From Lacinutrix sp. WUR7 (GTDB taxonomy: Bacteria > Bacteroidota > Bacteroidia > Flavobacteriales > Flavobacteriaceae), in NCBI RefSeq assembly GCF_016864015.1, contig NZ_CP045067.1, forward strand, positions 345,001-409,000: a DNA stretch of 64,000 nt, read 5' to 3'. Shown here piece by piece: positions 1-64,000 of this stretch. Each line of letters opens with the position of its first letter. Within the stretch, counting starts at the first letter, position 1. Made by a program: the position numbers and the translations under genes. The notes beneath the pieces were generated by a model. The model did no database searches. It worked only from the letters and a program-made list of their open reading frames with translations, and was not told the DNA's origin.

Positions 1-735
1 ACTGGCGTTTTACAAAAGTACTATTCCAAATTTGCAACGCACTTTAGCACTTTAGGATTTACGGTTTACACTTTTGATTATTATGGGATAGGAAAATCTA
101 AAACCAAAAATATAAAACAGAACACTGCAGATTTATATACTTGGGCTTTAGACCAAGCTGCTGTTATAAAATTTGCGAAGCAAGAGCAATTACAACACAA
201 AATAACTTTAGTAGCACATAGTATTGGCGGACAACTTATAGGTTTGAATCCCGAAATACATTTAGTAGATTCTATAGTGACCATTGCTTCGCAAACTGGT
301 TATTGGAAATACTTTAAAGGATTTTATAGACTAAGAATGATAGTCTTTTGGTATGCATTAATACCAATCACAACGCCTCTATTTGGTTATTTTCCTGCTA
401 AAAAACTTGGCTTGTTTGAAAATCTTCCAAGACATGTGGTATACCAATGGCGGAAATGGGGAGTCCATCCAGAATACATGTTCAGCGAATTTAGCGACTT
501 ACAATTCAGCAACATAAAATGTAATGTTTTATCTCTTAGTTTTCCTAGAGACAGTTATGCTCCGAAAGAAACGGTAGATTGGTTAGCATCTAAATTCACA
601 AATACCAAAGTAGATAGAAGGCATCTTATTCCTGAAGATTTACAAATAGAAGACGTGCAACATTTTGGTTTTTTTAGAGAACAATTTAAAGACTCTCTGT
701 GGCAACTAACTGAAAATTGGATAGGTACCCATTAA
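1..735 (+). CDS. alpha/beta hydrolase, 5' end outside window
   Basis: The open frame runs from the first base of the window to a TAA at 733-735, so the N-terminus is missing. The 244 visible residues have an alpha/beta-hydrolase pattern: a FDYYGIGKS strand-loop near residues 26-34, and a nucleophile elbow AHSIGG with the likely catalytic Ser at residue 74. An Asp in the late PRDSY segment and a His in QHFGFF could complete the triad. An internal ATG at 244 lies downstream of the nucleophile and cannot be the true start. The substrate is unknown; serine hydrolases of this general type include esterases and lipases. No signal peptide can be judged because the start is missing. Confidence 0.8.
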   Translation, partial: TGVLQKYYSKFATHFSTLGFTVYTFDYYGIGKSKTKNIKQNTADLYTWALDQAAVIKFAKQEQLQHKITLVAHSIGGQLIGLNPEIHLVDSIVTIASQTGYWKYFKGFYRLRMIVFWYALIPITTPLFGYFPAKKLGLFENLPRHVVYQWRKWGVHPEYMFSEFSDLQFSNIKCNVLSLSFPRDSYAPKETVDWLASKFTNTKVDRRHLIPEDLQIEDVQHFGFFREQFKDSLWQLTENWIGTH

Positions 736-819
736 ATTTTTAAACAGTTCTTTTTACAAAACAACTAATCTTAGGTATTTTGGTTTATTCTTTTTTTAGT
801 CCTTTTCGGTTGCTAAACT

Positions 820-1020
820 AGCTTTAAAAGCTTCAAAAAATTCATCACATTACTCGTTTTTCTAGTTTATTTTTATTGTAACAGTTCACAGAATTATACC
901 ATAACTAACATTATAAGCTGGATCAAACCAAGGGAAGTGCAGGCTAAATTAGAACTTAACACCTTTACATGGAAAATTATTGATATTAAAAAAGCGTTTC
1001 AAGTGAAGGGTTTGCGTTAA
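820..1020 (+). pseudogene. possible decayed small lipoprotein-like reading frame
   Basis: A stop-free frame of 66 codons begins after a TAA at 814-816 and ends at TAA 1018-1020. Its conceptual product starts with a Lys-rich stretch followed by the hydrophobic segment FITLLVFLVYFYC. This resembles a lipoprotein signal with a Cys at codon 20. A normally composed soluble segment with motifs such as SWIKPREV follows. No ATG, GTG or TTG occurs in frame near the beginning, so it cannot be translated as it stands. It runs directly into a dispersed repeat starting at 1011. It may be a gene remnant or chance coding-like sequence; confidence is low. Confidence 0.25.
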
Positions 1021-1179
1021 GGATTGATGCGGCATCCTTTTGTTTTGGATAGAATGGTTTTTCAAAAGCACATATAGACATGCTAAGAAAGAATATCTTT
1101 ATTGCAATACGCCAGCAACAAAAGAAACAGCGGAAAGCCTGACGCTACGGAGTTTTCACGTAGTAGGGTAACGCCCAAA
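1011..1179 (+). repeat. degenerate dispersed intergenic element, copy A
   Basis: Three blocks occur in the same order in a second place in this window (31582-31744). They are TTTGCGTTA..GATTG..G...ATCCTTTT (1011-1044), a block ending CGGAAAGCCTGAC (1121-1143), and AACGCCCAA (1170-1178). The sequence between the blocks is not conserved, and a small hairpin (CTACG...CGTAG) lies between blocks 2 and 3. No protein-coding signal is seen. The copies are too diverged to show terminal repeats. Confidence 0.55.
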
Positions 1180-1199
1180 TTATGAAACTAGAAGAAATA

Positions 1200-1234
1200 A
1201 AAAAACCTTTCCGCATAACACGGAAAGGTTTTTT
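1200..1234 (-). terminator. intrinsic terminator of secDF
   Basis: A perfect 14-bp stem (AAAAAACCTTTCCG, 7-nt loop, complementary arm) lies 30 bp beyond the secDF stop codon. It ends in a T-run on the minus strand. Because both arms are A/T-flanked it could also stop transcription from the left. Confidence 0.85.
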
Positions 1235-1263
1235 AATATAATAAGAATGGAATTGCTAGTTGC

Positions 1264-4236
1264 TTATGCTTCTAACGCTTCGTCTTCTTTTTCTTTAATT
1301 TTTAATGCATCTGTTGCACCACCTCTTTTTACAGAGTCGTACATGATTGGCGTTGCAATAAATAATGATGAGTATGTACCTACAACTACACCTACTATTA
1401 ATGCAAACATAAATCCTCTAATAGAATCTCCACCAAAGATAAAGATTGCTAATAACACTACTAAAGTAGTTAAAGAGGTATTTAAGGTTCTACTTAATGT
1501 ACTGCTTAAAGATGCGTTAATTACTTTATCAAAATCCCAAGTAGTATGTTCGTTGAAGAATTCTCTAATTCTATCAAATACAACTACCGTATCATTTAAT
1601 GAGTAACCAATTACCGTTAAGATTGCTGCAATAAATGCTTGGTCAATTTCCATTGTAAATGGCATGAATTTGTAAGTAAGAGAGAAAACACCTAATACAA
1701 TTAATACATCATGAAATACTGCTGCTACTGCACCAAGTGAGAATTGCCATCTTTTAAAACGGAATAAGATATATAAGAATACTACGATAAGAGATCCTAA
1801 AATTGCCCAGAAAGAAGCTCTTTTAATATCATCTGCAATAGAAGGACTTACTTTGTAAGATTCCATTACACCAATTTGTTTATCCTCATCGTTAAGATTG
1901 ATAAACTCATCGTAACTAATGTTAGATAAATGTGGTTGTAATGCGTTAAATAATTTATGTCTGATTTCTTCATCTACTTCTGAAGAAGCTTCATTAATTT
2001 TATATTTAGTAGTAATTTTCACATCATTACTAGTACCTATTAATTTAGCATCTGCACTTCCAAATACTTCTTCAGCAGAAAGAATTCCAGAAATCTCTGA
2101 AGCACTAACTGGTTGCTCAAAACGTACTTGGTATGTTCTTCCTCCTACAAAGTCTACACCTTGATCTAATTTGTTTGTAAATAAAGACCCTAAACTGATA
2201 AGAATAAAAGCTCCAGAAACAATATAAGCGATCTTACGTTTCTTTAAGAAGTCGATATTAATGTTTCGAAATAAGTTTTTAGTTAAGCTTGTTGAGAAAT
2301 CTAATTTACCACCTCTATTAGCATACCAATCTACTAATAATCTAGTAATAAAGATTGCTGTAAATAATGAAGTTACAATACCAATAATTAATGTAGTTGC
2401 GAAACCTTTAATTGGTCCTGTACCAAATACAAATAAAATTAATGCCGTTAAACCAGTTGTAACATTGGCATCTAAAATAGAAGATAATGCATTTGCAAAA
2501 CCATCTTTAATAGATGTTGCTTGGTCTTTACCTTTAGCTAGTTCTTCTCTAATACGCTCAAAAATAAGCACGTTTGCATCTACAGACATACCAATAGTTA
2601 ATACAATACCTGCAATTCCAGGAAGTGTTAATACTGCTCCTAAACCAGAAAGGATACCAAATATTAATAAGATATTTAATGCCATTGCGATATCTGCAAA
2701 TAACCCTGCTTTACCGTAGTATAAGAACATCCATACTAATACTAATGCTAATGCAATAGCGAAAGAGTTTTTACCACTATCAATAGCTTCTTGCCCTAAA
2801 GAAGGACCAACTACATCACTTTGAATAATATCTGCTCTAGCTGGTAATTTACCTGCTCTTAACACGTTTGCTAAATCGGTTGCTTCATTCAGTGTGAAGT
2901 TTCCAGAAATTTGAGAGTTACCACCTGCAATTGCTCCTGTTGTTACTCCAGGTGCAGAATATACTACGTCATCTAAAACAATAGCGATTTGGCTTCTTTG
3001 TGTAAAAGCTCTTGCTGTCATTTCTTCCCAGATCTTAGCACCTTTACTATTCATTTGCATGCTTACAAGAGGTTTTCCTAAAGGATCATAATCTTGTCTT
3101 GCATCTACAACAACACCACCACCTAATTCTGGTACATTTTCTCTATTTGCAATTAATGCATATAAGTCTACTAACTCACTATCTCCTTTTTGTTTTCCGA
3201 ATGCGAATTTCACATAACGTAGTTCAGCAGGAAGTAAGTTTCTTACTTGTGGCATATTTAAATACTCACTAATAATTTCTCTATCGTTAATATTAACTAA
3301 AGCAATTGCTGCTGGATCTTGAGAACCTATTAACTTGTCTAAAAGCGGATTTGCAACTACAACTGTAGAATCTGGATCATCTCCTAAAAGGTCTGCAATC
3401 TTATCTTCTTCTGAAGTTGTTTCTTTAACCTCTTCTGTATTTACTTCATTCGATTTTTGAATGCTTTTAATCGTTTCATTAGCTTCTACTAAAAAGCTAT
3501 TAAAGATCGTTTTGTTGTACACATCCCAAAACTCTAATTGTGCGGTACTTTGTAATAATGCAGTAGCACGGTCTACATCTTTAACTCCAGGTAATTCTAC
3601 TAAAATACGTCCTGAATCTCCCATACGTTGAATATTTGGAGATGTTACACCAAACTCATCAATACGCTTACGTAATACTTCGAAAGCCGAAACAATAGAC
3701 TCATCAATTTTTCTTGAGATTACTGGTTTCACCTCAGAATCGGTCATATTTCCGTCAATCTCACCATCTAAAGCTCTAGTATAGAATATGTCTGGTGAAG
3801 CTAATTTAGTATCTCCTTTTATAGCTTCAAACGAAGTATAAAAATCTTCTAAATATGTATTTTGACTATCTTTTTGAAGTTCTGTAGCATCGTCTAATGC
3901 TTTATTAAAAACAGGGTTTGCTGTATTATTAGCTAATCCTTTTAATATATCTTTTACAGAAACTTGTAATATAACGTTAACCCCACCTTTAAGGTCAAGT
4001 CCTAAGTTCATCGCATTTTCCTTTACCTCATTGTAGGTATATTTTGCGATCCCGATGTTATACACCTCTGTATTAGCTAGTGAATCTAAATACCTTGTTT
4101 CTTTTACAGAATCCCCATTTGCATAAGCCGCTGCATTACTTTCTATACTACTGTTTTTAAACGTGAATGATAATTGGTAAATACTTACCAAACCAAACAA
4201 TAGCGCAAATAATTTTACTAATCCTTTGTTTTGCAT
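1264..4236 (-). CDS. secDF: protein translocase subunit SecDF (fused SecD-SecF)
   Basis: This 990-residue fusion of the RND-type Sec accessory subunits uses the proton-motive force to help pull proteins through SecYEG in the inner membrane. After an N-terminal membrane segment (about 5-23) it has the SecD D1 signature LGLDLKGGV (78-86) and a periplasmic P1 region with a ferredoxin-like subdomain at about 183-240. The first six-helix membrane bundle follows, with GMSVDANVLIFERIREE. The SecF half starts with a GVDFVGG motif and ends in a second bundle containing GYSLNDTVVVFDRIREF. The fused form is usual in Bacteroidota. The ATG at 4236 precedes a good membrane segment. A terminator follows the gene, and a TATATTTG promoter element lies upstream. 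Confidence 0.97.
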   Translation of the reverse strand: MQNKGLVKLFALLFGLVSIYQLSFTFKNSSIESNAAAYANGDSVKETRYLDSLANTEVYNIGIAKYTYNEVKENAMNLGLDLKGGVNVILQVSVKDILKGLANNTANPVFNKALDDATELQKDSQNTYLEDFYTSFEAIKGDTKLASPDIFYTRALDGEIDGNMTDSEVKPVISRKIDESIVSAFEVLRKRIDEFGVTSPNIQRMGDSGRILVELPGVKDVDRATALLQSTAQLEFWDVYNKTIFNSFLVEANETIKSIQKSNEVNTEEVKETTSEEDKIADLLGDDPDSTVVVANPLLDKLIGSQDPAAIALVNINDREIISEYLNMPQVRNLLPAELRYVKFAFGKQKGDSELVDLYALIANRENVPELGGGVVVDARQDYDPLGKPLVSMQMNSKGAKIWEEMTARAFTQRSQIAIVLDDVVYSAPGVTTGAIAGGNSQISGNFTLNEATDLANVLRAGKLPARADIIQSDVVGPSLGQEAIDSGKNSFAIALALVLVWMFLYYGKAGLFADIAMALNILLIFGILSGLGAVLTLPGIAGIVLTIGMSVDANVLIFERIREELAKGKDQATSIKDGFANALSSILDANVTTGLTALILFVFGTGPIKGFATTLIIGIVTSLFTAIFITRLLVDWYANRGGKLDFSTSLTKNLFRNINIDFLKKRKIAYIVSGAFILISLGSLFTNKLDQGVDFVGGRTYQVRFEQPVSASEISGILSAEEVFGSADAKLIGTSNDVKITTKYKINEASSEVDEEIRHKLFNALQPHLSNISYDEFINLNDEDKQIGVMESYKVSPSIADDIKRASFWAILGSLIVVFLYILFRFKRWQFSLGAVAAVFHDVLIVLGVFSLTYKFMPFTMEIDQAFIAAILTVIGYSLNDTVVVFDRIREFFNEHTTWDFDKVINASLSSTLSRTLNTSLTTLVVLLAIFIFGGDSIRGFMFALIVGVVVGTYSSLFIATPIMYDSVKRGGATDALKIKEKEDEALEA

Positions 4237-4271
4237 TTTAATAATTTTTAATGGTCAATTTTTTGAACGTG

Positions 4272-4279
4272 CAAATATA
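4272..4279 (-). promoter_or_regulatory. putative -7 promoter element of secDF
   Basis: On the minus strand the sequence reads TATATTTG. It matches the Bacteroidota housekeeping -7 consensus TAnnTTTG and lies 35 nt upstream of the secDF ATG. No convincing TTG -33 element is visible at the expected distance. Confidence 0.4.
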
Positions 4280-4382
4280 TAGTTTACGCGTAGTTTTTTG
4301 ACACTTTTTTTAATGTTTAAATAAGATTTTAGCTCGTTTATTCTTAGACACAAGTATGTGTTAAAAAATTAATTAGCTAGTT

Positions 4383-5003
4383 TTATGAAGTTTTGTTAGT
4401 ATTTGGTCCTGCTCTAACTTCAGGTATTTGATACGAAGTATAATCTATTGCTATTGCAATATTTGTATTCACTTTATAGGCAACCTGTATACCTGCATGT
4501 ATCTCATTTACTTCTACAACAGAAGCTGAAAAATATACATTTGGATTCGAATAACGATCGCTTTCTAATTTAGGTTCTATAGCAACTTTACCATCAAAGC
4601 CAGAGTTTGCATCCTTAGCATCTTGAATTTTAAAAACATCCAGATTATAATTAGCGGTATCTTTATTTGAAGGTACTTTTTCTCCTTTACTTTTGGAAGT
4701 GTAATCTATTGCTAGGTTTTTTTCGTTGGAAAGTATTTTCTTTACACGAACAACATCGGCATCACTATAATAGGTGATTTTTAGTTGGTTGTTTTTTATT
4801 TTATGAATTTGAATATTATCGACGCCTAAGTCAAACAATTGCTTTTTTACAATAGCAACCGTGTTTTCAATTTCATTGGAAGTGATAGAAGTATCTGAAA
4901 ATTGCAATACAATTTTCTGATTTGGCAAAGCGGATTGCTCCTTACTAATATAACCTAGTAAGGTGAAGGCAATAACTAAAGTACAGATGTACCACTTTTT
5001 CAT
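4383..5003 (-). CDS. membrane-anchored protein with SecD P1-like segment, unknown function
   Basis: I do not recognise a named family. The 206-residue product has an N-terminal hydrophobic anchor (about 5-19) and no lipobox. Residues about 33-98 follow the pattern of the P1 ferredoxin-like subdomain of the SecD encoded next door: a helix with xxVKKQLFDLGV, then IQIHKI, a short strand LKITY, then DVVRVKKIL and a final strand. The same order of conserved positions is found in SecDF near 183-240 (LRKRIDEFGV, ILVEL, DVDRATALL). The rest is low in recognisable motifs. It is upstream of secDF on the same strand (gap 146 bp). The gene looks intact and has typical base composition. The SecD relationship is my inference. 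Confidence 0.75.
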   Translation of the reverse strand: MKKWYICTLVIAFTLLGYISKEQSALPNQKIVLQFSDTSITSNEIENTVAIVKKQLFDLGVDNIQIHKIKNNQLKITYYSDADVVRVKKILSNEKNLAIDYTSKSKGEKVPSNKDTANYNLDVFKIQDAKDANSGFDGKVAIEPKLESDRYSNPNVYFSASVVEVNEIHAGIQVAYKVNTNIAIAIDYTSYQIPEVRAGPNTNKTS

Positions 5004-5043
5004 GCGCCAAATATAAGAAAATAAGATAGTATATCTATAAAAA

Positions 5044-5076
5044 AAGTCTGAGGTGTTTAATAAACATCTCAGACTT
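5044..5076 (-). terminator. intrinsic terminator of the DUF4412 gene
   Basis: A 15-bp stem with one G-T wobble (AAGTCTGAGGTGTTT and complement, 3-nt loop) is followed on the minus strand by seven T. It lies 33 bp past the stop of the upstream gene at 5109. Confidence 0.85.
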
Positions 5077-5108
5077 CTAAAATTAACCTTTAAAGTGTTG
5101 TAATTTAA

Positions 5109-5786
5109 TTACATGCCTTGAATTTTATCTACTTTTTTGTAGCCTTCTAATGGTGTCATATTAAATTTAGCTACATCTACAATTTCTTCTTTAACCTCTG
5201 TAACTTCGTTAATCATAATAATATCCATTCCCATTTGGTTCATGGTCATTTTCATATACATAGGAAAGCCTTTAAACTCATCACTAAAAGTTGTTGTTTG
5301 TTGATTTACTGCATTAATTTTTTCTGTAGAAAAAATATCCATTGTCATTGTCACACCATCTTTACTCATAACAACATGATACACATTACAAACATAACCA
5401 AGAATGTTTTTTGTTTCATCTCCTTTAGTAATGGTCATTCCTTTTAAATCTTCTTCGCTAGGCTGCGTTATATCTTTTACCGCATATTGCTTTCCTCCAG
5501 CCATTGGGTTATTCATCATAACCAACATTTTTTTAGCTTCAGAATCAATAATATTGATAGCCTCACCGGTCATTGGGTTATTCACTTCTGTACGTGTTTT
5601 ATTATCCTTGAAATAGGTTACAGAATTTATATCGCCAATCATCGCTAATTGTGCTTGCACTTCAGGACTCTCACTGGACATGGTCATTTTAGAAGCGATA
5701 ACACCTTCTAATAATTGTTCTTGAGCTACAGCAGAAAAGCTGAAAGCTACTAATAATACAAATAGATATTTTTTCATTTTTCTCAT
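5109..5786 (-). CDS. DUF4412-type exported protein
   Basis: The 225-residue product has a signal peptide (KKYLFVLLVAFSFSAVAQ), with cleavage predicted near residue 21, so it is exported. The mature part is rich in Met and Thr and has the pattern of DUF4412 proteins: a strand with the text VTYFKDNKTRTEV, a central ILGYVCNVYHV segment with a single Cys, and a C-terminal KFNMTPLEGYK. The family's molecular role is unknown; members are periplasmic or outer-membrane-associated proteins of Bacteroidota. The first ATG is taken as the start, but an ATG three codons later would also give a complete signal peptide. It is monocistronic, with a terminator downstream. Confidence 0.85.
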   Translation of the reverse strand: MRKMKKYLFVLLVAFSFSAVAQEQLLEGVIASKMTMSSESPEVQAQLAMIGDINSVTYFKDNKTRTEVNNPMTGEAINIIDSEAKKMLVMMNNPMAGGKQYAVKDITQPSEEDLKGMTITKGDETKNILGYVCNVYHVVMSKDGVTMTMDIFSTEKINAVNQQTTTFSDEFKGFPMYMKMTMNQMGMDIIMINEVTEVKEEIVDVAKFNMTPLEGYKKVDKIQGM

Positions 5787-5843
5787 TTTAAATTATTCCT
5801 TTTTACGTATTACAACTTACTAATTTAGTACAAGTTAAAAACA

Positions 5844-5877
5844 AAAAACCTCAATAACAATTGTTTTTGAGGTTTTT
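5844..5877 (-). terminator. intrinsic terminator of mdh
   Basis: AAAAACCTCAA pairs with TTGAGGTTTTT (11 bp) around a small internal palindrome. It lies 22 bp beyond the mdh stop codon, with a T-tract on the minus strand. Confidence 0.8.
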
Positions 5878-5898
5878 ATTTTAATACGTATAATAGGA

Positions 5899-6825
5899 TT
5901 ATAACTCTAATAACCCGTTAGTTGCTTTTACACCTTCAGCAGATTCTGCTAATTTTGCTTTTTCAGCATCTGTTAAGCTAATTTCAACAATTTTCTCAAT
6001 TCCGTTAGCACCTAAAACACAAGGAACACCAATAGATAAATCGCTTAACCCAAATTCTCCATCTAATAAAGCAGAACAAGGGAATATTTTTTTAGTATCG
6101 CAAGCAATTGCTTGTACCATTCCAGATACAGCAGCTCCTGGAGCATACCAAGCAGAAGTACCTAATAAACCGGTAAGTGTTGCACCACCAACTTTAGTAT
6201 CTTGTACTACTTGATCCATACGTTCTTCCGATAAAAACTCAGAAACAACAACACTATTTCTTACTGCTTTGTTAATTAATGGCACCATACCTTTATCGCT
6301 ATGACCACCAATTACCATTCCGTCAACATCGCTAATAGGTGCTCCTAAAGCTTCTGCTAATCTGTATTTAAAACGAGCAGAATCTAAAGCTCCTCCCATT
6401 CCAATAATTCTATTTTTTGGTAAACCTGTAGTTTTGTGAACTAAGTAAGTCATCGTATCCATTGGATTAGATACCACTATAATAATGGTATCTGGTGAGT
6501 ACTTTATTAAACTAGAAGATACCATTTTTACAATTCCTGCGTTGATACCAATTAACTCTTCACGAGTCATTCCTGGTTTTCTAGGGATACCAGAAGTAAT
6601 TACACAAACATCAGAACCTGCTGTTTTAGAATAATCATTCGTAATTCCTGTTATTTTTGTATCGAAACCATTTAAGGACGCTGTTTGCATTAAATCCATG
6701 GCTTTACCTTCAGCAAAACCTTCTTTAATGTCTAATAAAACGACTTCTGAAGCAAAGTCTTTAATCGCAATATATTCTGCACAACTTGCACCTACTGCTC
6801 CTGCTCCTGCTACTGTTACTTTCAT
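5899..6825 (-). CDS. mdh: malate dehydrogenase
   Basis: NAD-dependent malate dehydrogenase of the TCA cycle, interconverting malate and oxaloacetate in the cytoplasm. The 308-residue protein starts directly with the Rossmann motif (VAGAGAVGASCAE). It has the substrate-binding mobile loop with RKPGMTREEL, the VSNPMD motif, the GMGGALDSARF segment and the catalytic histidine in GGHSDKGM. Most relatives have GGHGD here; the Ser is a mild variation. It belongs to the lactate-dehydrogenase-like type of MDH found in Bacteroidota. It stands alone, with its own terminator. Confidence 0.95.
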   Translation of the reverse strand: MKVTVAGAGAVGASCAEYIAIKDFASEVVLLDIKEGFAEGKAMDLMQTASLNGFDTKITGITNDYSKTAGSDVCVITSGIPRKPGMTREELIGINAGIVKMVSSSLIKYSPDTIIIVVSNPMDTMTYLVHKTTGLPKNRIIGMGGALDSARFKYRLAEALGAPISDVDGMVIGGHSDKGMVPLINKAVRNSVVVSEFLSEERMDQVVQDTKVGGATLTGLLGTSAWYAPGAAVSGMVQAIACDTKKIFPCSALLDGEFGLSDLSIGVPCVLGANGIEKIVEISLTDAEKAKLAESAEGVKATNGLLEL

Positions 6826-6891
6826 TTTTTATATTTTTAATTTGTGTTGATTTATTATAAGTGTAAAATTAATGATTTCTAACGACTTTTA

Positions 6892-7773
6892 CTATAATCC
6901 AAACCAGCTTTTACGCACTTGATATGGATAACGTTCATATATGGTATTGTCTTCGTACATAATATCATCGTTTATAAAATCTTCTTTGGCTTCCATAAAC
7001 GTATTTTCTGCTTTTTCTATTTCTCCAATCCTTCCTAAGCATATTGCTTTATAATATTTTACATCAGCAAATCCTGGCTGCAGAAGTAATGCTTCATCAA
7101 ATATTTTAATGGCTTCTTCAAAGTTATTTAATTCGAAATTAGCAATTCCTAAGTACATTAAATCGGTAAAATGAATCCATTCTTCACCGTCTTCTTTAAC
7201 GGATTGCGCGATACTTTTTTCAAAAAAATCTTTTGCTTTTTCAAATGCATTTAATTGCAGATTGCATAATCCTAAATAAAAATAATAGGAATGGTCCATC
7301 ACATAAGATTCCCCATTTAATTCTAAAGCCTTATTAAAATCGATAATAGCATCTTTGTAATTCTTAGAAAATATACATTTCATAAAAGCCATGTAATCTA
7401 CCCATTTTTCAGGATCTAGAGCTGCTGCTTTTTCTAGAAAAGGCAATCCAAGTTCGTCTTTATCTTCTTTATACAAAGGCATTGCTCTTTGTTGATAGAG
7501 ATATGCAATCTTTGGGTGTTTTGCTATAGCTGAATCTAAAACATTCCTTCTTTTTTCAGAATTTAAAGGATATCTGGCTGCTTTCTGAAGCACTAACTTG
7601 GCAATAGAATCTGTTTCAAAAGAAGTTAAACCAAGGTTCTTTTTTTGCTGATTATTTATTTCTGAATCCTTCAGATTTTTAGCGTTATTTTTTAGTTCTT
7701 CTTTACTTTCACAAGCAAACAAAAAGATACTAAAAACAATTAAAATCCTATATATTTTTCGGGAGTATATCAT
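6892..7773 (-). CDS. TPR-repeat lipoprotein
   Basis: The product from the ATG at 7773 is 293 residues. It has a lipoprotein signal (YRILIVFSIFLFAC) with the acylated Cys at about residue 20, so it should be tethered to a membrane facing the periplasm or surface. The mature part has several tetratricopeptide repeats, seen as DAIIDFNKALELNGES, YYFYLGLCNLQLNAFEKAKDF and EEAIKIFDEALLLQPGF. TPR lipoproteins act as protein-protein scaffolds; the partner is unknown. A longer frame exists up to 7878 from a TTG, but its first 35 codons run through the gyrB terminator hairpin at 7791-7824. The shorter start is therefore preferred. Confidence 0.85.
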   Translation of the reverse strand: MIYSRKIYRILIVFSIFLFACESKEELKNNAKNLKDSEINNQQKKNLGLTSFETDSIAKLVLQKAARYPLNSEKRRNVLDSAIAKHPKIAYLYQQRAMPLYKEDKDELGLPFLEKAAALDPEKWVDYMAFMKCIFSKNYKDAIIDFNKALELNGESYVMDHSYYFYLGLCNLQLNAFEKAKDFFEKSIAQSVKEDGEEWIHFTDLMYLGIANFELNNFEEAIKIFDEALLLQPGFADVKYYKAICLGRIGEIEKAENTFMEAKEDFINDDIMYEDNTIYERYPYQVRKSWFGL

Positions 7774-7790
7774 AGATACTAAATATAAAA

Positions 7791-7824
7791 AAAACCTGTA
7801 AAGAAATGAAACTTTACAGGTTTT
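7791..7824 (-). terminator. intrinsic terminator of gyrB
   Basis: AAAACCTGTAAAG pairs perfectly with CTTTACAGGTTTT (13 bp, 8-nt loop). It is followed by a run of T on the minus strand and lies 55 bp after the gyrB stop. A second palindrome (7849-7870) lies between it and gyrB. Confidence 0.85.
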
Positions 7825-7848
7825 AAAATGTTGTTGATACAAATACTT

Positions 7849-7870
7849 TGCAGGTTTTAAAAACCTACAA
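7849..7870. repeat. AGGTTTT/AAAACCT palindrome
   Basis: TGCAGGTTTTAAAAACCTACAA lies 9 bp after the gyrB stop codon. A very similar palindrome (GCGAGGTTTTAAAAACCTTGTAGG) occurs at 31701-31724 inside another repeat region. This suggests a dispersed short palindromic family. Confidence 0.5.
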
Positions 7871-7878
7871 GAATACAA

Positions 7879-9858
<1,980 letters not shown>

Positions 9859-9908
9859 TTATTTAACGCATAAAAAAAGACGCCTTTAAGCATCCTTTTG
9901 AATACAAC

Positions 9909-9916
9909 CAAAGATA
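9909..9916 (-). promoter_or_regulatory. putative -7 promoter element of gyrB
   Basis: The minus strand reads TATCTTTG, matching TAnnTTTG, 80 nt upstream of the gyrB ATG. No clear TTG is seen at the -33 position. The 306-bp gap to asnB otherwise holds only the asnB terminator and AT-rich sequence. Confidence 0.35.
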
Positions 9917-10068
9917 CAAAAATAAGATGCATTTTAAAAGCTTTTTATCGATGGAACGCAATAATTATTAACATTTGTTGAAAACCACAAAAACGTCTTA
10001 AAACTCCTAAAAACCATCTTAAAATAGATTTATGTATTTTTATTTAAGAAGCAAAACTCTTAAAAACA

Positions 10069-10094
10069 CAAAACCTCGCAGAAGCGAGGTTTTG
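10069..10094 (-). terminator. intrinsic terminator of asnB
   Basis: A perfect 11-bp stem, CAAAACCTCGC / GCGAGGTTTTG, has a 4-nt loop and is followed by TGTTTTTAA on the minus strand. It lies 40 bp after the asnB stop. Confidence 0.85.
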
Positions 10095-10134
10095 AAGTTA
10101 ATAATCTTTAATTATTTAATGAAAAATCGTCAAA

Positions 10135-11808
10135 TTAAGAAGTTGCATAAGACTTGTCATGCACGTTTGCTATTGCACGACCAGAAGGCTCATTCATGTT
10201 TTTAAACGCCTCATCCCATTCTAAAGCAGTAGCAGTACTACAAGCTACACTTGCTTCTTGCGGCACACTTAAAGCAGCTGCATCACTTGGAAAATGTTCT
10301 TCAAAGATAGAACGGTAATAAAACTCTTCTTTGTTTTGTGGTGTTTGTATTGGAAATCTAAATTTAGCATTTGCCATTTGTTCATCCGTAACCGCTTCAT
10401 CTACCACTTCTTTAAGGGTATCAATCCAACTATAACCAACACCATCACTAAATTGTTCTTTTTGTCTCCAAGCTACGCTTTCTGGTAACATGTCTTCAAA
10501 TGCCTTACGAATCACCCATTTTTCCATGCGTTCTCCGTTAATCATTTTATCTTGAGGATTGATACGCATAGCAACATCCATAAATTCTTTATCTAAAAAT
10601 GGCACACGACCTTCAATTCCCCAAGCAGCTAAACTTTTGTTCGCTCTTAAACAATCGTACATGTGTAATTTATCTAATTTACGTACAGTTTCTTCATGAA
10701 ACTCTTGTGCATTTGGTGCTTTATGAAAGTATAAATAGCCTCCAAAAAGCTCATCTGCTCCTTCACCAGATAATACCATTTTAATTCCCATAGACTTAAT
10801 AACTCTTGCCATTAAATACATTGGTGTCGAAGAACGAATGGTTGTGATATCATAGGTTTCAATGTTATAAATTACATCTTTAATAGCATCTAAACCTTCT
10901 TGAATGGTAAATTTAATTTCGTGATGTACTGTTCCAATATGATCTGCAACTTTTTGTGCTGCAGCTAAATCTGGAGAACCTTCTAATCCTACAGCAAAGG
11001 AATGGGTTTGTGGATACCAAGCATCAGACGTATCATCACTCTCCACACGTTTTTGCGCATATTTTTTTGCAATTGCAGAAACTACCGAAGAATCTAAACC
11101 TCCAGATAATAATACACCATAAGGCACATCACTCATTAATTGTCTGTGTACTGCCGCTTCTAAAGCTTCTTTAATTTCAGCAATACTTGTTTCGTTTTCT
11201 TTTACTGCATCGTATTCACTCCAATCTCTATTGTACCATTTTACAAATTCGCCATCTTTACTAGACATATAATGTCCTGGAGGAAATAATTCTATTTTTG
11301 TACAAATACCTTCTAGTGCTTTTAATTCGGAAGCCACATAAAAAGTTCCGTTTTGATCCCAACCAATATATAAAGGAATAATCCCCATGTGATCACGAGC
11401 GATAAAGTATTCGTCTTTTTCCACGTCATAAATTGCAAATCCGAAGATACCATTCATCTCATCTACAAAGTCCACACCTTTTTCTTGGTATAATGCTAAA
11501 ATAACTTCGCAGTCACTTTCGGTTTGAAAATCATACTTTCCTTCAAATTGCTTACGTAATTCTCTGTGGTTATATATTTCGCCATTTGCTGCTAAAACCA
11601 GTTTATTATCTGGACTAAACAAAGGTTGTTTTCCAGAAGCTGGATCTACAATTGCTAAACGCTCATGTGCCAAAATGGCTTTATCGTCACTATAAATCCC
11701 AGACCAATCTGGTCCACGATGACGAATTGTTTTAGACATTTCTAAAACCTGAGGTCTTAAATCTTCACTCTTTTGTTTAAGGTCGAAAGCACATACAATT
11801 CCACACAT
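10135..11808 (-). CDS. asnB: asparagine synthase B (glutamine-hydrolysing)
   Basis: Cytosolic enzyme that makes asparagine from aspartate, ATP and glutamine-derived ammonia. The 557-residue protein begins MCGIV, so after Met removal the nucleophile of the class-II glutaminase domain is N-terminal. RLAIVDPASGKQPL and NGEIYNH are in the amidotransferase half. The synthetase half has the pyrophosphate loop LLSGGLDSSVVSA and EGADELFGGY, and a late segment with VEGRVPFLD-like text (GIEGRVPFLDKEF). The length fits AsnB of the E. coli type. It is divergent from a DUF2911 gene across a 232-bp AT-rich gap in which I see no clear promoter. Confidence 0.96.
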   Translation of the reverse strand: MCGIVCAFDLKQKSEDLRPQVLEMSKTIRHRGPDWSGIYSDDKAILAHERLAIVDPASGKQPLFSPDNKLVLAANGEIYNHRELRKQFEGKYDFQTESDCEVILALYQEKGVDFVDEMNGIFGFAIYDVEKDEYFIARDHMGIIPLYIGWDQNGTFYVASELKALEGICTKIELFPPGHYMSSKDGEFVKWYNRDWSEYDAVKENETSIAEIKEALEAAVHRQLMSDVPYGVLLSGGLDSSVVSAIAKKYAQKRVESDDTSDAWYPQTHSFAVGLEGSPDLAAAQKVADHIGTVHHEIKFTIQEGLDAIKDVIYNIETYDITTIRSSTPMYLMARVIKSMGIKMVLSGEGADELFGGYLYFHKAPNAQEFHEETVRKLDKLHMYDCLRANKSLAAWGIEGRVPFLDKEFMDVAMRINPQDKMINGERMEKWVIRKAFEDMLPESVAWRQKEQFSDGVGYSWIDTLKEVVDEAVTDEQMANAKFRFPIQTPQNKEEFYYRSIFEEHFPSDAAALSVPQEASVACSTATALEWDEAFKNMNEPSGRAIANVHDKSYATS

Positions 11809-12040
11809 AACTTATATATTTTTAATTTTTTATTCTTTGTTGTTATCATTACTGAAGCAAATATGCGATTGTTGTTTCATATTAAAAACATAAAACGCTA
11901 AAACACTTACATATTATAACAATAAAATGAATTTTTATAATTAAATGAAATCAACTCAAAGAAAAAACAATACTATTTATCATAATTTGTAAATTTAAAC
12001 ATCTTGTTACGACTACTAAGAAAACTTAAAATAATTAATC

Positions 12041-12586
12041 ATGAAAAAAACACCATTTATTACCACCTTAGCATTTACACTAATTATGCTAGTAAGCTTT
12101 AATTTAAGCGCGCAAGATTTCGCCGAATTAAACAAGAGCCCAATGGATGCAGCAGCATTCCCTACAGATTATAAAAACCCGGACAAATTAATAAAAGTAG
12201 TTTATAGTAGACCACAATTAAAAGAAAGAAGCTTAGACAAGCTTGCTCCAAATGGTAAGGTTTGGCGTACTGGTGCAAATGAAGCTACCGAAATCACGTT
12301 ATACACAGATATGAAATTAGGAAGTACTTTAGTTAAAGCTGGAACATATTCTTTAGCAACTATTCCAGGAGAAAAAGAATGGACTATCATTTTAAATAAA
12401 GATTTAAACACTTGGGGAAGTTATTTTTATAATGAAGCTAACGACGTAGCAAGAATTACGGTTCCTGTTGGATCAAGTAAAAAATCTATTGAAGCTTTTT
12501 CTATCGCTTTTAAAGAAAGTGATAAAGGAGTAGATATGTTTTTAGGTTGGGATACCACAGTAGTAGCGGTACCGTTCACGAAATAA
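12041..12586 (+). CDS. DUF2911 family exported protein
   Basis: The 181-residue product has a clear signal peptide (FITTLAFTLIMLVSFNLSAQ), with cleavage near residue 25. The mature region shows the DUF2911 pattern: VVYSRPQLKER, LAPNGKVWRTGANEATEITLYTD, AGTYSLATIPGEKEWTII, and a C-terminal WDTTVVAVPF. The family is common in Bacteroidota, is predicted to be periplasmic and has no assigned activity. It is monocistronic and ends at a strong bidirectional terminator shared with queE. Confidence 0.9.
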   Translation: MKKTPFITTLAFTLIMLVSFNLSAQDFAELNKSPMDAAAFPTDYKNPDKLIKVVYSRPQLKERSLDKLAPNGKVWRTGANEATEITLYTDMKLGSTLVKAGTYSLATIPGEKEWTIILNKDLNTWGSYFYNEANDVARITVPVGSSKKSIEAFSIAFKESDKGVDMFLGWDTTVVAVPFTK

Positions 12587-12607
12587 GAAACACATATTAT
12601 AGTATAC

Positions 12608-12640
12608 AAAAAAGCCTTAGAATTATTCTAAGGCTTTTTT
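12608..12640. terminator. bidirectional terminator between DUF2911 gene and queE
   Basis: A 15-bp perfect stem (AAAAAAGCCTTAGAA and complement, 3-nt loop) has T-runs on both strands. It sits 22 bp after the plus-strand stop and 3 bp before the minus-strand queE stop codon. It can serve both convergent genes. Confidence 0.9.
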
Positions 12641-12642
12641 TA

Positions 12643-13275
12643 TTAAGGTATATTTAAGTACTTATGTGTTTGTAAAGACACTTTCCATTGGGGATTAGCC
12701 ATTACATAATCTACAATTTGCGGAACCACTTTATCACTTTTACTCCATTCTGGTTGTAAATATAAAATGCAATCTTTATTTACTTTTGCTGCTTGTTCTT
12801 CAGCAAACTTAAAATCATCTTTATTGTAAATAATACATTTTAACTCGTGCGCTTGTGCATATACTTCTTCGGTTGGTAGTTTATTCTTTTTTGGTGAAAG
12901 GCAAATCCAATCCCAAACTCCAGTTAACTTATACGCTCCAGAAGTTTCTATATGTACTTGTAATCCTCTTTCTTTTAAGGCATTGGTTAACGGATCCATA
13001 TTCCACATTAAAGGCTCTCCTCCAGTAACTACAATTGTTTTACTGTGTTTTGCAGCATTATCAGCTATTTGCACTGTTTCCGTTGCAGGATGTAATTCTG
13101 GTAACCAGCTTTCTTTAACGTCACACCAATGGCATCCAACATCACAACCACCAATTCGTACAAAATACGCAGCTGTTCCTTTATGAAAACCCTCTCCTTG
13201 AATAGTATAAAACTCTTCCATTAAAGGTAATAATAACCCTTTATCTAGCAACTCTTGTCTTTCACTTCTTGTCAT
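12643..13275 (-). CDS. queE: 7-carboxy-7-deazaguanine synthase
   Basis: Radical-SAM enzyme of the queuosine/7-deazaguanine pathway; it converts carboxy-tetrahydropterin to 7-carboxy-7-deazaguanine. The 210-residue product has the QueE-type N-terminal FYTIQGEG, the cluster motif in GGCDVGCHWCD (C-x3-C-x2-C) and the VTGGEPL motif. Next come HIETSGAY and the LSPKKNK segment. The start chosen is the ATG at 13275; a TTG three codons upstream also opens the frame but is less likely. No other queuosine gene is present in the window. It stands alone and converges on the DUF2911 gene. Confidence 0.93.
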   Translation of the reverse strand: MTRSERQELLDKGLLLPLMEEFYTIQGEGFHKGTAAYFVRIGGCDVGCHWCDVKESWLPELHPATETVQIADNAAKHSKTIVVTGGEPLMWNMDPLTNALKERGLQVHIETSGAYKLTGVWDWICLSPKKNKLPTEEVYAQAHELKCIIYNKDDFKFAEEQAAKVNKDCILYLQPEWSKSDKVVPQIVDYVMANPQWKVSLQTHKYLNIP

Positions 13276-13481
13276 AGCTTGCAAAGATAGTTATTTAAGT
13301 ATTTAAAGTTTAATCGTGCCCATAATATTTAAAGTTAAAAGCTTCGGATTTCATTTTCAATATAAAAAGACAAGGTACTTATAACTTAAGGCATTTGGAT
13401 CTTTTAGTTGAAAAGTTGATTGATTTTTTAAAAGGTTTTACATTAAAGATTACTATTTTTATGCAAATTTTGAAGAATACT

Positions 13482-15008
13482 ATGAGCAGACAGGATGATT
13501 TTTTTAAACATATAGAAGAAGGGAACAAAACCAAAGGAGATTTTATCACTTTAGGTTCGGCAATGTTAGACGGAAAAACTATTAAAGATGCCTTTGTAAA
13601 GATACCTTTAAAAACCATGAACAGACATGGTTTAATTGCTGGTGCGACAGGAACAGGTAAAACCAAAACATTACAGGTTTTAGCCGAAAACTTAAGCGAA
13701 AAAGGAATTCCTGTTTTACTTATGGATATTAAAGGGGATTTAAGTGGTTTAGCACAACCAAGTCCTGGACATGCTAAAATAGACGAACGTCATGCAAAAA
13801 TAGGCTTACCATTTGAAGCCAAGGGATTTCCTGTAGAAATCATGTCATTATCGGAACAAGAAGGTGTTCGTTTACGAGCTACTGTTAGTGAATTTGGGCC
13901 TGTTCTACTATCTAGAATTTTAGACCTAACAGATACACAATCTGGTGTAGTTGCTGTTATTTTTAAATATTGTGATGATAACAAATTACCTTTATTAGAC
14001 TTAAAAGATTTTAAAAAAATATTACAATACGCTACCAAAGAAGGAAAGGAAGAATTCTCGGATGCTTATGGTCGAATTTCTTCTGCATCAACAGGAGCCA
14101 TTTTACGTAAAGTGGTAGAAATAGAGCAACAAGGTGGAGAGCTTTTCTTTGGTGAAAAAAGTTTTGATGTGGAAGATTTAGTCCGTACCACAAGAGACGG
14201 AAAAGGCTATATCAATATTATTAGATTAACAGATATTCAAGATAAGCCTAAATTATTCTCTACATTTATGTTAAGTTTATTAGCGGAAATTTATGAAACT
14301 TTTCCAGAACAAGGAGATGCTGACAAGCCAGAACTAATTATGTTTATTGACGAAGCGCATCTTATCTTTAATGAAGCTTCTAAAGCCTTATTGAATCAAA
14401 TTGAAAGCATCGTAAAATTAATACGTAGTAAAGGAATTGGTTTATACTTTGTAACCCAAAATCCAACCGATGTTCCAGAAGGTGTATTAAGTCAGTTAGG
14501 TTTAAAAATACAACATGCTTTGCGTGCTTTTACAGCAAAAGACAGGAAAGCAATCAAACTTGCAGCGCAAAACTATCCAGATACCGAATATTATGATACC
14601 GCTGAAATTTTAACTTCTTTAGGAATTGGAGAAGCTTTAGTTTCTGCTTTAGACGAAAAAGGAAGACCAACTCCGCTTGCTGCAACTATGATGCGAGCAC
14701 CAATGAGTAGAATGGATGTACTAACAGAAACAGAACTAAACAATCTATTAGACGACTCTAAATTGGTTATGAAATATAACGAAACCATTGATAGAGAATC
14801 TGCCTATGAAATGTTGCATAAAAAAATTGAAAAAGCCGAAGCTTTACAAATTAAAGAAGACGCTAGAGAAGCCAAAGAAAAAGAACAAAAAAAAGCGACA
14901 CGTTCTAGCTCTAGTAGAAGCAGTACAAGAATGAATCCGATTGTAAAAGTACTTACAAGCGCAACTTTTATACGTTCTGTTTTCGGAATTCTAAAAAAAG
15001 TATTGTAG
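13482..15008 (+). CDS. HerA/DUF853-type ATPase
   Basis: The 508-residue protein belongs to the DUF853 group of HerA-FtsK-like P-loop NTPases, also called YjgR-like. It has Walker A GATGTGKTKT near residue 50, LLMDIKGDLSG as a conserved strand, Walker B LIMFIDEAH, and a sensor-type FVTQNPTDVPEGVL. The C-terminus has a charged coiled-coil segment (AREAKEKEQKKATRS) and a basic tail. Function is unproven; a role as a DNA-associated motor is inferred from the superfamily. The frame is open upstream to a TTG at 13395, but the ATG at 13482 gives the normal N-terminus. It begins a plus-strand run of genes with short gaps. Confidence 0.9.
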   Translation: MSRQDDFFKHIEEGNKTKGDFITLGSAMLDGKTIKDAFVKIPLKTMNRHGLIAGATGTGKTKTLQVLAENLSEKGIPVLLMDIKGDLSGLAQPSPGHAKIDERHAKIGLPFEAKGFPVEIMSLSEQEGVRLRATVSEFGPVLLSRILDLTDTQSGVVAVIFKYCDDNKLPLLDLKDFKKILQYATKEGKEEFSDAYGRISSASTGAILRKVVEIEQQGGELFFGEKSFDVEDLVRTTRDGKGYINIIRLTDIQDKPKLFSTFMLSLLAEIYETFPEQGDADKPELIMFIDEAHLIFNEASKALLNQIESIVKLIRSKGIGLYFVTQNPTDVPEGVLSQLGLKIQHALRAFTAKDRKAIKLAAQNYPDTEYYDTAEILTSLGIGEALVSALDEKGRPTPLAATMMRAPMSRMDVLTETELNNLLDDSKLVMKYNETIDRESAYEMLHKKIEKAEALQIKEDAREAKEKEQKKATRSSSSRSSTRMNPIVKVLTSATFIRSVFGILKKVL

Positions 15009-15060
15009 CTTTTCGCTAAAGTTTCAGATAAAATAAAACACAAAACAACAACCCATATCT

Positions 15061-15109
15061 TTTCCGTTTTCACGGAAATTAAAAAATAAGATTTCCGCTT
15101 TCTCGGAAA
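15061..15109. repeat. two tandem TTTCCG-N6-CGGAAA hairpins
   Basis: TTTCCG (15061-15066) pairs with CGGAAA (15073-15078), and the same arms recur at 15092-15097 and 15104-15109. The second hairpin ends 6 bp before the ATG of the next gene, so it could affect its translation or the upstream mRNA end. Confidence 0.5.
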
Positions 15110-15115
15110 ATAAAT

Positions 15116-15670
15116 ATGAAAAACACCATTTTTACACTTTGCCTATTAAGTATCGTTTTTACTTCATGCAAAAAAGAAGTGAACCCATTTTTAATCTCTA
15201 AAACCAATATCGGACTTTTAACAGACTCGACACAAGTAAAAGATATGGAAGCTATTTATGCTAATGATTCTGTTGTAAAACGAATTGATGGAGATGAATT
15301 TACAGGAAGCATCAATGACATAAAAATCTATGACAAAACAGGAAAGCAATTATTAATACTTTCGCCTAACCAAGCTTTAGATTCTACTGCTACTATTACT
15401 ACCATTCAAGTAGTAGACCCAAGATATAAAACAGCAAAAGGATTAAATACCACTAGTACATTTGGGGATATTAAAAACCATTATACTATTTCTAGTATTC
15501 AAAACACATTAAGAAACGTAGTGGTTTTTGTAGATGATATAAATGGGTTTTTCACCATTGACAAAATGGAACTACCTTCTGAATTACGAATGGATGTAAA
15601 CAAGAAAATTGAAGCAATACAGATTCCTGACACCGCAAAAATTAAACATTTCATGATAGGCTGGAATTAA
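15116..15670 (+). CDS. lipoprotein of unknown function
   Basis: The 184-residue product starts with a lipoprotein signal (FTLCLLSIVFTSCKK) and acylated Cys at residue 18. The mature part contains mixed strand-type sequence with ISKTNIGLLTDSTQVKD, DIKIYDKTGKQLLIL and GLNTTSTFGDIKNHY, and no catalytic motif I recognise. The segment up to STFGDIKNHYTI resembles the pattern of small periplasmic lipoproteins common in Flavobacteriaceae. It lies 108 bp after the DUF853 gene and 12 bp before the YitT-like gene, so it may be cotranscribed with the latter. Confidence 0.8.
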   Translation: MKNTIFTLCLLSIVFTSCKKEVNPFLISKTNIGLLTDSTQVKDMEAIYANDSVVKRIDGDEFTGSINDIKIYDKTGKQLLILSPNQALDSTATITTIQVVDPRYKTAKGLNTTSTFGDIKNHYTISSIQNTLRNVVVFVDDINGFFTIDKMELPSELRMDVNKKIEAIQIPDTAKIKHFMIGWN

Positions 15671-15682
15671 CATTAAAGCGTT

Positions 15683-16654
15683 ATGAATCCATTATTTGGT
15701 AAACTATTAGTAGATATAGCTAAGCAAAGGCTTAAAGCGAAACACGCCCCTATTCCATATACCGAAAAAGAAATAACTCCAGTAATTGACAATATTAAAG
15801 TAGAGTTTTCACACGCTATAAAAGAATACCTATTTATTATAATTGGTGTTTTCTCTGCTGGATTTGGCTTAAAAGGTTTTCTATTACCAAATCATTTTAT
15901 AGATGGTGGCGCAACAGGTATTTCTTTACTCCTTCAAAATATAACCTCGTTATCTCTTGGTGTTTTATTGCTATTAGTGAATCTCCCTTTCCTTATACTA
16001 GCAACCCAAACAATAGGTAAAAAATTCGCCATTAAAAGTGTCATTGCCATTGCCTTTTTAGCCTTAGTAGTGCACTTTGTAAATTACCCAACAATCACAG
16101 AAGACAAACTACTAATAGCCGTGTTTGGTGGATTCTTTTTAGGTTTAGGAATTGGTTTAGCCATGCGTGGCGGCAGTGTTATAGATGGCACAGAAGTTTT
16201 AGCCATATACTTGAGTAGAAAAATGTCGATCACCGTTGGAGATGTCTTATTACTTATAAATATTGTTATTTTTTCTTTTGGCGCTTATGTATTATCCATT
16301 GAAACAGCACTTTATGCGATACTAACGTATTTGTCGGCAGCTAAAACCGTAGATTTTGTAGTAGATGGCGTTGAAGAGTATCTAGGTATCACTATTATTT
16401 CTGAAAAACACGAGGAAATTAGAATCATGGTTACCGAAAAATTACGCAGAGCTTGCACAATATATGCAGGAAAAGGTGGTTTTGGTGTAAACGGAAAAAA
16501 TTACGACAAAGACATTATTTACACAGTAATGACTAGGTTAGAACTTGCAAAACTATATACTGAAATTGACAAAATAGACAAAAAAGCCTTTGTCACTATT
16601 GGTATAGTAAAAGATTTAAAAGGAGGAATGATTAAACGTAAGCCTTTAAAATAA
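15683..16654 (+). CDS. YitT family membrane protein (DUF161/DUF2179)
   Basis: The 323-residue protein has a hydrophilic N-terminus (about 45 residues), then five to six membrane helices: FIIIGVFSAGFGLKGFL, GVLLLLVNLPFLILATQ, SVIAIAFLALVV, FGGFFLGLGIGLAMRGG, VGDVLLLINIVIFSFGA. A soluble C-terminal DUF2179 domain follows, with GITIISEKHEEIRIMV, RACTIYAGKGGFG and DIIYTVMTRLEL. The GGSVIDGTEVLAIYLSRK loop is characteristic of YitT proteins. Substrate and role are not established; YitT proteins are predicted integral membrane proteins. The hydrophilic N-terminus is longer than in many relatives. Confidence 0.92.
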   Translation: MNPLFGKLLVDIAKQRLKAKHAPIPYTEKEITPVIDNIKVEFSHAIKEYLFIIIGVFSAGFGLKGFLLPNHFIDGGATGISLLLQNITSLSLGVLLLLVNLPFLILATQTIGKKFAIKSVIAIAFLALVVHFVNYPTITEDKLLIAVFGGFFLGLGIGLAMRGGSVIDGTEVLAIYLSRKMSITVGDVLLLINIVIFSFGAYVLSIETALYAILTYLSAAKTVDFVVDGVEEYLGITIISEKHEEIRIMVTEKLRRACTIYAGKGGFGVNGKNYDKDIIYTVMTRLELAKLYTEIDKIDKKAFVTIGIVKDLKGGMIKRKPLK

Positions 16655-16705
16655 AACCAATTCTGTAAAAATTACGTATATACAATTAAAAGACTTTTTT
16701 ACATT

Positions 16706-17071
16706 ATGAAAAAGAAATACACCCTACAAGATTCTCCATTTGTTGTTCCTACAACAGACGGAAAAGTAATAGAAGAACACTTTGGTTTAGCGACCAACAA
16801 GGACTCTCAAATAAGCATAGCTCGTATGATTGCTCCTGCTGGCTGGAGTGAACCTTTTCAAACCCCAGAGTTTGACGAGTATACCTATATAATTAAAGGC
16901 AAAAAACAATTTATTATTGAAGATGAAGTTGTAATTTTGGAAGCTGGACAATCTATTAAAATAAATAAGAATACGCGTGTGCAGTATTCTAATCCATTTA
17001 CAATTGCTTGCGAATATATAGCTATTTGCTTTCCTGCATTTTCTATGGATTTAGTAAACAGAGAAGATTAA
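16706..17071 (+). CDS. cupin domain protein
   Basis: This 121-residue single-domain protein has a small beta-barrel cupin pattern: EPFQTPEFDEYTYIIKGK, KQFIIEDEVVILEAGQS, IKINKNTRVQYSNP. The usual metal-binding histidines are not seen in motif 1 (the HxH positions are occupied by QTPEF). It may therefore bind a ligand without metal or not be an enzyme. It is cytoplasmic, with no signal. It is followed after one base by an alpha/beta-hydrolase gene, so the two are probably cotranscribed. The substrate is unknown. Confidence 0.88.
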   Translation: MKKKYTLQDSPFVVPTTDGKVIEEHFGLATNKDSQISIARMIAPAGWSEPFQTPEFDEYTYIIKGKKQFIIEDEVVILEAGQSIKINKNTRVQYSNPFTIACEYIAICFPAFSMDLVNRED

Positions 17072-17072
17072 C

Positions 17073-17900
17073 ATGAATTTTTTATCAAAAACAATAGGAT
17101 TTTTTATTAACTTAATAAGTTATATTTCACCAAAACTAGCTGGGAAATTAGCACTTTCTTTATTCTCAACGCCTTTTAGAGGAAAGAAATTTAATGAAAA
17201 AGAATCCGACTTTTTAGACACTGCGTTTAAAGAAGAATTACAACACGAAGACTTAAATATCATGACCTATAGATGGCTTGGTAAAAACAAAACCATATTA
17301 CTTGCACATGGTTGGGAAAGCAATGCTACAAGATGGCAACCTTTAGTTGAAAGTTTAAAAACTCAAAACTATAACATTATTGCACTAGATGCTCCAGCAC
17401 ATGGCCGTTCTGGAAGTAAAAAATTCAACGCTATTCTATATTCCGAATTTATAAATATCGTTTCTAAAAAATTTAATCCAGATATCATTATTGGACATTC
17501 TGTTGGTGGTATGGCAACTGTATTTTATCAGCATAAATACCAAAATACAGAACTAGAAAAACTAGTTTTATTAGGAGCTCCTTCCAACTTTACAGGTGTT
17601 TTTAATCGTTATGTAGAAATGATGGGATACAATAAAAAAGTTGACAAACAAATGAATGAAATCGTTCTAGAAAAATACGGTCACTTACCGGCTTATTTTT
17701 CTGCCGCAGATTTCACTAAAAATATTGATACCTCAGCACTTTTAATACATGATGAACGCGATAGAATTATCCCGTATCAAGACGCTAAGAGTTTTGAACA
17801 AAATTATGCAAATGCACAATTAATAACTACGCAAGGTTTCGGACATTCATTAAACAATGAAACCATAATAGAGTATATTAATAAGTACATTACAAATTAA
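17073..17900 (+). CDS. alpha/beta hydrolase
   Basis: The 275-residue protein has a hydrophobic N-terminal segment (about 7-30) that may hold it at the membrane. The hydrolase core follows: an oxyanion strand ILLAHGWESNATRW, then ALDAPAHGRSG, the nucleophile elbow IIGHSVGGMA, the acid in LLIHDERDRIIPY, and the histidine in GFGHSLNNE. The full Ser-Asp-His triad is visible. The substrate is not predictable; esterase or lipase activity is typical. It directly follows the cupin gene. A 58-bp gap precedes rluF. Confidence 0.9.
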   Translation: MNFLSKTIGFFINLISYISPKLAGKLALSLFSTPFRGKKFNEKESDFLDTAFKEELQHEDLNIMTYRWLGKNKTILLAHGWESNATRWQPLVESLKTQNYNIIALDAPAHGRSGSKKFNAILYSEFINIVSKKFNPDIIIGHSVGGMATVFYQHKYQNTELEKLVLLGAPSNFTGVFNRYVEMMGYNKKVDKQMNEIVLEKYGHLPAYFSAADFTKNIDTSALLIHDERDRIIPYQDAKSFEQNYANAQLITTQGFGHSLNNETIIEYINKYITN

Positions 17901-17958
17901 GCTAGAGTCTAGTATTTTAAATTTCACTTAGTGATTAAACTTATAGTATCTTTACCAA

Positions 17959-18705
17959 ATGGAAGAGAATCTTAAACGTATAAATAAATATTTAAGCGAA
18001 GTTGGTTATTGCTCACGTAGAGAAGCAGACAGACTTATTGAAGCTGGAAGAGTAACTATTAATGGTGTTGTACCAGAAATGGGAACTAAAATAGCTCCAG
18101 ATGACGAAGTGCAGGTAGACGGAAAAGCCATTGTAAACACCAAAGATTCTTTTACATATTTAGCATTTAATAAACCTGTTGGTATTGTTTGTACTACAGA
18201 TACTAGAGTAGAAAAAGACAATATTATAGATTTTATAAAGTTCCCAAAACGTATATTCCCAATTGGTAGATTAGATAAACCAAGTGAAGGTTTAATCTTT
18301 CTTACAGATGATGGAGATATTGTAAATAAAATACTTCGCGCAAGCAATAATCACGATAAAGAATACATTGTAACGGTAGACAAAGCTATTTCACAAACAT
18401 TTATTGAAAGAATGTCTAATGGTATTTACTTAGAAGAATTAGACAGAACTACTAAATCTTGTATTGTTGAAAAACTAGGAACTTACAAGTTTAAAATTAT
18501 TTTAACACAAGGATTAAATAGACAAATCCGTAGAATGTGTGAATATCTAAACTACGAAGTAAATAGTTTAAAACGTGTTCGTATTATGAATATCGAACTA
18601 GATGTTCCTGTTGGCGAGTACAGAGAATTTACAACGGAAGAATTAGAAGATCTAAATGCCCTTTTAGAAAGTTCTACGAAAACCTATCTAGAAAACAATG
18701 GCTAA
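17959..18705 (+). CDS. rluF: 23S rRNA pseudouridine synthase RluF-type
   Basis: Enzyme that isomerises a uridine of 23S rRNA (U2604 in E. coli). The 248-residue protein has an N-terminal S4 RNA-binding domain ([20 protein letters not shown], then VTINGVV). The catalytic domain follows, with [10 protein letters not shown] and the active-site motif [17 protein letters not shown], whose Asp is catalytic, and later the [13 protein letters not shown] segment. These motifs place it in the RsuA/RluB/E/F group; the DKPSEGL form fits RluF. The gene overlaps the VOC gene that follows by 8 bp, so both are likely translated from one message. Confidence 0.92.
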
Positions 18706-19120
18706 ACTTTCTCCTTTTCACATTGCAATTCCGGTGCACAACTTAGAAGCGTGCAGAACATTTTACAAAGATGTTTTAAATTGCGAAGAAGGCAGAAGTA
18801 GCGATCATTGGGTAGATTTTAATTTCTTTGGTCACCAATTGGTTATCCATTACAAAGCACAATCTACTGAAAAAGCACCAACCAATGCTGTAGACGGAAA
18901 AGCAGTTCCTATACCGCATTATGGCGTGGTTTTAGATTGGGATGTTTTTCACGCTTTCGCGGAAGACTTAAAACAAAAAAACATACATTTTATTATTGAA
19001 CCATATATTCGTTTTGAAGGCTTAGTAGGCGAACAAGCCACTATGTTTTTTAATGATCCTTCTGGTAATGCTTTAGAGTTTAAAGCTTTTAAAGATATAA
19101 ATCAGCTGTTTGCGAAGTAA
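18698..19120 (+). CDS. VOC/glyoxalase superfamily protein
   Basis: The 140-residue single VOC domain shows two betaalphabetabeta units: [21 protein letters not shown] with a metal-position His, [11 protein letters not shown], then [14 protein letters not shown] and a C-terminal [15 protein letters not shown] with the terminal Glu ligand. Three or four metal-ligand positions (His, His, Glu) are present. Members are dioxygenase- or isomerase-like and substrates vary; the substrate is unknown here. It starts inside the 3' end of rluF and its 3' end overlaps the convergent membrane-protein gene by 32 bp. Confidence 0.92.
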
Positions 19121-19829
19121 TCTTCTTTCTTGTTAAATAAAAAGGCAAGTAAATAAGCAGAAACAAAGGAATTAAAGCAACCTCAACAACTATAATATAA
19201 TAAGGCCAATCTGGCAAGTAATCTAAAACCGAAGCTGATTCTGGTTTTCTATTTAAATACGAATAATTAGATCCTAAAAACGCATTTATACCAAACGAAG
19301 CGATTAAATAGCCTTGTATTGCCACAAGTGATTTAAAAACACTTTTTAGTTTTGGACGCATTCTTAAAACAAAAGTGGCGTAAAAAATAATGGTTAGTAA
19401 GCCCAAGTGCGCAATCCAATATCTAAAAAAGTCGAAACTAGGATAACCTACTGCAATATCTGGAGTAATCACTCCTTGCGAGGTTCCTGCGATAATCCAA
19501 AACAATAGGATCTCATACATCCAGTATTTCCTATAGTATGTAAAAACAGGAATAATCAAAGCTAAAAAACTACATAAATACAAAGGTAAATCAACCGAAA
19601 CAGAATAACCACCTTGGCTAATTTTATAGCTATGAAAAACAATAATAGTTAGAGAAACAAAAATACCTAAAGTTTGAAATAGGGCTTCTTTTTGCTTTTG
19701 ATTCCATCTTTTAGCGTAACGAAATAAAACCACACAAAACAAAACAACAAGTACTATTGGTAGCACATGTTGTACACTACCAATAGTTACTCGCTGTATA
19801 TTTATTAATAAAATAAGCAGAAAATTCAT
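19089..19829 (-). CDS. YwaF/TIGR02206-type membrane protein
   Basis: The 246-residue integral membrane protein has about seven hydrophobic helices, including [69 protein letters not shown] and [16 protein letters not shown]. The LPLYLCS segment and [26 protein letters not shown] match the YwaF/TIGR02206 family of uncharacterised membrane proteins. It stands alone on the minus strand. Its 3' end overlaps the convergent VOC gene by 32 bp with no terminator between. Confidence 0.88.
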
Positions 19830-19846
19830 ACTGCAATATAAGCAGT

Positions 19847-20725
19847 TTATTGCATATGTCTTTCTCTTGCTAAAAGTGTATTTTTAAGCAACATGGCAAT
19901 TGTCATTGGTCCTACTCCACCTGGAACTGGTGTGATATAACTCGCTTTTTTACTTACGTTTTCAAAATCAACATCTCCTGTTATTACATAACCTTTGGCT
20001 GCAGTTTCATCTGGAACACGAGTAATACCAACATCAATAATAACAACATCATCTTTCACCATTTCTGCTTTTAAGAAATTTGGCACTCCTAATGCAGAAA
20101 TAATAATATCTGCCTGACTTGTAATTTGTGTAATATTTTTAGTGTGACTATGTGTAAGGGTTACTGTAGAGTTTCCAGGAAAACCTTTTCTTCCCATTAA
20201 AATACTCATTGGTCTACCAACAATATGCGAACGACCAATTACAACAGTGTGTTTTCCTTTGGTTTCTACACCATAACGATCCATAAGTTCTAGAATACCA
20301 AAAGGAGTAGCAGGAATAAAAGTAGACATATCTAATGCCATTTTACCAAAATTCATTGGGTGAAAACCATCCACATCTTTATCTGGATTAACAGCCATTA
20401 ATACTTTTTGCGTATTAATTTGTGGCGGTAGTGGTAATTGAATAATAAAACCATCCACATCACTATTGGTGTTTAATTCTTCAATTTTGTCTAATAATTC
20501 TACTTCGCTTGTAGTATTAGACATTCTTACCATTGTAGACTCAAAACCAACACGTTCGCAAGCACGAACTTTACTAGCAACATAGGTTAAACTTGCGCCA
20601 TCATTACCAACTATAATTGCAGCTAAATGTGGCACCTTTTCGCCTTTAGCAACCATTTTTTTTACCTGATCGGTAATTTCGTCTTTAATGTCGTTACTTA
20701 CTTTTTTTCCATCTAAGATTGTCAT
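19847..20725 (-). CDS. folD: methylenetetrahydrofolate dehydrogenase/cyclohydrolase
   Basis: Bifunctional one-carbon enzyme interconverting methylene-THF and formyl-THF, supplying purine and fMet synthesis. The 292-residue protein has the catalytic LTYVASKVRACERVG region (Tyr and Lys), the QLPLPPQIN motif, PDKDVDGFHPMN, and the NADP-binding VIGRSHIVGRPMS. The family signature PVPGGVGPMTIAML is near the C-terminus. The length is normal. The gene is preceded by a 136-bp gap holding a dispersed inverted repeat and the ffh terminator. The 17-bp gap to the YwaF-like gene upstream (minus direction downstream) is short, so they may be cotranscribed. Confidence 0.96.
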   Translation of the reverse strand: MTILDGKKVSNDIKDEITDQVKKMVAKGEKVPHLAAIIVGNDGASLTYVASKVRACERVGFESTMVRMSNTTSEVELLDKIEELNTNSDVDGFIIQLPLPPQINTQKVLMAVNPDKDVDGFHPMNFGKMALDMSTFIPATPFGILELMDRYGVETKGKHTVVIGRSHIVGRPMSILMGRKGFPGNSTVTLTHSHTKNITQITSQADIIISALGVPNFLKAEMVKDDVVIIDVGITRVPDETAAKGYVITGDVDFENVSKKASYITPVPGGVGPMTIAMLLKNTLLARERHMQ

Positions 20726-20744
20726 GTTGTTGTTTTAAATCTAT

Positions 20745-20815
20745 CAGGTCGAACGCAGTCGATACCTAGTTTAATATCAAATTAGAAATGAGACCTCTCG
20801 ACTGCGCTCGAGGTG
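20745..20815. repeat. inverted pair of TCGACTGCGCTCGA-type repeat
   Basis: Two copies face each other: CAGGTCGAACGCAGTCGATACC (20745-20766, minus sense) and ACCTCTCGACTGCGCTCGAGGT (20794-20815). They match at most positions and can pair as a long imperfect hairpin. Single related copies lie at 31285-31310 and 32845-32870. Confidence 0.6.
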
Positions 20816-20849
20816 ACACATTTTATATCCAGGGTATATTTCAAACAAA

Positions 20850-20876
20850 AAAAACATGAAATTACTTCATGTTTTT
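20850..20876 (-). terminator. ffh terminator overlapping the ffh stop codon
   Basis: AAAAACATGAA pairs with TTCATGTTTTT (11 bp, 5-nt loop), followed by a T-run on the minus strand. The ffh stop codon (20862-20864) lies in the hairpin loop, and one arm encodes the last residues of Ffh. The terminator is therefore partly inside the gene. Confidence 0.75.
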
Positions 20877-22190
20877 CATTGCATTCATCATTCGTTTTCC
20901 GCCACCACCTTGCATCATCTTCATCATTTTCGACATTTGGTTGAATTGTTTTAATAGCTGATTTACTTCTTGAACCGAAGTACCAGATCCTTTACCAATT
21001 CTTTTTTTACGGCTTGCGTCTATAATAGAAGGGTTTGTTCTTTCTTTTACTGTCATAGAATGTATAATCGCCTCAATACCTTTAAAAGCATCATCATCAA
21101 TATCTACATCTTTCATCATTTTTCCAGCTCCAGGAATCATTCCAATAAGGTCTTTCATGTTCCCCATTTTCTTGATTTGCTGAATTTGCTTTAAGAAATC
21201 ATCAAAACCAAATTGATTTTTAGCAATTTTCTTTTGTAATTTTCTAGCTTCATCTTCATCAAACTGCTCTTGTGCTCTTTCTACAAGAGATACAACATCT
21301 CCCATTCCAAGAATACGATCTGCCATACGAGAAGGATAGAAAACATCAATTGCTTCCATTTTCTCCCCTGTACCAATAAACTTAATTGGTTTGTTTACTA
21401 CAGATTTAATAGAGATTGCTGCTCCACCACGTGTATCCCCATCTAATTTGGTAAGAATAACACCATCAAAATTTAAAATATCATTGAAGGCTTTTGCTGT
21501 ATTTACAGCATCTTGACCTGTCATAGAATCTACAACAAACAAAGTTTCTTGTGGTTGAATAGCTTTATGGATGTTAGATATTTCGGCCATCATGGCTTCA
21601 TCTACAGCCAAACGACCAGCAGTATCAATAATTACTACATTATGTCCGTTTGCTTTTGCATGTGCAATACCTGCTTGTGCAATAGCTACAGGATCTGTAT
21701 TTCCTCTATCGCTATAAACATCTACTTTGATTTGATCTCCTACCACATGTAATTGATCTACAGCTGCAGGACGATATACATCACAAGCTACCAATAAAGG
21801 TTTCTTTGTTTTTTTGGTTTTAAGATAGTTCGCAAGTTTTCCAGAAAAGGTTGTTTTACCAGAACCTTGTAATCCAGACATTAAAATAATACTTGGCGTT
21901 CCTGTTAAATTAAGACCTTCTACATCTCCTCCCATTAACTGGGTAAGTTCGTCTTTAACAATCTTCACCATTAATTGTCCTGGCTGTAAGCTTGTTAATA
22001 CGTTTTGTCCAAGTGCTTTTTCTTTTACTTTATTCGTAAAATCTTTAGCAATTTTAAAGTTAACATCGGCATCTAATAACGCTCTACGTACTTCTTTTAG
22101 AGTTTCGGCAACATTAACTTCTGTAATGCTTCCATGCCCTTTTAGTACATGTAACGCTTTATCTAACTTTTCACTTAAATTATTAAACAT
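20862..22190 (-). CDS. ffh: signal recognition particle GTPase Ffh
   Basis: The SRP protein binds hydrophobic signal sequences and targets ribosomes to the membrane with FtsY. The 442-residue protein has an N domain, G domain with G1 SGLQGSGKTTFSGKLA, DTAGRL, TKLDGDTRGGAA, and a Met-rich M domain (KMGNMKDLIGMIPGAGKMM, MSKMMKMMQGGGGKRMM). The ATG at 22190 gives the expected N-terminal FNNLSEKLDKAL. The gene is monocistronic with a terminator that overlaps its stop. An SRP RNA gene was not found in this window. Confidence 0.97.
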   Translation of the reverse strand: MFNNLSEKLDKALHVLKGHGSITEVNVAETLKEVRRALLDADVNFKIAKDFTNKVKEKALGQNVLTSLQPGQLMVKIVKDELTQLMGGDVEGLNLTGTPSIILMSGLQGSGKTTFSGKLANYLKTKKTKKPLLVACDVYRPAAVDQLHVVGDQIKVDVYSDRGNTDPVAIAQAGIAHAKANGHNVVIIDTAGRLAVDEAMMAEISNIHKAIQPQETLFVVDSMTGQDAVNTAKAFNDILNFDGVILTKLDGDTRGGAAISIKSVVNKPIKFIGTGEKMEAIDVFYPSRMADRILGMGDVVSLVERAQEQFDEDEARKLQKKIAKNQFGFDDFLKQIQQIKKMGNMKDLIGMIPGAGKMMKDVDIDDDAFKGIEAIIHSMTVKERTNPSIIDASRKKRIGKGSGTSVQEVNQLLKQFNQMSKMMKMMQGGGGKRMMNAMKNMK

Positions 22191-22335
22191 ATTTTTTTTA
22201 TTTCAATAGTTGCAAAAGTAAAGAAATATTTTGTTTTTCTTTAATGGAAAAGCTTGTTTAATTGGAATTAAAGCATATTTACCACATCCTTGAAAAACAA
22301 CTGTCTCTATTTTAGTTTTCACAATTAAAAATAAA

Positions 22336-22367
22336 AAAAAGAGACTTCTTTTAAGAAGCCTCTTTTT
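22336..22367 (-). terminator. intrinsic terminator of the LamG lipoprotein gene
   Basis: A hairpin of AAAAAGAG.CTTCTT and AAGAAG.CTCTTTTT with one internal mismatch lies 29 bp past the lipoprotein stop. It has a run of T on the minus strand. Confidence 0.8.
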
Positions 22368-22395
22368 CATTAATAATTTACTCGTTACACTTAAC

Positions 22396-24477
22396 TTATA
22401 AACAGGTATAACATTCCCCATCTAAATTAAATAATTCTCCTACTTCGTTTGAACTTAAAGTTCTTTTATACACTCTTAAATCATCCAGATGACCAACAAA
22501 ACCTTCCCCAATAAGGTATCTATCTGAAGCTTGAGAACCAATATTTAGGCTCGAATTCTCATCGATATTTCTTTGCACTCCATCTCTATATAATCTAACG
22601 GTATTATCTGCATCTACTGTCACTACTAGATGGTGCCAATCGGTGTTTTCCCATACTACATCTACTCCGCCATTCCAGTCATTATCCCAAAGATAAAAAC
22701 TTGTATTATCTGTAAACAAAGGCGTATTTAAATCATAAACACCCAATTGAAATCCTTGTGTTGCATTTCCTGGTGATCTAAAAAATAATTCTAAATCTCC
22801 AACCGCTGTATTTTGCATTTTAAACCATAAACTTATAGAAAAACTATCTCCTTGTTCCAGCTCACTGTCTGTATTTACAGGAATCTCAAAGGTGTCATTT
22901 CCGGTAAAAGCTATGGCACAAGAAGAATTTCCTGCTCTATCTTCTACAAATGTATTGGTAATATTTTCTACGTTAAAACCACTTATTAAATCGTGAGCTT
23001 CTTCTGCAAAAGGCATGTATATTACCAAATCGTTTATTAAAACTTCTGGGGTATTGCAATCTTCACAATCTTGCTCGAGCTCCATAGTAATTACATTACC
23101 TGAATTTGTTTCCTGACTAAAGATAAATGCATCTTCATCACAACCAAAAAGCAACCATTCTCCATTTAACAAATCAAAAACAGTCAATCCTTCAATGGTT
23201 AAGGTATAACCAGAACCCGATTCTAAAAGAGACCAAGAGCCAAATTCTGTTACAGCTGGTTCTCCATTAACAGTTACTTCTCCATTAGCATCAAACATTA
23301 AATAATTTTCATCTAAAATATTACCAGATGCATCATAAGTAGATGCTTCTATATCACATTCTAATAACAAGCCTTCTAATTCGGCAAGGTTTACATTACA
23401 ATCTTCTATCTCATCATTTTCGCAATCCTGTTCTAACACTAAATTATTATTTCCATTAAAGAATTCAAATCTATCATCATCACATGAAATCATTTCCCAA
23501 ACTATATTTAAAGACGCATGTGGCTCTATATTAAAATCAAGATTTAAAGAAGTAATATCGTTATCTGAAGACAAACTCCAAGTTCCTGTAGTAACTAAAT
23601 CACCAGTTACATCGTTATAAATTTCTACGTTTCCATCTGCTAAAAAGACAAAATATTCTGCAACAAAAGTTGAATATAAGCTTGTAACATAATTCCAATG
23701 ACATTCTATCAATGAAGACGCAATATACGCTTCCGTACAATCATCATCTCCATCATCGTCATTCCAATCGTAATCATCATCTTCATCACAAGTATCTTCA
23801 GCGGCTTCAATAGCAGCTTCCATTTCTGTATTATTTTCTACAACAACGGTATCTCCGTTAGCTAACACCATAGTAACAGGGAAGTTTATACTAGCTAAAA
23901 CTCCTCCATCTAAATTTTCAATAAAAGCATATAAGGCTTCATCATCATTTATGGTAACAGTATCTATAACCTGAAAATCTGTATTATACATGGAAATGGT
24001 AATAGGAAATTGAAAATCGACACATTCTATATCGTCATCTTCTTCATCTTCATCATTACAATTTTCTATTTGTGCTTCTAATTCGTCTTGGTTATTAATA
24101 ATTATTTCAGAATAATCGCTTAAAATCACGGTTATTGGAAATGTTATTTCTACGTCGTCGTCATCAATTGTAAAAGCGTCTAAAATAGTTTCTAATGCAT
24201 CATAATCTGTAATACTTTCTATAGTTATTGTTACACCATTTGCAGTAACGGTTACCGGTAAAGCAACCTCTAGGCAATTCGCATAATCGATAATATTATC
24301 ACCAGAACCATCGTTAGAAGCTACATTGCGCATTAAATTAGCCAAATTAGAATTTGGTGCAATCGTTTCTTCATTATCGGGTTCTGTTACTTCTACTACT
24401 TCTTCTTGACATGCCGAAAATAACATCAAAAAAAGTAAGAATAGCAAAAGAAGAAATTTCGAGTGGATAGTTTTCAT
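22396..24477 (-). CDS. modular acidic LamG-domain lipoprotein
   Basis: The 693-residue product starts with a lipoprotein signal and lipobox FSAC (Cys 23). The mature part is very acidic and modular. Four copies of a roughly 35-residue unit with a FP(I/V)T(V/I) strand and a D/E-rich ALE/LEA helix lie at about 69-102, 110-140, 154-190 and 196-230. Two roughly 110-residue units follow (about 247-352 and 360-471), each with a GTW- or GSW-centred strand and a terminal MELEQDC/LVLEQDC. A LamG/concanavalin-like C-terminal domain follows (about 484-683; WHHLVVTVD, HLDDLRVYKRTLS). Cys-flanked acidic linkers (CNDEDEEDDDIEC) separate modules. It is divergent from the ECF sigma gene and carries the shared 31-nt motif upstream. 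Cell-surface binding is inferred; ligand unknown. Confidence 0.85.
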   Translation of the reverse strand: MKTIHSKFLLLLFLLFLMLFSACQEEVVEVTEPDNEETIAPNSNLANLMRNVASNDGSGDNIIDYANCLEVALPVTVTANGVTITIESITDYDALETILDAFTIDDDDVEITFPITVILSDYSEIIINNQDELEAQIENCNDEDEEDDDIECVDFQFPITISMYNTDFQVIDTVTINDDEALYAFIENLDGGVLASINFPVTMVLANGDTVVVENNTEMEAAIEAAEDTCDEDDDYDWNDDDGDDDCTEAYIASSLIECHWNYVTSLYSTFVAEYFVFLADGNVEIYNDVTGDLVTTGTWSLSSDNDITSLNLDFNIEPHASLNIVWEMISCDDDRFEFFNGNNNLVLEQDCENDEIEDCNVNLAELEGLLLECDIEASTYDASGNILDENYLMFDANGEVTVNGEPAVTEFGSWSLLESGSGYTLTIEGLTVFDLLNGEWLLFGCDEDAFIFSQETNSGNVITMELEQDCEDCNTPEVLINDLVIYMPFAEEAHDLISGFNVENITNTFVEDRAGNSSCAIAFTGNDTFEIPVNTDSELEQGDSFSISLWFKMQNTAVGDLELFFRSPGNATQGFQLGVYDLNTPLFTDNTSFYLWDNDWNGGVDVVWENTDWHHLVVTVDADNTVRLYRDGVQRNIDENSSLNIGSQASDRYLIGEGFVGHLDDLRVYKRTLSSNEVGELFNLDGECYTCL

Positions 24478-24538
24478 GGTTTCGTTTTTTATTAATAATT
24501 GTTTCTTTTCATAGCAACTTTTAATTGCTGTATACTAC

Positions 24539-24569
24539 TATAACATCTTCGTTAAAAAAACTCCTACCT
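24539..24569 (-). promoter_or_regulatory. candidate ECF sigma promoter upstream of LamG lipoprotein
   Basis: On the minus strand AGGTAGGAGTTTTT is followed after exactly 11 nt by GTTATA, 61 nt before the lipoprotein ATG. The same arrangement occurs at 25172-25202 in front of fecR. The spacing of the two halves fits a -35/-10 pair. This is direct sequence evidence; sigma binding is inferred. Confidence 0.65.
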
Positions 24570-24599
24570 TGACTTTTAAAAAAAATTGTTACTACTTTG
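24569..24599 (+). promoter_or_regulatory. putative housekeeping promoter of ECF sigma gene
   Basis: TTG (24569-24571) is followed after 21 nt by TACTTTG (24593-24599), close to the Bacteroidota TTG-N19-TAnnTTTG form. The predicted start lies about 15-20 nt before the sigma ATG at 24621. Its TTG overlaps the edge of the divergent candidate ECF promoter. Confidence 0.45.
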
Positions 24600-24620
24600 C
24601 AGAAACCTTTTTAACTATAC

Positions 24621-25136
24621 ATGCAAAAGTCTTTAAACAATAATGTCTGTAATGAGAATCGTTTCAATGGCCTATTTAACAAATACGCTAAAGACTTGCA
24701 TCACTTTTTGTATTATAAATTTGGGGATCATTTAAACCCTAAAGATAAAGTGCAAGATGCTTTTATAAAACTTTGGCAAAATTGCAGTACTGTTTCTCCT
24801 GAAAAAGCGAAAAGCTATTTATATACGGTAGCAAATAATTTAATGCTGAATGCCGTTGCACATCAAAAAGTAGTTTTAAAACATCAGAAAATAAAACCAA
24901 CCGAACATTCTAACGAGTCTCCAGAGTTTTTAATGGAAGAAAAGGAATACCGCAAAAAACTAGAAAATGCCATTGCAAATTTAACCGAAGCACAACGTGT
25001 TGCCTTTTTAATGAATCGTGTGGAAGGAAAACGATTTAAAGAAATTGCATCGCTTTTAGATATTAGCACCAAAGCTGTAGAAAAACGAATTTATGGTGCC
25101 TTGAAAAAATTACGAGAAGACATTGAAGAATTATGA
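24621..25136 (+). CDS. ECF-type RNA polymerase sigma factor
   Basis: The 171-residue protein is a sigma-70 family ECF factor. Region 2 is seen as FNKYAKDLHHFLYYKFG, with the -10-binding segment DKVQDAFIKLWQN and SYLYTVANNLMLN. Region 4 is LENAIANLTEAQRVAFLMNR, with the helix-turn-helix FKEIASLLDISTKAVEKRIYGALKKLR. It is followed by fecR (gap 83 bp) and a TonB-dependent receptor, the usual cell-surface-signalling arrangement. The anti-sigma factor would hold it inactive until the receptor binds its ligand. The FecR gene is not translationally coupled and has its own candidate promoter. Confidence 0.95.
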   Translation: MQKSLNNNVCNENRFNGLFNKYAKDLHHFLYYKFGDHLNPKDKVQDAFIKLWQNCSTVSPEKAKSYLYTVANNLMLNAVAHQKVVLKHQKIKPTEHSNESPEFLMEEKEYRKKLENAIANLTEAQRVAFLMNRVEGKRFKEIASLLDISTKAVEKRIYGALKKLREDIEEL

Positions 25137-25171
25137 TTTCTGTTTTTATAGGAATAATAATTTTAATTTCG

Positions 25172-25202
25172 AGGTAGGAGTTTTTAAACCTTACTTGTTA
25201 TA
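25172..25202 (+). promoter_or_regulatory. candidate ECF sigma promoter upstream of fecR
   Basis: AGGTAGGAGTTTTT (25172-25185) is followed after 11 nt by GTTATA (25197-25202), 17 nt before the ATG at 25220. It is identical in motif and spacing to the site at 24539-24569 on the other strand, upstream of the lipoprotein gene. Inferred to be the self-regulated promoter of the fecR-receptor operon. Confidence 0.65.
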
Positions 25203-25219
25203 TACTTGAATAGCATACA

Positions 25220-26116
25220 ATGAATAAAGAAGAATTAATTTTAAAATGGTTAGATAACGACTTAAGTCCGAAAGAACTTGAAGCATTTGAAGCACTCGAA
25301 GATTATGAGTCGTTAATTAAACTAGCCAAGTACAGCAAAGGTTTTAAAGCACCAGAGTTTAATACCGAGGCTGTTTTAGAAAGCACCTTACATGGTATAA
25401 ATGCGAAAAAACCAGTTTCAAAAAAATGGTTTCAACCTATCTTAAAAGTCGCAGCTATTCTAGCTATTTGTTTGGGTAGCTACTATTACACCACAACTTT
25501 GGATAGTTCTTTTACTACAGATTATGCTGAAAAATCGACTTTCGCGCTTCCGGATCATTCGTCTGTATATTTAAATGCTCTTTCAGAAATTACCTTCAAT
25601 AAAAAGAATTGGAATACAAACAGAACCATTACACTAGATGGCGAAGCTTTTTTTAAAGTAGAAAAAGGCAGCACGTTTCACGTAAAAACAGATGCAGGAA
25701 CCGTAACTGTTTTAGGTACTCAATTTAATGTAAAACAACGTAAGGATTATTTTGAAGTAGTTTGTTATGAAGGCACCGTAGAAATAAACTACAATACCGG
25801 AAAGTCTATTTTAAAAGCTGGCGATTCGTTTTTAGTATTAAATGGAAACATGACAACAGCTACAACTACTAACGTCAAACAACCAGAATGGCTAAACCAT
25901 ATTAGCGCTTTTTCCAGCGTACCATTAAGCGAAGTTTTAGCAGAGTTTGAAAGACAATACAACGTTAAATTTGAAACTTCCAATATAGAGACAAGTACGT
26001 TATTTACTGGAAAATTCACACATAAAAACATAGATATTGCACTAAAATCGATAACAGAACCTTTACAATTAAGCTATACAAAAAACAACAAAACCATTAT
26101 TTTATCGCGTGAATAA
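25220..26116 (+). CDS. FecR-type anti-sigma factor
   Basis: The 298-residue inner-membrane anti-sigma factor has a cytoplasmic N-terminal segment (about 1-70, ILKWLDNDLSPKELEAFEAL), one membrane helix (PILKVAAILAICLGSYY) and a periplasmic FecR domain (about 105-200; STFALPDHSSVYLNALSEI, RTITLDGEAFFKV, VLGTQFNVK). The C-terminal DUF4974 region (about 228-296; VPLSEVLAEFERQYNVKFE, FTGKFTHKNIDIALKSI) has the same helix-strand layout as the STN domain of the receptor encoded next. The 8-bp overlap with the receptor gene suggests coupling. It should receive the receptor's signal and release the sigma factor. Confidence 0.93.
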   Translation: MNKEELILKWLDNDLSPKELEAFEALEDYESLIKLAKYSKGFKAPEFNTEAVLESTLHGINAKKPVSKKWFQPILKVAAILAICLGSYYYTTTLDSSFTTDYAEKSTFALPDHSSVYLNALSEITFNKKNWNTNRTITLDGEAFFKVEKGSTFHVKTDAGTVTVLGTQFNVKQRKDYFEVVCYEGTVEINYNTGKSILKAGDSFLVLNGNMTTATTTNVKQPEWLNHISAFSSVPLSEVLAEFERQYNVKFETSNIETSTLFTGKFTHKNIDIALKSITEPLQLSYTKNNKTIILSRE

Positions 26117-28403
26117 ATCGCTAAAAATTGCGCTATTATTAATTTTCTTTTTTTTGGGTTACTCGACTGTTTTTTCACAAAACAAAAAGCAACCTCTAGC
26201 TCAAGTATTGGCTATAATCGAACAACAATTTAAAGTTAGTTTTTCTTATGCCGATAGTACGATTAAAGATATTGACGTGTTTTTGGATAGCAATGAAAAC
26301 TTAGAGGTAATTCTAACTGCTTTAGAAAAACAAACGCAATTAAAGTTCAACAAATTAAACAACCAGTTTATTACCATTGTAAGACAAGAAGTACAACCTT
26401 TTACCATTCAGAAGTTAGAAGAAGTAGTAATCACCAACTATTTAACCACAGGAATAAATAAAAACACCACAGGAAGTATTACTATAAGACCAGAACAATT
26501 TGGCATTTTACCAGGTTTAATAGAACCAGATGTATTGCAAACTATCCAAGCACTTCCTGGCGTTTTAAGTGTAGATGAAACGGTTTCTAATATTAATATT
26601 AGAGGAGGAACACACGACCAAAACCTCATACTTTGGGATGGTATTAAAATGTATCAATCTGGTCACTTTTTCGGACTTATATCTGCATTCAATCCGTATT
26701 TAACCAAGCAAGTAAATGTATCTAAAAACGGAACCTCAGCACAATATGGCGATGGCGTTTCTAGTGTGATAGATATGCAATTATCGAACACCATACAAAA
26801 TGATTTTAAAGCTGGGGCTGGTTTTAATTTAGTGCATGCAGATGGGTATGCTAAAACGCCAATTGGTAAACATGCAGAATTACAACTTTCGGCAAGACGT
26901 TCGTTTACCGATTTAGTAACTGCTCCAACCTACAAGCAGTATTTTAAACGCATTTTTCAAGATTCCGATTTTGAAAGTAATCAGGAAGAACAAAATAATA
27001 CGATCTCTAAAAACGAAAACTTTTACTTTTATGATTTCTCGGGAAAATTGCTATTAAATCTTTCTAAAAAAGACAAACTCCAAATCAGTTTTTTAACCAT
27101 TCATAATAATTTAGATTACGAAGAACAATCTACTATTAACAATATTAACGAGTCTTTAAATAGTAAACTTATTCAGCGTAATTTGGCAAGTGGTATTAAC
27201 TACACCAGAAAGTGGCATTCTAAATTAAGCTCTAACCTACACGTATCAATTTCTAACTACGAATTAGATGCCAAGAATTTTGACATTTTAAACGACCAAC
27301 GATTAATTCAAGAAAATAAAGTATTTGATAGCGCTTTAAAACTAGACACCAAATGGCATATTAATAAAAACACCAACCTTCAAATTGGCTATCAGTTTTT
27401 TGAAGTAGGCATTAGTAATTTAGAAAACGTTAATAATCCCGTATTTAGAAGTTATATCAAGGAAGTTATTAGAAGTCATTCCGCTTTCGCTGAAGGCCAA
27501 TTAATAGCTAACAACAAAAACACCAATGCAAAAGCAGGAATACGATTTAACTACATTCCTAAATTAGACGCTTTTTTAGCAGAACCAAGAATAAGTTTTA
27601 GCCAACGGTTTGCAAATCATTTTAGAGTAGAACTTCTTGGAGAATTTAAGAGTCAGACTACCTCACAAATCATCGATTTACAAAATGATTTTTTAGGTAT
27701 CGAAAAGCGTCGTTGGATTTTAGCAAACAACACAGATATTCCAATCATAAAAAGCAAACAAGCATCTTTAGGAACACATTATAACAAAAACGACTTACTA
27801 ATTAGTGCAGAAGTTTTTTATAAAGAAGTTGACGGCATCACCACCAGAAGCCAAGGCTTTCAAAACCAGTTTCAGTATGAAAAAGCGATAGGAAGCTATC
27901 AAGTAAAAGGAATGGATTTCTTAATTAATAAACAGTTTACTCATTTTAATACGTGGTTAAGTTATTCGTATAGTAAAAACGATTATACGTTTAAGAACTT
28001 AAATAACGGAAACCCTTTTCCTAATAACGCAGACATTACGCATGCGGTTAATTTCTCCAATACCTACACGGCAAACAAATACAAGTTTGCCCTAGGTGTA
28101 AACTGGCATTCTGGGAAGCCTTATACAACTCATGACAACACCATCTCTGCTGGCAATATTAATTACAACGCACCAAACAGTAATCCTTTAAAAGATTATT
28201 TACGTGTCGATTTTTCGGCTACAAAAGATTTAAAAATTTCGGAAGGAATTCAGGCTAAAATTGGCGCTTCTGTTTGGAATCTTTTAAACACCAAAAATAC
28301 GATTAACAGATACTATGTTTTGGATGCAGAGGATAACATTTCGAAAGTAGAAAACCAATCGTTAGGCATAACGCCAAACGTAAGTTTTCGTGTATATTTT
28401 TAG
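26109..28403 (+). CDS. TonB-dependent receptor with N-terminal STN signalling domain
   Basis: The 764-residue outer-membrane receptor starts at a GTG overlapping the fecR stop codon; a good signal peptide follows (IALLLIFFFLGYSTVFSQ). An STN (secretin/TonB N-terminal) signalling domain occupies about 25-92 (PLAQVLAIIEQQFKVSFSYA). Then comes a plug region (PDVLQTIQALPGVLSVDE, VSNINIRGGTHDQNLILWDG, QVNVSKNGTSAQYGDGVSSV) and a 22-strand type barrel ending VSFRVYF with a terminal aromatic. No carboxypeptidase-like domain or obvious SusD partner is seen. It is coupled to FecR, so ligand binding should be signalled across to the ECF sigma. The ligand is unknown; iron chelate or oligosaccharide are both possible. 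Confidence 0.93.
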   Translation: MNKSLKIALLLIFFFLGYSTVFSQNKKQPLAQVLAIIEQQFKVSFSYADSTIKDIDVFLDSNENLEVILTALEKQTQLKFNKLNNQFITIVRQEVQPFTIQKLEEVVITNYLTTGINKNTTGSITIRPEQFGILPGLIEPDVLQTIQALPGVLSVDETVSNINIRGGTHDQNLILWDGIKMYQSGHFFGLISAFNPYLTKQVNVSKNGTSAQYGDGVSSVIDMQLSNTIQNDFKAGAGFNLVHADGYAKTPIGKHAELQLSARRSFTDLVTAPTYKQYFKRIFQDSDFESNQEEQNNTISKNENFYFYDFSGKLLLNLSKKDKLQISFLTIHNNLDYEEQSTINNINESLNSKLIQRNLASGINYTRKWHSKLSSNLHVSISNYELDAKNFDILNDQRLIQENKVFDSALKLDTKWHINKNTNLQIGYQFFEVGISNLENVNNPVFRSYIKEVIRSHSAFAEGQLIANNKNTNAKAGIRFNYIPKLDAFLAEPRISFSQRFANHFRVELLGEFKSQTTSQIIDLQNDFLGIEKRRWILANNTDIPIIKSKQASLGTHYNKNDLLISAEVFYKEVDGITTRSQGFQNQFQYEKAIGSYQVKGMDFLINKQFTHFNTWLSYSYSKNDYTFKNLNNGNPFPNNADITHAVNFSNTYTANKYKFALGVNWHSGKPYTTHDNTISAGNINYNAPNSNPLKDYLRVDFSATKDLKISEGIQAKIGASVWNLLNTKNTINRYYVLDAEDNISKVENQSLGITPNVSFRVYF

Positions 28404-28404
28404 A

Positions 28405-29058
28405 CTATAAATATTCTTGGTATTGCATCACTCTATAATCGAAGGTATTAAATGTAGCATTACTAGCCTTTAGATGTTTGTATAAAGGCATGCTACCAAT
28501 GGCTCTATTAGCAGATCCTGAAGCAGAAGTAAGCGAAACGGTTTTGATTATTCTTTCTTTTAAATAAAACTGATGCACTCTTGGTACCTCATTAGAAACC
28601 AATTCTAATTTTATGTTATGTTCTTTTATGTGTTTTCGGAAGAAATACTCCGGACCATTTTTACTATTTCCTCCTGTGAATAATAGCGTTTCAATGCTTG
28701 GATACTTTTTTATATAATCGATCACATTCCGAAGCTGAATATTTTGCATTCCTAAATCGGAAGCATCTATCTTTTCCCGTTCTGCACTTGCTACAATATC
28801 ACAAACCCCTATTTGATGTTTTATTAGGAATGCTTTACGTTGGTCTATTGCTTCTTGGGAATTATCATAACGCAAACTTAAACCGTGAATCTTTTCAATA
28901 TACAACCACAAGGAATTGTAATAACTCCCATAGCAGAAATTCACATCTTTTTCTAAAAGTTCTCCAATACTAAATCTTGGCGGCGGAAGCGTACCAACAA
29001 TTAATTTCTTGGTGTCTTTTTGTATAAATGGCGGATATGGATGTTTATACAGAAACAC
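28405..29058 (-). CDS. uracil-DNA glycosylase superfamily-like protein
   Basis: The 217-residue soluble protein has motif-1-like text LIVGTLPPPRFSIG, then FCYGSYYNSLWLY, and a late TSASGSANRAIGSMPLYKHL. This order resembles the GTxPS..YY..N..FW and L(P/S)S.S.AN pattern of Mug/TDG-type uracil-DNA glycosylases, though it is divergent (no clean LPSTSPAN). A DNA-repair role is inferred, not shown. The start is a GTG two bases after the preceding gene's stop, with no in-frame ATG nearby, implying coupling to the 113-residue membrane-protein gene. Its 3' end nearly abuts the receptor gene stop (28403). Confidence 0.7.
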   Translation of the reverse strand: MFLYKHPYPPFIQKDTKKLIVGTLPPPRFSIGELLEKDVNFCYGSYYNSLWLYIEKIHGLSLRYDNSQEAIDQRKAFLIKHQIGVCDIVASAEREKIDASDLGMQNIQLRNVIDYIKKYPSIETLLFTGGNSKNGPEYFFRKHIKEHNIKLELVSNEVPRVHQFYLKERIIKTVSLTSASGSANRAIGSMPLYKHLKASNATFNTFDYRVMQYQEYL

Positions 29059-29060
29059 GT

Positions 29061-29402
29061 TTATACTTTTATTTTATTTCCGATTTTTTTACCAATAATA
29101 TAAGCCACAATAATAGCTAGTAAAACAATAATAATATTAAAAAAAATATAAAGTGTATATAGAAAAATATTTTCTTTAGACTGAAAACAAAAACTGGAGA
29201 TAAAACATACTTCTGAAGATTCCTCAACCATAAATGTAAGAGAAAAACTAGAAATTAAAATCACAAATACACTGATGACTAGATACTGTTTACCCGAAAG
29301 CTGTTTTTTCTTTATACCTGTTGGTTTAAAAACATTGCGCTCCGCTTCGGTACGTTTATTATTTTGTAAGGACCAAACTACTTTTTTATCTTCCGAACTC
29401 AT
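29061..29402 (-). CDS. small membrane protein, unknown function
   Basis: The 113-residue product has a basic soluble N-terminus (about 40 residues) and two membrane helices (LVISVFVILISSFSLTFMV and LYIFFNIIIVLLAIIVAYII) separated by a loop with two Cys. It ends in a short basic tail (GKKIGNKIKV). No family is recognised. It is adjacent to the UDG-like gene (2-bp spacing), which suggests cotranscription. Confidence 0.7.
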   Translation of the reverse strand: MSSEDKKVVWSLQNNKRTEAERNVFKPTGIKKKQLSGKQYLVISVFVILISSFSLTFMVEESSEVCFISSFCFQSKENIFLYTLYIFFNIIIVLLAIIVAYIIGKKIGNKIKV

Positions 29403-29439
29403 GTCTTATTATTTTTTCTCATTCCACAAACAGAAACAA

Positions 29440-30162
29440 CTATACACTTTTTAAAAGTTTTTCTACATTCCTAAAAGTGGTTCTGTATTTTTTACCGTTC
29501 CTTTTTGTCATGTGCTGCGATTCTGTATACATCTCGTTTAATATTTCTTTTGCGTCTTCGGTTTTATTTATTGCTATTAAAAACTTAGCTAATATAAAAC
29601 GCTCCTCATAGTTGGAGTATCTAATATCAATAGCACGCAACTGACTTTCGGCTTCTTCTATTCTTCCTAATTTCTCTAAGGCTAAACCATACACAAATTG
29701 CGCTTTAGACTTTTTAAATTCAGGATGTTCTTTTATTTTTTCTGAATAATGAACTACTTGATTAAAATCATTTAGGTTAAAATAAGCGGTAATTAGATTT
29801 TTAATTACGTAAAAATCATTTTTATAATCACTATCTAATGCTAATTCATAATGGGAAATAGCTTTTTGATATTCTTTATTTTCTAAATAAGCATCTGCTA
29901 GATTTATTTTATTCTGAAACGTTTCTGAAAACTCCAGTTTCTTTTCTAAATCTTTTATTTTTTTTGTTGGATTAATTAGTGTTACCAATTCATTCGTCAC
30001 TTTTTCTGCACCACGTTTGTTATACACTTGGGTTATTAAATAAATAACACATCCAATAAATGGTAAAAAAATAATTAAGAATATCCAATAGTATTCATTT
30101 CTATTTTTAATAAGGTGATAAATACAATAGGCTTGTAAAGCTACTATTAGATAATAAGGCAT
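29440..30162 (-). CDS. membrane protein with PLDc_N-like helices and TPRs
   Basis: The 240-residue protein has two N-terminal hydrophobic helices (YLIVALQAYCIYHLIKN and YWIFLIIFLPFIGCVIYLI). This arrangement resembles the PLDc_N-type membrane segment. A cytoplasmic C-terminal TPR array follows: NLADAYLENKEYQKAISHYE, VIKNLITAYFNLNDFNQVV, FVYGLALEKLGRIEEAESQL. A scaffold role at the inner membrane is inferred. No catalytic motif is present. It is upstream of the 113-residue membrane protein gene on the same strand, 37 bp apart. Confidence 0.82.
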   Translation of the reverse strand: MPYYLIVALQAYCIYHLIKNRNEYYWIFLIIFLPFIGCVIYLITQVYNKRGAEKVTNELVTLINPTKKIKDLEKKLEFSETFQNKINLADAYLENKEYQKAISHYELALDSDYKNDFYVIKNLITAYFNLNDFNQVVHYSEKIKEHPEFKKSKAQFVYGLALEKLGRIEEAESQLRAIDIRYSNYEERFILAKFLIAINKTEDAKEILNEMYTESQHMTKRNGKKYRTTFRNVEKLLKSV

Positions 30163-30255
30163 AAATGTTAAATAATTTTTAAAGCATTAAAAATAGCAAA
30201 GTAAAAGCTAAAAGTTTTGTATTTTAAGAGTAAATCAAATTTACAAACATTATTT

Positions 30256-30387
30256 ATGGGAAAAGGAGATAAAAAAACAAAACGCGGAAAAATAAACAGA
30301 GGTACTTTTGGAGCTAGAAGACCAAGAATAAAAAAACGCGTTCGAACAGAAAATAAAATTAATGTGAATAAAAAAGTAAAGATTTAA
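30256..30387 (+). CDS. small ribosomal subunit protein bTHX
   Basis: This 43-codon gene encodes a strongly basic peptide starting MGKGDKKTKRGKI, then FGARRPRIKKRVR. It matches the THX/bTHX family, a small peptide bound in the head of the 30S subunit in Thermus and many Bacteroidota. The family is short by nature, so the length is normal. It is easily missed by gene finders because of its size. It lies alone on the plus strand between minus-strand genes, 93 bp from the neighbouring start. Confidence 0.9.
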   Translation: MGKGDKKTKRGKINRGTFGARRPRIKKRVRTENKINVNKKVKI

Positions 30388-30420
30388 TTACTACATTTTT
30401 TTTAAAACTATTTACCAATA

Positions 30421-30440
30421 GAATCCTGCCTTCGCAGAAA
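30421..30440. repeat. palindromic repeat (TTCCTGC..GCAGGAA family) after yaaA
   Basis: GAATCCTGCCTTCGCAGAAA, a slightly decayed copy of a 24-bp palindromic repeat, lies 6 bp before the yaaA stop codon on the minus strand. A second, better copy is at the other end of yaaA (31211-31234). Confidence 0.6.
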
Positions 30441-30445
30441 CTGGA

Positions 30446-31204
30446 CTACCTAATAAACATTAAATTGTTTTCTGTAGACATGGCTTCGCTAAAACCATAA
30501 CCTTCGTAATTAAAACCTTTTAAATCTTCTATGGTTTTGGCATTGGTATCTACAATATATCTTGCCATAGCACCTCTTGCTTGCTTTGCAAAAAACGAAA
30601 TCACTTTATACTCGCCATTTTTTAAATCTTTAAAATTCGCAGTAATCACTGGTACTTTTAATGCTTTTACATCTACAGCTTTAAAATACTCGTTACTAGC
30701 AAGGTTTAAAAACAACTCGTCGTCTTCCAGTTCCTCATTTAATGCTTTTGTCACTTTCTTTTTCCAGAACTCATACAAATTTTTGTTTTTACCAATAGGC
30801 ATTTTCGTTCCCATTTCTAATCGGTAAGCTTGCATTAAGTCTAATGGCTTTAATACACCATATAAACCAGAAAGGATACGTACCGTATCTTGTAAAGTAT
30901 CTAGTTTTTCTATTGGAATAGTACTAGCATTTAAACCTTTATACACATCTCCTGAAAACGTATAGACTGCTGGTCTTGCATTTTCTTTAGTAAACGGTAA
31001 TTGCCATTCTTGATTACGTTCGTAATTTAGTTGTCCTAAATTATCTGAAATATGCATAAGCGTAGATAGGCTTTTTGCCGATTTCTTTTTTAGTAATTTA
31101 TTTAAGCGTTCTGCTTCGTTTAAAAAAGTTGCTTCTGTGCTTTTTGTGGTTGGTAATTGCGTTTCAAAGTCTAAGGACTTTGCTGGAGATAGTACTAGTT
31201 TCAT
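30446..31204 (-). CDS. yaaA: peroxide stress protein YaaA
   Basis: YaaA (DUF328) lowers intracellular free iron during peroxide stress in E. coli and protects DNA from oxidative damage. The 252-residue protein starts [14 protein letters not shown] and has [36 protein letters not shown] and the late [16 protein letters not shown], all typical of the family. The frame is open ten codons further, starting at an ATG inside a palindromic repeat (MRFLLSQE...), but that extension is repeat-derived and the family start is the ATG at 31204. The gene is bracketed by two copies of the same repeat. Confidence 0.93.
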
Positions 31205-31210
31205 ATTTAT

Positions 31211-31234
31211 TTCCTGCGAAAGCAGGAATCTCAT
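31211..31234. repeat. palindromic repeat (TTCCTGC..GCAGGAA family) before yaaA
   Basis: TTCCTGCGAAAGCAGGAATC with flanks lies 6 bp upstream of the yaaA start. It encodes the spurious N-terminal text MRFLLSQE. Same family as copies at 30421, 34595, 34738, 52265, 52561 and 59943. Confidence 0.7.
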
Positions 31235-31284
31235 TAAAGGTTAATAATTTCTTCTTCTTTATGTTCATTTTGCCTTGATGCAAA

Positions 31285-31310
31285 CCCTTCGTCTACGCTC
31301 AGGATAAACC
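31285..31310. repeat. CTTCG.CTACGCTC-type repeat copy
   Basis: CCCTTCGTCTACGCTCAGGA, with ATAAACC following, is a single copy related to the inverted pair at 20745-20815 and to 32845-32870 (TCTTTCGACTGTGCTTAAGA). Function unknown. Confidence 0.5.
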
Positions 31311-31323
31311 AAGCCAAAAGATC

Positions 31324-31436
31324 ACAATCAAAATTAGGAAATTGCTAAAGCAACATTCTCTTTCGAGATTGCGTGCTTGAAGCTGCGCTTCGCATCTTCA
31401 TCTCTTCGTTCTTTATTTCTGAATTTTGATGTTTTC
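31324..31436. repeat. inverted repeat enclosing hairpin-rich sequence
   Basis: AATCAAAATTAGGAAAT near 31328 is nearly the reverse complement of ATTTCTGAATTTTGATG near 31418, with about 75 bp between them that contain TTGAAGCTGCGCTTCGCATC. No reading frame is evident. It could be a degenerate mobile fragment. Confidence 0.35.
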
Positions 31437-31581
31437 CGACTATGTCGGAATTTCAAGTACGAAAATAATATAATTTATTATTTCATAACTTCTTTACGAA
31501 TTTACAAATAGTACACAATTAAAGAAAGTTGAAGCAATAGTAATTTTATATGCTAAAATATAATTTAACTATGAAATGGAA

Positions 31582-31744
31582 TTTGCGTTAGTGATTGCAG
31601 TGATATCCTTTTTTGTGTCCGTTCGAGTGATGCGACCAAAGGAGCATTGTATCGAGAACACGAAAAAAAGATTTAACGAAAAGCACGACATTTTTTTCCT
31701 GCGAGGTTTTAAAAACCTTGTAGGTATAAAAATGGAACGCCCAA
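31582..31744 (+). repeat. degenerate dispersed intergenic element, copy B
   Basis: Block 1 is TTTGCGTTAGTGATTGCAGT with ATATCCTTTTTT (31582-31613); block 2 is AACGAAAAGCACGAC (31675-31689); block 3 is AACGCCCAA (31736-31744). The same order is seen at 1011-1179. Between blocks 2 and 3 is a second palindrome, GCGAGGTTTTAAAAACCTTG. The 588-bp yaaA-rluD interval holds these repeats and no supported gene. Confidence 0.55.
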
Positions 31745-31766
31745 CTTCACATTAGTTCCGTTGGGC
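31739..31766 (-). terminator. possible rluD terminator
   Basis: GCCCAAC (31739-31745) pairs with GTTGGGC (31760-31766), 27 bp past the rluD stop codon. On the minus strand GTTCCATTTTTA follows. The stem is short and overlaps block 3 of the dispersed element. Confidence 0.5.
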
Positions 31767-31792
31767 AATCCTATTCTTTAAACATCTATTTA

Positions 31793-32833
31793 TTAATGAT
31801 CGACATGCTTGGAATAGTGTCTCCACTTTTCGATACATTGTTGGATATCTTCTGGGATCTCGGACTCAAAACTCATAAACTCATTGGTTTTAGGATGTAC
31901 AAAACCTAAGGTTTTTGCATGCAGTGCTTGTCTTGGTAAGATTTTAAAACAGTTATCTACAAATTGCTTGTATTTGGTAAAAGTGGTTCCTTTTAAAATA
32001 AGGTTTCCACCATAACGTTCGTCGTTAAAAAGCGTGTGACCAATATGTTTCATGTGCACACGAATTTGGTGCGTTCTACCGGTTTCTAATTTACAAGCAA
32101 CCATAGTAATATAACCTAAACGCTCTAAAACTTTGTAATGTGTAACGGCTGGTTTTCCATTTTCTGCTTCGTCACCCAAATACACGGTATTTTGCAATCT
32201 ATTTTTTTGGTGTCTACCAATATTACCTTCTATAGTGCCTTCGTCTTCATCCATATTTCCCCAAACTAACGCTACGTATTCGCGCTCGCTAGTTTTTTTG
32301 GCAAATTGACTAGAAAGATGCGCCATGGCTTCTTCGGTTTTAGCAACGACAAGAAGTCCGCTAGTATCTTTATCAATTCTATGTACCAATCCTGGACGTT
32401 CACTAGAGTTATTTGGCAGATTATCAAATCTGTGAATAAGTGCATTGATAAGCGTTCCTGAATAATTACCGTGCCCTGGATGCACCACCATTCCTGCTGG
32501 TTTGTTTACCACTAGCAGTTCGTCATCTTCATACACAACATCTAATGGAATATCTTCACCTACCAAAAGGTTTTCAAAAGGTGGATGCGCAAATTTAACA
32601 CGAATCTGATCTAAAGGCTTTACTTTGTAGCTTGATTTTACAGCTTCGCCATTAACAAAAATATTACCGTTTTTGGCTGCTGTTTGAATTTTGTTACGAA
32701 TGGCATTCTCTATGCGATTCATTAAATATTTGTCTATTCGTAAAGGCGCTTGTCCTTTATCTACAGTAAAAGCATGATGCTCATAAAGATCATCTTGTTC
32801 GTTCTGGCTTTCTGGTGTGTAATCTTCTATCAT
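31793..32833 (-). CDS. rluD: RluA-family 23S rRNA pseudouridine synthase (RluD-type)
   Basis: This makes pseudouridines in ribosomal RNA. The 346-residue protein has an N-terminal S4 domain (LRIDKYLMNRIENAIRNKIQ, NIFVNGEAVKSSYKV), the conserved VVNKPAGMVVHPGHGNYSGT and the active-site motif PGLVHRIDKDTSGLLVVAK with the catalytic Asp. LETGRTHQIRVHMKHIGH, HTLFNDERYGG and RQALHAKTLGF follow. The layout fits RluD, which acts on helix 69 of 23S rRNA; RluC is a close alternative. A PASTA protein gene lies upstream on the same strand, 74 bp away. Confidence 0.92.
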   Translation of the reverse strand: MIEDYTPESQNEQDDLYEHHAFTVDKGQAPLRIDKYLMNRIENAIRNKIQTAAKNGNIFVNGEAVKSSYKVKPLDQIRVKFAHPPFENLLVGEDIPLDVVYEDDELLVVNKPAGMVVHPGHGNYSGTLINALIHRFDNLPNNSSERPGLVHRIDKDTSGLLVVAKTEEAMAHLSSQFAKKTSEREYVALVWGNMDEDEGTIEGNIGRHQKNRLQNTVYLGDEAENGKPAVTHYKVLERLGYITMVACKLETGRTHQIRVHMKHIGHTLFNDERYGGNLILKGTTFTKYKQFVDNCFKILPRQALHAKTLGFVHPKTNEFMSFESEIPEDIQQCIEKWRHYSKHVDH

Positions 32834-32844
32834 TATTCGTTTTG

Positions 32845-32870
32845 TCTTTCGACTGTGCTTAAGATAAACA
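32845..32870. repeat. CTTTCGACTGTGCTTA-type repeat copy
   Basis: TCTTTCGACTGTGCTTAAGA with ATAAACA following, 11 bp upstream of the rluD start, is related to the copies at 20745-20815 and 31285-31310. Confidence 0.5.
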
Positions 32871-32907
32871 TAAGCGATTATCTTGTAATAGTTGGATTTA
32901 ATTTAGA

Positions 32908-33462
32908 CTATGGTCTTTTTCCGTTTCCTAAAACGATATCTATTTTAGAAGTTTTTGGCAGTAAGTCTCCTGCATTTATTTTTTTTCCTTCAAAGTTTAG
33001 TCGTACCACTTCGTCTTTTCCTAAATAATCAATATACGTTATTTTTCCAATAGTAAACCCTAAGGCTTCTAACATTGGTTTTGCTTGTCTGAACGTACGC
33101 TCTCTTAAATCTGGAACTTGTATTTTTCTATATCCTGAAGGGTTTAGTGTTAAATAAATTTTACGATTTTCTTTTACTTTTTCACCAGAAGGAGGATCTT
33201 GATCGATTACCGAAAACTTAGGGTATTTAGGATTAAAATTTGCAGAATCTTGAATTTGCATTACCAAGTTATTCTCTTTTAACTCTATTTCTGCTACTGC
33301 AATAGACTTTCCTTTTAATTCTGGAACGGTTTCAAATTTGCCATGATTAGTGGTATAGCTCAACCATCTTAACATAAGAAAAGTCAGTACTGCTATAGCT
33401 ACAAAGGCTAACGCTAGTTGTTTTAAAAACGTTTTACTGGTAATAAATTGAACTATGCTCAT
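32908..33462 (-). CDS. PASTA-domain membrane protein
   Basis: The 184-residue protein has one membrane helix near the N-terminus (QLALAFVAIAVLTFLMLRWL). A periplasmic part with about two PASTA modules follows: VPELKGKSIAVAEIELKENN, then VPDLRERTFRQAKPMLEALGF, each with the VP(E/D)L start. PASTA modules bind muropeptides or peptidoglycan in Ser/Thr kinases and penicillin-binding proteins; here no kinase or transpeptidase domain is fused. It is next to ddl (divergent), a peptidoglycan-precursor gene, which fits a wall-related role. Role unproven. Confidence 0.85.
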   Translation of the reverse strand: MSIVQFITSKTFLKQLALAFVAIAVLTFLMLRWLSYTTNHGKFETVPELKGKSIAVAEIELKENNLVMQIQDSANFNPKYPKFSVIDQDPPSGEKVKENRKIYLTLNPSGYRKIQVPDLRERTFRQAKPMLEALGFTIGKITYIDYLGKDEVVRLNFEGKKINAGDLLPKTSKIDIVLGNGKRP

Positions 33463-33566
33463 GATCTTATTTTAGATTGGCAAAGATATAAAAACAGAAC
33501 TGTTTTTACTTTTGATTAATTAATGATATTTTAGCTTAACGATTATTTTCATCGTTTGTTATTAAT

Positions 33567-34541
33567 ATGAAGAAAAACATTGCCATTATAATGGGAGGAT
33601 ATTCTAGCGAATATGAAATCTCTTTAAAAAGCGGAAACGTTGTCTATGAGCTACTTGACGCTAATAAATACAACGCTTACAGAATACACATTTTTAAAAA
33701 TAAATGGGTTTATGTAGATGCAAACAACAGTGAATTTGCAATAGATAAAAATGACTTTTCGGTTACTATTGATGACAAAAAAACCACTTTTGACTGTGTT
33801 TTTAACGCAATTCATGGTTCTCCAGGTGAAGATGGCTACATGCAAGCCTACTTTAAACTACTTAATTTACCACAAACTAGTTGTGATATGTACCAAGCGA
33901 GCGTAACATTTAATAAACGAGATTGCTTAAGTATTTTAAAACCCTATGGCATTAAAACCGCGGAAAGCTTTTATATAAATCTTGGCGATACTATTGATGA
34001 AGATGCTATTGTAAAAAAAGTGGACCTGCCTTGTTTTGTAAAAGCGAATAAAGCAGGAAGCAGCTTTGGGATCACTAAAGTATATAAAAAGGAAGACTTG
34101 CAAAATGCGATTGACGTTGCTTTTAAAGAAGATGATGAGATTATTGTAGAGTCTTTTTTAGATGGTACGGAAGTTTCTGTTGGTGTAATTACCTATAAAG
34201 GAGAAACTAAAGTATTACCAATTACCGAAATTGTACCTAACAATGACTTTTTTGATTATAAGGCGAAGTATTTGGGCGAATCGCAAGAAATCACTCCGGC
34301 TAGATTAACCAAAGAACAAGAAGAAAAAGTAAATGTTTTAGCAAAAAAAGTTTACGAAATTTTAAAAATGAAAGGTTTTAGTAGAAGCGAATATATTTTT
34401 AAAGATGGCGAACCACATTTATTAGAAGTCAATACAATTCCTGGCTTAACCAGACAAAGCATTTTACCACAACAAGCAGCAGTTGCAGGAATAACACTTC
34501 CTGAATTATTTGATAATGCTATTGTGGAAGCATTGAAGTAG
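33567..34541 (+). CDS. ddl: D-alanine--D-alanine ligase
   Basis: Makes D-Ala-D-Ala for the peptidoglycan stem peptide, using ATP. The 324-residue ATP-grasp protein has IIMGGYSSEYEISLKSG, HGSPGEDGYMQAYFKLL, FVKANKAGSSFG, IIVESFLDGTEVSVGV, and the Mg-binding HLLEVNTIPGLTRQSILPQQA. The length is as expected for Ddl. It is divergent from the PASTA gene (gap 104 bp), and a 226-bp interval with palindromic repeats separates it from coaD. Confidence 0.96.
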   Translation: MKKNIAIIMGGYSSEYEISLKSGNVVYELLDANKYNAYRIHIFKNKWVYVDANNSEFAIDKNDFSVTIDDKKTTFDCVFNAIHGSPGEDGYMQAYFKLLNLPQTSCDMYQASVTFNKRDCLSILKPYGIKTAESFYINLGDTIDEDAIVKKVDLPCFVKANKAGSSFGITKVYKKEDLQNAIDVAFKEDDEIIVESFLDGTEVSVGVITYKGETKVLPITEIVPNNDFFDYKAKYLGESQEITPARLTKEQEEKVNVLAKKVYEILKMKGFSRSEYIFKDGEPHLLEVNTIPGLTRQSILPQQAAVAGITLPELFDNAIVEALK

Positions 34542-34594
34542 TAAGTAATTTATGGTGACAGTATCCAGATAATAAATTATTATATTTGAAAATA

Positions 34595-34618
34595 GAGATT
34601 CCCACTTTCGTAGGAATG
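34595..34618. repeat. palindromic repeat, decayed copy
   Basis: GAGATTCCCACTTTCGTAGG and flank, a mutated copy of the palindromic family, lies about 55 bp after the ddl stop. It is paired with the better copy at 34738-34761. Confidence 0.55.
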
Positions 34619-34737
34619 AAGAATAAATTACACTGTAGATCCTTAAACAATAAGTTTATTTTTTTAGGTTTACAGAATTAAGAAGTCCATAAGTAAATTG
34701 TAAATTTGAGATTCAAGAATTCAATTGATAACTTTAA

Positions 34738-34761
34738 ATGAGATTCCTGCTTTCGCAGGAA
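34738..34761. repeat. palindromic repeat before coaD
   Basis: ATGAGATTCCTGCTTTCGCA and GGAA form a near-perfect palindrome ending 6 bp before the coaD ATG. It contains an in-frame ATG that would create the same false N-terminus (MRFLLSQE) as at yaaA. Confidence 0.75.
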
Positions 34762-34767
34762 AAAAAT

Positions 34768-35229
34768 ATGAAAAGAGCACTTTTTCCAGGATCCTTCGAT
34801 CCAATAACGCTAGGACATTACGATATCATTAAACGTGGTGTAAAACTTTTTGATGAAGTGATTGTTGCTATTGGTGTAAACTCCGAAAAAAAATATATGT
34901 TTTCTTTAGAAGAAAGAAAGCGATTTTTAGAAGAGTCTTTTAAAGACGAGCCAAAAGTAAAAGTGGTAACCTATAAAGGTTTAACCATCGACTTTTGTAA
35001 AGAAGTAAAGTCCCAATTTATTTTACGTGGCTTACGAAACCCTGCCGATTTTGAATTTGAAAAAGCTATTGCACACACTAACAGGAAACTATCTAAAATA
35101 GAAACTGTTTTCTTATTAACTGCAGCAAGAACCTCTTATATAAGTTCTAGTATTGTTAGAGAAGTAATACGCAATAATGGAGATTATACCGTTTTAGTTC
35201 CAGATAGCGTGCGCGTTAAACAAGATTAA
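34768..35229 (+). CDS. coaD: phosphopantetheine adenylyltransferase
   Basis: Fourth step of coenzyme A synthesis: ATP plus 4'-phosphopantetheine gives dephospho-CoA. The 153-residue protein starts MKRALFPGSFDPITLGHYD with the T/HxGH nucleotide-binding motif. FILRGLRNPADFEFE and the ISSSIVREV motif follow. The start is the ATG at 34768; a longer frame begins in a palindromic repeat and is spurious (length and N-terminus would not fit the family). Its 3' end overlaps the convergent histidine kinase gene by 14 bp, with no terminator between. Confidence 0.95.
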   Translation: MKRALFPGSFDPITLGHYDIIKRGVKLFDEVIVAIGVNSEKKYMFSLEERKRFLEESFKDEPKVKVVTYKGLTIDFCKEVKSQFILRGLRNPADFEFEKAIAHTNRKLSKIETVFLLTAARTSYISSSIVREVIRNNGDYTVLVPDSVRVKQD

Positions 35230-37405
35230 CTCGGTCTTTTTTTATCGCTTTGCTTAATACCTCTATAAACTCTGAGGTAATAAATGGCTTAAGGATATAT
35301 CCATCTAATTCATACTTAACAATCTTTACCTGTACTTCATCTGTGGAAGCTGCTGTTAAAGCAACAATCGCTATTTCTTTATTAAACTCACGTATGCGTT
35401 TTGTAGTTTCATAACCATCCAATTCTGGCATGTGTAAGTCCATTAGAATACAATCAAAGTGTTCTATTTTCACTAACTCTATTGCTTTTTCACCAGAATC
35501 TAGCACTTTAGATTCCATTTTAAGTTGATCTAATACACGCTTAGTCACTAATCGATTTATCTTGTTATCATCAACCACCAAAATTTTATAGTCTCTAAGC
35601 TCATTTAACTGAAGCGAAAACTGCTCGCTAGACACATTGATTTTACGACTCTTCTTAAAACATAGTTCAAAATAAAAAGTACTTCCTTTGCCTTGTTCAC
35701 TGTCAATTCTCACTTCGCCACCCATTGCTGTCACCATGCGCTTCACAATAGACAATCCTAAACCTGTACCTTTATATGATTTTTCAATTTTAGCATGTTC
35801 TTGGTAGAAATTTTCAAAAACCTGACCCTGTTTTTCTTTTGAAATACCCACTCCTGTATCAGAAACTTCAAAATAAATGCGAACCTCATCTCCTTTATCT
35901 TTTACCTTTCTAACAGTAACCGTTATGTTACCCTTATTTGTGAATTTTATTGCATTTGAAATTAAGTTTATAAATATTTGAGACAGTTTTAAAGAATCTC
36001 CTACCAATAAATCCGGAATAGAATTATCATAATCTAATCGGATAGTATTGGAACTATCTCGTAACGCATATTCCAAACTATCAATAATATTGGATATAAT
36101 ATTCTTCAGATCCATGTCTAATAATTGAATTTTCATGGTACCTGATTCCACTTTATTCAATTCTAATACATTATTAATTAACGACAATAAATGATTTCCT
36201 GAGAACTTTAAGGATTCTAGGTATTCTTTATGATCTGGACTAACATCTTCTTCTAGTAATAAATTAGATAGTTCGGTTACGGCATAAAGAGGCGTTCGTA
36301 ATTCATGGCTAATTTCAGAATAAAAATCACTCTTTTCACGAGACAAATTTTCGGCTTTATCTCTAGCTTTCTGGAGTTGTTTATTTTTCTTATATCCAAA
36401 AAAGGCTAAAAGCAATAAAGCGGAAGTGAAAAAAATTAGCACGCCATTAAATATTCTAGTTTTGGCGATATCTCGATCTTGTAGTGCTTTTTCTTTTTCT
36501 ACAAGTGTTAATTTAAGTTCATTCTCTCTAATAAAATTGTCTGCTTCGATTTGTTTCGCCTTCTCATATTGTTTCATAGAGTTGATGGAATCATTAGTTG
36601 TGATATAATCCTCTAAAACATAAAAAGCACTCTTAAAATCTTCTTTCTCTACATAAATATCAGCTCTATTAGAATACGCTTCTGACTGAACTTCCAAGAA
36701 ATTGTATTTTTCAGAATAATCTAAAACCTTTTGATAATATTCTAACGATTTCTCTTCATCACCAAGTTTATGATGCAAGAAACTTAGAACCTCCAACACT
36801 TCGGCTACAATTGCATCTTTGGGATAATGCTCGTACGCCAAAACTTCAGCTCTTTTCATATAACCGTAGCTTTCTTTATAATCGTTAGGCGTTGGTGCAT
36901 CCTTTTCAATTAAATTAACCCCCATATTATATAAAGGATATACTAATTCGGCTTGCGCTTTACTTATTTCAGCAAGATTTAAAGACTTTTTAAAGTAGAC
37001 ATTAGATTCCTCTAATTTGTTAAATGCCCTGTAATTAACGCCAAGATTGTTATAGGCAATTATTATTTCGGAAGTATCTTTTAATTTTAGGAATAAATCT
37101 TTAGACTTAAATAGATAATCAAAACTTACAGATTCGTTATCCATATAGTAGTGAGAAGCCCCTAAATTATTGTAGACACTGGCTTTAAGATAATCGTCAT
37201 TTACCTTGTTAGCATACACTAACACCTTACTACTAATCTCAATGGACTCTCCATACTTAGCGCGTTGATTGAGCTCAAAAGCTCTATCTACTTCCGTAAG
37301 CATATATTTGGAAAGATCAGGTTCCTGTTGCGCGTAAACTGGGGCGGTTAAACAAGCAACAATAACCAAACTAAAGTAAAAATACTTTATTAGGCACGTT
37401 TTCAT
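35216..37405 (-). CDS. TPR-containing hybrid sensor histidine kinase
   Basis: The 729-residue protein has a signal peptide (YFYFSLVIVACLTAPVYA), a periplasmic TPR region (about 60-270), one membrane helix (IFNGVLIFFTSALLLLAFF), and a HisKA domain with the phospho-accepting His in EISHELRTPLYAV. The HATPase follows (NLISNAIKFTNKG, VSDTGVGISKE, GTGLGLSIVKRM), then a receiver domain (ILVVDDNKINR, CILMDLHMPELDGYE, YILKPF). A TTG three codons upstream also opens the frame, but the ATG is preferred. No separate response regulator is adjacent. Input and target are unknown. Confidence 0.93.
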   Translation of the reverse strand: MKTCLIKYFYFSLVIVACLTAPVYAQQEPDLSKYMLTEVDRAFELNQRAKYGESIEISSKVLVYANKVNDDYLKASVYNNLGASHYYMDNESVSFDYLFKSKDLFLKLKDTSEIIIAYNNLGVNYRAFNKLEESNVYFKKSLNLAEISKAQAELVYPLYNMGVNLIEKDAPTPNDYKESYGYMKRAEVLAYEHYPKDAIVAEVLEVLSFLHHKLGDEEKSLEYYQKVLDYSEKYNFLEVQSEAYSNRADIYVEKEDFKSAFYVLEDYITTNDSINSMKQYEKAKQIEADNFIRENELKLTLVEKEKALQDRDIAKTRIFNGVLIFFTSALLLLAFFGYKKNKQLQKARDKAENLSREKSDFYSEISHELRTPLYAVTELSNLLLEEDVSPDHKEYLESLKFSGNHLLSLINNVLELNKVESGTMKIQLLDMDLKNIISNIIDSLEYALRDSSNTIRLDYDNSIPDLLVGDSLKLSQIFINLISNAIKFTNKGNITVTVRKVKDKGDEVRIYFEVSDTGVGISKEKQGQVFENFYQEHAKIEKSYKGTGLGLSIVKRMVTAMGGEVRIDSEQGKGSTFYFELCFKKSRKINVSSEQFSLQLNELRDYKILVVDDNKINRLVTKRVLDQLKMESKVLDSGEKAIELVKIEHFDCILMDLHMPELDGYETTKRIREFNKEIAIVALTAASTDEVQVKIVKYELDGYILKPFITSEFIEVLSKAIKKDRVNLV

Positions 37406-37499
37406 ATTTTGCAAGATAAAAAAAACAGAGGATAACCAAGCGTTTAATCGGTGTTAAATCACACTTTATCGTGTTTTACAGTTGTTTACAAATGGTATA

Positions 37500-39161
37500 T
37501 TACAGTTTATATTCGGATAAAGGTTTAGGAAAGTCTTCTGGATTTGCTGCTAGATGGTATCTTGGATCATCTATATCCTCCACAACAACATCTCTAAATT
37601 TAGGACTGGACTTATATAATAAAATCTTACAATCTTCGCTTAAATGTTTCAGCTTGATACTTTTTCCTGCTGCTTCATATTTTTCCACTAAATTAAAAAT
37701 AGCTTCAATTGCAGAGTGATCACTAATACGAGATTCTACAAAATCTATTTCTACTTTTTCAGGATCTGTTTTCACATCAAACTTATCGTTAAATGCTTGA
37801 ATACTTCCAAAGAATAAAGGGCCCCAAATTTCGTAAACCTTAGTACCATCTTCTCTTATACGTTTTCTAGCTCTAATTTTCTTAGCATTTTCCCAAGCAA
37901 ATACTAAAGCCGAAATAATTACACCTACAAATACTGCAACTGCTAGATCGACAAATACAGTTACCAAGGATACCGTAATAAGTACAATGGCATCAGAAAC
38001 TGGTATTTTCTTTAATATTCTAAAACTGGACCATGCAAAAGTTTCAATAACCATCATAAACATTACACCTACTAAAGCTGCAATTGGCACCATTTCAATT
38101 AGTTTATCTGCAAATAGAATAAAGGATAGCAAAGTAACTGCCATCATGATTCCGGATAATCTACCTCGTCCGCCAGCATTTATATTAATTACGGTTTGAC
38201 CAATCATACCACAACCTCCAGTTCCTCCAAATAAACCAGAAACAATATTTCCTGCTCCTTGCGCAACACATTCTCGATTTCCGTTTCCTCTAGTTTCGGT
38301 TAATTCATCCACTAAATTCATGGTCATTAAAGACTCTATCAATCCAACCGAAGCTGCTAAAAACGCAGGTAATGCAATAAATTTTAAGGTATCTAAATTA
38401 AAAGGTAATTTTTCCCAAAGCTCCATATTTGGTGTTGGAAACTCTCCTTTTAAACCAGTTCCTCCTCCTTCAATAATATAAGATCCAACAGTAGAAACAT
38501 CCATATTAAAACCAATAACAATAAGACTGGTAACTAAAATAGCCGTTAATGCAGCCGGTAATTTTTTTGTGATTTTAGGTAAACCCCAAATGATCCCCAT
38601 AGTCAATAACACCAAACCAATCATAACGTACAGTTCAGATCCTTGCATATATGTGCTTACATATTCTTTTACACCTGCTGAAGATACTTGTAAAGATTTA
38701 TGCGAAAACATTTTTACTTGTGCCATAAAAATAACAATCGACAAACCGTTAACAAACCCCATCATTACTGGATGCGGAATTAAACGTACAAAGCGTCCTA
38801 ATTTAAAGACTCCAGCAAAAATTTGAATGATTCCCATAAGCACTACACAGGCCATTAGATAGAAAAAACCCATGTTTTCTATAGGTGTATCCATTAACAT
38901 ACCTTTGGTGTGTCCGTCTGCAATCATAGTCACAAAAATCACAGCAACAGCTCCTGCAGCACCAGAAATTAAACCTGGTCTTCCTCCAAAAATTGCGGTA
39001 ATTAATCCAATAATAAATGCTCCTGACAAAGCCATTAATGGATCTATCTGTGCTACAAAAGCAAAAGCAACCACTTCTGGTATCATAGCTAAAGACACTG
39101 TTATTCCTGCTAAAACATCATCCTTTGCATTTGGCACTATTTTTCTTATAAACTCAGTCAT
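37500..39161 (-). CDS. SulP-family anion transporter
   Basis: The 553-residue inner-membrane protein of the SulP/SLC26 family carries about 10-12 helices and a cytoplasmic STAS domain at the C-terminus (about 455-530, with FVESRISDHSAIEAIFNLVE). The N-terminal DVLAGITVSLAMIPEVVAF and the QIDPLMALSGAFIIGLI segment are family signatures. GNGNRECVAQGAGNIVSGLFGG also fits. Anions carried can be sulfate, bicarbonate or others; the substrate is not predictable. A canonical promoter (TTG-N19-TACTTTTG) lies upstream, and the gene is divergent from the M14 peptidase gene. Confidence 0.93.
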   Translation of the reverse strand: MTEFIRKIVPNAKDDVLAGITVSLAMIPEVVAFAFVAQIDPLMALSGAFIIGLITAIFGGRPGLISGAAGAVAVIFVTMIADGHTKGMLMDTPIENMGFFYLMACVVLMGIIQIFAGVFKLGRFVRLIPHPVMMGFVNGLSIVIFMAQVKMFSHKSLQVSSAGVKEYVSTYMQGSELYVMIGLVLLTMGIIWGLPKITKKLPAALTAILVTSLIVIGFNMDVSTVGSYIIEGGGTGLKGEFPTPNMELWEKLPFNLDTLKFIALPAFLAASVGLIESLMTMNLVDELTETRGNGNRECVAQGAGNIVSGLFGGTGGCGMIGQTVININAGGRGRLSGIMMAVTLLSFILFADKLIEMVPIAALVGVMFMMVIETFAWSSFRILKKIPVSDAIVLITVSLVTVFVDLAVAVFVGVIISALVFAWENAKKIRARKRIREDGTKVYEIWGPLFFGSIQAFNDKFDVKTDPEKVEIDFVESRISDHSAIEAIFNLVEKYEAAGKSIKLKHLSEDCKILLYKSSPKFRDVVVEDIDDPRYHLAANPEDFPKPLSEYKL

Positions 39162-39180
39162 CTCTTTATTTTAGAAGGAG

Positions 39181-39210
39181 CAAAAGTACTGTTAATTAAC
39201 AGAAACGCAA
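39181..39210 (-). promoter_or_regulatory. promoter of the SulP gene
   Basis: On the minus strand TTG (39208-39210), 19 nt, TACTTTTG (39181-39188), 19 nt before the ATG. This is the consensus Bacteroidota arrangement. The divergent peptidase promoter element is 33 bp away. Confidence 0.6.
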
Positions 39211-39221
39211 GTGGATATTAT

Positions 39222-39229
39222 TATATTTG
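39222..39229 (+). promoter_or_regulatory. putative -7 promoter element of M14 peptidase gene
   Basis: TATATTTG fits TAnnTTTG, 31 bp before the ATG. No TTG is seen at -33. Confidence 0.4.
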
Positions 39230-39260
39230 TCCTTCAACAACGAACTAAAACGTTTGAAAA

Positions 39261-40994
39261 ATGAAGAAAATAATTTTCTTATTCCTTTTAATTACAGCTT
39301 GTAAAACGGAAAAAAGCAAAATAAACTATGAATTTACTACCACTTTCGAAAAAAGTAAAGGTTTAGAAACCGCAACCTATAATGAAGTTATAAAATACTA
39401 CACAGATCTATCGAACGCATATCCGGAAATCCATTTAGATTCTATTGGAAATACAGATTCCGGGAAACCCCTACATATAATAACCCTAAATCCAGATGCG
39501 AACTTTAATTTTTCAGAAATAAGAAAAAACAAACGTATTCTATTTATCAATAACGGCATTCATCCTGGAGAATCGGATGGTATTGATGCCACCATGCTAT
39601 TATTTAGAGATATTGCTAACGGAAAAATTAAAGGGCCAATAAACACGGTCTTAGTTACTATTCCTATTTATAATATTGGAGGAAGTTTAAATAGAAACAC
39701 AAGTACTAGAACCAACCAAAACGGACCAAAAGCATATGGTTTTAGAGGAAATGCTAGAAACTATGATTTAAACAGAGACTTTATAAAAAGTGACACGAAG
39801 AATGCTAGAACTTTTGCGCAAATTTTTCATCTCGTACAACCAGATGTTTTTATAGACAATCATGTTAGCAATGGAGCCGATTACCAATACACGCTTACTC
39901 ATTTATTTACGCAACACAATAAACTTGGTGGCGGTTTAGGAAATTATCTGCATACCAAAATGATGCCTGAGTTAGAAAAGAAGCTCTCCGAAAAAGATTG
40001 GGATATTACGCCTTATGTAAATGTATTTAATCAAGTACCAGAATCTGGATTTAGTCAATTTCTAGATTCACCAAGATACTCGACTGGTTACACGACTTTG
40101 TTTAACACTTTAGGAATGATGGTAGAAACACACATGCTAAAACCATATAAACAAAGAGCGGAAGGCACTTATGAGTTAATGAAAAGTATGATTGAGATTA
40201 CGGAAGCTGATGGTGAAAACATTAAAAAAATTCGTAAAGATTATCATCAAAAACTACTAGCTAATAAAACCTATCCTTTAAACTGGAAAGTAGATACTGC
40301 CAAGTCTTCCATCTTAAACTTTAAAGGTTTTGAAGGAAAAAGGATTCCGAGTACTATAACAGGAAAAGACCGATTGAAATTCGACAATACAAAACCGTTT
40401 ACCAAAGAGGTAACGTATCAGAATTATTTTAAACCAACAGATAGCGTTACTATTCCAAATGCTTATATCATTCCTCAAGGATGGTGGAACGTTATTGATT
40501 TATTAAAGTTAAATCAAGTAGAAATGTCACAACTAGAAAACGATACTATTCTAGAAGTCGAATCGTATAAAATGGGTACTTTTGAAACCAGAAAACAAGC
40601 CTACGAAGGCCATTATCAACATTATAATACTTCTGTAAAATCTTCTATTGAAAAAATCGCTTTCCGTAAAGGAGATTATATGATTAATACCAATCAAAGA
40701 GCACTTCGTTATTTATTAGAAACCTTAGAACCACAAGCGCCAGATTCTTTTTTTAACTGGAATTTCTTCGATACTATTTTACAGCAAAAAGAAGGATTCT
40801 CACCTTATGTTTGGGAAGACAAAGCAAAAACTTTGTTAGATCAAAATCCGAAATTGCAAATCGCTTTTAACACCAAAAAATCTTTCGATAAAGATTTTGC
40901 TAATAATTGGTATGCGCAACTAGATTGGCTGCACAAACAAAGTGAAAACTACGAAAAAGCACATTTACAATATCCTGTTTACCGACTAAAATAG
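39261..40994 (+). CDS. M14-family metallopeptidase, lipoprotein
   Basis: The 577-residue protein has a lipoprotein signal (KIIFLFLLITACK), Cys 14. The M14 zinc carboxypeptidase domain shows INNGIHPGESDGIDATML (His and Glu ligands), RNYDLNRDFIKSDT, FIDNHVSNGADYQ (third ligand), and a late GMMVETHMLKPYK with the catalytic Glu. It is thus a periplasmic or surface carboxypeptidase. The C-terminal region (about 330-577) has no recognised motif. It is on the plus strand 99 bp before the ATP-grasp gene, but that operon has its own promoter. Confidence 0.9.
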   Translation: MKKIIFLFLLITACKTEKSKINYEFTTTFEKSKGLETATYNEVIKYYTDLSNAYPEIHLDSIGNTDSGKPLHIITLNPDANFNFSEIRKNKRILFINNGIHPGESDGIDATMLLFRDIANGKIKGPINTVLVTIPIYNIGGSLNRNTSTRTNQNGPKAYGFRGNARNYDLNRDFIKSDTKNARTFAQIFHLVQPDVFIDNHVSNGADYQYTLTHLFTQHNKLGGGLGNYLHTKMMPELEKKLSEKDWDITPYVNVFNQVPESGFSQFLDSPRYSTGYTTLFNTLGMMVETHMLKPYKQRAEGTYELMKSMIEITEADGENIKKIRKDYHQKLLANKTYPLNWKVDTAKSSILNFKGFEGKRIPSTITGKDRLKFDNTKPFTKEVTYQNYFKPTDSVTIPNAYIIPQGWWNVIDLLKLNQVEMSQLENDTILEVESYKMGTFETRKQAYEGHYQHYNTSVKSSIEKIAFRKGDYMINTNQRALRYLLETLEPQAPDSFFNWNFFDTILQQKEGFSPYVWEDKAKTLLDQNPKLQIAFNTKKSFDKDFANNWYAQLDWLHKQSENYEKAHLQYPVYRLK

Positions 40995-41028
40995 AGCACG
41001 TTAAAAGAATTAAAAATATTTTTATGCT

Positions 41029-41062
41029 TTTGTAAAACCAATTGAAAAATAATCTAATTTTG
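41029..41062 (+). promoter_or_regulatory. promoter of the ATP-grasp/GCS2/amidohydrolase operon
   Basis: TTTG (41029-41032) and TAATTTTG (41055-41062) are separated by 22 nt, within the usual range. The predicted start leaves a leader of about 25 nt before the ATG at 41094. Confidence 0.5.
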
Positions 41063-41093
41063 TTTATAATTTATATCGCGATTATCGCTTTTA

Positions 41094-42539
41094 ATGAACA
41101 AATACATTGTTGTCAATCAACCTGAAAAATGGAATTTTTCGATTGAGAATATTACGGTAATTTCCTCGCAAGAGTATCTTACTAATCCTACATTCTCCCT
41201 TTTAAAAAAGGCTAGAATTTTTAATCTTTGTAAAGATTACTCCTACCAGTCTAAAGGATATTATGTTTCGCTTTTAGCGGAAGCTAGAGGGCATTCCGCT
41301 ATTCCTACCGTTAAAAACATTGTAGATTTAAAAACTTTAAAACTGGTTAGAATTGTATCTGATGAATTTGAAGATGTGATTCAGCAAAGTTTAAAAAACA
41401 TTAAATCTCGTGAGTTTACTTTAAGTATTTATTTCGGACAAAACGTAGCGCAAAAATACAAGGAGTTAAGCGGCTTATTTTACAAACACTTTCAGGTACC
41501 TTTTTTACGTGTTAAATTTAATTATAACACGAAATGGAACATACAAAGTATCAAGGCTATTTCCGAATCGGAGATTCCGGAAGAACATTTAGAAAGTGTA
41601 CATGAATTTGCAAATCAGTATTTTTCAAAAAAAAGGTATGATACGCCAAAATTAGCAAAATCGGATTTCGATTTAGCCATACTGGTAAACCCTAATGATC
41701 CTGCGCCACCAAGTAATGCAAAAGCCTTAAAAAAGTTTATTGATATTGCTGAAAAAATGAATATTTATGCAGAAATCATAGAACCAAAAGACCTTTCCCG
41801 TTTATCTTCTTTTGATGCACTATTTATTAGACAGAGCACAGAAGTAAATAATGAAGCCTATGCCTTTGCTCGAAAAGCACAACAAGAAGGTATTGCTATT
41901 ATTGATTATCCGGATGCCATCTTAAAATGCTGCAATAAAGTATATATGGCAGAAGCTTTAAACAACGCTAATATTGCAACTCCGAAAACAATTATTGTTC
42001 ATAAAGACAATAGAAATCAGGTTTTAAAAGAAGTAGGCTTGCCTTGTGTTTTAAAAGCTCCAGATTCTACGTTCTCTTTTGGTGTAAAAAAAGCAAAGAC
42101 AGAAGAAGAGTACAACATTTTAGTAAATGAGATGCTTAAAGAATCGGATCTTATTATTGCACAAGAATTTTGTCCGTCAGATTACGATTGGCGCATTGGT
42201 ATTATAGACGATAAACCTTTTTACGCTTGTAAATATTATATGGCAAAAGGACATTGGCAAATATATAACTGGAAAGCAAAGAAGAAAAATGATCAAGATG
42301 GCGATGCCGATTGTTTACCAATTGAAGATGTACCAAAAAAGGTTTTAGATATGGCTTTAAAATCGGCACGACTTATTGGCAAAGGATTATATGGTATTGA
42401 TATTAAAGTAGTCAATAACAAACCAATGGTAATTGAAATTAACGACAACCCAAATATTGATTTTGGTGTAGAAGATTTGCATTATGGCGATGCAGTATAC
42501 ACTGAGATTCTTACCGCATTTAAAAACAGATTAGTATAA
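41094..42539 (+). CDS. RimK-like ATP-grasp ligase with RimK-like N-terminal domain
   Basis: The 481-residue protein has an N-terminal region of about 190 residues with the RimK-like ATP-grasp-associated pattern (YSYQSKGYYVSLLAEARGH). A C-terminal ATP-grasp domain follows: KVYMAEALNNANIATPKT, CVLKAPDSTFSFGVKKA, AQEFCPSDYDWRIGIIDDKP, and the Mg-binding MVIEINDNPNIDFGVED. Such enzymes join an amino group to a carboxylate through an acyl phosphate. It begins an operon with a GCS2-family ligase (2-bp gap) and an amidohydrolase-like gene. The substrate is unknown; it is probably a glutamate- or peptide-type acceptor. Confidence 0.85.
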   Translation: MNKYIVVNQPEKWNFSIENITVISSQEYLTNPTFSLLKKARIFNLCKDYSYQSKGYYVSLLAEARGHSAIPTVKNIVDLKTLKLVRIVSDEFEDVIQQSLKNIKSREFTLSIYFGQNVAQKYKELSGLFYKHFQVPFLRVKFNYNTKWNIQSIKAISESEIPEEHLESVHEFANQYFSKKRYDTPKLAKSDFDLAILVNPNDPAPPSNAKALKKFIDIAEKMNIYAEIIEPKDLSRLSSFDALFIRQSTEVNNEAYAFARKAQQEGIAIIDYPDAILKCCNKVYMAEALNNANIATPKTIIVHKDNRNQVLKEVGLPCVLKAPDSTFSFGVKKAKTEEEYNILVNEMLKESDLIIAQEFCPSDYDWRIGIIDDKPFYACKYYMAKGHWQIYNWKAKKKNDQDGDADCLPIEDVPKKVLDMALKSARLIGKGLYGIDIKVVNNKPMVIEINDNPNIDFGVEDLHYGDAVYTEILTAFKNRLV

Positions 42540-42541
42540 TC

Positions 42542-43768
42542 ATGAGTAAAAGATATCATTTGTTCGAAGTTTTTGGAATAGAACTAGAATACATGCTAAT
42601 AAACAATAGCAATTTTAAAGTTGCTCCTATTGTAGATACCCTATTAACAAAAAAAGCGGGAAAACTTTCCGCAGATATTGACAACGGAGATATTGCATGG
42701 AGTAATGAATTGGTTGGTCATGTGGTGGAGTTAAAAACCAATGGACCAACGGCAGATTTAAATACCTTGTCGAATTTGTTTCATAAGAATGTTATAGAAA
42801 TAAACCAGATTTTAAAATCGGAAGACTCCCAATTATTACCAACGGCATGTCATCCTTTAATGAATCCGTTAACAGACACCCAACTTTGGAAACATAGTTA
42901 TAGTGAAGTATATGAACTTTATAACAGAATTTTTAATTGTAAAGGGCATGGCTGGAGCAACGTTCAAAGCACACATATCAATTTACCATTTTTTGATGAT
43001 AAAGAGTTTGAAAAATTACACGCAGCAATTCGCGTCATCTTACCATTAATTCCAGGATTATGTGCAAGCTCTCCTATTTTAGAAGGAAAAAAGACAGGTT
43101 TTAAAGACACCAGATTAGAATATTACAAAACGAACCAAAAGGAAATCCCAGAAATGACTGGTTCTGTAATTCCCGAACGTGTTTTTAGCAAGCTAGATTA
43201 TTACGCTACTATTTTTGAACCAATAAAAAGAGCCATAAGACCACATGACACTAAAAAGATTTTAGATCATCATTTTTTAAACTCTCGAGGTGCCATTGCT
43301 CGTTTTGACAGAAACGCTATTGAAATACGTTTGGTAGATATTCAAGAATGCCCAAAAGCAGATATTGCTATTTGTGTATTAATTATTGAAGTTTTAAAAC
43401 TGCTAGTAAACAAAAGGCTTGGTTCACTACAGAACCAGAAAAAATGGTTAAAACAGGATTTGTTTGCTATTTTAAATCCGATTATTAAAGATGCGGAAAC
43501 CTATAAAATCTCTAATCTAGAATACTTAGAGTTATTTCAATTAGAAGACAGTACCACGGTTCAAAACATTTGGAAACATCTGTATCAATTAGCAAAACCA
43601 AATATAGATGCTTCGCATTATGAAGCATTAGATATTATTTTAAATGAAGGGACTTTAGCGACTAGAATATTAAAAGCGGTAAACGAAGATTATTCGGAAG
43701 AAAACATCAAAAAAACGTATAGAAAATTAGCTTCTTGTTTACAGGAAAACAACCTATTTGTACCATGA
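42542..43768 (+). CDS. GCS2-family glutamate-cysteine ligase-like enzyme
   Basis: The 408-residue protein has the carboxylate-amine ligase fold: FGIELEYMLI at the start (metal-binding Glu), NELVGHVVELKTNGPT, GWSNVQSTHINLPFFDD, and RFDRNAIEIRLVDIQECP. These are features of the GCS2 family, members of which make gamma-glutamyl or related amide bonds. The product is not necessarily gamma-glutamylcysteine. The stop codon overlaps the next gene's start by 4 bp (ATGA), so the three genes are tightly coupled. Confidence 0.85.
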   Translation: MSKRYHLFEVFGIELEYMLINNSNFKVAPIVDTLLTKKAGKLSADIDNGDIAWSNELVGHVVELKTNGPTADLNTLSNLFHKNVIEINQILKSEDSQLLPTACHPLMNPLTDTQLWKHSYSEVYELYNRIFNCKGHGWSNVQSTHINLPFFDDKEFEKLHAAIRVILPLIPGLCASSPILEGKKTGFKDTRLEYYKTNQKEIPEMTGSVIPERVFSKLDYYATIFEPIKRAIRPHDTKKILDHHFLNSRGAIARFDRNAIEIRLVDIQECPKADIAICVLIIEVLKLLVNKRLGSLQNQKKWLKQDLFAILNPIIKDAETYKISNLEYLELFQLEDSTTVQNIWKHLYQLAKPNIDASHYEALDIILNEGTLATRILKAVNEDYSEENIKKTYRKLASCLQENNLFVP

Positions 43769-44448
43769 AACTCGTACTAACTTGTGAGCATGGCGGTAAT
43801 AAAATTCCGAAACCATATCCATCGTATTTTGATAATTCTGCCACTATTTTAAACTCCCATCGTGGTTATGACTTAGGAGCTTTAGATCTTTTTAATTATT
43901 TAAAATCTTTGGCTAATTTTTCAGAGTATAGTGAAACTAGTCGCTTATTAATTGAACTAAACCGAAGTTTACATCATAAAAATTTATTTTCAGAGGTATC
44001 TAAATCCCTTTCCGAAAACGAAAAAGAAGAAATAATATCTCGCTATTATTTAGAGTATAGAGACGAAGTAGAAACGGTAATTAAAAAATATTTAAAAACA
44101 AGCAAAAAAGTAGTACATCTCTCTGTGCACTCTTTTACTCCTATTTTAAATACCAAAACGAGAGATTGTGATATTGGGTTATTATATGATTCTAGAAATG
44201 CTTCGGAAAAAGGGTTTAGTAAGCATTTAAAAAAAGAAATATTAAAGATAGATAACACGCTCAACGTAAGATATAACTATCCGTATTTAGGAAAAGCAGA
44301 TGGGTTTACAACCTATTTACGTAAACAATTTCCTAAAAACTACCTTGGTGTGGAATTAGAAGTCAATCAGAAATTCTCTATAAATAATAAAATAAATGAA
44401 AATCTAAAAGCAGTGCTTTTTTCTGCAATAAAAAAAAGTATATCTTAA
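43765..44448 (+). CDS. N-formylglutamate amidohydrolase-like enzyme
   Basis: The 227-residue protein has LTCEHGGNKIPKPY at the N-terminus, SHRGYDLGALDLF, LIELNRSLHH and HLSVHSFTP, all resembling the FGase family of zinc-dependent amidohydrolases. FGase proper cleaves N-formyl-glutamate in histidine breakdown, but no hut gene is near. Here the enzyme likely hydrolyses an amide made by the neighbouring ligases. A longer frame from a TTG at 43735 is less likely because the start here overlaps the upstream stop by 4 bp. The 3' end overlaps the convergent NUDIX gene by 4 bp. Confidence 0.85.
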   Translation: MKLVLTCEHGGNKIPKPYPSYFDNSATILNSHRGYDLGALDLFNYLKSLANFSEYSETSRLLIELNRSLHHKNLFSEVSKSLSENEKEEIISRYYLEYRDEVETVIKKYLKTSKKVVHLSVHSFTPILNTKTRDCDIGLLYDSRNASEKGFSKHLKKEILKIDNTLNVRYNYPYLGKADGFTTYLRKQFPKNYLGVELEVNQKFSINNKINENLKAVLFSAIKKSIS

Positions 44449-45026
44449 ACTAACAATTTAATATTAGCATAACTATTTTCTAAAGCTTTTTTACTCTCTT
44501 CTGCATTTAGCCATTCTACCTTCGTTATACCTTCATTTTCCTGAGGGTATAATTTACCTGTAAAGCTAGTTTTCATTTCAAACCAATAGGTAATCTTTAT
44601 TCTATGTTTTCCATTACGTTTAAAAATATGATAGGTAGTTTGTAAAGGTTTTACTATTTTTAAACCAGCAACTCCAGTTTCCTCTGCAACTTCTCGAACT
44701 GCAGTTTCTTCTATTGTTTCATGTGCTTCTGCTTTCCCTTTAGGTAAATCCCATTTATCATTTCTATAAATAAAAAGTATTTTGCCAGTATCATTAAAAA
44801 CTTTACCTCCTCCAGCAACTACATTAGGCAACAGTTTTAAAAATTTTTTAAGAAGCTTTTCTGGTTTTTTGTGTATAAGCCTAACCTCTTTTAGAGAAGT
44901 AGTATTAAGCTCTTTAATCACTTTTACAATATCCACAGAGTCAAGCAAATAGTTTTTAAAACCAGATTCTTTTTCTACAATATTAGTAAGTACTATAGGT
45001 TTATCACTTACAAAAACTTGATACAT
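44445..45026 (-). CDS. NUDIX hydrolase
   Basis: The 193-residue protein has a NUDIX box GKAEAHETIEETAVREVAEE with TG and a hydrophobic residue following, fitting G-x5-E-x7-REuxEExGu. An N-terminal region MYQVFVSDKPIVLTN precedes it. NUDIX enzymes hydrolyse nucleoside-diphosphate-linked substrates; the substrate here is not predictable. The frame extends 15 codons further to a GTG, but the ATG at 45026 gives the usual start of flavobacterial homologues. It is divergent from pyrE and converges with the amidohydrolase gene. Confidence 0.9.
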   Translation of the reverse strand: MYQVFVSDKPIVLTNIVEKESGFKNYLLDSVDIVKVIKELNTTSLKEVRLIHKKPEKLLKKFLKLLPNVVAGGGKVFNDTGKILFIYRNDKWDLPKGKAEAHETIEETAVREVAEETGVAGLKIVKPLQTTYHIFKRNGKHRIKITYWFEMKTSFTGKLYPQENEGITKVEWLNAEESKKALENSYANIKLLV

Positions 45027-45115
45027 TATTTTAGTTTGGTTTAGTTTTGTAAAAATATCATTTTTTTGCACAAAACAAATAGCATTAAAATTAAATTTAT
45101 ATTAGTTTTGTAACT

Positions 45116-45760
45116 ATGATTTTTAACAAAGACACCGCCAAAAAAACCGCAGAAGTTTTATTGCAAATTAATGCCATAAAACTTAGTCCGAAAGACCCAT
45201 TCACTTGGGCTTCTGGCTGGAAATCTCCTATTTACTGCGATAACAGAATCATTTTATCATTCCCTCCAATACGAAATTATATTCGTGAAACGATGGGAAA
45301 ACATATAGAATCTCAATATGGAAAACCAGATGTAATTGCTGGAGTTGCAACAGGAGCGATTGGTATTGGTATGTTGGTTGCAGAATATTTAGGACTTCCT
45401 TTTGTTTATGTTAGACCGGAAGCAAAAGCCCATGGTAGAAAAAACCAAATTGAAGGATTTATTGAGTCAGGACAAAACGTTGTTGTTGTTGAAGATTTAA
45501 TTAGCACAGGAAAAAGTAGCTTAAATGCAGTTAGAGCTTTAAGAGAAGCTAAAGTAAACGTAAAAGGAATGGTTGCCATTTTTTCTTACGGTTTTGCTAT
45601 TGCAGATGAAAATTTTAAAGAAGAAAACGTAACCTTACACACCTTAAGTAATTACGAAAATCTATTGGAGCAAGCTTTAGACACAAAGTATATTACAGAA
45701 GATCAATTAAAAACTTTATCTGACTGGAATGCTAACCCAAGCGAATGGAACGCTTTTTGA
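45116..45760 (+). CDS. pyrE: orotate phosphoribosyltransferase
   Basis: Pyrimidine synthesis: orotate plus PRPP gives OMP. The 214-residue protein has FTWASGWKSPIYCDNR, IAGVATGAIGIGMLVAEYL, the PRPP loop VVVEDLISTGKSS (here VVEDLISTGKSSLNAVRALR) and a C-terminal QALDTKYITEDQL. A TAGTTTTG element (45103-45110) ends 6 bp before the ATG, so the message could be leaderless or nearly so; this is speculative. A 66-bp gap precedes an SRPBCC gene that may be cotranscribed. Confidence 0.95.
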   Translation: MIFNKDTAKKTAEVLLQINAIKLSPKDPFTWASGWKSPIYCDNRIILSFPPIRNYIRETMGKHIESQYGKPDVIAGVATGAIGIGMLVAEYLGLPFVYVRPEAKAHGRKNQIEGFIESGQNVVVVEDLISTGKSSLNAVRALREAKVNVKGMVAIFSYGFAIADENFKEENVTLHTLSNYENLLEQALDTKYITEDQLKTLSDWNANPSEWNAF

Positions 45761-45826
45761 AGTAACAGAAATAATGTTATATTGTAAACACAATAAACAA
45801 GTAAACTAATAACAACAAACAATACA

Positions 45827-46222
45827 ATGAATTTACAATCTCCAAAAGCAACTATTCAAAAATCCGCACAAGAAACCTTTGATTTTTTATGCGATATAAA
45901 AAACTTTGAAACTTTAATGCCAGAAAACATTAGCAAGTTTGAAGTTTTAGGTGAAGACAAATTTCTTTTTGCTTTAAAAGGTATGCCAGAAATTGTCTTA
46001 AAAAAGAAAGAAACAGAAGCACCACATAAAGTTGTTTTAGGAGCAGCTGGAGGAAAATTAGATTTTTCTTTAACAGCAAATATTATTGAAATTACAGAAA
46101 ACTCAAGTGAAGTACAATTATCTTTTGCTGGAGAGTTTAATGCAATGATGGGAATGATGATAAAAAAACCAATTAGTAAGTTTATTGAAACTTTAGCTGC
46201 TAATATGCCAGAAGCGGTTTAG
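45827..46222 (+). CDS. SRPBCC-fold protein
   Basis: The 131-residue soluble protein has an N-terminal beta-strand KATIQKSAQETFDFLCDIKN, then FETLMPENISKFEVLGEDKF, LKKKETEAPHKVVLGAAGG and a C-terminal helix MMIKKPISKFIETLA, giving a START/SRPBCC-like alpha-beta fold. Such domains bind hydrophobic ligands, RNA or protein. Homologues are known beside pyrE in Flavobacteria (remembered context, not checked). Its 3' end overlaps the convergent birA gene by 4 bp. Confidence 0.82.
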   Translation: MNLQSPKATIQKSAQETFDFLCDIKNFETLMPENISKFEVLGEDKFLFALKGMPEIVLKKKETEAPHKVVLGAAGGKLDFSLTANIIEITENSSEVQLSFAGEFNAMMGMMIKKPISKFIETLAANMPEAV

Positions 46223-46950
46223 TACAAGAGTTTAATTTCTTTTAAATCATATTCGTTTAAAACGTTATCTTCTAAAAGTACTTGAAGATTTCCGTTTTGT
46301 GAAACAGATTGTATAATGCCAGAAAACATTTTACCTTCTATGTCTTTAAACGTAGAAGGTTTCTTTTTTCTAAACAAATACTTTTCATAGGTTGTTTTCA
46401 GTATTTCTAAATCTCCTTTTTCTAAAAGCATAAAATAATGCTTCAAGTTTTCAATAAAGTCATACAAGATTTCATCTACATTAAAAACCCTTCCTGTTAA
46501 TAATTGTAAGGACGAAGCTTGTGGTAAGTTTTCAAAATTAGTTTGATTTACATTTAGTCCAATCCCTATAATAGAATCTTTAAATTTATTTTGTTTGATG
46601 CTATTTTCAATTAAAACACCACAAATCTTTTTATTTTCTGACAATATGTCGTTAGGCCATTTAATACTTAATTTAGAAATTTGATGTTTTTCAAGAGTCT
46701 TAATAAGAGCAATTGCGACCGTGATACTGATATAAAAATGCTGATTGAAATTCAAAAACGATACATCCTTAAACACACTAAACATAAGGTTCTCCCCAGA
46801 ATTAGCAGTCCACAAAGTTCCCATTTGTCCACGGCCGTTAGTTTGATAATCTGTCTGTACAACCGTATAATCTACAACCCCTTCTTCACTACTTAATTCC
46901 TTTAAAAAAGTATTCGTAGAGTTGATGGCATTAAGTTTGATTATACGCAT
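46219..46950 (-). CDS. birA: biotin--[acetyl-CoA-carboxylase] ligase
   Basis: Attaches biotin to the biotin carboxyl carrier protein. The 243-residue protein is the short, catalytic-only form without the DNA-binding domain. It has LNAINSTNTFLKEL, VVQTDYQTNGRGQMGTLW (biotinyl-AMP loop GRGQMG), LSIKWPNDILSENKKICGVL and IGIGLNVNQ. It is divergent from rsfS (gap 86 bp). Its 3' end overlaps the SRPBCC gene. Confidence 0.95.
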   Translation of the reverse strand: MRIIKLNAINSTNTFLKELSSEEGVVDYTVVQTDYQTNGRGQMGTLWTANSGENLMFSVFKDVSFLNFNQHFYISITVAIALIKTLEKHQISKLSIKWPNDILSENKKICGVLIENSIKQNKFKDSIIGIGLNVNQTNFENLPQASSLQLLTGRVFNVDEILYDFIENLKHYFMLLEKGDLEILKTTYEKYLFRKKKPSTFKDIEGKMFSGIIQSVSQNGNLQVLLEDNVLNEYDLKEIKLLY

Positions 46951-47008
46951 TATATTAGTGGTTTTAAATCTTATAGATTTTTATCAGTATAAAGAACTAA
47001 AAAAATAA

Positions 47009-47016
47009 TAACTTTG
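47009..47016 (+). promoter_or_regulatory. putative -7 promoter element of rsfS-ftsH
   Basis: TAACTTTG matches TAnnTTTG, 20 bp upstream of the rsfS ATG. No clear -33 TTG is seen. Confidence 0.4.
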
Positions 47017-47036
47017 CACAAATTTAATTCATATTA

Positions 47037-47408
47037 ATGACAAAAGAACAAACAAATCCAGACCAACTAATTGCAGGAATTTTATCTGGAATTGAAGATG
47101 TAAAAGGACAAAATATAAATATTCTAGATTTACGAGAAATAGAAAATACAGTTTGTGACTATTTTATAGTTTGTGAAGGTACTTCTAATACACAAGTAAG
47201 TGCTATTGTTAATTCTGTACAGAAAAAAGTTAGCAAAGATTTAAAAGATAAACCTTGGCATATTGAAGGTTTAGATAATGCCGAATGGGTTTTAATGGAT
47301 TACGTAAACGTTGTTGTTCATGTATTTCAAAAACACATTAGAGAGTATTATGACATTGAAAGTCTTTGGGGAGACGCAAAAACAACAGTTATAGAATCTA
47401 ACTATTAA
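47037..47408 (+). CDS. rsfS: ribosome silencing factor RsfS
   Basis: Binds the large subunit (uL14) and blocks subunit joining in starvation. The 123-residue protein has LDLREIENTVCDYFIVCEG, VNSVQKKVSKDLKDKPWHIEG, WVLMDYVNVVVHVFQKHIRE and YYDIESLWGDA, the usual family pattern. It is followed by ftsH after 8 bp, so cotranscribed. Confidence 0.95.
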   Translation: MTKEQTNPDQLIAGILSGIEDVKGQNINILDLREIENTVCDYFIVCEGTSNTQVSAIVNSVQKKVSKDLKDKPWHIEGLDNAEWVLMDYVNVVVHVFQKHIREYYDIESLWGDAKTTVIESNY

Positions 47409-47416
47409 ACAAATTA

Positions 47417-49336
47417 ATGGCAAACGAAAAAAACACAAATAGCAAAAAACCAAAGTTTAATTATTATTGGATTTATGGTGGCATAATAGCCATATTTATC
47501 GCAATGCAATTTTTAGGTGGAAGTGGTTTACAAGACGCTAAAACGATTACTCCTTCACAATTTTTTGAATACGCAAAAGATAATGAGGTTGCAAAAGTTG
47601 AAATAATAAATAGACACGAAGCAAACGTTTATTTAACAAAAGAAGCGCAAGAAAAAGAAGTACACAAAAAATCTAAACCTTCTAGTTTTATACCAAGTTC
47701 TACCAAATTACCTAATTACAGTTTTGAAATTGGTGATCTGCAAAACTTTGAAAACGACCTTAAAGCAATCGGTAAATACGATATTTTAAGTAACAAAACC
47801 GTTTCTAATGCTTGGGGAGATTTAATCATTGGTTTAATACCTTTTATCCTTTTAATTGGTGTTTGGGTATTTATTATGCGACGCATGTCTGGAGGTTCTG
47901 GAGGTGGCGCTGGCGGACAAATATTCAATATAGGTAAATCTAAGGCAAAACTTTTTGACGAAAACACGGAAGTAAAAACATCCTTTAAAGATGTTGCAGG
48001 TTTAGAAGGTGCGAAAGAAGAAGTTCAAGAAATTGTAGACTTCTTAAAAAGCCCTGAAAAATATACAAACTTAGGTGGTAAAATACCTAAGGGAGCTTTA
48101 CTAGTAGGACCTCCTGGAACAGGAAAAACATTATTAGCAAAAGCAGTAGCAGGAGAAGCGAAAGTCCCTTTCTTTTCACTATCTGGATCTGATTTCGTGG
48201 AAATGTTTGTAGGTGTTGGGGCTTCTCGTGTTAGAGATTTATTTAAACAAGCCAAAGAAAAATCACCAGCAATTATTTTTATTGATGAAATAGATGCTAT
48301 TGGTCGTGCAAGAGGTAAAAACGCAATGTCTGGAAGTAATGACGAGCGTGAAAACACCTTAAACCAATTACTAACAGAAATGGATGGTTTTGGTACAAAC
48401 ACCAATGTGATAGTAATAGCTGCAACCAATAGAGCAGATATTTTAGACAAAGCATTAATGCGTGCAGGACGATTTGATAGACAAATTTTTGTTGATCTAC
48501 CAAATTTAACGGAACGTCGTGCTATTTTTGAGGTGCATTTAAGACCTCTTAAAAAGGTAGAAGGACTAGATATCGATTTCTTAGCAAAACAAACACCAGG
48601 ATTTTCTGGAGCAGACATTGCAAATCTTTGTAACGAAGCGGCATTAATAGCAGCAAGAACAAATAAAAAGGCAGTAGAAAAGCAAGATTTCTTAGATGCT
48701 GTAGATAGAATTGTTGGTGGTCTTGAAAGAAGAAGCAACCTATTCTCTGTGGAAGAAAAGAAAACTATTGCATACCACGAAGCTGGTCACGCAGCTGTAA
48801 GTTGGTTTTTAGAACATGCAGATCCTCTAGTAAAAGTAACTATTGTACCTCGAGGAAGATCTTTAGGTGCTGCTTGGTACTTGCCACAAGAAGCATATAT
48901 TACTAGAACAGAAAAATTTCTAGACGAAATATGTGTAACCATGGGAGGACGTGCTGCAGAAAAAATAGTCTTTAATCAAATATCTACAGGTGCTTTAAGC
49001 GATTTAGAAAGCGTAACCAAAAAAGCAAAAGCGATGGTTATGATTTATGGATTAAACGAAAAAATAGGAAATATAACCTATTACGATCCTGCAGGAGAAG
49101 GCGGATTTGTAAAACCATATAGCGAAAAAACAGCGGAATTAATTGATAATGAAATTAAAAACATTATTGAAACGCAGTTTCAACGTGCTTTAAAATTATT
49201 AGAGTCTAAAAGAGATGTACTAGACAAATTGGCTAATAGACTTATAGAAAGAGAAGTTATTTTTAAAGATGATTTAGAAGAACTTTTAGGAAAACGACCT
49301 TTTGACACGGAAAAAGAACCTGTTACAGATAAGTAA
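47417..49336 (+). CDS. ftsH: ATP-dependent zinc metalloprotease FtsH
   Basis: Membrane-anchored AAA+ protease for misfolded membrane proteins and regulators. The 639-residue protein has two helices (about 17-33 and 135-154), a Gly-rich linker, Walker A GPPGTGKT at 231-238, Walker B IIFIDEIDAIG, the SRH (RAGRFDRQIFVDLP), and the zinc motif HEAGH at about 455. The downstream Asp of the protease site falls in the usual region (GALSDLE). The gene ends with a terminator whose loop and T-run include a promoter for the lipid operon. Confidence 0.97.
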   Translation: MANEKNTNSKKPKFNYYWIYGGIIAIFIAMQFLGGSGLQDAKTITPSQFFEYAKDNEVAKVEIINRHEANVYLTKEAQEKEVHKKSKPSSFIPSSTKLPNYSFEIGDLQNFENDLKAIGKYDILSNKTVSNAWGDLIIGLIPFILLIGVWVFIMRRMSGGSGGGAGGQIFNIGKSKAKLFDENTEVKTSFKDVAGLEGAKEEVQEIVDFLKSPEKYTNLGGKIPKGALLVGPPGTGKTLLAKAVAGEAKVPFFSLSGSDFVEMFVGVGASRVRDLFKQAKEKSPAIIFIDEIDAIGRARGKNAMSGSNDERENTLNQLLTEMDGFGTNTNVIVIAATNRADILDKALMRAGRFDRQIFVDLPNLTERRAIFEVHLRPLKKVEGLDIDFLAKQTPGFSGADIANLCNEAALIAARTNKKAVEKQDFLDAVDRIVGGLERRSNLFSVEEKKTIAYHEAGHAAVSWFLEHADPLVKVTIVPRGRSLGAAWYLPQEAYITRTEKFLDEICVTMGGRAAEKIVFNQISTGALSDLESVTKKAKAMVMIYGLNEKIGNITYYDPAGEGGFVKPYSEKTAELIDNEIKNIIETQFQRALKLLESKRDVLDKLANRLIEREVIFKDDLEELLGKRPFDTEKEPVTDK

Positions 49337-49368
49337 TTTTTTCCAAATAAAATGTTAACATTAATTTA

Positions 49369-49407
49369 AAATCTTAAATTAACCCATTGGTTAGTTTAAG
49401 ATTTTTT
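49369..49407 (+). terminator. rsfS-ftsH terminator
   Basis: AAATCTTAAATTAA pairs with TTAGTTTAAGATTT (14 bp, one wobble, 8-nt loop CCCATTGG), then TTT. It lies 32 bp past the ftsH stop. Overlaps the next promoter. Confidence 0.7.
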
Positions 49408-49414
49408 ATCTTTG
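49387..49414 (+). promoter_or_regulatory. promoter of LUD-cdsA-psd operon
   Basis: TTG (49387-49389, in the terminator loop), 17 nt, TATCTTTG (49407-49414), then about 40 nt to the ATG at 49454. A -33/-7 pair of the Bacteroidota type. Confidence 0.5.
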
Positions 49415-49453
49415 ATAAACGCTATAGCGAAAGCATAACCTGCTATAATTTAA

Positions 49454-50062
49454 ATGAGTCTTTTTAGAAAAATTTTTGGTTCCAAATCTGACAAACAAGA
49501 GGAAGAATTACATTCGGACAAACGTGGCAAATACATGCCAGAAATAAAGCTACCAATAGATGAAAAGTTTACTATAAACTTTAAATCTAATGGCGGTAAG
49601 TTCTTGTATTGCGAAAATTTAAATGAAGTCTTTGATTGTATGCAGCAAATTCTTAATGAAAACAATTGGCAAGAAGCGAACGCATTTATACTAGATGAGA
49701 ATTTAAAAGACAAGTTCTCCTCTTCTAATTTAAAAGTAACAAAAAAAATTCCGGAAGCAGAATACATGCTTACCACTTGCGAAAATCTTATTGCAGATGA
49801 TGGCTCTTTACTTATTTCTTCTAATCAAATTGCAGAAAAAAAGCTAAATGAATTACCAGATAACTTTATCATATTCTCTACCACAAGTCAGATTGTAGAA
49901 AACATTGGCGAAGGCTTAAAAGGAATTAAAAAGAAAAACAAACAAAGAATCCCCACAAACATCACAACCATTAAACACTTTAAATCTTGTGATGAAAAAG
50001 ACTTCTTAACCTATGGAAGTAGTTCAAAAAACCTATATTTGCTGCTTTTAGAAGACCTTTAA
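49454..50062 (+). CDS. LUD-domain protein (LutC-like)
   Basis: The 202-residue soluble protein carries a LUD domain as in LutC/YkgG: YMLTTCENLIADDGSLLIS, NFIIFSTTSQIVENIGEGLK and TTIKHF. LutC proteins serve in lactate oxidation with LutA and LutB, but neither is near. It is instead followed by cdsA and psd, a context repeated in Flavobacteria as I recall it. A regulatory or lipid-related role is possible. The function is not established. Confidence 0.85.
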   Translation: MSLFRKIFGSKSDKQEEELHSDKRGKYMPEIKLPIDEKFTINFKSNGGKFLYCENLNEVFDCMQQILNENNWQEANAFILDENLKDKFSSSNLKVTKKIPEAEYMLTTCENLIADDGSLLISSNQIAEKKLNELPDNFIIFSTTSQIVENIGEGLKGIKKKNKQRIPTNITTIKHFKSCDEKDFLTYGSSSKNLYLLLLEDL

Positions 50063-50150
50063 GATGAAATGTAAAAAAATGCATTTACTATTAATAAATA
50101 AAAACGGTAGAGACATTACATCTGTCCTTTAAAAAAAACAAAATCAACAG

Positions 50151-50972
50151 ATGAAAGACATTGCTATTCGCGCATTTTCAGGATTAATTTATGTACTATT
50201 ACTAGTCTTTTCTTTGTATAATAAACATGCATTAATACTTCTGTTTTTTGTTTTTGGTCTTATCTGTTTAGCCGAATTTAAAAAACTCATTCAGTTTAAA
50301 GGCTTTATCTCTTACATTGTATTTACTATTATCTATTTTATTTTTGGCTATTGGCAATTAGTAATGAACACGTCTTCTGGTTTAGACGAAGCCACACAAA
50401 TACTACAAGTAATTACCATTTTTGTCCTTTTATTATTAATTAAAGATTTGTTTTCAGAAAAAAAAATCCCACTTTTTAGTTCTAAAAGATTTATACTTAC
50501 TACCTTTTATATTTCAAGCGCATTTGTGTTCTTAATTCTTATAGCTAATTATTATTCAGATTATAACCCTAACATATTATTAGGATGTTTTATATTAGTT
50601 TGGGTTAACGATACTTTTGCCTATTTAGTAGGTTCACAATTTGGAAAGCAAAAACTTTTCCCAAGTATTTCGCCTAAAAAAACGGTAGAAGGTTTTCTTG
50701 GTGGTTTATTATTTGCATGCATATCTAGTTATTTTATTGCTAAATACACAAATACATTAACATTTTCGTATTGGTTAATTTTAAGCATAATAGTTAGCGT
50801 TTTTGGTACTTTAGGCGATTTAATAGAGTCTAAATTTAAACGTCAGGCCAAAGTAAAAGATAGTGGTGTAATTATGCCAGGACACGGAGGATTGCTAGAC
50901 CGCTTTGATAGTATTATATTTGCAGCTCCTTTTATTTATTTATTTTTAAGAATTTCACAATATGTTTCATAA
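50151..50972 (+). CDS. cdsA: phosphatidate cytidylyltransferase
   Basis: Makes CDP-diacylglycerol from phosphatidic acid and CTP. The 273-residue integral membrane protein has about eight helices. The CDS signature SPKKTVEGFLGG and the GDLIESKFKRQAKVKDSG motif are present, with the PGHGGLLDRFDSI segment. It overlaps the next gene, psd, by 11 bp. The LUD gene precedes it at 88 bp. Confidence 0.94.
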   Translation: MKDIAIRAFSGLIYVLLLVFSLYNKHALILLFFVFGLICLAEFKKLIQFKGFISYIVFTIIYFIFGYWQLVMNTSSGLDEATQILQVITIFVLLLLIKDLFSEKKIPLFSSKRFILTTFYISSAFVFLILIANYYSDYNPNILLGCFILVWVNDTFAYLVGSQFGKQKLFPSISPKKTVEGFLGGLLFACISSYFIAKYTNTLTFSYWLILSIIVSVFGTLGDLIESKFKRQAKVKDSGVIMPGHGGLLDRFDSIIFAAPFIYLFLRISQYVS

Positions 50973-51612
50973 AGAAGGTTATAAAATCATAACAGTTACA
51001 TTTATACTTGTATTAATTTCCTGTTTGCTAATAGATAAATTTGTAAGCTTAAACTGGCTTCAAATAGTATTATATACAGTGCTTGGAGCGTTTTTATACA
51101 TAATCCTTCAGTTTTTTAGAAACCCTAAAAGAAATACCGTTAATAATGACAGCACCGTAGTTTCTCCTGTAGATGGTAAAGTAGTTGTTATTGAAGAAGT
51201 TTTTGAAAAAGAATACTTTAATGAAAAAAGATTACAAGTAAGTGTATTTATGTCTCCTTTAAATGTGCATGTAACTCGTTATCCTATTAACGGAAAGGTA
51301 GTATTTAGTAAATATCACCCTGGAAAATTTTTAGTTGCTTGGCATCCAAAATCTAGTGAAGAAAATGAACGAACTACTGTAGTTGTTGAAAACACAAACT
51401 ATGGTAAAGTATTATACCGACAAGTTGCCGGAGCATTAGCGAAACGTATTGTTAATTATGCAAAAGAAGGAGATACTGCAATACAAGGTGACGACTCTGG
51501 TTTTATTAAATTTGGTTCGAGAGTAGATTTATATTTACCTTTAGATACTAAAATTAAAGTTTCACTGAATCAAAAAGTTCGTGGTGGTGAAAGTATTATA
51601 GCAGAAAAATAA
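50962..51612 (+). CDS. psd: phosphatidylserine decarboxylase family protein
   Basis: Converts phosphatidylserine to phosphatidylethanolamine. The 216-residue protein has two N-terminal helices (IITVTFILVLISCLLI, LQIVLYTVLGAFLYIIL), PVDGKVVVIEEV, FMSPLNVHVTRYPINGKV, and a C-terminal RGGES, the usual autocleavage motif (Gly-Ser bond region) that makes the pyruvoyl group. It is of the short archaeal/bacterial type. A phosphatidylserine synthase gene is not in the window. It overlaps both neighbours (11 bp with cdsA; 1 bp with the ACBP gene). Confidence 0.92.
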   Translation: MFHKEGYKIITVTFILVLISCLLIDKFVSLNWLQIVLYTVLGAFLYIILQFFRNPKRNTVNNDSTVVSPVDGKVVVIEEVFEKEYFNEKRLQVSVFMSPLNVHVTRYPINGKVVFSKYHPGKFLVAWHPKSSEENERTTVVVENTNYGKVLYRQVAGALAKRIVNYAKEGDTAIQGDDSGFIKFGSRVDLYLPLDTKIKVSLNQKVRGGESIIAEK

Positions 51613-51878
51613 TGACTTCTGAAGAATTAGACATAACGTTTAGAGATGCTGTAGCTAGAATAAATGCGCATGAGGAACCATTTCCTGCAGATTTCTTGCT
51701 ACGTTTATATGCTTACTACAAAAAAGCTACCAATGATTATAGTAGACCAAGTAGTAAGAAAGAAATTATAAACGCCTTTAAAACGAACGCTTTATTTCAA
51801 ATACGAAGTATAACTCAAGACCAAGCAAAACAAACCTACATAGACTTGGTAAATAACTACTTTCTATATAGAAAATGA
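51612..51878 (+). CDS. acyl-CoA-binding protein
   Basis: The 88-residue protein has the four-helix ACBP fold: LDITFRDAVARINAHEEPFP, DFLLRLYAYYKKATNDYS and a C-terminal QTYIDLVNNYF. It carries long-chain acyl-CoA in the cytoplasm. The usual middle part (GD..RPG...KA..W.AW) is shortened or diverged (SRPSSKKEIINAFKTNALF). Its start overlaps the psd stop (TAATG) and its stop overlaps the next gene's ATG (ATGA), so it is part of the lipid operon. Confidence 0.9.
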   Translation: MTSEELDITFRDAVARINAHEEPFPADFLLRLYAYYKKATNDYSRPSSKKEIINAFKTNALFQIRSITQDQAKQTYIDLVNNYFLYRK

Positions 51879-52213
51879 TACCTCTAGATTTCATATTAGA
51901 AATACCAGCAGTAGTTGGCATTATTTTTATAATAACAGGAATTATCATGCAGTTGTTTCCTCCAAAAAAAATCAATCCACTTTATGGTTATAGAACTCGT
52001 AGCTCTATGCAAAACCAGCAAAAATGGGACTTTTCACAAAAATACTCTGCAAAACTATTAACTATAATTGGCGTTTTTCTTTTGCTAATTTCGACATTAA
52101 ATTTTTTCTTTAATCTTCAAGGAGATTTAGAAAAAACAATTAGTGCTATTTTAATAATTGGATCTGTTATTTTTTTAGTTATTAAAACAGAAAACAAGCT
52201 TAAAAATTTATAG
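51875..52213 (+). CDS. SdpI-like small membrane protein
   Basis: The 112-residue protein has about three helices (IPAVVGIIFIITGIIMQLF, LLTIIGVFLLLISTLNFFF, AILIIGSVIFLVI). The loop NPLYGYRTRSSMQNQQKWDF matches the conserved SdpI family motif. SdpI confers immunity to a toxin in Bacillus; the role in Bacteroidota is unknown. Last gene of the lipid operon. Downstream is a 373-bp gap with decayed repeats and a shared terminator. Confidence 0.85.
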   Translation: MIPLDFILEIPAVVGIIFIITGIIMQLFPPKKINPLYGYRTRSSMQNQQKWDFSQKYSAKLLTIIGVFLLLISTLNFFFNLQGDLEKTISAILIIGSVIFLVIKTENKLKNL

Positions 52214-52264
52214 GAGTTTCTTTTATTTCTGAAAAATAAACCATTCCCAAGTATTTTTTTAGAT

Positions 52265-52285
52265 TAGATTTCTGCCTTCGTAAGA
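52265..52285. repeat. decayed palindromic repeat
   Basis: TAGATTTCTGCCTTCGTAAG and flank is a mutated copy of the family at 34738. The rest of the 52214-52586 gap holds short palindromes (CCCTTTTAAAGGG-like near 52350, CTCC..GGAG near 52425) and no supported gene. Confidence 0.4.
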
Positions 52286-52505
52286 CTTAAACAATTCTAT
52301 AGTAACAACCCTTCCGTCTTCCATTCTAAGTAAGTATGAAACCCATATTCCCTTTAAAAGGGAAGGAATTCTTACTCGTATATGATTTATTATAAATCTA
52401 GAAATTACTTTTCAATAGGTAACTCTCCTACTTCTTTTAAGGAGGAGCATGAATTTTAAATTCCTAGAAAAAGGATTTGAAAAGAAAGCATTGGTTTTAA
52501 AAAAA

Positions 52506-52549
52506 ATAAGCGTTTTATAAAGCAGTAATCTACTTTATAAAACGCTTAT
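52506..52549. terminator. bidirectional terminator between SdpI-like and phosphatase genes
   Basis: A perfect 17-bp stem (ATAAGCGTTTTATAAAG / complement, 10-nt loop) is flanked by an A-run on the left and CTTTTT on the right. Can end both convergent transcripts. Confidence 0.85.
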
Positions 52550-52560
52550 CTTTTTGAATT

Positions 52561-52583
52561 AGATTCCTGCCATAGCAGAAATT
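52561..52583. repeat. palindromic repeat after phosphatase gene
   Basis: AGATTCCTGCCATAGCAGAA and flank lies 4 bp beyond the stop codon of the minus-strand phosphatase gene (52587). Same family as at 34738 and 59943. Confidence 0.55.
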
Positions 52584-52586
52584 TAT

Positions 52587-54254
52587 TTATTCTTCTATCA
52601 CAAACTCCAAAGGAATTCCCGTTGCTCCATTAGGAAAGCTAGTTCCTAAAAGTGCAGAAATAGTTGGTGCGACATCTGTAATATAAGTTTTCTTAAAAGT
52701 ACTTCCTTGATTAATTCCTTTTCCGTAAAATAAAAGAGGCACGTGTGTATCATAATTTAAACCAGAACCATGTGTAGAACCCGTTTTACCATAGGAAATT
52801 ACAGCAGGATCATAGACCACCAAAACATCTCCAGAACGCTTTTGATTAAATCCGTTTTGTAATAATTCTTCAATACCGCTAGTAAAATCTGTAGTTTGCA
52901 TGGTAGTTGCAGAATACGCCTTATCTATATTTTTATAAGTCAATAACTCATTTACTAAAGCTTCTTGTACAGTTTCTAAATCTAAACCTAATAATCCAAT
53001 ACGTTCTCTATTTAAAAATATTTGGTTGTTACTTATGTTTTCTAATAAATCACTTGCTCCAAATCGTTTAGAAATAAATGCACTTAATTTGCTTTTAAAG
53101 TCTTTATTATCAAAATATCCTGAAGGTATATGTACACTTTGTAAATACGAAGGCACATCTACTGCTCCATGATCTGAGGTTAAAAACAAGGTGTATTCTC
53201 CTTTTCCAACTTTAGCATCTAAAGCATTAATTAATCGTTCTATATCTTTATCTAAACGTAAGTAAGTATCTTGAACTTCTTTAGAGTTTACCCCAAAATT
53301 ATGTCCAACATAATCTGTACTTGAAAAACTAACGGTTAAAACATCTGTAATAGCATCTTGACCTAGTTGCTCTCCATCCAATGCTGCAATTGCAAAATCT
53401 GCAGTTAAAGCGTTTCCGTAAGCGGTAGCTTTTAAAATATCGAATCCTCTATTATCTTTACTTAAAGCTTTTAAATCATAAGGAAATGTTGCTGTTTCTT
53501 TTCCTTTAAAACCACCTTCAAAAGTATTTAAATCGGCACCACTTTCTGTATATGTATTAATATCATATAATGTATTCCATGGTTTTAAATAAGATTCTGC
53601 AGCTTCCGAAGTATTAAAATCAGTAACCCATTTTGGCAAATCCTTTCTATAAAAGGTACTAGTAATCCAATTCCCTTCATCCCTTCCGTGAAACCAATAT
53701 GCCGCATTTGCTGTATGTCCTGCAGGTAAAATGGCACCTCTATCTTTCATAGAAATCCCAATCGTTTTTCCTCGCATTTGTGTAAACAATCTATTTTCAT
53801 CAGCAAAGGTTGTCGTTTTCATTCTGCGTGGAGACATTTGTCCAGCTGATGCTTCTGTACCAACAGAATTTTCGGTATCATCTCCTGCACAATACACCTT
53901 TTTGTTAATTTCTTTATCATACCAATTGTTAGCAATTATGCCATGATATTTTGGTGTTGTTCCCGTATAAATGGAAGTGTGTCCAGGCCCTGTATATGTT
54001 GGAATATAGTTATAATGATTGTTTTTGCAGTTAAAACCTTGATTCATTAATTTTTTAAAACCACCATCGCCAAACTTAGAATAAAAGCGCGTTAAGTAAT
54101 CGTAACGCATTTGATCTACCACAACACCAACAACCAATTTAGGTCTTGCGTTTAATTCGGTTTTCGTTTCTATATTTTTTTGTGCAGTGTACTCTGTTTG
54201 TGCTTTACAGCTAAAAAATAAAGCGAAAGCAAAAACATATAATAAAGACTTCAT
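52587..54254 (-). CDS. PafA-like alkaline phosphatase/phosphodiesterase lipoprotein
   Basis: The 555-residue protein has a lipoprotein signal (LLYVFAFALFFSCK, Cys 16) and an alkaline-phosphatase-superfamily domain. KLVVGVVVDQMRYDYL carries the first metal Asp. YIPTYTGPGHTSIYTG carries the Thr nucleophile, and FLTSDHGAVDVPS the later Asp-His pair. It fits the PafA group of Bacteroidota, periplasmic broad-specificity phosphomonoesterases with a Thr nucleophile. The C-terminus ends FPNGATGIPLEFV. A phosphate-scavenging role is inferred. Confidence 0.92.
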   Translation of the reverse strand: MKSLLYVFAFALFFSCKAQTEYTAQKNIETKTELNARPKLVVGVVVDQMRYDYLTRFYSKFGDGGFKKLMNQGFNCKNNHYNYIPTYTGPGHTSIYTGTTPKYHGIIANNWYDKEINKKVYCAGDDTENSVGTEASAGQMSPRRMKTTTFADENRLFTQMRGKTIGISMKDRGAILPAGHTANAAYWFHGRDEGNWITSTFYRKDLPKWVTDFNTSEAAESYLKPWNTLYDINTYTESGADLNTFEGGFKGKETATFPYDLKALSKDNRGFDILKATAYGNALTADFAIAALDGEQLGQDAITDVLTVSFSSTDYVGHNFGVNSKEVQDTYLRLDKDIERLINALDAKVGKGEYTLFLTSDHGAVDVPSYLQSVHIPSGYFDNKDFKSKLSAFISKRFGASDLLENISNNQIFLNRERIGLLGLDLETVQEALVNELLTYKNIDKAYSATTMQTTDFTSGIEELLQNGFNQKRSGDVLVVYDPAVISYGKTGSTHGSGLNYDTHVPLLFYGKGINQGSTFKKTYITDVAPTISALLGTSFPNGATGIPLEFVIEE

Positions 54255-54376
54255 ATTAGTATGATTAGATTTATAGGTTCAAAAATACAGATTTATAGCT
54301 TTTAAATTTTCCTTTTTCAATTAATTTATCGTTAAATACGTCATAGTTTTATACTTTAGCACTAACAAATTTATTT

Positions 54377-55114
54377 ATGACATACCTTCATAATATAGGA
54401 GCTTACTTTATAATGATTAAAGACATGTTTCGCAAGCCAACAAAATGGTCTGTAATGAAAACATTGATCTTTAAAGATATTGACGACCTAATAATGGGTT
54501 CTCTTGGTATTGTAGCATTTATTTCCTTTTTTGTTGGAGGTGTAGTTACTATACAAACTGCATTAAATATTGACAATCCGTTAATACCAAAATATTTAGT
54601 TGGTTTTGCAACTAGACAATCTATAATATTAGAATTTGCACCAACTTTTATTTCGATAATAATGGCAGGAAAAGTGGGGTCATTTATTACTTCTAGTATA
54701 GGTACCATGCGAGTTACAGAACAAATTGATGCTTTAGAAGTTATGGGAATTAATGCCGTTAACTATTTAGTTTTTCCAAAGTTTATTGCACTTATGTTGT
54801 ATCCTTTTGTGATTTCTATAGCTATGTTTTTGGGTATCGTTGGCGGAATGGCAGCTTGCTTTTTTGGTGGTTATAGCTCGATTGATGATTATATAATTGG
54901 TATTCAAACCGACTTTATACCCTTTCATATTGCTTATGCATTTATTAAAACATTTGCATTTGCTTTTCTTTTAGCAACCATACCTTCCTTTCATGGATTT
55001 TATATGAAAGGTGGCGCACTAGAAGTTGGTAAAGCAAGTACCACTGCTTTTGTTTGGACCAGTGTGGTGATTATTCTTTTAAATTATATATTAACCCAAA
55101 TGCTACTAAGCTAA
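54377..55114 (+). CDS. MlaE-family ABC transporter permease
   Basis: The 245-residue inner-membrane permease of the Mla/MCE phospholipid-transport type has FFVGGVVTIQTALNI, SIILEFAPTFISIIMAGKVG, and SIGTMRVTEQIDALEVMGIN, the MlaE signature. Five helices are seen. Its stop (TAATG) overlaps the start of the ATPase gene by 1 bp. No MCE-domain protein is immediately downstream. Confidence 0.94.
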   Translation: MTYLHNIGAYFIMIKDMFRKPTKWSVMKTLIFKDIDDLIMGSLGIVAFISFFVGGVVTIQTALNIDNPLIPKYLVGFATRQSIILEFAPTFISIIMAGKVGSFITSSIGTMRVTEQIDALEVMGINAVNYLVFPKFIALMLYPFVISIAMFLGIVGGMAACFFGGYSSIDDYIIGIQTDFIPFHIAYAFIKTFAFAFLLATIPSFHGFYMKGGALEVGKASTTAFVWTSVVIILLNYILTQMLLS

Positions 55115-55884
55115 TGATAGAAGTTAAAGATTTACATAAGTCGTTTGGAGATGCCCATATTTTAAAAGGTATTACTACCACTTTTGAAAATGGAAAAACC
55201 AGCTTAGTTATTGGTCAGAGTGGTTCTGGTAAAACTGTTTTTTTAAAATGTTTATTAGGATTATTTGAAAAAGATGAAGGAACTATTTCCTATGATGGTA
55301 AAATATATTCAGAATTAACCACAGATCAAAAACGGGATTTACGAAGTGAAATGGGAATGGTTTTTCAAGGTTCTGCTTTATTTGATTCTATGACGATTGC
55401 AGAAAACGTGATGTTTCCGTTACGTATGTTTACCAAGCAAAGTAAAAGCGAAATGGAAGATCGTGTAAACTTTGTTTTAAAACGTGTTAATCTTCCGGAT
55501 GCGCATAATAAAATGCCAAGTGAAGCTTCTGGTGGAATGCAAAAACGTGTAGCTATTGCTAGAGCCATTGTAAATAAACCAAAGTATCTTTTTTGTGATG
55601 AACCAAATTCTGGATTAGACCCAAAAACAGCGATTGTTATAGATAATTTGATTCAAGAAATTACAGACGAGTACGATATTACAACCATTATTAATACACA
55701 CGATATGAATTCTGTAATGGAAATTGGTGAAAAAATTGTGTTTCTAAAAGATGGTTTAAAAGCTTGGGAAGGCTCTAAAGAAAACATATTTATTACAGAT
55801 AATGAAGTAGTAACAGACTTTGTATACTCTTCGGAATTATTCAAGAAAGTGCGTAAAATGTATTTGGAAGAGAATAAGAAATAG
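55114..55884 (+). CDS. MlaF-family ABC transporter ATP-binding protein
   Basis: The 256-residue ATPase for the MlaE permease has MIEVKDLHKSFGDAHILKGI, Walker A VIGQSGSGKTVFLKCL, the signature SGGMQKRVAIARAIV and Walker B KYLFCDEPNSGLDPKT. Together they likely move phospholipids between membranes. A longer frame from a TTG at 55054 would overlap the permease gene by 60 bp and is rejected in favour of the ATG at 55114. It is the last gene before a convergent DUF389 gene. Confidence 0.94.
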   Translation: MIEVKDLHKSFGDAHILKGITTTFENGKTSLVIGQSGSGKTVFLKCLLGLFEKDEGTISYDGKIYSELTTDQKRDLRSEMGMVFQGSALFDSMTIAENVMFPLRMFTKQSKSEMEDRVNFVLKRVNLPDAHNKMPSEASGGMQKRVAIARAIVNKPKYLFCDEPNSGLDPKTAIVIDNLIQEITDEYDITTIINTHDMNSVMEIGEKIVFLKDGLKAWEGSKENIFITDNEVVTDFVYSSELFKKVRKMYLEENKK

Positions 55885-55990
55885 TTTGAAGTCTCAGTCT
55901 CAGTAAAAAAAAAACCTAATTTAGTAGTTAGATATTGCTTTTATCACGCTTTCTTATTCTTCCTATTTCAGGTAATACGTAAAGAAACTA

Positions 55991-57508
55991 CTACTTCTGC
56001 TTCACCACCAAAGTATCCAGTTTTAACTTTAGTTTTAACCAGCTTTCTAATTTCGTTTTATCTTTAATTCTACTTTCTGGTGTAGTAAGCGAATCGTTCC
56101 ATTTTACGGTAAAAACCGAAAGTGTATCTATTTTTGAAAAGTTAGAATTTATAACATTTGCATAAGAAAATTGTTCTACAGTTTCGTAGTTAATCTTCAC
56201 TTCTTGACTTAATTCTTCAAAAGGAATATAATCATATTCAAACTTAGATAATTGTCTAACCTTATCTTCTAAATATGTAATTTTTTGTTGTTGAGACATC
56301 ATATCTAATGAATCGCGAGTACGCAATTCTTCCATATATTCCAGGTTATTTACCACTCTATTTTTAACTTGATTTACTTGTAATTTTACATCTTTTAAAG
56401 CATTGTAATTATTAAAACGTTGTTGTAAAACGGCAACGGTAGCTTCCGGAATTTCATCTGCACCAAAAGTGGTTAACTCTATGGTAGAAGTTTCGGTAGG
56501 ATTATAAATATAAGTAGCATTCTTTTTAATATAGTTTGCATTAGGTAATGCCTCTAGCTCATGGGAAATAAATCGTTTTGCATCATTAGTAAAATTACTT
56601 TCACGTAATACATTTAAAAAAGTAAGTACTGCAGGAATCATTACTAAAATAGCTACAAACGAAGCCAATCTAGAAATACGTTTACGTTTTGCAGAGTTTG
56701 CATATTTAAGCATTGGAAAACGAAGTACCTTAAGAACTAAAAACGTTGCTAAAGCAATAAATATGGTGTTTATAGTAAACAAATACATGGCACCAGAAGC
56801 AAATTGTAATCCTTCGGAAACATTATCATTTAAAGCATAAGCCAATCCATAACCAACGGTACATAAAGGAGGCATTAATGCTGTAGCAATGGCAACACCA
56901 AAAATAACAGAGGCAATAGTTCCTCTTTTTGTTCTAGCAATAATTAAGGCAAGACCTCCAAAAAAGGCTATTAAAACATCCCTAATATCTGGTTTAGTTC
57001 TGGCTAATAACTCGGAAGATTGTTCTTGTAACGGAAAGAACTTAAAGAATAAAAATGCGGTAAGTACACTTAACAAAATCATTACCCCAAAATTAATCAG
57101 TGATTTTTTTAAGGTGTCGATATCATTAATCGCTACTGAAAGTCCGATACCAAGAATTGGCCCCATTAATGGCGAAATTAACATGGCTCCAATTACAACT
57201 GCTGTTGAGTTTGCATTTAAACCAACCGATGCCACAAAAATGGAGCAAATTAAAATCCAAGCGGTTGCTCCTTTAAATGGAATATCTAATTTTATAGCTT
57301 CAATAGTTGCATCTCTATCGGTGTCTTCTCTAAAGTCTAAAAGCTCGCTAAAAAAAAGTTTTATACTTTGCAATAAACCTTTAGCATCATCTTGTACAGC
57401 TTTTTTAGATTGCTCTACAGCTTTCTCTTTAGCTATGTTTTCTTTAGCTGTATTTTCTTTGGCTGTATTTTCTTCTTCAGAAAAATTAAATTTATTTTCT
57501 TCGCTCAT
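55991..57508 (-). CDS. DUF389 membrane protein with N-terminal pentapeptide repeats
   Basis: The 505-residue protein has an acidic/basic N-terminus with three tandem 5-residue repeats (TAKEN, TAKEN, IAKEK) at about 14-28. A DUF389 membrane domain of about six helices follows (DIPFKGATAWILICSIFVAS, GAMLISPLMGPILGIGLS, TVGYGLAYAL). A C-terminal soluble region (about 300-505) holds coiled-coil-like sequence. DUF389 proteins (TIGR00341 group) have no established function. It lies 2 bp after the mannose-1-phosphate guanylyltransferase gene on the same strand. Confidence 0.88.
   Translation of the reverse strand: MSEENKFNFSEEENTAKENTAKENIAKEKAVEQSKKAVQDDAKGLLQSIKLFFSELLDFREDTDRDATIEAIKLDIPFKGATAWILICSIFVASVGLNANSTAVVIGAMLISPLMGPILGIGLSVAINDIDTLKKSLINFGVMILLSVLTAFLFFKFFPLQEQSSELLARTKPDIRDVLIAFFGGLALIIARTKRGTIASVIFGVAIATALMPPLCTVGYGLAYALNDNVSEGLQFASGAMYLFTINTIFIALATFLVLKVLRFPMLKYANSAKRKRISRLASFVAILVMIPAVLTFLNVLRESNFTNDAKRFISHELEALPNANYIKKNATYIYNPTETSTIELTTFGADEIPEATVAVLQQRFNNYNALKDVKLQVNQVKNRVVNNLEYMEELRTRDSLDMMSQQQKITYLEDKVRQLSKFEYDYIPFEELSQEVKINYETVEQFSYANVINSNFSKIDTLSVFTVKWNDSLTTPESRIKDKTKLESWLKLKLKLDTLVVKQK
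57423..57467. repeat. three 15-bp in-frame tandem repeats inside DUF389 gene
   Basis: TTCTCTTTAGCTATG, TTTTCTTTAGCTGTA and TTTTCTTTGGCTGTA lie end to end (57423-57467) and encode AKEN-type pentapeptides. Slippage would add or remove 5 residues without a frameshift. Confidence 0.7.
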
Positions 57509-57510
57509 AA

Positions 57511-58590
57511 TTAACCATAATTCTCACCAAAATTATCTTTTACCTTTTGGAGTACTTTTTTAATATCCTGTTCCTTTGCTTTCGGAAATATAAGCAAAAC
57601 TTCGTCTTTATCTACAATTATATAATCCTGTAAACCATCTACTACCACAATTTTATCTTTTTTGGTACGTATCATGTTTCCAGAAGCATCTTCGGTTAGT
57701 GTTCTAGCATTTACAACAGCATTGTTATTTTCGTCTTTATCTAGTTTATCATAAAGGCTACCCCAAGTTCCTAGATCATTCCAATCAAAGGTTGCTGGTA
57801 ATACATATACATTCTCCGATTTTTCCATGATGGCATAATCCACCGAAATGTTTTCCGCTTTAGCGTAATTCTCTAGAATAAAATCGTCTTCAAAATCGGT
57901 ATTATAAACCGCATAACCTTGCTCAAACAGTTGAAATAATTCTGGCTGATTGTTTTTAAAAGCATTAACCACACTATTCACGCTCCACATAAAAATTCCT
58001 GCATTCCATAAAAAATTACCTTGTGCAATAAACTCTTTAGCTGTTTTGTAATCTGGTTTTTCTCTAAACTGCTTCACCGTTTTAATGGCATCTTTAGTTT
58101 CTTTATCAAACTCAATATAACCAAATCCTGTATTTGGGAATGTTGGTTGAATACCAAGTGTCATTAAGGCATCATTTTCTGCACAAAAATGAAAAGCTTG
58201 TTCTACGTTTTGTATGAATGCATTCTCATCTTCAATCCAATGGTCACTTGGCGCAACAATCATAACTGCATCTTTATTTTCCTTCTGAATTTTTAAGGAA
58301 GCATATAAAATACAAGGAGCTGTATTACGCATTGCTGGTTCCAATACTACCTGACGTTTGGTTACTTGAGGTAATTGCTGAAACACCAAATCATTATACA
58401 TTTCATTAGTTAATATGAATATATTTTCTTGCGGAATTATTTTCGCTAAGCGATTAAATGTTTTTTGGATAAGCGTTTCTCCAGTTCCTAACATATCGTG
58501 AAACTGTTTTGGAAATTCTTTGGTACTTATTGGCCAAAATCTTGATCCTACTCCTCCAGCCATTAATATGGCATAATTATTTTTATTCAT
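57511..58590 (-). CDS. mannose-1-phosphate guanylyltransferase
   Basis: Makes GDP-mannose from mannose-1-phosphate and GTP for surface polysaccharides. The 359-residue protein has the nucleotidyltransferase start ILMAGGVGSRFWPISTKEFP, the metal site IVAPSDHWI, NTGFGYIEF, FREKPDYKTA, and WNAGIFMW, with NDLGTWGSLYDKLD later. It is of the single-domain ManC/RfbM type without the isomerase domain. Upstream (minus strand) is the SprT gene at 4 bp, downstream the DUF389 gene at 2 bp. Confidence 0.94.
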   Translation of the reverse strand: MNKNNYAILMAGGVGSRFWPISTKEFPKQFHDMLGTGETLIQKTFNRLAKIIPQENIFILTNEMYNDLVFQQLPQVTKRQVVLEPAMRNTAPCILYASLKIQKENKDAVMIVAPSDHWIEDENAFIQNVEQAFHFCAENDALMTLGIQPTFPNTGFGYIEFDKETKDAIKTVKQFREKPDYKTAKEFIAQGNFLWNAGIFMWSVNSVVNAFKNNQPELFQLFEQGYAVYNTDFEDDFILENYAKAENISVDYAIMEKSENVYVLPATFDWNDLGTWGSLYDKLDKDENNNAVVNARTLTEDASGNMIRTKKDKIVVVDGLQDYIIVDKDEVLLIFPKAKEQDIKKVLQKVKDNFGENYG

Positions 58591-58594
58591 ATTA

Positions 58595-59191
58595 CTAATT
58601 TAATAATTCTACTTCAGCATTGGGATTAAAAAGATACATTTTTCCAGATACTACTTCTACGCACTCAATACGTTTAACTCGTTTTTGTCCTTTAGTAAAC
58701 ACTTTTCCATTGTAAAGCTTAAAGGATGCACCCAAAGGTACTTGAAAAACATAGTGTTTATCATTTGGTTCGTCGAATTGCTTTAAAGCTAAGGCCAGCT
58801 GCGTATCTGTGTCGCTTGTGGCTTTTGGATTTTTAAAGTGTTTCGCTAATAAAGGCAATAATTCCATTGGGAACACTTCTGGGTTTAAAACAGGAAGCAT
58901 TAAATGCTGAAACGTTTGCTTCCACTCCTTACCATGTGGTTTTATAAACCTACCATATTTAGTAAAAGCTTCTAAATGTGCTATTTCATGAATTAATGTG
59001 ATTAGAAATCGGTAGCTATTTAGATTTGCATTAATCGTTATTTGATGTTTATTGTTTGGTAATTTTCTATAATCACCATGTCTTGTTTTGCGTTCTTTTT
59101 TGACCTTAACCACCAAATCATCATGTTTTAATAAATTTAAAACATAAGGTATAGCTTGCGCTGGAATGTAGTTTTGAAGCGTTTTTTGCAT
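58595..59191 (-). CDS. SprT-like metalloprotease domain protein
   Basis: The 198-residue protein has a zinc-peptidase motif HEIAH at residues 68-72, followed by the FIKPHGKEWKQTF segment with the third His, characteristic of SprT-like domains. The C-terminal part has KRVKRIECVEVVSGKMYLFN-type beta strands that resemble the zinc-ribbon part without the usual Cys residues. SprT-like proteins include DNA-protein crosslink proteases (Spartan). It is cotranscribed with the guanylyltransferase gene. Role in this genome unproven. Confidence 0.88.
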   Translation of the reverse strand: MQKTLQNYIPAQAIPYVLNLLKHDDLVVKVKKERKTRHGDYRKLPNNKHQITINANLNSYRFLITLIHEIAHLEAFTKYGRFIKPHGKEWKQTFQHLMLPVLNPEVFPMELLPLLAKHFKNPKATSDTDTQLALALKQFDEPNDKHYVFQVPLGASFKLYNGKVFTKGQKRVKRIECVEVVSGKMYLFNPNAEVELLN

Positions 59192-59317
59192 GAAAGCAAA
59201 AATAGTTTATCTAATTGACTTTCTGAAGAAAATAAACTAACTTCATAGCATTGGAAATAAAAAATGTAGAAACAATTTTATACGAAAGAAACTTTAGCAA
59301 TAAAATAACGCACTAAA

Positions 59318-59782
59318 ATGAAAAAGACATTAACCATTTTATTTTTATTATTTATTTATCACATATCTGCTCAAGAATATAAGAAAGTTGAAATGTGTGA
59401 TTTGAAATTTGAATCGAATAAAGACTCTACAGAAATGAATGTTTCTAAAAACGGAAAGTTATTATCGGGAATGTATAAAATATCGGGAGTTTTACCAAAC
59501 CAATACAGCCTGACTGAATTTATAAACGGAAAAGCGGAAGGAAAATCTACAACATTTTATAATGATACGGCCATTAGAGAAAAACATTTCAAAAACGGAC
59601 TTCCAAATGGACTTTGGATTGAATATGATGATTCAGGAAAAACAATAATGCGAAAAATTCCATACTCAAATGGTATTCTGCACGGAATTGGTTTGTTTTA
59701 TGATAAAGAGGTTTATTATTGGTTTGGAGAAAGAGTTCAGAAACAAGTATATGAAAAGAATAAAGCAGAAGAAAAAAATTAA
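59318..59782 (+). CDS. MORN-like repeat exported protein
   Basis: The 154-residue product has a signal peptide (TLTILFLLFIYHISAQ) and three short MORN-2-type repeats: EFINGKAEGKSTTFYND, EKHFKNGLPNGLWIEYDD and IPYSNGILHGIGLFYD. Similar proteins include YwqK-like antitoxin-annotated families, but no toxin gene is adjacent. It stands alone on the plus strand between two minus-strand operons. Role unknown. Confidence 0.8.
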   Translation: MKKTLTILFLLFIYHISAQEYKKVEMCDLKFESNKDSTEMNVSKNGKLLSGMYKISGVLPNQYSLTEFINGKAEGKSTTFYNDTAIREKHFKNGLPNGLWIEYDDSGKTIMRKIPYSNGILHGIGLFYDKEVYYWFGERVQKQVYEKNKAEEKN

Positions 59783-59942
59783 AAATGCTATTAACTCACA
59801 ACGTACATAAAAATCGCTTATTTAAGACTTAAACAAAGACAATTGTACGTTTGCTACTTCTGAATTTACTTCCAAAATTACAAGCACGCAAACACGCACT
59901 TTTCCAAATAAAAAACCATTAAACAAAATCACAAAAAAGAAT

Positions 59943-59967
59943 AGGATTCCTGCTTACGCAGGAATTT
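59943..59967. repeat. palindromic repeat after argS
   Basis: AGGATTCCTGCTTACGCAGG and AATTT form a near-perfect palindrome 2 bp past the argS stop codon. It has no T-run, so it is not a typical intrinsic terminator, but a transcript-end role is possible. Confidence 0.65.
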
Positions 59968-59968
59968 G

Positions 59969-61765
59969 TTACATACGTTCTGGAACTTGCACTCCTAGTA
60001 AACCAAAGGCATTTTTAATAGTATTTGAAACCGTTTGCGCTAATTGTACTCTAAACACTTTTTCATTTGCTGTGTCTGCTCCAAGAATAGATACATTTTG
60101 GTAAAAAGAGTTAAATTCTTTTACCAAGTCATACGTATAATTTGCAACTAAAGCAGGACTATGATTTGCTGCTGCGCTTTGTATTACCTCTGGAAAAAGC
60201 TGTAATTGTTTAATTAATTCTTTTTCTTTTTCGTGTAGAGACACTTCTGCGGCACTCAATGTTACAGATGCATCTATATTCGCTTTACGTAAGATAGATT
60301 GTATTCTAGCGTAGGTATATTGTATAAAAGGACCTGTGTTACCTTGAAAGTCGATAGAACTTTTAGGATCAAATAAAATACGCTTTTTAGGATCTACTTT
60401 TAGTATATAATATTTTAATGCACCAAGTCCAATGGTTTTGTAAAGTTCTTGCTTTTCTTCGGTGGAATAGCTTTCTAGTTTCCCAAGTTCTTGTGAAATT
60501 TCGCCAGCAGTATTAGCCATTTCTGTAATTAAATCATCAGCATCTACAACCGTTCCTTCTCTACTTTTCATTTTTCCGGAAGGTAAATCTACCATTCCGT
60601 AACTTAAATGAAATAGGTTTTTAGCCCAATCGAATCCTAGTTTCTTCAGAATTAAAAACAATACTTGAAAGTGATAATCTTGTTCATTACCAACGGTATA
60701 TACCATTCCTCCAACATCTGGATAATCTTTTACACGTTGTATTGCAGTACCAATGTCTTGGGTCATATAAACTGCTGTACCATCACTACGCAATACAATT
60801 TTCTCGTCTAAACCATCTTCTGTTAAATCACACCAAACAGAACCATCTTCTTTTGCAAAGAAAACGCCTGTTTTTAAACCTTCGGCAACAAATTCTTTTC
60901 CTAATAAATAGGTTTTACTTTCGTGGTATAAGGTATCAAAATCTACTCCTAAATTTTTATACGTAATATTGAATCCGTCATACACCCAATTGTTCATCTT
61001 AGTCCAAAGTGCAACTACTTCTTCATCTCCTGCTTCCCATTTAATAAGCATTTGTTGTGCTTCTAATAAAATTGGAGCATTCTTTTTTGCTTCGTCTTCG
61101 GTTTGCCCTTTGGCTATTAAATCTTGTATTTCCTTTTTATATTCCTGGTCAAACTTCACATAGTAATTACCAACTAACTTATCACCTTTTAATCCTGTAG
61201 ATTCTGGCGTTTCGTTATTTCCAAAACGTTGCCAAGCCAGCATAGATTTACAAATATGAATTCCTCGATCATTAATAATCTGTGTTTTGTATACTTTTTT
61301 ACCAGAAGCTTTAATAATTTCGGCAACACTATATCCTAACAAGTTATTACGTACATGTCCTAAATGCAAAGGTTTATTGGTATTAGGTGAAGAATATTCT
61401 ACCATTACCGCTTTTTCATTTGCAGCAGGTTTTACAAAACCAAAAGTAGTATCGCTTTTAATCGTGTTGAAAAAATCTACATAATAGCCTTCATTAATTT
61501 CGACATTTAAAAAACCTTTAACCACATTAAAAGCTTTCACATCTTCCACATTTTCCACTAAGTAATTACCAATAGCTTCCCCTATTTGCATTGGATTCCC
61601 TTTTATTGCGCGTAGCATAGGAAAAACCACAACCGTAATATCTCCAGCAAACTCTTTTCTAGTTGCTTGAAATTCTATCGTTTCTAAATCTACTTTATAA
61701 ATAGAATTTACGGCTTGTTTTATATGCTTGGATAACGTGTTTTGAAGGCTCATTTTACTTTTCAT
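59969..61765 (-). CDS. argS: arginine--tRNA ligase
   Basis: Charges tRNA-Arg. The 598-residue class-I synthetase has an N-terminal Add1 domain, the HIGH-type motif in SSPNTNKPLHLGHVRNN, ITYKNLGVDFDTLYHESKTY, and a KMSKS-type loop LPSGKMKSREGTVVDADD. It ends in the anticodon-binding domain with NAFGLLGVQVPERM. The length is normal. ATGs at residues 1 and 5 are both possible starts. A palindromic repeat follows 2 bp after the stop. Confidence 0.96.
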   Translation of the reverse strand: MKSKMSLQNTLSKHIKQAVNSIYKVDLETIEFQATRKEFAGDITVVVFPMLRAIKGNPMQIGEAIGNYLVENVEDVKAFNVVKGFLNVEINEGYYVDFFNTIKSDTTFGFVKPAANEKAVMVEYSSPNTNKPLHLGHVRNNLLGYSVAEIIKASGKKVYKTQIINDRGIHICKSMLAWQRFGNNETPESTGLKGDKLVGNYYVKFDQEYKKEIQDLIAKGQTEDEAKKNAPILLEAQQMLIKWEAGDEEVVALWTKMNNWVYDGFNITYKNLGVDFDTLYHESKTYLLGKEFVAEGLKTGVFFAKEDGSVWCDLTEDGLDEKIVLRSDGTAVYMTQDIGTAIQRVKDYPDVGGMVYTVGNEQDYHFQVLFLILKKLGFDWAKNLFHLSYGMVDLPSGKMKSREGTVVDADDLITEMANTAGEISQELGKLESYSTEEKQELYKTIGLGALKYYILKVDPKKRILFDPKSSIDFQGNTGPFIQYTYARIQSILRKANIDASVTLSAAEVSLHEKEKELIKQLQLFPEVIQSAAANHSPALVANYTYDLVKEFNSFYQNVSILGADTANEKVFRVQLAQTVSNTIKNAFGLLGVQVPERM

Positions 61766-62139
61766 TTTAAGGTTGCAAATATAGCATTTTATTGCCGGAA
61801 AAATTTAGCAAAACCATAAACTAAAACACAAAAAGCTATAAGATTTCGGTTTTTTAGAGTGAAAAACAGGCTCTTTTAGTCCTAGTTTTTAGTGTTTTGT
61901 CTGTAAAATTATTGTTCACCAAAATAAACGCTCACTTTATCTAATTTTTCTGCATTAAATCGCTTTAATTAGTTTATTAAATCTGTTTTATTGAGTTTTG
62001 TCCTTCAAGAAATTTTATCTTATCCCTAAAAAAGGAGATATTTTTTTAATAACTATTAACTAATTATAATTTAACAAAGTGTTTTTGATTCCCTCAAAAA
62101 AGACTCTTAGTTAATACCTTACTATTGTAAATGTATTAA
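61766..62139. other. AT-rich intergenic gap with no supported gene
   Basis: This 374-bp interval separates the divergent argS and histidine-kinase genes. Both strands are full of stop codons, and no clear -33/-7 pair or hairpin terminator is visible. A weak inverted repeat (ATCCC/GGAGAT) near 62030 is not convincing. Confidence 0.5.
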
Positions 62140-64000
62140 ATGAGGAAACTGATTACTCTTTTATTTTGTTTTAGTGCACTTTTGGGCTTCTCACAATCCG
62201 AGGAACTCGACAATCTTACTATTCAACTAGCGTTTCAGAAGCCAGATACTACAAAGGTCAATACGTCTTTACAAATAATTAAGTTATTATACCACACTAA
62301 AGATTACAACAAAGCATTACAATTTATTAGAGAGAGTGAAAAATTATCTAATGATTTAAACTATGATGCAGGTATTGCTGAAATCACGTATTACAAAGCG
62401 TTAATTTTTGCAAAAAAAGAAGATTATATTAATGCCATTGATAACTACACAAAATCGAAGGACCTTTACATTGCATTAGCAGATACTTTAGGTATTGCAA
62501 AAATTAATAATAGCATTGGCTTAATTGAAATAGCAAGAGGCAACTATGATAAAGGCTTACAATTTTCTCTATCTGCAATTGATGTACTTGAAAAACGAGA
62601 TTTAAAGGAAGAGCTTTGTGATGCTTACAGAAATTTAGCAACGGCTTATGATAAAATGGAGGCTTATGATCAAGCGATCACGTTTTACAAAAAAACACTT
62701 GATTTAGAGCAGTCTCTTGGTAAGGAAGAAGAAATTATAAAAACCAATAAAAATCTTGGGGATTTATTTTACGTTAAAAAAGAATATCAAAAAGCCATTT
62801 ATTATTTCAATAATGTACTAGAAAGTATAGATACCAGTGATACAATATTAAGAGGTGATGTTCTAACAAAAATAGGAAGCTCCTATCTTTCCCTAAACAA
62901 TTTAGATCAAGCGAAAGAATATATCACAAAAGGCCTACGATTAAATAGAAGAATTAACAATGATCATGGAACTTTAATAGCACTTAATACTTCTGGAGAG
63001 TTATATTTAAGAGAAAAGAAACCAATTGTTGCGGAACGTCTACTATATGAAGCTACTACTTTAGCTAGAACTTTACAAGATGAAGAACAGCTAATAAAGA
63101 ATTATGGCTTAAGAGCTAAATTAGATTCTGTAGAAAGTAATTTTAAGCTAGCTTATATTTGGCAAAGAAGACACTTTGATCTTAAAAATAAAGTGGAGAA
63201 GCGACAACAACAAAATGCCTCTGCTAAAGAAATAGAAAAAAAATCGACAATAGTTCCTATTGAAAATCAAGTTTTAAACTCAAATAGTAATATCGAAAAC
63301 CAAGCATTAATTAGTAAACATGAAGAAGAAAAGAAAGCCAGTCAAAAGAAAATAGACCGGTTAAACCTTATTTTTTATTCGTTATTAATTGCATTACTAG
63401 TAGTATCTACTTTTTTAATTTTAATTTACTTAAAAAGAAACAACAGTATTAAATATACTAAAGAATTAGAGGACAAAAACAAACAAATTAATATTCAAAA
63501 CGAAGCTATTTTAGATCAGACAAAAAATCTAGAAGATATTAATAAAGTAAAGGACAAACTGTTTTCAATAGTTTCTCATGATTTAAAAGACTCCCTTACC
63601 TCTATTAAAGGTTTTATCGATTTATTAAAGGATGGTTCATTAAGTAAAGATGAGTTTAATCATTTAATACCAGAACTGAGTGAGAATGCCAATAATGCAT
63701 CTTTACTTTTATTCAATCTATTAAATTGGTCTAAATCGCAAATGCAATCTTTAGAATCTAAACCAAGCTTGTTTGACGTACAAGAAGTATTTTTAGATAA
63801 ATTAAAACTAATCGAACAAAAAACGGAAAAGAAAAATATTACGATAGAAGATAACTCTTTACGTGATTTTGTTTATGCCGACAGAAGTATGGTGGAAATT
63901 ATTGTACAAAACCTACTTACAAATGCTGTAAAATTCTGTAAATCTGGTGACACTATAACCATACAAAACCATATTAGTAATGGACAATGTTTAATTAGTA
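62140..64000 (+). CDS. TPR sensor histidine kinase, 3' end outside window
   Basis: The frame starts at ATG 62140 and is open to the end of the window (620 codons). A signal peptide (LITLLFCFSALLGFSQ) is followed by a periplasmic TPR array (about 45-330; INNSIGLIEIARGNYDKGL, NLATAYDKMEAYDQAITFYK). A membrane helix comes next (LIFYSLLIALLVVSTFLIL), then a HisKA domain with FSIVSHDLKDSLTSIKGF, and the start of a HATPase domain (NLLTNAVKFCKSGDTI). The H-box has Ser where Pro is usual (HDLKDSL). The C-terminus is cut, so a receiver domain cannot be judged. Confidence 0.9.
   Translation, partial: MRKLITLLFCFSALLGFSQSEELDNLTIQLAFQKPDTTKVNTSLQIIKLLYHTKDYNKALQFIRESEKLSNDLNYDAGIAEITYYKALIFAKKEDYINAIDNYTKSKDLYIALADTLGIAKINNSIGLIEIARGNYDKGLQFSLSAIDVLEKRDLKEELCDAYRNLATAYDKMEAYDQAITFYKKTLDLEQSLGKEEEIIKTNKNLGDLFYVKKEYQKAIYYFNNVLESIDTSDTILRGDVLTKIGSSYLSLNNLDQAKEYITKGLRLNRRINNDHGTLIALNTSGELYLREKKPIVAERLLYEATTLARTLQDEEQLIKNYGLRAKLDSVESNFKLAYIWQRRHFDLKNKVEKRQQQNASAKEIEKKSTIVPIENQVLNSNSNIENQALISKHEEEKKASQKKIDRLNLIFYSLLIALLVVSTFLILIYLKRNNSIKYTKELEDKNKQINIQNEAILDQTKNLEDINKVKDKLFSIVSHDLKDSLTSIKGFIDLLKDGSLSKDEFNHLIPELSENANNASLLLFNLLNWSKSQMQSLESKPSLFDVQEVFLDKLKLIEQKTEKKNITIEDNSLRDFVYADRSMVEIIVQNLLTNAVKFCKSGDTITIQNHISNGQCLIS

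Follow-up and report, generated by a model that had tools for sequence, protein, structure and literature searches.

In Escherichia coli, fecIR forms a single unit that is read by sigma-70 and is not autoregulated; the fecA promoter is the one served by FecI, as outlined in PMC9249621. The same source outlines the HasI/HasS/HasR haem system, in which the sigma factor raises the anti-sigma gene and the sigma gene is likewise not autoregulated (PMC9249621). For Bacteroides, PMC13088901 outlines the Dma/Das regulators of vesiculation, where Dma consists of an anti-sigma part, a tether and a barrel and has an ECF21 sigma partner; ECF systems are also named there among the usual controls of SusC/SusD glycan uptake pairs (PMC13088901).

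The window analysed here, a stretch of 64,000 nucleotides from Lacinutrix sp. WUR7 (contig NZ_CP045067.1, positions 345,001 to 409,000), contains a four-gene module of divergent lipoprotein, ECF sigma factor, FecR-type regulator and TonB-dependent receptor that is common in the family. The ECF sigma factor (24621..25136, plus strand; 171 aa) has regions 2 and 4 (Pfam Sigma70_r2 and Sigma70_r4_2) and the recognition helix KAVEKRIYGAL. The adjoining FecR-type sigma regulator (25220..26116, plus strand; 298 aa) carries FecR and FecR_C domains; its most hydrophobic stretch, residues 70-88 (mean 1.44), is the putative membrane span. Domain matches in the TonB-dependent receptor (26109..28403, plus strand; 764 aa) comprise an N-terminal FecR_C-type domain (residues 26-89), which we take to be related to STN, a plug (141-216) and a barrel (301-714). 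On the other strand, the divergent lipoprotein (22396..24477, minus strand; 693 aa) has a lipobox cysteine at residue 23; acidic residues make up 21 percent of its sequence and basic ones 2 percent. Alignment and a predicted model delimit a conserved N-terminal domain (residues 22-232; 23782..24414, minus strand), and Pfam finds a Laminin_G_3 domain at the C-terminus (residues 538-679; 22441..22866, minus strand). Orthologous modules adjoin ffh and folD (20862-22190 in the window), with ffh in reach in 61 of the 80 best-ranked named loci described below.

Two hairpins accompany these genes. The one behind the lipoprotein gene (22335..22368, minus strand) is terminator-like and came from a terminator scan that found 3 candidates over the whole region against 3.0 in shuffles, i.e. 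no excess. The other, small and A+U-rich, spans the sigma stop codon and is followed by TTTTAATTT (25131..25160, plus strand, found in the sequence); it is absent from the output of the standard terminator scan. Across five genomes of the genus, both partners of one of its pairs change and several other pairs are disrupted. It is possibly a weak terminator or a processing site.

Judged by its domains and conservation, the module belongs to the FecI/FecR type of signalling system, with a wiring and a target sequence of its own. As in FecI/FecR/FecA, there is an ECF sigma factor with regions 2 and 4, a FecR-domain protein and a receptor with an extra, putatively signalling N-terminal domain before the plug, and the sigma gene lies outside its own control. 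The sigma-specific promoter that FecI-type systems have before the receptor unit is indicated here by conservation and co-variation, and precedes fecR and the receptor together. Unlike in E. coli fec, the ECF promoter here stands between the sigma gene and fecR, which would make fecR itself a target, and a second target promoter stands before the divergent lipoprotein gene, the target being GGTAGGR-N17-GTTWYA. The module would share the self-limiting wiring outlined for HasI/HasS; there, however, the substrate, haem, is known, and the description in PMC9249621, in the part that outlines the system, includes no divergent lipoprotein. With Dma/Das, as outlined in PMC13088901, it has in common a Bacteroidota ECF sigma under the control of a protein that extends to the outer membrane, whereas FecR and receptor are here separate ORFs (25220-26116 and 26109-28403). 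A TonB-dependent outer-membrane protein together with a lipoprotein recalls SusC/SusD, but the lipoprotein here has no SusD/RagB match (Pfam at E up to 1, window lipoprotein, L059, L063, L069, L068 and L045). Among the papers listed in literature searches, none treats this module as judged by title or abstract start; an ECF re-classification may list the motif, and a search for GGTAGG/GTTATA with sigma factor and Flavobacteri returned nothing relevant.

The motif pair and its recurrence in relatives

The initial annotation had described a 31-nt bipartite motif on both sides of the sigma gene and had read it as the cognate promoter of this sigma factor. The 31-mer, AGGTAGGAGTTTTT-N11-GTTATA, is indeed present as an exact match at 24539-24569 (minus strand) and at 25172-25202 (plus strand), and the distances to the start codons, 61 nt on the lipoprotein side and 17 nt on the fecR side, proved correct. 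With up to three mismatches, a search of the window gave no further match (0.01 expected from window shuffles). The 3,987,475-base genome (one contig), searched in the same way, also yielded these two 31-mers only and no crowd of unrelated copies; the reversed pattern gave 1 match.

Exact match and conservation in relatives delimit two putative ECF-type promoters. That of the lipoprotein gene (24539..24568, minus strand) has a -35 block GGTAGGA at 24562-24568, N17 and a -10 block GTTATA at 24539-24544; that of the fecR-receptor pair (25173..25202, plus strand) has GGTAGGA at 25173-25179, N17 and GTTATA at 25197-25202. Housekeeping promoters of Bacteroidota follow the consensus TTG / TAnnTTTG, and the TAnnTTTG -7 element is absent from both window sites, where the -10 is GTTATA.

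The core conserved across relatives is GGTAGGR-N17-GTTWYA, with blocks GGTAGGR and TGTTWYA spaced as GGTAGG-N18-GTTATA, and is shorter than the 31-mer. The 14-nt first half of the motif as first drawn is a local extension of the 7-nt element. In a comparison of 122 distinct promoter pairs, in which AGG and GTY were search anchors and hence invariant by construction, block 1 reads GGTAGG plus A or G in most cases and block 2 mostly T-GTTWYA. A T-run after block 1 is a weaker preference, more marked on the lipoprotein side, and the preferred -10 is GTTTTA on the lipoprotein side and GTTATA on the fecR side. The -10 blocks in relatives are mostly GTTATA, GTTTTA or GTCTTA, without TAnnTTTG. Across 199 family genomes, own included, the core matched exactly 422 times and the reversed pattern 165 times, with matches in 147 and 102 genomes, respectively.

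At E 1e-10, 33 of 60 genomes, the own one among them, contain homologues of the sigma factor. We compiled 67 modules, defined as the distinct sigma domains near 40 fetched places, the window, L081, L087 and 29 lipoprotein-domain loci; a 30th such locus (L093) is the window itself and was left out. A divergent gene with the lipoprotein N-terminal domain is present in 58 of the 67. Scanning with the pattern NNNAGG-N18-GTY and a quality filter detected both sites in 53 of these 58, the lipoprotein-side site only in 4 and none in 1. In three of the four one-site modules (L104, L105, L120) the other site lies beyond scan reach from the sigma gene, and the module without a site in the scan (L067) has GGGTAAA and TGTTATA on both sides. 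In the remaining 9 modules, where the domain is missing from its expected place, both sites were found in 2 (L033, L041), one in 4 (L034, L036, L048, L051) and none in 3 (L050, L052, L087); L033, L036 and L052 have the lipoprotein domain nearby in another gene position, and L034 stops at a contig end.

A second set, drawn from named genomes and overlapping the first in part, consists of the best 80 of 574 confirmed loci. All 80 have FecR, 78 the receptor, 65 the divergent lipoprotein domain and 77 both sites, the last not being an unbiased rate since loci whose sigma is closer to the query ranked higher. Reversed regions of the same 80 loci gave 3 sites upstream, 1 downstream and 0 loci with both, and strict GGTAGG-N18-GTT stands on both sides in 65/80. 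The best 80 come from Oceanihabitans, Mesoflavibacter, Lacinutrix, Olleya, Psychroserpens, Winogradskyella, Dokdonia, Bizionia, Tenacibaculum, Kordia and Aquimarina, and the nearest is an Oceanihabitans metagenome-assembled genome whose sigma is 99 percent identical. A search of the plasmid collection gave no match.

Agreement between the spacers of the two sites of a locus is 0.543 against 0.480 in shuffled pairs (122 pairs). Identical 18-nt spacers at both promoters of one locus were seen in L041, L071, L154, L171 and L183, i.e. in 5/122 pairs where about 0.02 percent is expected from shuffled pairs. Such a frequency lies far above chance. The two copies are thus homogenised now and then, and occasional gene conversion of the inverted copies is suggested as the route. 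The same five pairs would be the argument for regarding the site pair as a functionless relic of duplication or gene conversion, but with spacers agreeing at only 0.543 while -35 and -10 persist family-wide, we find that explanation scarcely credible. Divergent spacers between blocks that stay recognisable throughout the family argue for selection on the blocks.

Co-variation of the sites with the sigma factor

With a single sigma factor serving both promoters, the sites within a locus would be expected to change in concert. Across 53 modules, 5.68 of 7 variable positions agree within a locus compared with 4.40 for shuffled partners; of 5000 shuffles, which ignore kinship, 0 reach 5.68 and the largest gives 4.83. 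The search pattern places a loose constraint on three of the seven positions, to the same degree in true and shuffled pairs, and on sides with two candidate sites (L038, L040, L042, L046, L065) we took the one that ranked first by score and position. The 122 pairs show the same tendency, again with kinship ignored: agreement is 0.913 versus 0.815 shuffled for the first three -35 bases and 0.702 versus 0.643 for the variable -10 bases.

The -35 block also changes together with the sigma factor. Eight sigmas have TCAGG or TAAGG as the fecR-side -35, and all 8/8 carry V152 and Y155, neither of which occurs in the other 139 of 147 aligned sigmas; in the aligned region 4.2 their recognition helix is changed from KAVEKR to KVVEYR or KVIEYR. 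Residue 155 presumably corresponds to a base-contacting position in sigma-E of E. coli. The TCAGG clade probably goes back to one evolutionary event, and residues beyond the helix likewise follow the promoter classes, some of them scoring higher, a pattern that kinship would produce. RIYRAL is found only in two Kordia sigmas of the 147, and their -35 is GGTGGG; in L194 it stands on both sides, and in L189 it was found only on the lipoprotein side. A GTCTTA -10 stands on both sides in L038, L040, L042, L047, L049 and one module of L066, and L045 has the pair GTCTTA/GTCATA. L066 contains two modules in one genome whose sites differ with the neighbouring sigma. We read the joint change of recognition helix and -35 as the footprint of direct recognition, confounded as it is by kinship.

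A separate transcription factor that binds the motif and co-regulates both units, with the promoters elsewhere, would account for part of these observations: a dimeric regulator would also leave two conserved blocks a fixed distance apart, and the A/T run beside the first block is partly conserved. Against such a factor, neither block repeats the other, both keep a fixed spacing and the same orientation toward the gene, the -35 block varies with the recognition helix of the sigma next to it, and no other recurring neighbour regulator was noticed by eye among the module maps listed. We judge it improbable. Even less probable is that the sites, though genuine promoters, serve a different ECF sigma of the cell and that the neighbouring one has other targets. 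ECF promoters overlap in general, and relatives have sites of identical sequence outside the module; yet the own genome has one sigma of this family (E 1e-10 or better) and two sites only, and the sites vary with the neighbouring sigma, even between the two modules of L066.

Sequence, conservation, uniqueness in the genome and co-variation together make it highly likely that the two motifs are the target promoter pair of the ECF sigma between them, within a FecI/FecR-type system as a whole. Recurrence of the pair in 77 of the best 80 loci, co-variation of the sites and the parallel change of helix and -35 support both the cognate promoter proposed for the sigma factor at 24621 and the proposed membership of the lipoprotein gene in its regulon.

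The sigma gene's putative promoter and the proposed wiring of the module

A housekeeping-type promoter, with its TTG overlapping the edge of the divergent motif, had been assigned to the sigma gene itself. The putative element (24569..24599, plus strand; moderate confidence) ends 21 nt before the ATG and consists of TTG at 24569-24571, N21 and TACTTTG at 24593-24599. Its TTG overlaps the divergent 31-mer by one base, as described, and adjoins the -35 of that motif; that the sigma gene is read from this housekeeping-type promoter is only moderately supported. Within 70 nt upstream, TA-N1-3-TTTG occurs in 27/80 named sigma genes where 9.6 are expected from Markov resamples (largest 20), and TTG-N16-24-TA-N1-3-TTTG in 6/80 where 1.2 are expected. 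Strict TAnnTTTG, found in 7/80 with 3.2 expected (largest resample 10), stays within controls.

Up to 1500 nt upstream of the sigma gene and in its direction, the motif is absent from 80/80 named loci and from 66/67 other modules, in agreement with a sigma gene outside motif control. The exception is L087, where a site heads the operon that contains the sigma gene. This paralogous module (L087:5761-10692) runs in one direction, with the motif followed by a 195-aa secreted protein, sigma, fecR and receptor. Its sigma would be autoregulated and, as L087 illustrates by its gene order, the putative wiring is different among members.

In the window, polymerase on the sigma promoter or on the divergent promoter could hinder the other. 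In relatives the motif starts 27-163 nt from the sigma ATG in 74/77 loci and about 300 nt from it in 3 (L191, L195, L196), so promoter occlusion would not be general. The distant upstream sites of these three loci may be chance matches.

From the sequence we infer the signalling steps and the transcription starts as follows. Sigma would be made from its own, probably housekeeping, promoter, and the FecR-type regulator would hold and control the sigma protein. Ligand binding by the receptor would cause its N-terminal domain to act on FecR and sigma to become active. Active sigma would then recognise GGTAGGR (-35) and GTTWYA (-10), N17 apart, and raise transcription of fecR and receptor on one side and of the putative surface lipoprotein on the other. 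With the regulator in the induced unit and sigma outside it, the loop should be self-limiting.

Extent of the regulon and the divergent output

In the own genome, GTAGGR-N16-TGTTWYA with at most one mismatch gave 25 matches, two of them exact, against 39 in the reversed control. The 23 one-mismatch sites comprise 17 inside open frames and 6 between genes, and 2 of these 6 stand within 150 nt upstream of a same-strand frame (L211 at 91 nt, L223 at 19 nt); L223 has a changed -10 and a downstream frame without evident signal peptide. The in-frame sites L221 and L224 also precede a same-strand frame. None of the 23 is a credible further member. With fewer matches than the control and 17/23 in frames, there is no sign of further members, and the regulon of this genome appears to consist of these two promoters only.

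In relatives the regulon may be wider. From the matches listed there, we chose by eye a non-random set of 21 sites outside divergent modules; 13/21 lie 6-50 nt upstream of a same-strand frame, including the L087 sigma operon. Several secreted or lipoprotein genes stand behind such off-module sites, with Por_Secre_tail in the genes at L075, L083 and L086 and LRR_5 or LTD/CotH in L083 and L086. Exact motif copies 6-50 nt before secreted, type IX-secreted or lipoprotein genes were seen at L075, L083, L085, L086 and others of L073-L092.

The domain common to the divergent genes, residues 22-232, was delimited in an alignment of 31 sequences. At E 1e-6 it occurs in 109/149 family genomes, own included, some matches being half-length. 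Of its best 30 loci, own included, all 30 are adjoined by a divergent sigma gene of the same family; both strict sites were found in 22, one in 5 and none in 3, and those three are of the TCAGG kind. The C-termini differ between family members. Pfam searches at E up to 1 with six members gave only LamG and sub-threshold matches, and NCBIfam searches with three members gave no family match in the N-terminal domain. L045:7434-8882 and L047:5469-6965 encode family lipoproteins with cysteine-rich inserts that look Kazal-like by eye; L045 has no Kazal-type Pfam match.

The predicted model of the lipoprotein domain shows four repeats of strands plus helix (pLDDT 81.5, pTM 0.70). Foldseek found no PDB match for it at E 0.001, and a PDB sequence search found none at E 1. 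A likeness to RimK was discarded as too weak (best Z 5.9 over 58 residues). The missing structural match of the predicted model does not establish a new fold. Judging from co-occurrence and the shared promoter, the lipoprotein may work with the receptor at the cell surface.

Among the best 80 named loci, 14 are without the lipoprotein domain and one is cut. Nine Psychroserpens-type loci keep the promoter without the lipoprotein (L134, L140, L143, L145, L152, L158, L169, L178, L182). Counted from 5 nt behind the -10, the stretch that follows is 87-91 nt long in 6/9 and 156-167 nt in 3/9, and ends in a terminator-like hairpin and a T-run, then ffh. The unit between the sigma gene and ffh in L158 (L158:5840-5927, minus strand) is an example of this candidate RNA. 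All nine have TTAGTTTTAGTTTTTAGTTGG and a hairpin in common, the box being altered in L145, and Ichthyenterobacterium L128, where the lipoprotein is present, has the same box and hairpin directly behind the stop codon. This indicates that the promoter and the mRNA 3' end outlived the loss of the frame. When we searched for the 3' box in lipoprotein mRNAs of 65 loci, two of which gave no sequence, only L128 matched (21/21), and the next best score, 16, was within the shuffled range. Rfam returned no family in the six loci searched. In the candidate structure 1/25 pairs changes on both sides, within the terminator, so that co-variation support is nearly nil.

The other loci without the lipoprotein domain differ. 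L125 (Olleya) lacks the gene and has a 182-nt stretch of other sequence, and L202 and the cut L193 keep the promoter with a different secreted protein on the divergent side, which looks to us like the DUF2911 type; L191, L195 and L196 also belong to the loci without the domain. We offer, as a tentative idea, that the divergent output is in part a sigma-controlled small RNA derived from an mRNA 3' end, and that the paralogous modules form a series of ECF sigmas switching their -35 with both promoters. For the Psychroserpens-type loci, a functionless deletion would be the plain alternative.

To our knowledge, most target promoters of the numerous ECF sigmas paired with FecR in Bacteroidota have yet to be assigned. 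Here, sequence alone gives a precise consensus and, in one genome, an apparently closed regulon of two promoters. Relatives in which recognition helix and promoter have changed jointly offer a natural experiment on ECF specificity, and a wiring in which the regulator of sigma would be induced and sigma itself would not is a subject for study. Finally, a widespread, uncharacterised lipoprotein domain offers itself for study as a defined partner.
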